DNA from: a virus
IMG/VR virus record: IMGVR_UViG_3300042691_032448
Span: 1-24,996 of that record
DNA length: 24,996 nt
Strand: one strand, 5' to 3'
Positions within the stretch are counted from its first letter, which is position 1. Every line of letters starts with the position of its first letter. This document shows positions 1 to 24,996 of this stretch, one piece after another. A model generated the notes under the pieces. That model ran no database searches. It saw only the letters and a program-made list of their open reading frames with translations, and was not told where the DNA came from. The position numbers were made by a program, and so were the translations under genes.

Positions 1-17
1 CGATTTCACTCTTTAGT

Positions 18-44
18 GGGGCCTGGTATTACCTACCGGGCTCT
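18..44 (+). terminator. Stem-loop at left edge, possible terminator
   Basis: Positions 18-28 can pair with 34-44 around a 5-base loop, giving an 11-bp stem with three G-U pairs. It is followed by a T/G-rich stretch rather than a clean T-run. It could end an upstream transcript outside the window or be a leader structure of the first gene. Sequence alone does not separate these. Confidence 0.35.
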
Positions 45-71
45 ACTTAGGGGTGGGTTTGTTTGTATTCG

Positions 72-87
72 TGATCACATTTGATCA
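72..87. promoter_or_regulatory. Paired TGATCA palindromes, operator candidate
   Basis: Two copies of the self-complementary hexamer TGATCA lie at 72-77 and 82-87, exactly 10 bp apart (one helical turn). They sit in the 197-base gene-free leader ahead of the first gene. Same-face spacing is typical of dimer-binding operators, but no regulator is identified. The rest of 1-197 holds a hairpin at 18-44 and no convincing promoter hexamers; a GAGGG/CCCTC inverted repeat lies near 151-166. Confidence 0.25.
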
Positions 88-197
88 TGGTGCAAAGTTT
101 CGTTTCTGCGTTTGTGTGTGACGCTCTCACTGTGTGTTACGATGCACACTGAGGGCCTCTACCCTCACCTTTTAGTACAGTTTCACAGGTACAACGT

Positions 198-503
198 ATG
201 ACTGAACTGACAATCAAGACCAACAATCAGCCGCGCCCGCTGTTCAATCCCTGCGAACTTTCGCAGTCTCAGCGTGCCAAACTGCGCCGCCAATTTGATT
301 GGATGAGCGATGAAGAGTTTGACCACAATTGTTCATTCTTTCTCTATCGCGGTTGGTATTACAACCTCTGTGACTTCCTGACTAACACTAACCCTGACGG
401 TATGTTTAAGGGTTGGCACGGTATCGCTAGTGATTCTTACTTCACAGGAACGCTAGTCAAACTGTGCGGCAACGATGTAATCGTCGGCCGTTATTCTTCC
501 TGA
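198..503 (+). CDS. Small protein of unknown function (101 aa)
   Basis: A 101-residue soluble protein, first gene of the small-gene run. No signal peptide or membrane segment is seen. It is rich in aromatic residues around positions 47-62 (FFLYRGWYYNLCDF) and has a second conserved-looking block near 72-86 (GWHGIASDSYFTGTLVK). The style resembles small proteins carried by cyanophages, but I cannot name a family. The ATG at 198 is the only sensible start. It has no Shine-Dalgarno sequence and is preceded by an A/C-rich leader, as are most genes here. Confidence 0.75.
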   Translation: MTELTIKTNNQPRPLFNPCELSQSQRAKLRRQFDWMSDEEFDHNCSFFLYRGWYYNLCDFLTNTNPDGMFKGWHGIASDSYFTGTLVKLCGNDVIVGRYSS

Positions 504-534
504 TTACTGTAACTAACACCATCGCAATTTGATC

Positions 535-933
535 ATGACAACCACACTCGCACCTTGCAAACTCGAATGGAGTGCTTATTGGCAGTGGGACGGTGAACCT
601 GGCATTGGCGGAATCTACACTCAGGAAGTTACTTTCTACACAGACGATAACTATAGATTCACTGTGTCATTCCGTGTCGGTGAGGGTAGGACTCTTGGCC
701 TACTGTTCGCTGAGGTTATAACTATCAATCCGCAGTTTGAGTCTCAGACAATGCACTATTGTCTCGGTCAGTTTTACAGGAACTCGGGCGCAAAAGTATT
801 CGCACAGTTTGCACTTGATCACTTCATGCAAACTGAAACATGGTCTGCGTGCCCGTCATTTAACTGCGTTGATTACATCAACGGCGACCCGTTTACTCTC
901 TCGGGTGATGAAATTGTTAGCGACATTGACTGA
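535..933 (+). CDS. Hypothetical protein (132 aa)
   Basis: A 132-residue soluble protein with many aromatic and beta-prone residues and an acidic C-terminus. No motif is recognised. I chose the ATG at 535; an in-frame TTG at 529 would add only two residues. The start lies in the context gatcATGa, which recurs before several genes here, and there is no Shine-Dalgarno sequence. The gene sits 31 bases after its upstream neighbour and 25 bases before the next, consistent with one transcript. Confidence 0.7.
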   Translation: MTTTLAPCKLEWSAYWQWDGEPGIGGIYTQEVTFYTDDNYRFTVSFRVGEGRTLGLLFAEVITINPQFESQTMHYCLGQFYRNSGAKVFAQFALDHFMQTETWSACPSFNCVDYINGDPFTLSGDEIVSDID

Positions 934-958
934 TTCAACCACCATCAACTAACACACA

Positions 959-1273
959 ATGGCTCACGCAATCGACACAGTTGCTGCACGCGAACTAGAA
1001 GTGTACGCAGTCAACTTCTCATCCGCTCACTACAACAGTGTGGGTAAGACTCTATCTAAGTTCTACAAACAGGGTACGTTTAACCTCGACCGGGCTATTG
1101 CTTACATCGAGCGTTACTTACTTGTACCAGCTGCTAAAGACTACAAACTCTGCCATGGTTCTATGTCTACACCGTGGAACGCAATGTTTCCCAAACCTGA
1201 GCGCCTTGTAGCTGCAGAATCTATCGCTCACAGCTTCGTTTCTGAGTTTCGTTTAGGTAACTTTTGGTCATGA
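959..1273 (+). CDS. Hypothetical protein (104 aa)
   Basis: A 104-residue, mainly helical-looking soluble protein with no recognisable motif. The ATG at 959 follows an A/C-rich leader (accatcaactaacacaca) without a Shine-Dalgarno sequence. The stop codon TGA at 1271-1273 overlaps the ATG of the next gene as ATGA, suggesting translational coupling. Confidence 0.7.
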   Translation: MAHAIDTVAARELEVYAVNFSSAHYNSVGKTLSKFYKQGTFNLDRAIAYIERYLLVPAAKDYKLCHGSMSTPWNAMFPKPERLVAAESIAHSFVSEFRLGNFWS

Positions 1274-1494
1274 CTAACAACATCGACGACACTTACATCA
1301 TCATGGATGATCTCATCAACAAGCAATTCACCCTGCAGCGTGATGTTCTAGCTAGCTGGAATGAGCTACACAAGATGAAACTCAAGCACGAAGCTTTGTT
1401 ATCCGAACTGCGCAACGTTCGTGAGCAGATTAAGTATGAATCAGAGCCATCTCTGTTTGATCAAATGTTCGGCGAACTAGAACCTAGCCGCTAA
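1270..1494 (+). CDS. Small coiled-coil protein (74 aa)
   Basis: A 74-residue protein, predicted from composition to be mostly alpha-helical with heptad-like spacing of Leu and charged residues (about residues 20-60). The ATG at 1270 overlaps the previous stop as ATGA; a TTG two codons upstream is possible but less likely. Its own stop codon (TAA, 1492-1494) falls in the loop of the first copy of the intercistronic hairpin repeat. Function unknown. Confidence 0.65.
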   Translation: MTNNIDDTYIIMDDLINKQFTLQRDVLASWNELHKMKLKHEALLSELRNVREQIKYESEPSLFDQMFGELEPSR

Positions 1495-1514
1495 CGCGGG
1501 CCAACTCACACAAT
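1488..1514 (+). repeat. Intercistronic leader hairpin repeat, copy 1
   Basis: CCGCTAACGCGGG at 1488-1500 (4-bp stem, UAAC loop) is followed by CCAACTCACACAAT at 1501-1514. The same unit recurs at 2575 and 3082. The hairpin-region start is 42-43 bases before the ATG at 1530. In this copy the loop contains the stop codon of the preceding gene. Confidence 0.8.
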
Positions 1515-1529
1515 ACCAACACAATCACC

Positions 1530-1811
1530 ATGAAACTTTCCGTCTTTGACCTCCACCGTGGCTACGCAGACTACGTTGAGCTGCCATCAGGCAGGTGCGT
1601 TAATGTCCACGTCGCTCGCTTACCTAACGTCACTGAGGTTCACGTTCAAGCTAACAGCGAACAGTGGCCGCAAGAGTACAGCGACACGTTCCTACATTGC
1701 AAGCGTTGTGTAAACGTGTTTCACAGTGCATCGAAGTCACTAACTCACGAAGAGATTGAGTATCTGCAGGATCGCTACTTCCGCCCTTACGAAGAACTTA
1801 CCTTTGCTTGA
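1530..1811 (+). CDS. Hypothetical protein (93 aa)
   Basis: A 93-residue soluble protein. It has an N-terminal beta-rich half (MKLSVFDLHRGYADYVEL) and a C-terminal helical half that includes a CKRC pair at about residues 57-60. A single such pair does not make a zinc site. The ATG at 1530 follows the repeat leader and lacks a Shine-Dalgarno sequence. The next gene starts two bases after its stop. Confidence 0.65.
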   Translation: MKLSVFDLHRGYADYVELPSGRCVNVHVARLPNVTEVHVQANSEQWPQEYSDTFLHCKRCVNVFHSASKSLTHEEIEYLQDRYFRPYEELTFA

Positions 1812-1813
1812 TT

Positions 1814-1981
1814 ATGTATTACATCCAACGTCGCTCAATCAACCACAACTACTTAGAAACTGTGGATGAATTCGAGTCTCGCAAGGAAGCTACTGCCACG
1901 CTGCACGAGTATCAGCTTTGCGACTATTCAGCTCACTACTACATCAGCTCACGTTGCTGTAAAGCATGGAGGGAATCATGA
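1814..1981 (+). CDS. Very small phage-type protein (55 aa)
   Basis: A 55-residue frame with ATG at 1814-1816 and TGA at 1979-1981, fitting exactly between its neighbours: two bases after one stop and overlapping the next start as ATGA. The C-terminal block AHYYISSRCCKAW and the middle VDEFESRKEA look conserved. I recall similar blocks in small proteins of cyanophages and other phages, but cannot name a family or function. The tight packing is the main evidence that it is real. Confidence 0.6.
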   Translation: MYYIQRRSINHNYLETVDEFESRKEATATLHEYQLCDYSAHYYISSRCCKAWRES

Positions 1982-2211
1982 AACTAACTATCGAATACGA
2001 AGTTACAACATCGTTCAGAATCACCATCGAGCGTGACGCAATCCCAGAAAGTCACGATGCTTTGCTTGACTCAATAACTCGTGATGAACTAGCTGAAGCT
2101 CCTATGGAAGTTAATGAGATTGAGTGGGGCCACATTAAAGAGGCATGGCGATCTTCAAGCCCCGAGACTACTTACGTCTTTGATGAGAACAATGATGTTG
2201 TTTTCCCATGA
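1978..2211 (+). CDS. Hypothetical protein (77 aa)
   Basis: A 77-residue acidic protein. The N-terminal half is beta-prone (KLTIEYEVTTSFRITIE) and a block near residues 48-62 contains EWGHIKEAWRSS. I chose the ATG at 1978 over the in-frame ATG at 1966 because GGAGGG (about 1968-1973) lies at good Shine-Dalgarno spacing, one of few such sites here. That start also overlaps the upstream stop as ATGA. Function unknown; the pattern resembles small cyanophage proteins. Confidence 0.65.
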   Translation: MKLTIEYEVTTSFRITIERDAIPESHDALLDSITRDELAEAPMEVNEIEWGHIKEAWRSSSPETTYVFDENNDVVFP

Positions 2212-2372
2212 CACAAACACAGTTCGACAAACTCTACACAGCTATCTACGAAGCTTATGAGTTTGCAGCACTTAAAGATGAGTACGTTCGGTCAACTTTA
2301 GGTGATGCACTTGATCACATGATCCTGCTCAAACAACAGAAACTTATCCGCCCTGACAATGAAGCAAACTGA
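2208..2372 (+). CDS. Very small helical protein (54 aa)
   Basis: A 54-residue frame with ATG at 2208 overlapping the previous TGA as ATGA, and stop at 2370-2372. The sequence is a plausible helical protein (MTQTQFDKLYTAIYEAYEF at the start). It fills what would otherwise be a gap in a tightly packed run and overlaps the next gene by 14 bases. Function unknown. Confidence 0.55.
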   Translation: MTQTQFDKLYTAIYEAYEFAALKDEYVRSTLGDALDHMILLKQQKLIRPDNEAN

Positions 2373-2574
2373 CAATCTTATCCGCGAACAAACTACAGCA
2401 ATCGACCTGTGGACACTGCTGCACGATGCAGAACAAATCGTAGTTAATCACGCTTACTTCTACGCCCGTATGCACCAACGTCTGCAAGATCTTATGAATG
2501 TCGTTGAGTCTTACCAAACAGCGATTGAATTGAAACTCGAACAGGAGAACATCGACAGCGACTACTTAGCTTGA
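2359..2574 (+). CDS. Small helical protein (71 aa)
   Basis: A 71-residue, leucine- and glutamate-rich, probably all-helical protein with coiled-coil tendency over residues 15-65. The start ATG at 2359 overlaps the preceding gene. Immediately after its TGA begins the second copy of the hairpin repeat. Function unknown. Confidence 0.6.
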   Translation: MKQTDNLIREQTTAIDLWTLLHDAEQIVVNHAYFYARMHQRLQDLMNVVESYQTAIELKLEQENIDSDYLA

Positions 2575-2603
2575 CCCGCTAAAGCGGGGCCAACTCACAC
2601 AAT
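2575..2603 (+). repeat. Intercistronic leader hairpin repeat, copy 2
   Basis: CCCGCTAAAGCGGGG at 2575-2589 (5-bp stem, UAAA loop) followed by CCAACTCACACAAT at 2590-2603. It begins directly after a stop codon and 44 bases before the ATG at 2619. Copies 1 and 3 have a UAAC loop. Confidence 0.85.
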
Positions 2604-2618
2604 TACACTACCCTCACC

Positions 2619-3077
2619 ATGGCTAACCACATAGAAGGAACGATCCCTAACTTCCACGAGTTTCTAGACAGTAAACCTAATTGGGTAGAACTTTCTGCTA
2701 AACGTGACGCCGCTCGCAAAGCCTGGCAAGACAGAAACAATCAGTCGCACAAACTAGTTAAGGCCACGCACTTTACGCAAGCTGCTGAGATTCTTGAGAA
2801 CCGAACGGTTGTGCATTATCAGGCGTGCATGGATGAGGATCAGAGCACTGCTATTTACAAGTGGACTGGTATTCACCCAGAGCTAAGCGTTGAGATCTAC
2901 AACGAAGTAATCGAGCACCTTAGAGATCAAGCCTTTCTGATCTACGAGGAACTCAGAGAATACAAGGCAGAGACAAATCGGCTCGAAGGTGAATACAACC
3001 TGGCACAATCTATGGTCAGCAAACTGTATGACGAGCTCAGGGAGGAGTACAACAAACTGCAACGCTCTAAAGAGTAA
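2619..3077 (+). CDS. Coiled-coil protein of unknown function (152 aa)
   Basis: A 152-residue, highly charged, mainly alpha-helical protein. Residues 100-150 have strong coiled-coil character with alternating Glu/Lys/Leu/Tyr and no prolines. There is no signal peptide or known motif. The ATG at 2619 follows the second repeat leader, and the third copy follows the stop. It is the largest gene of the first 3 kb. Confidence 0.75.
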   Translation: MANHIEGTIPNFHEFLDSKPNWVELSAKRDAARKAWQDRNNQSHKLVKATHFTQAAEILENRTVVHYQACMDEDQSTAIYKWTGIHPELSVEIYNEVIEHLRDQAFLIYEELREYKAETNRLEGEYNLAQSMVSKLYDELREEYNKLQRSKE

Positions 3078-3081
3078 CCAA

Positions 3082-3109
3082 CCCGCTAACGCGGGGCCAA
3101 CTCACACAG
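3082..3109 (+). repeat. Intercistronic leader hairpin repeat, copy 3
   Basis: CCCGCTAACGCGGGG at 3082-3096 (5-bp stem, UAAC loop) followed by CCAACTCACACAG at 3097-3109. It starts 43 bases before the ATG at 3125, the same spacing as the other two copies. It lies between two genes whose products are unrelated. Confidence 0.85.
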
Positions 3110-3124
3110 TTACAACAACATCAC

Positions 3125-3442
3125 ATGAAACGATTGCTCTTGTTGTTCCCTCTGATGTTCACCAACCCTGTCAACGCTCGCCCAGTAACTGCAACTGTTT
3201 ATCACGAATGGTACCACGCGAGAGAAACTTATTGCGGGCAGACTTATCAGCACTGGGGTGTATCTGCTGCTCACCCATGGTTGCCTTGCGGTACACAAGT
3301 TCGAGTCACACACAAAGGTCGCACGCTTACTGTGCCAATCACAGATCGCTGTGACTGTAACTCGATCGACCTATCAGCCGGCGCAGCCTACAGGCTAGGC
3401 GTACCTATTGATGGGATCGCAACAGTATCCATTCACTACTAA
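3125..3442 (+). CDS. Exported RlpA-like double-psi beta-barrel protein
   Basis: A 105-residue protein with a signal peptide (Lys-Arg then a Leu/Phe core, likely cut after NA near residue 18). The rest matches a minimal RlpA/expansin-like double-psi beta-barrel: CGQ at 37-39, AAHPWLPCGTQVRV (48-61), DRCDC (74-78), IDLS (81-84) and a LGVPIDGIATV tail. Family members act on peptidoglycan, some as lytic transglycosylases. His50 and Asp74 are kept, but an expected acidic residue near position 39 appears as Gln, so catalysis is uncertain. Four cysteines (37, 55, 76, 78) suggest disulfides. It would work in the periplasm or cell wall and fits the envelope genes at 5177-7121. Confidence 0.8.
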   Translation: MKRLLLLFPLMFTNPVNARPVTATVYHEWYHARETYCGQTYQHWGVSAAHPWLPCGTQVRVTHKGRTLTVPITDRCDCNSIDLSAGAAYRLGVPIDGIATVSIHY

Positions 3443-3451
3443 CACAGCGCC

Positions 3452-3479
3452 TTGACTGTTCCGACAGGCATGGTACAGT
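3452..3479 (+). promoter_or_regulatory. Sigma-70-type promoter
   Basis: TTGACT at 3452-3457 and TACAGT at 3474-3479 are separated by 16 bases. Transcription would start near 3486, about 43 bases ahead of the ATG at 3529. This argues against the in-frame GTG at 3478 as the start of that gene. Confidence 0.6.
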
Positions 3480-3528
3480 GTCCAAGCCTCTCATCTCATC
3501 ACATTTTCTACGGTCATCACTTCTCATC

Positions 3529-3753
3529 ATGGCAAATCACATCCCTTACGATCTTTACACCTTGGATTGGCACTCCCTCGCATACCACACGCTCGCTCGA
3601 TTCAAGCAAATCGTGCAGCGCGACAACATGCTTCCACCTGACGTATGCGAACAAATCGAAGACAACATCATTCCTGCACTTGAGTATCTCGAAGGGTGGG
3701 AACCTACAGATGACATGATTCAAGCCCACATCGACTCTCACGGAATGATCTGA
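3529..3753 (+). CDS. Hypothetical protein (74 aa)
   Basis: A 74-residue acidic, helical-looking protein. I chose the ATG at 3529 because the promoter -10 box at 3474-3479 would place any start at GTG 3478 upstream of the transcript. The context catcATGg is like other starts here. No motif is recognised. It opens a four-gene run (3529-4670) that probably forms one transcript from that promoter. Confidence 0.65.
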   Translation: MANHIPYDLYTLDWHSLAYHTLARFKQIVQRDNMLPPDVCEQIEDNIIPALEYLEGWEPTDDMIQAHIDSHGMI

Positions 3754-3956
3754 TGATTCAACTCGTTGTAGATGATGAGTATGGCGTACCTTTCGCCATC
3801 GACACATTCTTAACTGTGGATGATGCCCGCGACGCACTTAATCAGCTGGAGTGCTCTCTCGAAGACTGCATAACTTCAGCCCGTGCGCATTATTTGATGC
3901 AAGCAATCGACCAACTTAAAGCCTCAATCGCAGAACATGAAGATGGTGACGATTAA
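3753..3956 (+). CDS. Hypothetical protein (67 aa)
   Basis: A 67-residue acidic protein with a beta-prone N-terminus (IQLVVDDEYGVPFAIDTF), then helices. The ATG at 3753 shares one base with the upstream TGA, and its 3' end overlaps the next gene by 20 bases, so the three genes are probably translationally coupled. No family recognised. Confidence 0.6.
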   Translation: MIQLVVDDEYGVPFAIDTFLTVDDARDALNQLECSLEDCITSARAHYLMQAIDQLKASIAEHEDGDD

Positions 3957-4302
3957 CACCAACGAAGGTGCTTTCAAAATCCCTACTAAATGGATGGGAG
4001 AAGCTCTTGCAGTCCACCGACCTGTTGTTGGTTTCGGTGGCAAACTCAGCAAGGAGAAATGCACTTGGACGATTACTCACATCGAATCAGGAATGACTGC
4101 CGGTAGGTACAACGGCTCCATGCACGAAGCAATCAAATTAGCTAAGGCATGGGATCTCACATTTAGAGATGAACTACCTGGCCCAGAACCTGATGCAAAA
4201 TCGTGGGTGCATAAGGATCAGTGGCTTAGCCAAGTTCGTCAGTTCAGCCCAATCGCTTCACCTAATTCCTTTGAAGCTGTAGTCAACCATTACATCGCTT
4301 AA
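3937..4302 (+). CDS. Hypothetical protein (121 aa)
   Basis: A 121-residue soluble protein. Residues 45-75 (TWTITHIESGMTAGRYNGSMHEAIKLAKAWD) resemble the compact beta-beta-alpha layout of many small phage proteins, but no family can be named. ATGs at 3937 and 3943 are both possible starts; the first is used. It overlaps the upstream gene by 20 bases and ends two bases before the next ATG. Confidence 0.65.
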   Translation: MKMVTINTNEGAFKIPTKWMGEALAVHRPVVGFGGKLSKEKCTWTITHIESGMTAGRYNGSMHEAIKLAKAWDLTFRDELPGPEPDAKSWVHKDQWLSQVRQFSPIASPNSFEAVVNHYIA

Positions 4303-4304
4303 TC

Positions 4305-4670
4305 ATGAGAACCATCGAAAAGAAGATGCTCTCCGCAATCATGGAGCGCAAGAACTTCAGCCTTGATAACACTCGGGTTGAGTGTATTCACTTTCCCCAT
4401 CCTGTGGACAGCGAAGATCGCATCATCGACCGCTGCAATGTTTACCTGCACAACAACCTCATCGCCACGGTGACTCCTGATGAAGTAACAGTCAACAACT
4501 GCGGGTGGCGGACAGCTACAACCAAGTCACGCCTGCACGTTATTTTGCGTGAGTTTTGCGGTGCCTGTGTGTCACAAACTAATTTTGAGTGGTTTCTAAC
4601 TACAGGTAGTGACGTGATCCCCATGCAAGATCGGCAGGATTACACTGTCCGCCGTGTTCCTGCGTACTAA
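4305..4670 (+). CDS. Conserved-looking phage protein (121 aa)
   Basis: A 121-residue protein whose middle reads VNNCGWRTATTKSRLHVIL (about 64-82), preceded by VYLHNNLIATVT. I recall this CGW(R)T-TTK-RL arrangement from uncharacterised cyanophage proteins. No function is known to me. Two further cysteines lie near 86-89. The start context taatcATGag matches those at 8823 and 16209. Its last four bases overlap the stop of the convergent gene at 4667-4873. Confidence 0.7.
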   Translation: MRTIEKKMLSAIMERKNFSLDNTRVECIHFPHPVDSEDRIIDRCNVYLHNNLIATVTPDEVTVNNCGWRTATTKSRLHVILREFCGACVSQTNFEWFLTTGSDVIPMQDRQDYTVRRVPAY

Positions 4671-4873
4671 ACACCCTTAACCACAACGCCACTGATCTGA
4701 TCCATCAACTGCTTCATCGTGCCTTCACCAGGATTGGGTATTTCACCTTTGCGGATCATGTCGTAGATCAAACGAGCTTCTTCACGATGCCGAGACCTTT
4801 CTTCAGGTGTCATAGCTACAGCATCTGACTCCATGCCAACCATGTAATCACTCAAGAACGCATTAGGATCCAC
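4667..4873 (-). CDS. Small minus-strand protein (68 aa)
   Basis: A 68-residue acidic, helical protein (MTPEERSRHREEARLIYDMIRKGEI near the middle) on the minus strand. It is convergent with the gene ending at 4670 and divergent from the winged-helix gene at 4920. The start is taken as GTG at 4873, the first in-frame start after an upstream TGA; an internal ATG near residue 11 is possible. No ribosome binding site lies next to GTG, but a strong one (AAGGAGGGG) lies about 34 bases upstream, positioned for a different frame. Real coding is supported by composition and by the otherwise empty 250 bases. Function unknown. Confidence 0.55.
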   Translation of the reverse strand: MDPNAFLSDYMVGMESDAVAMTPEERSRHREEARLIYDMIRKGEIPNPGEGTMKQLMDQISGVVVKGV

Positions 4874-4901
4874 GGCTGGTCTTCACCACTACAACCAGCA
4901 T
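4863..4901 (-). promoter_or_regulatory. Leader mini-ORF with strong Shine-Dalgarno
   Basis: On the minus strand AAGGAGGGG (4915-4907) precedes an ATG at 4901-4899 by five bases. That ATG opens a 12-codon frame (MLVVVVKTSRGS) ending in TAA at 4865-4863. It overlaps the GTG start at 4873 in another frame. It could be a leader peptide coupling translation, the true start joined by a +1 shift, or a one-base sequence error. Confidence 0.4.
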
Positions 4902-4919
4902 ACCAACCCCTCCTTACCC

Positions 4920-5174
4920 GTGGTATCTCTCAGGCTCAGAACAAACCAGCGCAACATCTTGCGCTTAGTTGCCCAACACGAACAACGCAACCCTGAAGAA
5001 CCTTGTTATCTCGGCAAGGTTACAGCTAGCAGGCAGAACGTCTTTCTCAAAGCTGTCCACTCTCTGGAAGAGAAGCAACTTGTACAGATACACCGTACAA
5101 GTGACAACTTCAGAGCATGGACAATTAAACTTTTGATTCCACTGGAGGATGTTATTCCTCAGTCTCTCAACTAA
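4920..5174 (+). CDS. Winged-helix DNA-binding protein (84 aa)
   Basis: An 84-residue protein with the layout of a minimal winged helix-turn-helix. There is an N-terminal helix (NQRNILRLVAQHEQ), a likely helix-turn-helix over about 30-55, including RQNVFLKAVHSLEEKQLV, and a beta-wing (VQIHRT..NFRAWTIKL). It is probably a transcriptional regulator, perhaps of the divergent minus-strand gene or of the envelope cluster that follows three bases later. The start is GTG at 4920 without a Shine-Dalgarno sequence. The family call rests on pattern only. Confidence 0.6.
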   Translation: MVSLRLRTNQRNILRLVAQHEQRNPEEPCYLGKVTASRQNVFLKAVHSLEEKQLVQIHRTSDNFRAWTIKLLIPLEDVIPQSLN

Positions 5175-5176
5175 CC

Positions 5177-5455
5177 ATGAAGCTCCTTACTTCCTTACTT
5201 CTCACTTCTTTGGCTTCTCTTGTTGTAGCCACGCCGGCTAAAGCTCAGTGGGCTATGACTTGCACCCGTGAGTACAACAGCTCAGTTAATCTTCGAAACC
5301 AACCATCAACACGCGCAACAATCATCGCGTCAATTCCTAACGAAAGTTACGTCCGTGCACTTACATGGGTGTGGGGCGCAGACAAAATGCGTTGGTGGAA
5401 GACTGAGTACAACGGACTCATCGGTTGGATGCGCTCTGATTACCTTTGCAGATAA
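5177..5455 (+). CDS. Exported SH3b-domain protein
   Basis: A 92-residue protein. Residues 1-24 form a clear signal peptide (MKLLTSLLLTSLASLVVATPAKA, AxA cleavage). The remainder is one bacterial SH3 (SH3_3-like) domain: VNLRNQPSTRATIIASIP, then WWKTEYNGLIGWMRSDYL. Such domains often bind cell-wall peptides. Two cysteines (mature N-terminus and near the C-terminus) could form a disulfide. It is followed by an anchored Pro-rich protein and an L,D-transpeptidase-like protein, so a cell-wall role is likely. Confidence 0.8.
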   Translation: MKLLTSLLLTSLASLVVATPAKAQWAMTCTREYNSSVNLRNQPSTRATIIASIPNESYVRALTWVWGADKMRWWKTEYNGLIGWMRSDYLCR

Positions 5456-5476
5456 ATCACAAACAGTATAAACATC

Positions 5477-5896
5477 ATGCTTCGAAAATTAGGTTGGGTA
5501 GCAGCTGGCCTTGGTGCCTTTGTTGTGGCTTCTGTTGGTGTAAATCTCCTCAGTATGGTTGTATCTGCCCTGATACCGGGCGCATCAGAAGACAAGCCTG
5601 GCAAGCTTGAACCGGACCCGCAACAGCAATCTAAAGCTGAGTGGCTTCAACAACTAGAGGGAGGCGGTCCTACTGAGACCAAAGAGACTAAAACCGAAAC
5701 TCAAACAGAAGCGGCACCAAAAGCAGCTCAGCAACCTGCGGCGAGCCCAGCAACTGAACCAGCTCCTGTGTTTCAACCAGCTAACCCGGCCCCTATGGCA
5801 GCTCCTCCAGCGCCTAGAGTAGGTCCGGGCAATTATGACGCACCCTCACCTTACACTGCACCTCCAGTGATCCAGTCAGGCCCTGGCAACATGTAA
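5477..5896 (+). CDS. Membrane-anchored Pro/Ala-rich protein
   Basis: A 139-residue protein. It has an N-terminal hydrophobic segment (about 7-33, GWVAAGLGAFVVASVGVN onwards), then a low-complexity tail rich in Pro, Ala, Glu, Thr and Gln. Short GPGN motifs recur near residues 116 and 136. The topology suggests an inner-membrane anchor with an extended periplasmic linker, a design seen in TonB-like and envelope-spanning proteins. No catalytic domain is present. It lies 22 bases after the SH3b gene and 8 bases before the transpeptidase gene. Confidence 0.7.
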   Translation: MLRKLGWVAAGLGAFVVASVGVNLLSMVVSALIPGASEDKPGKLEPDPQQQSKAEWLQQLEGGGPTETKETKTETQTEAAPKAAQQPAASPATEPAPVFQPANPAPMAAPPAPRVGPGNYDAPSPYTAPPVIQSGPGNM

Positions 5897-5903
5897 CTAA
5901 CTA

Positions 5904-6647
5904 ATGAACCTTAAAATGTACGCTTTAACTGGTACGATCGGTGGCGTTGTACTAGCGTTCAGTCTTCACCACGGGCAACAGTTTTTTAAATCAAGAGGAG
6001 AAGTTGGCGAGTATCACCGGCAGATGATGCTTGCAATGGAACAACCATTAGAGTTGGGCAACAACCCAGCTCGAACTTATCCCGATGGTGGGCTACCTCT
6101 GGACGCTACACCTGAGCCAGGTTATGAAGACGAACCAGGATCCTTACGCCCGTCCATACAGTTCACAAATCAACCCCCTCCGCTTCCTCCACTATCTAAC
6201 ACACCATTCCTCATCCTCAAGAAATCATCGCAAACGATCAAATCAACTAAGGATCCTATTTGGACACTCCAACTGATCAGTAAGGACGGCACTGTTCTTG
6301 ATAGCCTGCAGGCTGTGACAGGCAGAGCGTCCCGACAAGCAGTTAATCGTCACATCGCCGGCACAAAGGCTCCGCTTCCCGCAGGCACTTACAGGATTGA
6401 TCGTGCTGGTATCGAGCGCGGTCCTTTCAGTGATCCTGAGTTAGGTCGCGGTTATTGGATCCCGATCACTCCACTGTTTGCCACGGGGCGATCTGATCTC
6501 GGGTTTCACGTTGACCCTTCGTGGGGCAAGCTGAATGGAGAGTCAGGCACCAGCGGATGTATCGGCCTTGAGAACGTCGATGCAACAGTGAAACTTGTTA
6601 CTTGGATCAAGCACTTCAACGTCAGCAAACTCACAGTTCAATCATGA
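5904..6647 (+). CDS. Membrane-anchored L,D-transpeptidase-like (YkuD) protein
   Basis: A 247-residue protein. It has an N-terminal membrane anchor (about 5-20), a Pro-rich linker (about 50-105) and a C-terminal YkuD-like catalytic domain (about 115-245). The active-site block reads GFHVDP (200-205) and SGTSGCIGL (214-222), giving His202 and Cys219. The family usually has Arg two residues after the Cys (SxGCxR), whereas here it is Gly221, so activity may be altered. L,D-transpeptidases form 3-3 peptidoglycan crosslinks or attach proteins; some relatives act as toxins. An envelope-modifying or superinfection role is inferred. The stop overlaps the next ATG. Confidence 0.78.
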   Translation: MNLKMYALTGTIGGVVLAFSLHHGQQFFKSRGEVGEYHRQMMLAMEQPLELGNNPARTYPDGGLPLDATPEPGYEDEPGSLRPSIQFTNQPPPLPPLSNTPFLILKKSSQTIKSTKDPIWTLQLISKDGTVLDSLQAVTGRASRQAVNRHIAGTKAPLPAGTYRIDRAGIERGPFSDPELGRGYWIPITPLFATGRSDLGFHVDPSWGKLNGESGTSGCIGLENVDATVKLVTWIKHFNVSKLTVQS

Positions 6648-6805
6648 TGCGCAGCCGTTACCAAATGATTCAACTACTCGCTCTGACATTCTCAGCTTCT
6701 GTACTTCTCGGTGCAGTTATGAGGGGAGGCACTGTATCTAAAAGTCAATCGATGCAGTGCCCAGTTGCACCAAATGGTAAGCTCTACCTAGCTCCGGGCT
6801 GCTAG
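6644..6805 (+). CDS. Small membrane protein (53 aa)
   Basis: A 53-residue protein with one hydrophobic segment (about 8-26, QMIQLLALTFSASVLLGAV) and a short tail holding cysteines at residues 39 and 53 (the last residue). It may be a signal anchor or exported peptide. Its ATG at 6644 overlaps the transpeptidase stop as ATGA, so the two are probably translated together. A second ATG follows immediately. Function unknown. Confidence 0.55.
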   Translation: MMRSRYQMIQLLALTFSASVLLGAVMRGGTVSKSQSMQCPVAPNGKLYLAPGC

Positions 6806-6975
6806 TGACATCACCAATCACAGTTGTGCTTCACTCGCAAATTAGCAACAAGCACATTACGTACACAAATCTCAGCCCTTCTGCGCTACTCGCCTTAGTT
6901 AAAGGCAGCAAAAGCAAGCAAGCTAAAGAGTTAGCAAACCGACTCATCCCCGTCCTGGAAGATCTCGCCAAGTAG
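6805..6975 (+). CDS. Small hypothetical protein (56 aa)
   Basis: A 56-residue frame starting with GTG at 6805, sharing one base with the previous TAG, and ending at TAG 6973-6975. It has a beta-prone N-terminus and a basic helical C-terminus (SALLALVKGSKSKQAKELAN). The exact abutment with its neighbour and good coding character support it. There is no Shine-Dalgarno sequence and no known family. Confidence 0.45.
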   Translation: MTSPITVVLHSQISNKHITYTNLSPSALLALVKGSKSKQAKELANRLIPVLEDLAK

Positions 6976-6998
6976 ACTTCCTTCTTACTTCTCCCTCC

Positions 6999-7121
6999 AT
7001 GAAGCTTCTTACCGATCTCATCCTGATCTCATTCAGTATCATCTGTTTAAGCTCTGTGGCCGCCCACGCGCATCACGCCGGACAACACCCTGAAATCACC
7101 CAGGAACAATGCCAGAAGTAA
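6999..7121 (+). CDS. Small exported His-rich peptide (40 aa)
   Basis: A 40-residue frame with a textbook signal peptide (MKLLTDLILISFSIICLSSVAAHA), leaving a short mature peptide of about 16 residues beginning HHAGQHPEI and containing one cysteine. The ATG at 6999 follows a pyrimidine-rich stretch without a Shine-Dalgarno sequence. The 3' end overlaps the next gene by 13 bases. It belongs with the other exported or membrane proteins of this cluster. Function unknown; the mature part could bind metal. Confidence 0.5.
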   Translation: MKLLTDLILISFSIICLSSVAAHAHHAGQHPEITQEQCQK

Positions 7122-7306
7122 GCTTCACCAAGGATGAAATCCTTACCCTCCGCCGCGCTCTCAACGCACTAGTCACACGGCAAGAACTCAACTTGCTGAC
7201 GGCTTCGGAGTCTATGAAACGAGAGATCAAAGAAACTCTCTCGGAACTACACAATTTAGACATTAAATTACTCCAACTAAAACCTCAATGCTCTCACGCG
7301 TTATAG
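7109..7306 (+). CDS. Small helical protein (65 aa)
   Basis: A 65-residue mostly helical protein with heptad-like leucines and charged residues (ILTLRRALNALVTRQELNLL onwards). It overlaps genes on both sides (13 and 19 bases), supporting its place in a coupled operon. No family recognised. It precedes a MarR-like regulator and might be a partner of it, but nothing in the sequence proves this. Confidence 0.55.
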   Translation: MPEVSFTKDEILTLRRALNALVTRQELNLLTASESMKREIKETLSELHNLDIKLLQLKPQCSHAL

Positions 7307-7602
7307 AACCATTCGCTCGTTACAACCCGCGCGAAGTATCCTGTACTACATTCCTTATCTTTCTTGCTATCGGGGAGTCTCAAGAGGGGCTCCTCCAAAC
7401 AGACATTGCTCGTAAGCTCAACATCCCAAAGTCAAGCGTTAGTCGCAACTGTAGTCTGCTGGATACACAAACTCAGAAAGGTGAGCCAGGCATGGGGTTA
7501 GTGAGCCGTGAGCCCTGGCACGCCGATCAAAGGATCAAACTTGTGAAGCTTACAGCTAAAGGCCGTGAACTATTTGATGAAATTCACAGCCGCTTAGGTT
7601 AA
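7288..7602 (+). CDS. MarR-like winged-helix regulator
   Basis: A 104-residue protein with a MarR-type winged helix-turn-helix. Helix 2 and the recognition helix read LLQTDIARKLNIPKSSVSRN (about 35-54), followed by a wing (GLVSREPWHADQRIKLVKLT) and the typical C-terminal KGRELFDEI helix. It is shorter than a full MarR (about 140 residues), with reduced dimerisation helices. It probably binds palindromic operators; candidates are the inverted repeats in 8143-8394 downstream of dcd. It is probably co-transcribed with dcd. Confidence 0.75.
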   Translation: MLSRVIEPFARYNPREVSCTTFLIFLAIGESQEGLLQTDIARKLNIPKSSVSRNCSLLDTQTQKGEPGMGLVSREPWHADQRIKLVKLTAKGRELFDEIHSRLG

Positions 7603-7620
7603 TCTCACTGGAGTCTCTTA

Positions 7621-8142
7621 ATGTCTGTGGTCTTACCTGACTGGCGGATCAGATCTTTATGCGAGGGAGGGATGATCACGCCCTTCGATCCCACGCTGGT
7701 CAATCCAGCAAGTTTGGATGTGACTCTCGGCACCAACCTCTACGTCGAAACCGAGAAAGGTGGTCTTTTGCCTAAAGACATCTCTGAGTGCACCCGAGAT
7801 AATCCTTATCTCCTGATGCCTAACGAGTTTGTGCTGGCTGAGACTGCGGAAGTCTTTAACATTCCAGACTTTATCAGTGCACAGTTTGTGCTTAAGTCTT
7901 CTCTAGCTAGGGCTGGATTGGAGCACCTTCTTGCAGGGTACATCGACCCAGGTTTTCACGATTCCGTTTTGACGCTTGAATTCAAGAACGCTAAGCAATT
8001 CAGTCCCTTTCCTCTCTGGCCCGGAATGCGTTGCGGTCAGATAGTATTCACAGAGATGACTGATGTGCCTCAGGCAAGCTACAGATACACTGGTCGATAC
8101 AATCATGATGCAAAGGTAAGTAGATCAAAAGGTATCCTGTAG
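7621..8142 (+). CDS. dcd: dCTP deaminase (Dcd/DUT superfamily)
   Basis: A 173-residue trimeric dUTPase-fold enzyme. Family signatures are NPASLDVTLG (28-37), KSSLAR (92-97), IDPGF (108-112), TLEF (118-121, with the catalytic-type Glu120) and GQIVF (139-143). Dcd converts dCTP to dUTP, feeding dTTP synthesis; some members also hydrolyse dUTP to dUMP. The Arg before SSLAR in E. coli Dcd is Lys here, and the C-terminus is short, so a bifunctional or divergent enzyme is possible. GGAG lies about 9 bases ahead of the ATG. It serves phage DNA replication. Confidence 0.85.
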   Translation: MSVVLPDWRIRSLCEGGMITPFDPTLVNPASLDVTLGTNLYVETEKGGLLPKDISECTRDNPYLLMPNEFVLAETAEVFNIPDFISAQFVLKSSLARAGLEHLLAGYIDPGFHDSVLTLEFKNAKQFSPFPLWPGMRCGQIVFTEMTDVPQASYRYTGRYNHDAKVSRSKGIL

Positions 8143-8172
8143 CTCACTGGATCTCAATCGAGATCCTTTGAG
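8143..8172 (+). terminator. Stem-loop after dcd
   Basis: GGATCTC (8149-8155) pairs with GAGATCC (8160-8166) around AATC. An outer CTCA/TGAG helix (8143-8146 with 8169-8172) extends it across a small internal loop. It lies immediately after the dcd stop. The T-run is short (TTT), so termination may be weak; an mRNA 3'-end structure is an alternative. Confidence 0.5.
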
Positions 8173-8308
8173 TCTTAGATGAGAAAGATAAAAGTATTTA
8201 AGTGTGTCTAACTTTGTTGCTAATCTTACTTATAGAAAAGGTTTTCTTATTAAGAAAAGTTGCACTTGCTACCTCGGGGTATGCACAGGATAAATACCTG
8301 CAAAAGGG
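8173..8308. promoter_or_regulatory. A/T-rich control region with inverted repeats
   Basis: No gene is seen in 8143-8394. This part is A/T-rich and holds a perfect inverted repeat TTTTCTT-ATT-AAGAAAA (8242-8258) and a second one, GGTAT ... ATACC, across about 8278-8298, just upstream of the promoter at 8309. Their position suits operators for a regulator such as the MarR-like protein encoded upstream, but that is inference. Confidence 0.4.
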
Positions 8309-8337
8309 TTGACACCATGCTTCAAACGAGGTACATT
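8309..8337 (+). promoter_or_regulatory. Near-consensus sigma-70 promoter
   Basis: TTGACA (8309-8314), a 17-base spacer and TACATT (8332-8337) form the best promoter in the window. Transcription would start near 8344, giving a leader of about 50 bases before the ATG at 8395. The leader contains a possible hairpin (GCACCG with CGGTGC). It would drive the RavA/ViaA-like cassette. Confidence 0.75.
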
Positions 8338-8394
8338 GCTCTGCATGGGCGGCACCGGCCCCAAACGCGGTGCGAAACCATCGCATAACATCAA

Positions 8395-8820
8395 ATGACT
8401 AAGATCACTACACAAGCTCTGGTTAACCAGGGACGCATCAGCGCAGAGCGGTATGACTCCTGCGACACTGCGTTGGCTGAGCTAAACGACAGCTTCGGCG
8501 TTGAGTACGAAGCAGCTAAGGGCAACCTCAACTCAATGCTGTGGCAGGCAGACACGAACGAGGTTGATCTCTCTGCATTTCAGGGCGAGGATTCTCTGTT
8601 CAAGTTCCCTGAGTTCAAGACCAATATCGTGGTGAGGATCGACAGAATCCCCACACCGCATCAAAAGATCGACAAGCTCGATGAGAAGATCGCTGATCTA
8701 GAACTCAAGCTCAAGCTCGCTAAATCTGAACGCAAAGCTTTAATCGAGCAGCTGATCCTCAAAGGTCAGGTTGATCTACTGACTGACAAAATCACCGCCG
8801 TCTTCCGTCGCCTGAAGTAA
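8395..8820 (+). CDS. Cassette protein with C-terminal coiled coil (141 aa)
   Basis: A 141-residue protein. It has an N-terminal globular half with no known motif and a C-terminal half (about 90-125, KIDKLDEKIADLELKLKLAK) that is strongly coiled-coil. It is the first gene after the strong promoter, two bases upstream of the DUF3150-like gene, and so probably part of the same complex as the ATPase and VWA proteins. There is no Shine-Dalgarno sequence. Function unknown. Confidence 0.7.
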   Translation: MTKITTQALVNQGRISAERYDSCDTALAELNDSFGVEYEAAKGNLNSMLWQADTNEVDLSAFQGEDSLFKFPEFKTNIVVRIDRIPTPHQKIDKLDEKIADLELKLKLAKSERKALIEQLILKGQVDLLTDKITAVFRRLK

Positions 8821-8822
8821 TC

Positions 8823-10034
8823 ATGAGCACCGACAAGATCTTCCTGCTTCACTGCTCTGTAAGTGCCTCTGTGCGTCAGAGCACACAGATTAAAATGGCT
8901 GACTTACAGCTGCCTGGTTCTGTCATTGATGTGCTTGAGAAACAGCAGTCTGTCTCCGTGCGACCGACACTATCGGGCAAACTCAAAGACTTCCTGAATC
9001 TGCTGCGCATTGAGCAACGTAAGCTTTACGACGAGTGTACGATTCACAACGGCGACGTGCACTTCCTTCACGAGGACTACTTCGAAGATGCAATGGAGCG
9101 CATCGCCAAGATCCGCTCCGACGCTAACTCTTACAACGAACAGCTAAACGAATTGTGGCTTGAGGAGTACACCAGGTGGAGCAACACAGTGGAGGGCTTT
9201 CTTGAGCCTCTGTTCCGTGACGATCCTGAGGGCTTCAAACTGGCAAAGGAAGCTTACCTAACCATCTTCCCTACCAAGCAAGAGTTCGAAAATCCGATTC
9301 AGGTATTTGTTGTTGGTCCGAACCCTGTGAGCATGATGGTATCTGAAAGCAAAGAGGAGCACTCAATCTCCTCCGCGATTCAGGAAGCCGCCATCTTTAA
9401 TACCACGCAGGTCTTGGAAGCTGCTCGCGAGAGCGCTGCTGATCGCGCCCTGGCTAAGGCTGCTGAGCTACTTGATGATCTCGATGTTCGCGTATCTAGC
9501 AAGGTTGGCGAGCGTCAGACTGGTGGTACCAAACGTCGCGGCTCCTGGCAGATCACTGCAGAAACCCTGCAACTGATCACGCGGCACTGCCCTGGCTTTG
9601 AGAATCTATCAAAGTTATCGAACGATTTGCTCGAAGTTGGTGTCCGACTGCAGTCCGACGCGGCCAAGATTAAGAACCAAGCGTTCAAAGATTACGCCAA
9701 CATCAAAGCAGAGATCCGCAACGAGCTGCAGGCAATTGTAGACTCACGTAGTTCTACAGGTGGTCTAGAGTCACTCAAGAGATCTCTGGCACTTTCCGGT
9801 ACATATCGTGACCTGCTTGGCAAGATCACTGGTGCAGAGACTCAGGAGCAGCTTGATGAGCTTTACCACGAACTACAGATCGAGAAGGATGTCTATCAGC
9901 AGCGGTCTAAACATTTGCAAACCTTGTTTGATCAGCGCCTTGAACTTGTTAAAGCTCAAGCCGTGGGTCTGGATGATTTGATCGATGAGGTTAAAGCGAT
10001 AGAGGCGGAGACGACGGATGATCTTGACTTCTGA
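8823..10034 (+). CDS. DUF3150-like protein, cofactor of AAA/VWA pair
   Basis: A 403-residue, mostly helical protein. The N-terminus (DKIFLLHCSVSASVRQST, then a long charged helical region) resembles DUF3150 proteins, which I recall as frequent neighbours of MoxR-type ATPase and VWA genes in mobile elements. The similarity was judged by eye. Long coiled-coil stretches lie at about 85-130 and 340-395. The C-terminus is acidic and ends DDLDF, like other proteins in this window. The context suggests an adaptor or substrate subunit of the RavA/ViaA-like machine. The start context AATCATGAGCACC is identical to that at 16209. Confidence 0.6.
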   Translation: MSTDKIFLLHCSVSASVRQSTQIKMADLQLPGSVIDVLEKQQSVSVRPTLSGKLKDFLNLLRIEQRKLYDECTIHNGDVHFLHEDYFEDAMERIAKIRSDANSYNEQLNELWLEEYTRWSNTVEGFLEPLFRDDPEGFKLAKEAYLTIFPTKQEFENPIQVFVVGPNPVSMMVSESKEEHSISSAIQEAAIFNTTQVLEAARESAADRALAKAAELLDDLDVRVSSKVGERQTGGTKRRGSWQITAETLQLITRHCPGFENLSKLSNDLLEVGVRLQSDAAKIKNQAFKDYANIKAEIRNELQAIVDSRSSTGGLESLKRSLALSGTYRDLLGKITGAETQEQLDELYHELQIEKDVYQQRSKHLQTLFDQRLELVKAQAVGLDDLIDEVKAIEAETTDDLDF

Positions 10035-10155
10035 ACTCAAGCTAAAAGATCTTGTTCTCCTTCGAATTAACAAGAGTCTTAGCAAAGGCTATAGATCTCG
10101 CAAGCGAGATCGCTTCAAGAAACTTCTCAACTACGTCATCACCATCTTCGACTAA
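10018..10155 (+). CDS. Small basic protein linking cassette genes (45 aa)
   Basis: A 45-residue, Lys/Arg-rich frame (KGYRSRKRDRFKKLLNYV in the second half). The ATG at 10018 overlaps the DUF3150-like gene by 17 bases, with GGAG about 7 bases upstream. Its TAA at 10153-10155 shares a base with the ATG of the ATPase gene (TAATG), so it would couple translation of the two. A near-perfect 18-bp palindrome (10094-10111) lies within it. It may be a true subunit or only a coupling leader. Confidence 0.5.
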   Translation: MILTSELKLKDLVLLRINKSLSKGYRSRKRDRFKKLLNYVITIFD

Positions 10156-11339
10156 TGAACGACAAACTCTTTGCTCAGCTTCAGAACTTCCGCTCCAACC
10201 TCAACACTGCTTTTCTTGAGCGTGAAGATGTTATCGACGGGTTGCTCGCTTCCCTGATTACTAAGCAGAACAGTTTCCTTTTCGGCCTGCCTGGAACCGG
10301 TAAGTCTGAATTGGTTCGAGCAGTATCGAACGGCTTTAAAGGATCTCAGTTCTTTGGTTATCTTCTCTCACCGACAACGGATCCTTCTGAACTGTTCGGT
10401 CCTGTCGCAGTCTCGAAGCTCCTCAAAGATGAGTATGTTCGTGACGTTAATGGGTATTTACCCAGTGCAAACATTGCTTTCCTGGATGAGTTGTTCCGTG
10501 GAAGCTCCGCCGTTCTCAACTCGCTTCTCACGATCCTCAACGAACGGACGTTCAACAATGGTCGCGATGTGATTGAAACCCCAATCCAATCCATCGTTGC
10601 AGCAACCAACAGCTTCCCTCAGGAAGAATCGCTTCAGGCTTTCTGTGATCGATTTCTCTTCAGGCCCACAGTGGATCTTCTGAAGAAACCAGCATCTAAA
10701 CGTCAACTCGATGCCTGGGCTTTAGGGATCAAGCAGCGCCCGACCGTGGAGTCAGAGCTTAGCTTTGACGACCTGCAAACACTTCAGCATGAAGTTACGT
10801 CTATTCAGGCGAGTGATGAGTTTCTCGATTCCTTCACTCAAGTGATCGATCTGCTCGCAACCCGAGGCATCACGATCAGCGATCGTCGCCGCGTTCAAAT
10901 CCTCAAGTTTCTGCGCGGCTGGGCAATCGTTCAGGGTGATGAGGAGTTGTATCCCGAACATCTACATCGCTCCTTGGTTCACATCGTCTATCAAACAACA
11001 GATGACGTACAAGCAATCAAAGATGTTTTAGAGCAAGTAGTGCCTACTGCTGAGAAGCTTCTTGAAAGTATCAAGCGGGCGCATAGCGGGATCCTTACGG
11101 AATACCACGCTGTCCATGCTCAAGAGTCTAAAAGTGTCGACGATCTCAACCGTCTTGTCGGCAAGCTCCGCAAAATGCACAGAGACCTTGACACACTTAA
11201 CAACAAGTTAGACAACATCCTTGAGTCTGGTCAGTATCGAATCTCAGCTCACGCTCGTCAAACAGCAACAAAGCTCGCTCAGGCAATCGAATCCTCATCG
11301 CAATCAGTCGCTAATTCCATCTCAAACATCTCCTCATGA
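10155..11339 (+). CDS. RavA-like MoxR-family AAA+ ATPase
   Basis: A 394-residue AAA+ ATPase of the MoxR class. Walker A is GLPGTGKS (44-51) and Walker B IAFLDE (107-112). The helix-2-type insert and following block read GYLPSANIAFLDELFRGSSA. The sensor 1 region is VAATNSFP (148-155) and the arginine-finger-type segment DRFLFR (165-170). The pattern (LLSPTTDPSELFGP, then LNSLLTILNERTF) is closest in my memory to RavA. A helical C-terminal region (about 290-394) follows. MoxR proteins form hexamers that remodel targets with a VWA partner, which is encoded next, overlapping by 4 bases. It probably acts in the cytoplasm. It is shorter than E. coli RavA (about 500 aa). Confidence 0.88.
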   Translation: MNDKLFAQLQNFRSNLNTAFLEREDVIDGLLASLITKQNSFLFGLPGTGKSELVRAVSNGFKGSQFFGYLLSPTTDPSELFGPVAVSKLLKDEYVRDVNGYLPSANIAFLDELFRGSSAVLNSLLTILNERTFNNGRDVIETPIQSIVAATNSFPQEESLQAFCDRFLFRPTVDLLKKPASKRQLDAWALGIKQRPTVESELSFDDLQTLQHEVTSIQASDEFLDSFTQVIDLLATRGITISDRRRVQILKFLRGWAIVQGDEELYPEHLHRSLVHIVYQTTDDVQAIKDVLEQVVPTAEKLLESIKRAHSGILTEYHAVHAQESKSVDDLNRLVGKLRKMHRDLDTLNNKLDNILESGQYRISAHARQTATKLAQAIESSSQSVANSISNISS

Positions 11340-12877
11340 AAACCAACACCGAGTTCCTCCGCCTTGTAAACAACGATCCCCTTGTACTCGCAGTCTCAGC
11401 GCTGTCTGATTTTCTGTGGGATGACTTCATCCGCGACGCCCGTCCCATAGTTAAGTACATTGAAGATCGCTACAACATCCATCAGCTCTCACGCTTTGGA
11501 AAGGAGCTATTTGACTTCCTTTACAACGGCGGCCAGGTAACTACGGTCATCACTTTAGAGGAGGCAGAAACGTACTTCCGAGCTAAGCAGAACGGAGAGA
11601 ACCCTGACCTTCCTAAAAACTACAAGCCAGAGTCTGCCTTCTGGGTGAGCTTGTTCATTCAGATTTGTGAATCTCCTTCCTGGCCACGCTTGGTTGCTTT
11701 GTCGGTCGGCGATCAGTTCACCGCAGGCAATAACGCCATTAACGTACTGAACGAGCTAAGCGAAATAATCGAAAAGCAGATTGAGCAGGGCTTTATCGAT
11801 GCTCAAATGCTCGCTGGTGCAGGTCAGGAACTGCAAGACATTCGTGAACAGTTCATGCAGGCAAAGGCTGAAGGAAACCTCGCCAAAGCTGCAGAGCTTC
11901 GTCAGAAAGGCAAGGAGCTCGGTCAGCAAATCGAGCAGGCGATGCAGGAAGCTGCAGAAAACATGCAACCTCATGTTGACAAAGCAGTCGACCGTGCTCA
12001 CCAGAGTGCTCAAGACGTTAAAGAAGCCATGAGTCAGTTAGCTGGCTCTGAGGCAGGTAAGGGTATTGCTCTCAACGACCTGGATCAGAAGCGGAATCTC
12101 GCTCGCAAACTCTCAGCTAACCCTGGGTTGCGTGAGCTTGTACGGAGACTCGGAGCGCTCAGACAAGCGTGGGCTGACCGCAAGCGTGCACGCAAATCTC
12201 GTTCTAGCTACAGCGACATTGTCGGAGCTAAATTCTCTGATGAAGTGATCAAGGCGTTCCCTGCTGAGATTGCTCTCGCCGCCACGGAACACGGTAGGGC
12301 TCTATTTGCTCTGAAATACAGTCAGAAAACACTATTGACAAAGGATTACGAGGCCAGGATCAAGGAACTGGATAAAGGTCCTGTTGTCTTGTATATCGAC
12401 ATCAGTGGATCGATGGCCGGTGAGTCAGAGCTGTGGTCTAAAGCAATCGCGTATGTAGTAGCCGAAGAGTGCCTTAAGCAGAATCGAGCCACTCACATCC
12501 ACCTGTTCGACACAGTTATTCAAAAAAGTATCCATCTTGATAAAAACCGCAGCGATAACGATCGCCTTCTTAACTTCGTTCTCAGTTGGACAACGCGTGG
12601 TGGTACTTCTTTCTGCTCAGTTATAGACCACGCTTTGAACAAGATCAACTACGTCGATAAAGCCGACATTTTGATGATTACTGACGGGAGTGCTGAAGTG
12701 TCAGATCCGTTCATCCGCCGTCTGAACACTTTCAAACAGGAAAATGGTGTGCAGTGGAGCAGCTTCTGTATCGGTAGGAGATCGAGTGTTCTCAAACAAT
12801 TCAGTGATTACGTGCACACTGTGGACCCTACAGACGATCCTGGTAGTGCTGAACTGTTTCAAGATGCTCTACGGTAA
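11336..12877 (+). CDS. ViaA-like VWA-domain protein
   Basis: A 513-residue protein. The N-terminal helical region (1-140) is followed by a long charged coiled coil (about 140-235), then a conserved-looking segment (about 290-345, with DEVIKAFPAEIALAATEHG) and a C-terminal VWA domain (about 347-513). The metal-site motif is complete: DISGS (355-359), a Thr at about 424 (RGGTS) and Asp450 (MITDGS). The order and the segment before the VWA domain resemble ViaA, the partner that stimulates RavA. The ATG overlaps the ATPase stop as ATGA, so the pair is translationally coupled. A G/C-rich hairpin follows at 12909. Confidence 0.88.
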   Translation: MKTNTEFLRLVNNDPLVLAVSALSDFLWDDFIRDARPIVKYIEDRYNIHQLSRFGKELFDFLYNGGQVTTVITLEEAETYFRAKQNGENPDLPKNYKPESAFWVSLFIQICESPSWPRLVALSVGDQFTAGNNAINVLNELSEIIEKQIEQGFIDAQMLAGAGQELQDIREQFMQAKAEGNLAKAAELRQKGKELGQQIEQAMQEAAENMQPHVDKAVDRAHQSAQDVKEAMSQLAGSEAGKGIALNDLDQKRNLARKLSANPGLRELVRRLGALRQAWADRKRARKSRSSYSDIVGAKFSDEVIKAFPAEIALAATEHGRALFALKYSQKTLLTKDYEARIKELDKGPVVLYIDISGSMAGESELWSKAIAYVVAEECLKQNRATHIHLFDTVIQKSIHLDKNRSDNDRLLNFVLSWTTRGGTSFCSVIDHALNKINYVDKADILMITDGSAEVSDPFIRRLNTFKQENGVQWSSFCIGRRSSVLKQFSDYVHTVDPTDDPGSAELFQDALR

Positions 12878-12908
12878 GGTTGAAGCCTCAAACATTCCGA
12901 ATAGATTG

Positions 12909-12927
12909 AGGGGCAGCCGCTGCCCCT
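12909..12927 (+). terminator. Strong hairpin at end of RavA/ViaA-like cassette
   Basis: GGGGCAG (12910-12916) and CTGCCCC (12920-12926) form a perfect 7-bp G/C stem around CCG, extended by one A-T pair. Only TT follows, so it may terminate poorly or stabilise the mRNA 3' end. It ends four bases before the ATG at 12931 and could also limit translation of that gene. Confidence 0.5.
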
Positions 12928-12930
12928 TAA

Positions 12931-13374
12931 ATGAATAGACGAGCAGAAGTAGCTGCGATCCGAAGACTCGAAGCTGAGTATTGTCCGTCGACAGAACGAT
13001 TTGAGCTGGAAGATTGGTTAGCCGGCAAGTTATACGACACCTATCACGATCTTGTTTGCGAGGGGATTCCTGACTTGTTTAGGTTCCGTGAGGCAGCTAT
13101 CCTCTACGTCGAAGAGAATGAACTGATAAATGTCACGAGACTCGTAGATAAGAAAGTTGTAGAGCATTGTTTATTACTAAGTGACTTTCTTAAAAAGAAT
13201 TATGGCGTGAAAAAGTTAGGAAACCGAGCTGATGTTGAAATGGAGCTCATGCTTAGTGAATATGACTTTGATTTGATGGCCATGCAGATTGTGGATGATC
13301 TTATGGAATGGTATGAAACCATGGACTTAGTAAGCTTTGTGCTCGATAAAAAACCAAAACAACAAAATCCTTAA
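12931..13374 (+). CDS. Hypothetical protein (147 aa)
   Basis: A 147-residue acidic, helical protein with no recognised motif (ERFELEDWLAGKLYDTYHDL near the N-terminus and many Glu/Asp/Leu). Its codons are visibly more A/T-rich than those of the cassette before it, especially over its second half. The ATG at 12931 lies directly behind a strong hairpin and has no Shine-Dalgarno sequence, so expression may be low or controlled. Confidence 0.7.
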   Translation: MNRRAEVAAIRRLEAEYCPSTERFELEDWLAGKLYDTYHDLVCEGIPDLFRFREAAILYVEENELINVTRLVDKKVVEHCLLLSDFLKKNYGVKKLGNRADVEMELMLSEYDFDLMAMQIVDDLMEWYETMDLVSFVLDKKPKQQNP

Positions 13375-13391
13375 GAAAGTCTGTAGCCTTC

Positions 13392-13418
13392 TTGAACCCA
13401 AGCAATGGAAACGATAAT
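13392..13418 (+). promoter_or_regulatory. Possible sigma-70 promoter
   Basis: TTGAAC (13392-13397) is followed by GATAAT at 13413-13418 (15-base spacing) or TAATCT at 13415-13420 (17-base spacing). Either would give a short leader of about 20 bases before the ATG at 13445. The match is moderate. Confidence 0.4.
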
Positions 13419-13444
13419 CTCCACCTGTCCCGCTCCACCATTAC

Positions 13445-14257
13445 ATGAACTTCAAGTTCAAGATCGGAGAAACCACACTCGACAACACCGAAGCAAAGGC
13501 TCTGCTTAACGCAGCCGGACGCGAGCAAGCAATCGTCGTTGACATTGCTGAGCACATCGATCCTGCAATGATTGATGCCAAAAAGCTGTTCTCGATCAGC
13601 GTGGAAACGAAAAACCCCACGCTGGCTTCCTTGGCTGCCCGTTTCGCCATTGAGGGAATCGAAACTCCCAAGAAGCGCACTTACAACAGGAGTGATGCGA
13701 ATCGAATTTCTCGAATCGAACCGAACAAAGTAATCACCCAGCCGGATGAAGCGATTGAAGCGCTTTGCAAGATGGGAAGCCTGAAAGCCATCGGGGCAGC
13801 GATGATCCTGGATGGTGTATCGGACGGCAACAGTCGCACGCTCCGTCAGGTCGCCACGAGCTGCGTTAACTCGATGGCATACCGAGGAACGGTTAGCCCA
13901 GACTCACAGTGCTTCATGGGCTTCTGTAAGGACGGTGAGGGCCACTATCGGACGCTCAACCAAGGTCCCAACGTCCCTCGTAGCGCTGCGTACCACGCCT
14001 CGCCTATGTACACAGCCGTGCGGGACGGTGCTCAGCTGCTCAAAGAATGGGGCCTCATTGAGCTGAAGGAGATTATCGAATTTGGTAGCAAGGATAAAGA
14101 GCTTGACGAAAACAGCAAGCAGCTTCGCCGACTGGTCTATGCTGTGTCTCCAACTGCCATGGGTCAAAAAGTTGCTCACTCCTGGGGTGACATCAACGAC
14201 TTCATCAGCCGCCGCTGGAGCACTCGGATTCGCGAGCGAAACTCCTACGCTGCCTGA
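13445..14257 (+). CDS. Protein of unknown function (270 aa)
   Basis: A 270-residue soluble protein with no recognised domain. Residues 1-70 look like a small alpha/beta unit. A basic linker follows (about 74-90, PKKRTYNRSDANRISR), suggesting nucleic acid contact. Residues 190-215 (MYTAVRDGAQLLKEWGLIEL) could be part of a winged helix. It stands alone between a probable promoter and a strong terminator, just ahead of DNA polymerase, so it may be well expressed and tied to replication or transcription. No catalytic residues can be named. Confidence 0.75.
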   Translation: MNFKFKIGETTLDNTEAKALLNAAGREQAIVVDIAEHIDPAMIDAKKLFSISVETKNPTLASLAARFAIEGIETPKKRTYNRSDANRISRIEPNKVITQPDEAIEALCKMGSLKAIGAAMILDGVSDGNSRTLRQVATSCVNSMAYRGTVSPDSQCFMGFCKDGEGHYRTLNQGPNVPRSAAYHASPMYTAVRDGAQLLKEWGLIELKEIIEFGSKDKELDENSKQLRRLVYAVSPTAMGQKVAHSWGDINDFISRRWSTRIRERNSYAA

Positions 14258-14278
14258 GCAAGGCTCCCACTGAACTGC

Positions 14279-14304
14279 AAGGGCGTCGCAAGGCGCCCTT
14301 TTTT
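14279..14304 (+). terminator. Rho-independent terminator
   Basis: AA-GGGCGTC (14279-14287) pairs with GGCGCCC-TT (14292-14300) across a GCAA tetraloop, with one G-U pair. It runs into six T residues (14299-14304). This is the textbook form. It lies only six bases ahead of the DNA polymerase ATG. Confidence 0.85.
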
Positions 14305-14310
14305 AAACCC

Positions 14311-16206
14311 ATGAAAATCTTCTACGTAGTTACAAACGCTCAGTTTGAGCAAGCAATTTCGGAACTACAGCAAATTCCGAAGCTTTGCCTTGACTTTGAA
14401 ACTACGGGGCTTGACTCCCACGTAGCGAAAGCTAGGTTACTGCAGCTATGTACTACGGATGTAAAAGAAACGAATAGAACTGTATATGTTTTAGACCTAT
14501 TCAAAATCAATATAACTAACGAGTTAAAACAACTAATTGAAAGCCGAGAGATGATACTTGGGCATAACTTAAATTTTGATTTTCAGTTTCTCTTATCACT
14601 GGGTATAGATTACAAAGGCAAGGTATTTGATACGTACATAGCTGAGCGCTGCTTGCGAGCTGGTTTTAAAGAAAAGAAAACATCACCCAAACTCCAGAAG
14701 CCTTACTTTGATGACGTCAGCTGCTCGCTTAAAGCAGTTGTTGAGCGTCGGCTTGAGATAGAAATAAGCAAAGAACAACAGGTTTCTGACTGGAGTAAAG
14801 AAGAATTAAACATTGAGCAGATTGAGTACGCTGCCACGGACGTCGATTTGCTACCAAAAATTGCAGCAGATCAACTTAAGGAGCTAGCTGAAGAAGCATT
14901 ACTAGATGTTTATTCTCTTGAATCCAAGTGCGTTCGCCCTGTGGCGCTCATGTGTTACAAAGGATTCAACGTCGATGTTAGTAAACTAACCTCCCTACGG
15001 CAAACCATCCAGGATAAACTCGATCAAATTACGCTAGAGTTTTGCACCAAGCTCGACGAGGCCCTACCTCCAGAGTTAAAACTCCCACGAAAAACCGATG
15101 GCTCTCTGGCAATTGGAAAAAACCTTCGAAAGGAATTTAATCCTGGGTCAGGTGTGCAGTGCGTCCGATGTTTCGAAGCACTTGGCGTTGCACTTCCAAC
15201 AAATCCAGCAACAGGAAAGACAACAGTTAATCAGATCCAGCTCGCGGAGTTCGATAGTGACGACCCGTTACTGAATCTATACCGTAAACGTACAAAAATT
15301 GAAACTAAACTAGAGCACGTAGAAAAGTTAATAGCAAACATAAACCCAATCACACATCGTATCCACTCTGGGTACAACCAGTACGGGGCTAACTCAGGCC
15401 GATTTACGTCAAGTGGAGCAAAGAAAACTAGCGCTAAAAAAATTAAAAATCAGTTTGCTATCAATGCTCAACAAATACCAAGGGACAAGGAATTCAGAGA
15501 GTGTTTCGTAGCCACGCCTGGTCATAAATTGATTATCTGTGATTTCAGTCAGATCGAACTTCGTCTTGGTGCTGAGCTAATTGGCATACCTCAGATGATC
15601 GAAGCGTTTAAACAGGGGCACGATCTTCATACCGTTACAGCCAGTCTTATCTACAGAATCCCTCTAGAAGAGGTTCAAAAGCATCAGAGGCAAGAAGGTA
15701 AAACACTTAACTTCGCCCTCTTATACGGTATGGGATTCAGAAAATACAAAACATACGCAGCGCAGTCTGGAAAGATCATCTCGCTATCAGAAGCAAAAGT
15801 AGCTCACATGGCGTTTCATAATGCCTACCCACGGTTGCGTCAGTGGCACAGAGAGCGAGCCGCGATGGTGGAAGACGGCTGGACTTATGTCCGTACCCCA
15901 CTAGGAAGACGACGTCTGCTTTCCTACAGCGACGCGACTATGACTGCGTGTGCCAATACGCTGATACAAGGGGCTGGTGCTGATATCCTTAAGCTGTCTT
16001 TGGCCAAGCTGAACCCCTATCTGGGGGAAGAGGCTCACCTAGTTGCTTGTGTGCATGATGAAATTGTCCTCGAAGCGGTCGACGAAAAAGTTGAGTATTA
16101 CAAAGAAATCCTTGAACGCTGTATGACAGAGGCTGCCGAAACAATCTTGAAAGAAGTGCCTGCGAAAGCAGACGCTACACACGGAGAAACCTGGTCAGAG
16201 AAGTAA
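14311..16206 (+). CDS. Family A DNA polymerase with 3'-5' exonuclease
   Basis: A 631-residue replicative phage DNA polymerase of the Pol I family. The N-terminal proofreading exonuclease has ExoI LDFETTG (27-33; Asp28, Glu30), ExoII GHNLNFDFQF (about 89-98) and ExoIII YAATDVDLLPKI (about 173-184). The polymerase domain has motif A CDFSQIELRL (410-419, Asp411), motif B K464 TLNFALLYG with Phe468 and Tyr472, and motif C VHDEIVLE (Asp583). All catalytic residues are present and no 5'-3' exonuclease domain is seen. The ATG at 14311 is only six bases after a terminator, so transcripts must read through or start unusually. Its codons are more A/T-rich than those of the preceding gene. Confidence 0.95.
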   Translation: MKIFYVVTNAQFEQAISELQQIPKLCLDFETTGLDSHVAKARLLQLCTTDVKETNRTVYVLDLFKINITNELKQLIESREMILGHNLNFDFQFLLSLGIDYKGKVFDTYIAERCLRAGFKEKKTSPKLQKPYFDDVSCSLKAVVERRLEIEISKEQQVSDWSKEELNIEQIEYAATDVDLLPKIAADQLKELAEEALLDVYSLESKCVRPVALMCYKGFNVDVSKLTSLRQTIQDKLDQITLEFCTKLDEALPPELKLPRKTDGSLAIGKNLRKEFNPGSGVQCVRCFEALGVALPTNPATGKTTVNQIQLAEFDSDDPLLNLYRKRTKIETKLEHVEKLIANINPITHRIHSGYNQYGANSGRFTSSGAKKTSAKKIKNQFAINAQQIPRDKEFRECFVATPGHKLIICDFSQIELRLGAELIGIPQMIEAFKQGHDLHTVTASLIYRIPLEEVQKHQRQEGKTLNFALLYGMGFRKYKTYAAQSGKIISLSEAKVAHMAFHNAYPRLRQWHRERAAMVEDGWTYVRTPLGRRRLLSYSDATMTACANTLIQGAGADILKLSLAKLNPYLGEEAHLVACVHDEIVLEAVDEKVEYYKEILERCMTEAAETILKEVPAKADATHGETWSEK

Positions 16207-16208
16207 TC

Positions 16209-17099
16209 ATGAGCACCAAAAAACAAACACCAACACCCAGCAAATTTAAGGTGGGTGATCGAGTTACTGAGAACAACAAAAGCATCACCTGTGTAAGCCC
16301 GTTTGCCGATAAAAAAATAAAAGAAACTGTGGCAGACTATACGTTAAAACTACGTACAGGAACTGTAAAAGAAACTTTTATCAAGACTAATAAGCGAGGC
16401 GATCGGAGGCACTACGCCTCAGTCCTCTGGGACCATTTAAAAACACCGACTGAGCACGAGCAAGGTCGCCTGCGTATCCACGAGGCTTCACAGCCGGTTA
16501 TGCCTGAGGTTGAAGAAACGCAAGCCAAAGAGAGCCCTAAAAAACATAAAAAGAAAAAGACAGTAACCTCTGTTGAAATACTTAACTTGTCTGCGGTAAA
16601 GGATAAGGAAGTATTTACAGCAAAGACTGAGGAAGGCTACGTAGGTTGTGTACGTTTAGCGAGCGGAGTATGCTTTACAGAAGTTGTATATCAAAGCGCT
16701 CTCGAAGCTGCTAACAAAGCTCGTAACTTAAAACGCCTACTGGAGACACCGAAAACTCAGGAATGTAAAGAAACCAAAAAAAAGACAGAAGAAACTAAGA
16801 AATGTGTAGTCAAAAAAACCAATAAAAAGGTAGTCTTTAAGTCGAGACTGTACACACTCGACGAGACAAAGGCAATGCCTCTCCTTCGTTTCCAAGAGGT
16901 GTGGGTTATTATAAAAGATTCTATGTATGTTAGTGACTGTCTGGATACAGAGAGACGAAACCTTGTAAGCTACACTTCAAATAAAGATAAAGCCCTTTAC
17001 TTCACGTGCCACGAGAAAGCAAAGAACACGATGCGTGTGCTGAAGGGGGTAGTAGGTCCAGGGTTCGACCTCAAGAGATTCTTCATAGAAAATAAGTAA
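16209..17099 (+). CDS. Lys-rich protein with N-terminal SH3/KOW-like region
   Basis: A 296-residue basic protein. Residues 12-85 have the spacing of a small SH3/KOW-like barrel (KFKVGDRV ... RTGTVKET ... YASVLWDH). There are two Lys/Glu-rich linkers (about 105-120 and 180-208) and two further folded-looking segments between and after them. No enzyme motif is seen. The basic linkers and position two bases after DNA polymerase suggest a replication-associated nucleic-acid-binding protein; this is inference. The start shares the 18-base context GAAGTAATCATGAGCACC with the gene at 8823. Confidence 0.7.
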   Translation: MSTKKQTPTPSKFKVGDRVTENNKSITCVSPFADKKIKETVADYTLKLRTGTVKETFIKTNKRGDRRHYASVLWDHLKTPTEHEQGRLRIHEASQPVMPEVEETQAKESPKKHKKKKTVTSVEILNLSAVKDKEVFTAKTEEGYVGCVRLASGVCFTEVVYQSALEAANKARNLKRLLETPKTQECKETKKKTEETKKCVVKKTNKKVVFKSRLYTLDETKAMPLLRFQEVWVIIKDSMYVSDCLDTERRNLVSYTSNKDKALYFTCHEKAKNTMRVLKGVVGPGFDLKRFFIENK

Positions 17100-17124
17100 A
17101 ATGTATTCAAAGGATTAAACACAT

Positions 17125-17517
17125 ATGGCAACCCGGTTTGCAGGAGATTTTTTTGGGATCCCTTTAGTAGCTCCTGGAGAAGATAAAGATTCTTCGTTGT
17201 TCAGTTACTTCCCTGATTTAAAAACTATAAAAAAAGGTTCTGCGAGTTCTGAAAAACCAGCGGAACTAGGTCCAGCAAGATCTTATGGTGGAGCTCAAGC
17301 TGTAACACCATTTACAGGATTCAAAACTTTCGAAGTCACAAACGAAAGGAAAGCTGCTCCTCTTTTCGCTGGGTTCAAAACATTTGAGCAGCCCACACGG
17401 AGTCTCTCGAAGTCTGCTGAATCCTCAGAAAAACCCTCCTCTGTTTTTGCCACCTCACCTACTCAGCAGACAACTCAAATAGACCCGGAAGTACTAAAGA
17501 GCTTAGGTCTGGCGTAA
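17125..17517 (+). CDS. Low-complexity protein with GFKTFE repeats (130 aa)
   Basis: A 130-residue, Ser/Pro/Ala-rich, probably disordered protein. It has a nested repeat order: SSEKP (41-45), GFKTFE (65-70), GFKTFE (83-88), SSEKP (100-104). There is no domain or signal peptide. AAAGGA about 10 bases upstream is a fair Shine-Dalgarno site. It may be a scaffold or linear-motif protein; the C-terminus (PEVLKSLGLA) is helical. It sits just before the 63-residue-repeat protein. Function unknown. Confidence 0.65.
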   Translation: MATRFAGDFFGIPLVAPGEDKDSSLFSYFPDLKTIKKGSASSEKPAELGPARSYGGAQAVTPFTGFKTFEVTNERKAAPLFAGFKTFEQPTRSLSKSAESSEKPSSVFATSPTQQTTQIDPEVLKSLGLA

Positions 17518-17537
17518 CTTTTGCTTTTTGAGTGCTT

Positions 17538-17567
17538 TATACTGAGCATAAGGATTAGTCGCGCTCA
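17538..17567 (+). promoter_or_regulatory. Isolated -10 box with inverted repeat
   Basis: TATACT at 17538-17543 is a good -10 hexamer, but no matching -35 is found at 15-18 bases. An inverted repeat CTGAGC ... GCTCAG starts at 17542 and ends near 17568. Together they suggest an activator-dependent or regulated promoter for the gene at 17580. Weak evidence. Confidence 0.3.
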
Positions 17568-17579
17568 GCCTCCTGTAAC

Positions 17580-18461
17580 ATGACTGCTACTCCAACTAGC
17601 TCCAGTGCGTTCGAAGGCATCAGGAAGGCTGGCGCTAAATTCGGACTAGATTTAGCTGGTTTGTTTGATGATGAAGGAACTGAGGGCACAGCCACTGGTT
17701 TCGAAGGGTTAGTCCCAAGCTTTAAGGTAACCTCTCAATTAAAAGGAAGGAGTCCAGGAACCTTAACTTTTAAGCAGCCTTCCGAGCCGGCTCGCACTAC
17801 CGAGTTTAAGTTAGCTCCTGAGTTAAGCAGTGCCGTAAACGTATCTCAGACTCAGACTCAAACGCAGCCACAGGCACAAAAGGAAGAACCTAAGGTAGCT
17901 CCTGAGAAAAAATTCTACGGTTATGTAGGCGGCGCAAGCGTCCCAGAAATCGGTAACAAAGGTTTTGGTCTCAAAGATTTGACGGCTGCGCTGGATGCTG
18001 GTTACAGCATGGGCAGCATCAAAGACTGGGTGGAAAGCCAACGCAACAATCTGTACAACATCGGACCTGGTGCACAAGAGGCACTTGGTATTAAAGGTTA
18101 TGTCAGCACCACTCCAGGCGTGTTTGACTTCAGTCAGTACGGCGCCGCTGGTTTCGGCATGAAGGATGTTGAAGCTCTGCGTTCACAAGGAGTAGACGAC
18201 ACAACTCTGAAGCGTCTTGCTGCAAATGCTCCTATGGTCGGGGGTGGTGCTGCAGCAGCTTTGGGTTATACGCCCACGGAGCAGCAGCGGACTGAATCAG
18301 TGGCTCGCGCCTACGACCCGGCATCCGCTGGTGGTACTGGTTTTGGTATGAAGGACGTTGAAGCTCTGCAAGCGCAAGGCGTTTCTAGAGAACAAATGCG
18401 AGAAATTGCTCGCCGCTCTCCCACGATCGGGGGCGGTGCTGCTTCCTTCCTCGGACTCTGA
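17580..18461 (+). CDS. Protein with three 63-residue repeats (293 aa)
   Basis: A 293-residue protein. Its N-terminal half (1-110) is Ser/Thr/Pro-rich and probably disordered, with a Gln/Thr run near 90-100. The C-terminal half has three repeats, each opening with GFG(L/M)KD at residues 128, 191 and 254, an exact 63-residue period; the third is cut short after 40 residues by the stop. Each unit reads GFGxKDxxAL...G, then a helix, then a Gly-rich GG(G)AxxxLG turn. No known family is recognised. It could be a structural, scaffold or adhesive protein. Confidence 0.75.
   Translation: MTATPTSSSAFEGIRKAGAKFGLDLAGLFDDEGTEGTATGFEGLVPSFKVTSQLKGRSPGTLTFKQPSEPARTTEFKLAPELSSAVNVSQTQTQTQPQAQKEEPKVAPEKKFYGYVGGASVPEIGNKGFGLKDLTAALDAGYSMGSIKDWVESQRNNLYNIGPGAQEALGIKGYVSTTPGVFDFSQYGAAGFGMKDVEALRSQGVDDTTLKRLAANAPMVGGGAAAALGYTPTEQQRTESVARAYDPASAGGTGFGMKDVEALQAQGVSREQMREIARRSPTIGGGAASFLGL
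17961..18458 (+). repeat. Tandem 189-bp repeat units inside gene
   Basis: Units begin at 17961, 18150 and 18339, spaced exactly 189 bases. Units 2 and 3 are most alike (shared peptides GFGMKDVEAL and GGGAA). Unit 1 is more diverged, so the array probably grew by an old duplication followed by a recent one. Unit 3 lacks the last 23 codons. Confidence 0.8.
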
Positions 18462-18478
18462 TAGGTCAAAAGAAAATA

Positions 18479-18505
18479 AGCAGCTACGCTATCAATGTAG
18501 CTGCT
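18479..18505. terminator. Perfect 9-bp stem-loop
   Basis: AGCAGCTAC (18479-18487) and GTAGCTGCT (18497-18505) pair perfectly around a 9-base loop, 18 bases after a stop codon. On the + strand no T-run follows. On the minus strand the stem is followed by TTATTTTCTTTTG, so it looks better as a minus-strand terminator, or as an mRNA-stabilising structure for + transcripts. Confidence 0.5.
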
Positions 18506-18513
18506 CAACACAA

Positions 18514-18648
18514 GTGAAACTTTTAAAGCGTTTACTTCAAGGACCGTTCGGGGTGTGGCTTGGGCTGTACCCCGTTTTTGCTGCGAACGAAGAAGACAGA
18601 AAGCGTATCATCGAAGCAGCAGAGTTCCAGCCTAATGACGTCTACTGA
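18514..18648 (+). CDS. Small hypothetical protein (44 aa)
   Basis: A 44-residue frame from GTG at 18514, right after the stem-loop, to TGA at 18646-18648. It is amphipathic: a basic, hydrophobic N-terminus (KLLKRLLQGPFGVWLGLYP) may associate with membrane, followed by an acidic helix. It overlaps the next gene by 14 bases. No family or Shine-Dalgarno sequence; support comes from packing and composition. Confidence 0.45.
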   Translation: MKLLKRLLQGPFGVWLGLYPVFAANEEDRKRIIEAAEFQPNDVY

Positions 18649-19210
18649 CTATTGCTTAGTCATACAGAAAGACAAGAAGACTTTAGAGCTCGCTATATCA
18701 GCCAATGATTCAAACCACGCTCAGGCGCAGGCGGCTGATATTGCAAGAGCATTACAAGTAAGTACATTTTCTCTGTCTTACAAGAGCATACAAGAAAGCA
18801 GTCTAGCTCTTCTATTTAAACGATTAGCTCATAGCGACTTCAGCCACATTGATTGCTACAAGTGGGAAGGCAGACTATGTAACAACTCTCCAGTCGTGTA
18901 CGCACTAGGCAAAAAATACTATGTACGACCTATGATATTAGATTATTTAGAAATAAATAAAGACGATTGTGTCAAACCTGCGTGCGGTGATTCGTTGTGT
19001 GTAAACCCTTACCACAATTCTTACAAGAAAATGAAGGCGTCCAAGCTCGGGGACGCGGACGTCAATTTGGTACTAGCATTTTCCAGCCAAGGCGTCCCTG
19101 TACGGGAGATCGCCAAGGCACTCAAGGTACACCGCTCAACGATTTACCGAACGTTAAACCGTGAACATTTTCATGCTGGGCCTGCGCATCACCGATGCAG
19201 CAGACATTGA
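18635..19210 (+). CDS. HNH-like zinc-site and helix-turn-helix protein
   Basis: A 191-residue protein with two recognisable parts. Residues 112-128 (CVKPACGDSLCVNPYHN) match the second half of an HNH_3-type homing-endonuclease finger (usual form HLCGN..CVNPxHL); Cys117, Cys122 and His127 are kept, but the first His position is Pro115. Residues 150-175 (GVPVREIAKALKVHRSTIYR) form a resolvase-like helix-turn-helix. It may be a DNA-binding protein derived from a homing nuclease, active or not. I chose the ATG at 18635. The 3' end overlaps SSB by 38 bases. Confidence 0.65.
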   Translation: MTSTDYCLVIQKDKKTLELAISANDSNHAQAQAADIARALQVSTFSLSYKSIQESSLALLFKRLAHSDFSHIDCYKWEGRLCNNSPVVYALGKKYYVRPMILDYLEINKDDCVKPACGDSLCVNPYHNSYKKMKASKLGDADVNLVLAFSSQGVPVREIAKALKVHRSTIYRTLNREHFHAGPAHHRCSRH

Positions 19211-19808
19211 CGAAAACAAAGTCGCACACGTCTTAGCTGAGTCTTTGCCTTCAAGCGATCGTCGCATCGCTACCAAGGTTCAGCTCTCAATGAAAGAGGA
19301 TCACTACGTAGGTAAAATCCTCAAAACACTTGAAGAAAAACAAACAGTATTCGCTGTTGGTCCGACAAAAGCTACTCCCGATGGAGTGCTTCAAATGCAG
19401 CCAATGCTGGTAGTCACAGATAAAAACTGGGACGACCTCCTAGCTGTCAATTTGTTTGTGTCCACGGGTGGCTTGGGTCCTGTGACTGAAGAGACTCAGC
19501 TGGGAGATAACACCGTTACCAATCGTTCGCTCGCGTGGCAAGACGAAAAAGGTGAAACCTCTTGGTTCAAGTTGACAGCCTGGGATTCCCTGTCTGCTCA
19601 ACTGGCTGATCTTGCTCCAGGCACACCGACCATCGCTGTAGGTCGGGTCAGCACTAGCGAAAAGGAAGATCGTAAGTATCTTAATTACGGAGTGGAGAAA
19701 GTTCTCTACCTCCCACGCAGCAAAAAGTCTGCGCCCGCCAAGGCTGCTGATCCCGATAAAGGAAAAGTATCTACGGCTGCTCTCGGTTCACTGGACTTCT
19801 CTCTTTGA
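19173..19808 (+). CDS. ssb: Single-stranded DNA-binding protein (SSB-like)
   Basis: A 211-residue protein. The central OB-fold-like region has the SSB hallmarks: NRSLAWQDEKGETSWFKLTA, then a WDSLSAQLADL helix, then TIAVGRVSTSE and a closing YGVEKVLYLPR strand. A disordered Lys/Ala/Pro linker leads to a short C-terminal SLDFSL, reminiscent of the acidic-aromatic SSB tip that binds replication partners. The N-terminal 75 residues are not typical and look like an added domain. The start is ATG 19173; a GTG at 19161 is also possible. It lies upstream of the gene whose product also ends LDF. Confidence 0.65.
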   Translation: MLGLRITDAADIDENKVAHVLAESLPSSDRRIATKVQLSMKEDHYVGKILKTLEEKQTVFAVGPTKATPDGVLQMQPMLVVTDKNWDDLLAVNLFVSTGGLGPVTEETQLGDNTVTNRSLAWQDEKGETSWFKLTAWDSLSAQLADLAPGTPTIAVGRVSTSEKEDRKYLNYGVEKVLYLPRSKKSAPAKAADPDKGKVSTAALGSLDFSL

Positions 19809-19817
19809 TCTACGGTC

Positions 19818-20651
19818 ATGGTTTTTATTGCTGGTAAATTTTCGGCTGATGAAATCCTCTGTCAGATTCCGCCGCACACTCTCCGCATCGATCTTCAATC
19901 GCGCTATTGGAAATCCGATACTGACAGTGAGGCGGCGATCGTCGACAGCAACGGTAATGGGATTCCGATTTCGTTCATCCTTCTTGGTTTCACGCCGTAT
20001 TTCGGCAACCTCGGTATGCGAAACCATGAGGAGTTCATTCGCATTGCTTACATTGGTGTTTCACCTAATCATCGTTTGCTCCCACCTCGCTGCGTATGCA
20101 CTAGCATCATCAGTGGTAAATCGTCTCAAAGGAACTTCATCTCGTACTTCCAGACGCTATACAACAATCGTATTAACGTAGGCGAAGTTATTACGGAAAC
20201 TAAGTTCGTTCAAAAATCTTTTAACGAACGGGATCCAATGACTGGCGCAGACGGTGCGAAGATCAACTACAACGTTCTAGAGTTTCGAGATCGGCCTGCT
20301 CAAACAGATGAGGAGAAAAAGCTCATCGAAGACATCAGTGCGTGGCTCGACTCTGGTTCAGGAGATCTGGTGGCATCTGCTTTACGCAGTACTATCTCCG
20401 GTGCTCATTTGGTTGAGTTACCTTTGGGAGAAGACCACGCAGCGATTAAAGAAGCTTTCATCGAAGCCAACCCGAAGCGTTTAGAGGGGACGGCTCCTGC
20501 TGGTCTGTCAGCTCTGCCGGCTGGTGCTGGTGTCCCCGGTGCTAAAGCTGAGGAAGCTCCTGAGCCGCCTGCTGCAAAGAAGGCAACTACCAAAAAGGAG
20601 TTGACTGAAGAGCAGAAAGCCGCGCTGCAAGCCGCTGGTTTGGATTTCTAA
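19818..20651 (+). CDS. Protein with SSB-like C-terminal tail (277 aa)
   Basis: A 277-residue protein. Residues 1-200 look folded and beta-rich (HTLRIDLQSRYWKSD, GFTPYFGNLGMRNHEEFIRI) with a helical segment after 155. An Ala/Pro/Glu-rich linker (about 212-258) then leads to a short tail KAALQAAGLDF. This folded domain-linker-aromatic tip plan is that of SSB-type or replication accessory proteins. It follows SSB by 9 bases and ends before a strong terminator. I do not recognise the folded domain; recombination mediator or second ssDNA-binding protein are guesses. Confidence 0.7.
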   Translation: MVFIAGKFSADEILCQIPPHTLRIDLQSRYWKSDTDSEAAIVDSNGNGIPISFILLGFTPYFGNLGMRNHEEFIRIAYIGVSPNHRLLPPRCVCTSIISGKSSQRNFISYFQTLYNNRINVGEVITETKFVQKSFNERDPMTGADGAKINYNVLEFRDRPAQTDEEKKLIEDISAWLDSGSGDLVASALRSTISGAHLVELPLGEDHAAIKEAFIEANPKRLEGTAPAGLSALPAGAGVPGAKAEEAPEPPAAKKATTKKELTEEQKAALQAAGLDF

Positions 20652-20679
20652 GCTAAGCTTCTCCTGGATTGTTCACCTC

Positions 20680-20708
20680 AAAGGACGCTTCCCAGGCGTC
20701 CTTTTTTT
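20680..20708. terminator. Bidirectional Rho-independent terminator
   Basis: AAAGGACGC (20680-20688) pairs with GCGTCCTTT (20696-20704) around a 7-base loop, and the + strand continues into T residues to 20708. The A-run on the left serves as a shorter T-run for the minus strand. It separates the convergent + strand operon from nblA. Confidence 0.88.
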
Positions 20709-20712
20709 GTGG

Positions 20713-20946
20713 CTACATGTCGAGTAGATCACCAAAGGAAGGTAGATCCACTCCGTACGCGACACAGTATTTGATGATGTTTTCGAGTATTCGGCCGCGT
20801 ATCTGATAATTGGCGTATATAATTCCCAGCAGCTCCCGTGCCTCTTGCTGACTCAATTTTTCCATACCGTCCATAAAGGCACGGTGTGTGAAATCCTGCT
20901 CAAGCGTTAAGTGTGAGCGCAGCTTATCAAGGAGTTCTTTAGACAT
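20713..20946 (-). CDS. nblA: NblA-like phycobilisome degradation adaptor
   Basis: A 77-residue minus-strand protein. Residues 13-60 align by eye with NblA: LTLEQDFTHRAF (typical LSLEQxFxxRxF), then QQEARELLGIIYANYQIR (typical QAxxFLxxLYxQMxxR) and a GVDLPS end (typical GLDPS). NblA links phycobiliproteins to the Clp protease and triggers phycobilisome breakdown; phage copies are known, for example in Microcystis phage Ma-LMM01. It is longer than most NblA (about 60 aa), with extra residues at both ends. Its ATG shares two bases with the ATG of the divergent + strand gene. No Shine-Dalgarno or clear promoter is seen upstream; TATATC within the neighbour is a weak -10. Confidence 0.75.
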   Translation of the reverse strand: MSKELLDKLRSHLTLEQDFTHRAFMDGMEKLSQQEARELLGIIYANYQIRGRILENIIKYCVAYGVDLPSFGDLLDM

Positions 20947-21481
20947 GTCAAGTTTTTACCACGTCCCGCGATATATCTTCGATCCTATCGGCAATTCGAA
21001 GTTGATCGATGGTGTGGTTCTCTTACCCTGCGACCTCAAGGGACAGCTAGAAAAACAAATGAGAGCAGCAGGGCTCAACGACATCATTACAAACGACTTA
21101 GAGGAAAACCTAGTAGACCTTGCCTGGTGGTCTACTCACAAAAATCAAGTTGACTGGGTTGTGGCAATCACGCAGGGCATGAAGGACTACACAAAATGGA
21201 TAACAGAATGTGGGCTACAAGCAGCAAGAAAAGGTGTGTGCATCCTAGATCGATTAACGTTTCTAGAGCCCACAAGAGCTCGCGAAGATTTCTTACAGGA
21301 TTCTTCCTTGACAAACATTAAGATCCTCTCACCAAGGCCATCATTTCGTGCGGACGGTACAACTGCAAAAGATCCTGTAACCTCAGCGTGGTTTATTTTT
21401 CAAAAACCAGGTGCAGCTACCGTCAATACACAAATTGATTTCGAAGTAGGCTGGCACCGCCCGCAAGACCTTAAGCTGTGA
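20945..21481 (+). CDS. Methyltransferase-like protein lacking catalytic motif
   Basis: A 178-residue protein that follows the second half of phage-type SAM-dependent DNA methyltransferases: strand DWVVAI (70-75), helix, LDRLTFLEPTRARE (101-114), ILSPRPSF (127-134) and AWFIF (148-152). In active enzymes the first strand runs into (N/D)PP(Y/F/W); here that position reads ITQGM (75-79), so adenine or cytosine methylation is unlikely. The SAM-binding N-terminal motif is not seen either. It may be a binding-only or otherwise repurposed relic. I chose the ATG at 20945 (GGAG about 10 bases upstream), which overlaps the nblA start codon on the other strand. Confidence 0.6.
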   Translation: MSSFYHVPRYIFDPIGNSKLIDGVVLLPCDLKGQLEKQMRAAGLNDIITNDLEENLVDLAWWSTHKNQVDWVVAITQGMKDYTKWITECGLQAARKGVCILDRLTFLEPTRAREDFLQDSSLTNIKILSPRPSFRADGTTAKDPVTSAWFIFQKPGAATVNTQIDFEVGWHRPQDLKL

Positions 21482-21801
21482 GTAAGCGTTTATTCAAGCA
21501 GCTAGATCAATTGATTGAGCTGCAGAAAGAACAAAACATCAAGCTAGATAAGATTAGTGCATTACTCGTAAGCCATCAGTTGTTGACTGAGTGCGTGGAT
21601 TACGAAGGAAAGCCACGTGGGCCTGAAGAATGTGCCGACATTACAATTGAAGGTTTCTCAGCAGCTCTCTGCTTGATGTCAGAGCTAGAGCAACGTAATC
21701 GAGAATATCAGTATCAAAAACAAGAATTCTTCATCGACAATGACGAAGAAGAAGACGAAGACGATGAAGACGAAGGTAACTTTGCCTCTAGTTCGTTCTA
21801 A
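21478..21801 (+). CDS. Coiled-coil protein with acidic tail (107 aa)
   Basis: A 107-residue protein. It has an N-terminal coiled coil (about 3-32, FKQLDQLIELQKEQNIKLDK), a middle segment without a known motif, and a C-terminal acidic run of Asp/Glu (about 88-101) before a Ser/Phe tip. Acidic tails of this kind often mimic DNA or bind basic partners. The start is GTG at 21478, overlapping the upstream TGA (GTGA). Its position just before the nuclease gene suggests DNA metabolism. Function unknown. Confidence 0.65.
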   Translation: MSKRLFKQLDQLIELQKEQNIKLDKISALLVSHQLLTECVDYEGKPRGPEECADITIEGFSAALCLMSELEQRNREYQYQKQEFFIDNDEEEDEDDEDEGNFASSSF

Positions 21802-21815
21802 GCTGAATATGAATT

Positions 21816-21832
21816 GACACGAATATTGTGTC
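21816..21832. promoter_or_regulatory. Palindrome over nuclease start codon
   Basis: GACACGAATATTGTGTC is an imperfect 17-bp palindrome (GACAC/GTGTC arms) that covers the GTG start at 21828. It may be an operator or an RNA hairpin hiding the start. The overlapping TTGACA (21814-21819) lacks a partner -10 box. Confidence 0.35.
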
Positions 21833-22607
21833 CGATACCCGAGTAACAGTTAACGGATTAAGGCACTACATCTGCAATGGTGTACCTAAACCACTCCCTT
21901 CCGTTACATCTATTCTGAGTGCTACTCAGACTGAAACGACACGCAAAAAGTTAGCAGCCTGGAATTTGATGAATCCAGGCGCAGCTGATGCTGCCGCAAC
22001 GAGAGGCACTTGGATTCACAACAGTGTTGAAGATTATCTGAGAGGACTTCGGGTAATTCCTTCTGAACAGTACAAACCTTATTGGGATGGTGTTCCAGAA
22101 CTATTAGATAACTTGTTAGAGGGTGGGCGAGTTTTATGGTCGGAAAAGCCGTTTAATCAACCACGCTGGTCTAAGTACGTAGGAGATGACGGAGTAGGTC
22201 GAATTCACTATTACGACGAAAAAACAGGTCACGGTTACGCAGGATGCTGTGATCTTATTTATATGAACTCAAATGCAGAGATTGTTCTTGCTGACTTCAA
22301 GACCAGCAACGGACCTTACGCTGCTCGTTTCCCCAACAAGAATTTAAAGATAGATGAGCGAACAAAAAAAGCTTTAATTTCGGGTGTTTTTAAAACCAAA
22401 AAGACACGACTTCAATTAGCTGCGTATAAAGCAGCCGCTGAAGCTTGTCTAGGTATTAAAATTGTGAAAACTCAAATTATTGTCACGACAGCAATTAAAG
22501 AATTCAATACTCAGATATTTACTTTTGGTCCAGATGAAGTAGAAAAAGACGAAGAAAGTTGGTTCCAAGTTGTAAAACAGTACTACGACTTGAACCCAGC
22601 AGCGTAG
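21828..22607 (+). CDS. RecB/Cas4-like PD-(D/E)XK nuclease
   Basis: A 259-residue nuclease of the PD-(D/E)XK superfamily, close to phage RecB-like exonucleases. Motifs in order: GTWIHNSVEDYL (60-71; His64), SEKPF (105-109; Glu106), GYAGCCDLIY (137-146; Asp142), VLADFKTS (153-160; Asp156, Lys158) and TRLQLAAYKAA (193-203; Gln196). All core residues are present. No Fe-S cysteine set of Cas4 type is evident. It probably processes DNA ends in phage replication or recombination. The start is GTG at 21828; no other start codon lies before the conserved region. Confidence 0.85.
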   Translation: MSDTRVTVNGLRHYICNGVPKPLPSVTSILSATQTETTRKKLAAWNLMNPGAADAAATRGTWIHNSVEDYLRGLRVIPSEQYKPYWDGVPELLDNLLEGGRVLWSEKPFNQPRWSKYVGDDGVGRIHYYDEKTGHGYAGCCDLIYMNSNAEIVLADFKTSNGPYAARFPNKNLKIDERTKKALISGVFKTKKTRLQLAAYKAAAEACLGIKIVKTQIIVTTAIKEFNTQIFTFGPDEVEKDEESWFQVVKQYYDLNPAA

Positions 22608-22709
22608 AATCAAACCCACCAGCCAGCCGTCGCGGAGAGGGTTCTTCACCTTTTCTTCGGGTCTGTTCGGCCAAATTCAGGCCATACTAGAGACGCTCAG
22701 ACACATCCC
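22608..22709. other. Gap before primase-helicase
   Basis: This stretch of about 100 bases has no gene. It holds a short inverted repeat GGCC-aaattca-GGCC near 22669-22683 and no clear promoter. The downstream ATG is preceded by an A/C-rich sequence (cagacacatccc) without a Shine-Dalgarno site. Confidence 0.4.
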
Positions 22710-24996
22710 ATGAAGTTCATTTGCTCTGTAAACCTCGGGGTTGTCCCGCACCTCGACCCCGAGCAGGGCAAGATCGCTACTGGTGGAAACTTCAGCGCGT
22801 TCAACTCAGGTTGGGACTCAGTTGAGATTGATACAACTGAGCTTTCTAAAATTCTCGCTAAGCAGGCGGGTCTGTGTGCATGGCATCTACAAGATGGTAA
22901 GCGTCAAAAGAACTCCACCGGCGTCATAAAAGCTGGTTTAATCATTGTTGATATTGATAACCAAGCTGACTATAAAGACGAGAACGGAAACAAAGTTCAA
23001 AAGCAAGAGCTGACTGTAGATCAAGCTCTTGAGTTAGAAATTTGTAAAAAGTACTTAACTCTCGGGTATTACTCTCCGTCAACGAAGGATGGTTGGCCTC
23101 GATTCCGACTGGTTTTCGGTCTGGAAACACCGGTTCTTAATCCAAGTTTCTATCAGTGGTTCTGTAAGCAAATTTATGCTCAGATTCCCGGCTCTGATAT
23201 CCGAGCAACTACAGTCCCAAACCTGTTTTATGGGCCACGAAGGGGCAAAGATATCTTCGCGCAGCCAGGTCGGTTTATACCTAGTGAAAAAATCAATGAA
23301 GCGATTCGAGCTTTCGCGGCGTTGCCTCCTGATGAAACAGATTCGGGTGAGGATCCCTGTGATTGTTTGAACCAAGCTACCGTTCGACAGAACGGGATGG
23401 ACTTAGGTCGCCTTGTCTCGAACACAGTTCGGTCTGTGCTCGACGGCGAAGAGGTGGGCGACCGGAGCTCAACCATGGCTGCCGTATTTAAAGAGCTTAT
23501 AGGATGGGCTAATTGGTGCAACGCAAATGATATAGCTCTGTGCACATCACCGTTGACCTTGGCACAGGATGCGTTCTATAATATCTATGGTTACCCGCAC
23601 GACATCGATGGCAAGTTCGACCGTATCCTGAATTCCATCAGGAACCCAGAAGAGCTGCAACCAGCTGTCTCGCTAGCGTCTGAGCTTGGAGAGCTTGGTA
23701 CTTGGAAAAAAATACGGCGCATCAGTCGATCTGTTTTCGACACCCACGCCTCTGATGAGGTCAAATCAGCTCTTGAGCAAGCAAAGCGAGAAACAGCAAT
23801 AAACGCTGTACTCGACATGTCTGAATTTGAACTCAGCTCCTCTGAGCCTGAGGACATCACATCAAAATCTCAAACTAAAACAAAAGACATGAACACACCA
23901 TCAACTCCAACACAGCTAGTAAACCTACAGAACGGTTCACGCAATCGTGAATTTTCTGAAAATGACGTAGCTGACATTATCGTCACTAACCAAGGTGATA
24001 AATTTATATACGACAGTTATTTAGATCAGTTCTATCATTACGATGATGATCAGGATATCTGGTATCATCAAGACGAACAGCACATCAAGCGTCGCATTGT
24101 AAAAGCGTTAGATTCGTTTGTGATTGCTGGCGTGCTTGCTAAGTACAACGCCGCGATGATAAATAGCGTATTTTCAATTCTTAAAGCAAAATTGCTTAAA
24201 TCAGCAGACGGTGGTCGGCGAAGCATTTGGACAAAATCTCGGGGATATATTCCATTTAAGAACGGCGTGCTTGATACGACCACGCTGGAGTTTGAACCCG
24301 GACAGCACAAAGAACTTTATTTGCGTCACAAGCTTCCTTATGAATACAACGCAAAAGCTCAATGCCCGGAGTTTATGCGTTGGATTACATCTGCTTTAGA
24401 CAAAGGTCAAGACGTTCTGATTCAAGCTTTTGCTCGTGCTTTATTAACCGGCTACACAGCTGGTGAGCGGTTTTTGCACTTAGTGGGTCCTGGAGGTACC
24501 GGTAAGTCAACTATGCAGCAGCTTATGGTTGCTCTTGCTGGTTTCCACGGTACCCACACGTCGAGTTTGGAAGTCATAGAAACAAACAAGTTTGAGAGCT
24601 ACAACCTGATTGGTAAGAAACTCTTACTCCTTACCGACGAATCTAATTACAACCGACGTATGGACGTGTTGAAGAAGCTAACCTCAGCTTCTGATACATT
24701 GCGAGCTGAACGCAAGTATGGCAAAGAAATAATCAGCTTCAAACCTGAGTGTTTAGTCTGCATCGCTAGTAACGAACACATCACCTCTAACGATTCCAGC
24801 AGCGGCCTAGAACGCCGTCGCCTGACGATTGTGATGGATAAGGTTGTGGAACCCAGTTTGCGAAAAGAACTTATCAGCGTATTTGATGACCACATTGAAG
24901 GTGCTTTTGTGCCAGAGATGAGTGGAATAGTTACTTGGGCTTTGTCCATGGACTACGCGACCATGAAAGATGTCTTAGCTAATCCGACTAAACACG
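22710..24996 (+). CDS. Primase-helicase, D5-like (3' end outside window)
   Basis: At least 762 residues, open at the right edge. The N-terminal part resembles an archaeo-eukaryotic-type primase/polymerase: LIIVDIDN (77-84; Asp81, Asp83) and YYSPSTKDGWPRFRLVF (about 118-134). A linker (about 380-410) leads to a D5_N-like region and a superfamily 3 helicase: Walker A GPGGTGKS (593-600), Walker B LLLLTDES (about 638-645), and sensor CIASNEH followed by ERRRLTIV. It would unwind DNA and prime synthesis for the polymerase encoded at 14311. The ATG at 22710 gives the whole primase motif set. An in-frame ATG at 23889 could make a helicase-only form. Confidence 0.88.
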   Translation, partial: MKFICSVNLGVVPHLDPEQGKIATGGNFSAFNSGWDSVEIDTTELSKILAKQAGLCAWHLQDGKRQKNSTGVIKAGLIIVDIDNQADYKDENGNKVQKQELTVDQALELEICKKYLTLGYYSPSTKDGWPRFRLVFGLETPVLNPSFYQWFCKQIYAQIPGSDIRATTVPNLFYGPRRGKDIFAQPGRFIPSEKINEAIRAFAALPPDETDSGEDPCDCLNQATVRQNGMDLGRLVSNTVRSVLDGEEVGDRSSTMAAVFKELIGWANWCNANDIALCTSPLTLAQDAFYNIYGYPHDIDGKFDRILNSIRNPEELQPAVSLASELGELGTWKKIRRISRSVFDTHASDEVKSALEQAKRETAINAVLDMSEFELSSSEPEDITSKSQTKTKDMNTPSTPTQLVNLQNGSRNREFSENDVADIIVTNQGDKFIYDSYLDQFYHYDDDQDIWYHQDEQHIKRRIVKALDSFVIAGVLAKYNAAMINSVFSILKAKLLKSADGGRRSIWTKSRGYIPFKNGVLDTTTLEFEPGQHKELYLRHKLPYEYNAKAQCPEFMRWITSALDKGQDVLIQAFARALLTGYTAGERFLHLVGPGGTGKSTMQQLMVALAGFHGTHTSSLEVIETNKFESYNLIGKKLLLLTDESNYNRRMDVLKKLTSASDTLRAERKYGKEIISFKPECLVCIASNEHITSNDSSSGLERRRLTIVMDKVVEPSLRKELISVFDDHIEGAFVPEMSGIVTWALSMDYATMKDVLANPTKH

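Follow-up and report, generated by a model that had tools for sequence, protein, structure and literature searches.

What does an ATPase of the MoxR type, encoded together with a VWA protein, do in the genome of a cyanophage? MoxR-VWA pairs are common in phages and belong to the core genes of T4-like cyanophages. What they do in phages is unproven, and annotations often present them as genes for cobalamin or metal chelation. The locus considered here lies in a window of 24,996 nucleotides (IMG/VR record IMGVR_UViG_3300042691_032448), in which a sequence-only reading had placed a five-gene cassette with its own promoter at 8309-12877. Five ORFs lie exactly there, all on one strand, with neighbours that overlap or sit 2 nt apart.

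The cassette is preceded by a putative sigma-70-type promoter (8309..8337, + strand), consisting of TTGACA (8309-8314), a 17 nt spacer and TACATT (8332-8337). Such a bare pattern is common, since 25 of 100 shuffled windows contain a match; however, the TTGACA hexamer and the TA...T of the -10 box are retained in 12/12 aligned relatives while the spacer varies, which places the site above chance. A site of this kind also occurs just 5' of the gene set in all four large related genomes searched. The promoter-like site claimed earlier is present, with its key bases conserved. It is followed by a conserved leader (GGGCGGCACCGGCCC..AACGCGGTGCG; 8347..8374, + strand) that can form a GCACCG/CGGTGC hairpin, with a fold z-score of only -1.4. 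Comparison of the window with two relatives gives dN values of 0.08-0.25, with dS saturated or nearly so.

The fourth ORF (10155..11339, + strand) encodes an AAA+ ATPase of 394 aa, classified by profile matches, alignment and tree. Its best Pfam match is bpMoxR (PF20030, E 2e-56), and it also matches the NCBIfam RavA model NF010054 (E 8e-39) and RavA in the PDB (E 3e-34). In an alignment of 22 homologues, 61-96% identical to the protein of the window, Walker A (GLPGTGKS, 10284..10307, + strand; second residue excepted), Walker B, sensor 1 (ATN) and the SDRR motif are invariant, in agreement with the intact Walker and sensor motifs read previously. No CbbQ_C match was obtained for the ATPase with Pfam, whereas the CobS proteins of mobile elements do match this family, and CobS-type ATPases fall on a separate branch of the tree with 100/100 support. 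The protein is therefore assigned to the RavA/bpMoxR branch and not to the CobS/NorQ class, the alternative that had been named as grounds for abandoning the RavA-like reading; within that branch, the tree gives the phage clade no settled position relative to RavA and bpMoxR. It is not a RavA orthologue: identity is about 32% to RavA (about 32-37% to bacterial relatives), the score against the RavA equivalog model is 134 bits with a cut-off of 681, the match stops at residue 299, and a Pfam search recovered neither the LARA nor the RavA C-terminal domain, residues 300-394 matching only weak coiled-coil families.

The overlapping downstream gene (11336..12877, + strand) encodes a 513 aa protein with a C-terminal VWA domain, identified by profiles, alignment, tree and fold search. 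Its predicted metal site comprises the DxSxS motif (DISGS, 12398..12412, + strand), completed farther along by T424 and D450; D355, S357, S359, T424 and D450 are invariant among 22 aligned homologues that are 44-91% identical to it, so that the intact site reported earlier holds. The protein matches the NCBIfam ViaA model (E 4e-15), though with 55.9 bits against an equivalog cut-off of 500, and a fold search with its model confirmed the VWA domain and nothing more. Together with a complete metal site, adjacency to a RavA-type ATPase gene corresponds to the ViaA-type arrangement, and the protein is classed as ViaA-like, not CobT-like. The designation RavA/ViaA-like hence stands at the family level and falls short of orthology. 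A match to PHROG_1314, labelled HNH endonuclease (E 2e-6), was dismissed as a mislabel because it spans the VWA region.

The remaining large protein of the cassette, p2 (403 aa; 8823..10034, + strand), is present in all 43 loci recovered and had been described as DUF3150-like. At the level of sequence profiles this link is invisible: p2 gives no match to Pfam DUF3150 (PF11348) at E values up to 1, and hhalign comparisons with six DUF3150 proteins, run with 22 or 44 sequences in both local and global mode, scored no better than reversed or unrelated controls. Neither did tblastn find p2 in annotated phages, nor a profile scan DUF3150 relatives in viral contigs, nor were DUF3150 proteins found in four genomes with bacterial ATPase relatives. 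The AlphaFold2 model (pLDDT 78, pTM 0.41) has no Foldseek match in the PDB; it does have eight Foldseek matches at probability 1.00, one of them named DUF3150 (phage protein), with query TM-scores of 0.22-0.28 for a flexible model.

A second line of evidence comes from the C-terminus. p2 ends in an acidic tail (9999..10031, + strand) closed by -DF, found in 44/44 relatives and in 4/4 sequences held out until later, while only 1-2 of the 81-93 ORFs per genome end in this way. The last residue is likewise aromatic in 14 of 15 Pfam DUF3150 proteins, and in a set fetched later in 8/8, where the rate among ORFs of those loci is 17.5% (P 9e-7). Both the p2 tail and the DUF3150 C-termini resemble the SSB C-terminal tip, with the caveat that acidic residues followed by a final phenylalanine make up only a short motif. 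Also, p2 fits the pattern of a DUF3150-type gene beside a MoxR-VWA pair with an aromatic C-terminus, a pattern that derives from the present data and is not a published definition. The assignment of p2 as DUF3150-like is thus tentatively supported by a predicted structure of pTM 0.41 and a shared kind of tail, with no sequence-profile match.

The two small proteins of the cassette differ in their distribution. p1 (141 aa; 8395..8820, + strand) has a C-terminal coiled coil and lysine as the last residue in all 38 homologues. The basic 45 aa ORF p3 (10018..10155, + strand), counted earlier as a cassette member, is present in the window but limited to the closest relatives, occurring in 9 of 43; in the remaining loci the space is too small, or there is a gap that does not contain it. 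Compared with relative L002, its changes show a third-codon bias (15 of 25). A dCTP deaminase gene precedes the gene set. On the other side lie p7 (270 aa; 13445..14257, + strand), of no recognised family, found between the VWA gene and the polymerase in 41/43 loci, and a DNA polymerase A with a 3'-5' exonuclease domain (14311..16206, + strand), located 3' of the set in 39/43.

The order p1-p2-ATPase-VWA-p7-PolA is identical in 43 loci, so that homologues do co-occur with the flanking genes, and PolA of this type and the gene set are found together wherever both can be seen. No head gene was recognised within the window; an 86-kb relative shares MCP (69% identity), TerL (51-54%) and a portal-like protein (43%) with S-EIV1, and the window gene at 21828-22607 is 38% identical to its S-EIV1 counterpart. 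By these similarities the genome is confirmed as that of an S-EIV1-like cyanophage, in keeping with the earlier cyanophage-like label, and the carriers of the set as uncultured S-EIV1 relatives. A PHROG_2 search of the relatives recovered no terminase, the one they have being matched by PHROG_38. S-EIV1 itself lacks the set in spite of the common head genes, and in both S-EIV1 and a 61.7-kb relative the ATPase, p2 and this PolA are jointly absent. In G001, a complete relative, the set shares its strand with the DNA-metabolism genes, and the head genes are about 25 kb off on the opposite strand.

Placement beside replication genes had been considered unexpected, yet other phage pairs and bacterial DUF3150 triads are placed likewise. 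Among 14 loci with DUF3150 genes of mobile elements, a CobT-like VWA gene is nearby in 13 and SSB, RecT or YqaJ genes in 11. In several phages (T4-like cyanophages, a Pelagibacter phage, nickie, RHph_Y2_11, Schomber and CL131), MoxR-VWA pairs of CobS/CobT or RavA type are found close to genes for a clamp, polymerase, primase or helicase; this comparison was picked post hoc and has no calibrated null. No annotated replication gene was found near the pair in Acinetobacter phage Ab15, Gordonia phage Kudefre, Microcystis phage Mel-JY01 or the archaeal SMV1.

Taking as observations the protein families, intact catalytic sites, gene order, promoter, p2 tail and the similar neighbourhoods of independent MoxR-VWA systems, we propose a machine of the MoxR-VWA type, equipped with a DUF3150-like adaptor, whose task is to remodel complexes of replication or recombination, and we give this proposal an even chance. 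The target of the set is probably DNA replication and not the respiration of the host, a role favored by the adjacency of PolA and the likeness of the p2 tail to the SSB docking tip. As in its relatives, the RavA-type ATPase would form an ATP-driven hexamer, and the ViaA-like protein would bind it and link it to the substrate through its metal-site VWA domain; a twisting mechanism is established for the MoxR-VWA pair NorQD (PMC13036017). p2 may be the adaptor of this three-part machine, its acidic tail with the final phenylalanine docking on a replication or recombination protein much as the tip of SSB or the tail of T7 gp2.5 does. With p2 docked, the machine could serve to put together, set free or reuse some part of the replication complex of the phage, candidate clients being the polymerase, SSB-like protein or primase encoded nearby. 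Two cautions apply, namely that a shared early transcription unit need not mean shared function and that S-EIV1 replicates without the set.

Of the other roles conceivable, a virion assembly chaperone, in which the ATPase and VWA protein would act in the folding or assembly of a protein of the head or tail, is unlikely. It has a precedent in the bench-studied viral pair of Acidianus two-tailed virus (ATV), whose p618 interacts with p892, the VWA protein, and also with proteins of the virion (PMC4124505) and is distantly similar to the phage ATPase (28%), and virion assembly has been proposed for the pair of group 2.2 jumbo phages (PMC7824862). The set is located, however, among DNA-metabolism genes away from the head genes, the DUF3150 triads of bacterial elements adjoin recombination genes, and S-EIV1 has the same head genes without the set, which renders an ATV-like role less likely. 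Somewhat less probable still is the host takeover or counter-defence suggested by the sequence-only reading, with the machine remodelling a respiratory, membrane or immune complex of the host.

Such a role would accord with the action of E. coli RavA-ViaA on fumarate reductase, complex I and inner-membrane lipids (PMC10585395, PMC3893208, PMC9489729) and with the presence of related bacterial ATPases in bpMoxR conflict systems (PMC7159879). Yet LARA is absent; a function in host respiration or stress finds no support; PADLOC returned only weak coiled-coil matches, which were rejected, and no defence family; and across the clade the set is near-constant in presence and order, where a conflict cassette would be variable. 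No variable effector domain, beta-propeller or VMAP partner gene was recognised among the five proteins and the genes close by, and the architecture is constant among relatives. Metal or cofactor insertion into a host or phage enzyme, as by NorQD, CobST or CoxDE (chelating cobalt for nucleotide metabolism would be an example), is very improbable, even though insertion of metals or metal clusters is the function of several characterised MoxR-VWA pairs (PMC13036017), a contribution to cobalamin synthesis has been proposed for the CobST of tailed viruses (PMC8651126) and the set follows a gene for dCTP deaminase: the classes of the ATPase and VWA protein are not those of CobS/NorQ and CobT, and no metalloenzyme gene is constantly beside the set.

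The linkage of DUF3150 genes to CobT-like VWA and SSB, RecT or YqaJ genes, the -DF tail of p2 and the aromatic DUF3150 ends are new observations, and the tie to replication genes combined with an SSB-tip-like tail provides a concrete hypothesis for MoxR-VWA function in phages. More tentatively, and with the balance somewhat against it, the machines of phages and conjugative elements may be general replication/recombination remodellers, built at least twice, from CobS/CobT and RavA/ViaA stock, with a DUF3150-type adaptor mimicking the SSB tip. If so, the cobalamin label on phage MoxR-VWA genes would be wrong, and the replication and recombination of phages and mobile elements would gain a new kind of motor.

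Compared with known systems, the set resembles RavA-ViaA of E. coli and Salmonella in that a MoxR ATPase gene is followed by an overlapping gene with a C-terminal VWA, and differs in lacking the LARA and RavA C-terminal domains, in the extra partner p2 and in its replication setting. It shares the bpMoxR-type MoxR domain with the ternary conflict systems, without their beta-propeller, VMAP or effector partners. ATV p618/p892 likewise couples a viral MoxR ATPase to a VWA partner, but p618 is a virion protein connected with tail development (PMC4124505). Aphanizomenon phage CL131 (gp147-gp146) and Moorella phage MTATph1 (CDS0115-0114) also encode a RavA/bpMoxR-type ATPase followed by a VWA protein, recovered with the present family by hmmsearch (E 5e-9 and 4e-45, respectively), and in CL131 a DNA polymerase III beta gene is next to the pair; their ATPase identity is about 33% and the upstream partner is LPD29 or DUF6744 instead of p2. 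The cobS-cobT pairs of T4-like cyanophages and other tailed phages, so far read as cobalamin genes (PMC8651126), lie by clamp, clamp-loader, polymerase, primase or helicase genes, but have a different ATPase class and no third partner recognised in this comparison. Finally, the bacterial DUF3150-CobS-like-CobT-like triads differ in the CbbQ/CobS and CobT classes of their ATPase and VWA proteins, in gene order and in a DUF3150 profile that does not recognise p2, while they too combine a MoxR ATPase, a VWA protein and a DUF3150-type protein with an aromatic end, with SSB, RecT and YqaJ genes near.

The five open reading frames (ORFs) proposed in the sequence-only reading lie at the positions it gave, on the same strand and with neighbours overlapping or 2 bases apart: p1 (141 aa, 8395-8820), p2 (403 aa, 8823-10034), a 45-aa ORF (10018-10155), an ATPase (394 aa, 10155-11339) and a VWA protein (513 aa, 11336-12877). 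Downstream lie p7 (270 aa, 13445-14257) and the DNA polymerase A gene PolA (14311-16206). The order p1, p2, ATPase, VWA, p7, PolA is kept in all 43 related loci, within the reach of each contig; the 45-aa ORF occurs in nine. In locus L029 (genome G005) several kb separate VWA from p7, with p7 and PolA still downstream. Loci L028 (7955-17849) and L029 (10001-20734) form a subgroup with this insertion, plus about 1 kb between the p2 and ATPase genes.

The promoter-like site claimed upstream (TTGACA-17-TACATT, 8309-8337) is present and kept in relatives. As a bare pattern it is not rare, such a site arising in 25 of 100 shuffles, but this is offset by conservation: 12 aligned relatives share an identical -35 hexamer and an identical TA...T in the -10 while differing in the spacer, and a promoter-like site occupies the equivalent position in four large related genomes. 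Between promoter and first gene, relatives share a conserved GC-rich leader (8347-8374) able to fold into a hairpin; the window's copy could also encode a 17-codon ORF that begins MGGTGP, which a stop shortens in locus L007. The GC-rich hairpin GGGGCAGCCGCTGCCCC (12906-12929), 3' of the VWA gene, may divide the set from the polymerase genes. Similar hairpins, lacking a T run, occur in L003 and L007.

The window, at 24,996 bases, is a genome fragment. Genome G001 (86,390 bases), a close relative of the window, is probably complete, since its end repeats about 127 bases of its start. Its major capsid protein is 69% identical to that of the cultured Synechococcus phage S-EIV1, the sole matching record among 50,697, and its terminase (51-54%) and portal-like protein (43%) also resemble those of S-EIV1, as does the window gene at 21828-22607 (38%). 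The earlier description of a cyanophage-like genome is thereby borne out, and because of these head proteins and this window gene the lineage is, by sequence similarity, S-EIV1-like. A related capsid protein is encoded by at least 592 contigs; these cyanophages are abundant and uncultured. The ATPase is present in nine of the ten long contigs whose capsid protein is at least 91% identical; in the exception (61.7 kb), which may be a fragment, ATPase, p2 and PolA of this type are missing together, as in S-EIV1. Elsewhere, the product of 21828-22607 has a D...DFK stretch resembling PD-(D/E)XK nucleases, with no Pfam match; an L,D-transpeptidase-like (YkuD) domain (E 4e-5) lies at 5904-6647, in the early phage region; and a block of G001 (26924-31885) with a 787-aa ORF, also lacking a Pfam match, has no counterpart in three other lineage genomes.

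The ATPase matches Pfam bpMoxR (E 2e-56), NCBIfam RavA (E 8e-39, residues 7-299) and RavA in the PDB (E 3e-34). A tree sets CobS-type ATPases apart from it with 100/100 support but gives no firm order among it, RavA, bacterial bpMoxR and other phage ATPases. These comparisons place it in the RavA/bpMoxR branch. The VWA protein, whose predicted structure contains a VWA domain, matches ViaA (E 4e-15); against the family profile, Salmonella ViaA scores 50 bits (profile positions 202-484), versus less than 2 bits for CobT. Catalytic and metal-site residues are all invariant (22 homologues of ATPase and VWA protein). The proposed RavA/ViaA likeness thus holds at family level but not as orthology: the ATPase resembles RavA in its core and lacks both the LARA and the RavA C-terminal domains, and the pair is a relative of RavA-ViaA.

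The DUF3150-like label given to p2, which is present in all 43 loci, fared unevenly. None of the family libraries searched recognised p2, and profile-profile comparison with six Pfam DUF3150 (PF11348) proteins gave no match, so the label depends on predicted fold: with an AlphaFold2 model (pLDDT 78, pTM 0.41), Foldseek returned eight viral models at probability 1.00, one named DUF3150, the next match being at 0.84.

An acidic stretch and terminal -DF end p2 in 44 of 44 homologues, across 32 distinct last-14-residue sequences, against a background of 1-2 DF ends among 81-93 ORFs per genome; four p2 proteins retrieved later all end in -DF. The last residue is also aromatic in 14 of 15 Pfam DUF3150 proteins. 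All eight of those retrieved once this pattern had been seen share it (six F, two W), whereas an aromatic end occurs in 17.5% of the ORFs with 200 codons or more in such loci (P 9e-7, assuming an independence that these related sequences do not fully have). Phage T7 gp2.5 carries an acidic tail with terminal Phe, through which it binds family A polymerase. Such a tail typifies the SSB tip (DDDIPF) (PMC5872125; PMC10164576), and by this resemblance the p2 tail points to DNA replication. In the window, a 277-aa protein (19818-20651) matching no known family adjoins a sequence at 19161-19808 that resembles SSB weakly (Pfam SSB E 0.0018). Of 32 relatives of the 277-aa protein, 29 have a terminal F, often as -GLDF, an ending shared with p2. 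YqaJ exonuclease and SSB genes beside triads of DUF3150, CobS-like ATPase and CobT-like VWA genes (loci L192, L221, L223, L224 and L225) often have aromatic ends too (YF, FY or PF); tip-like endings may be common to entire recombination modules.

Gene neighbourhoods also point to replication. In 14 bacterial loci with Pfam DUF3150 genes, a CobT-like VWA gene lies nearby in 13, most with a CobS-like ATPase gene too, and SSB, RecT or YqaJ genes lie within about 7 kb in 11. In a non-random sample lacking a calibrated null, MoxR-VWA pairs adjoin sliding clamp and clamp loader (phages S-ShM2, S-PM2, Mosig), DnaE (nickie, RHph_Y2_11), primase and DnaB (Schomber) or DNA polymerase III beta (CL131); four other records with such ATPases have no annotated replication gene nearby. 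Separately, the window carries a primase-helicase gene (22710-24995) that runs past its end and is absent from the closed-ORF list.

While the families, intact sites, gene order, promoter, tail and neighbourhoods are observed, complex formation, docking and client are inferred. The best explanation is a three-part machine: the RavA-type ATPase would form a hexamer, the ViaA-like VWA protein would act as the coupling part, and p2 would be the adaptor, its tail docking onto replication or recombination proteins. In NorQD, a MoxR ATPase is established to twist or pull its VWA partner (PMC13036017). The main rival, a role in virion assembly, has a precedent in ATV (PMC4124505). Two observations weaken it: some 25 kb and a change of strand separate the set from the head genes, and S-EIV1 has the head genes without the set.

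MoxR-VWA pairs of phages are already known, so the set is not a new kind. In literature of incomplete coverage, we found neither a MoxR gene described in S-EIV1-like phages nor DUF3150 named. What is new is the near-constant presence in this lineage of a RavA/ViaA-type module that includes a DUF3150-like partner, and a tail that, sharing with the SSB tip an acidic stretch and terminal Phe, links the set to the CobS/CobT triads of bacterial mobile elements.
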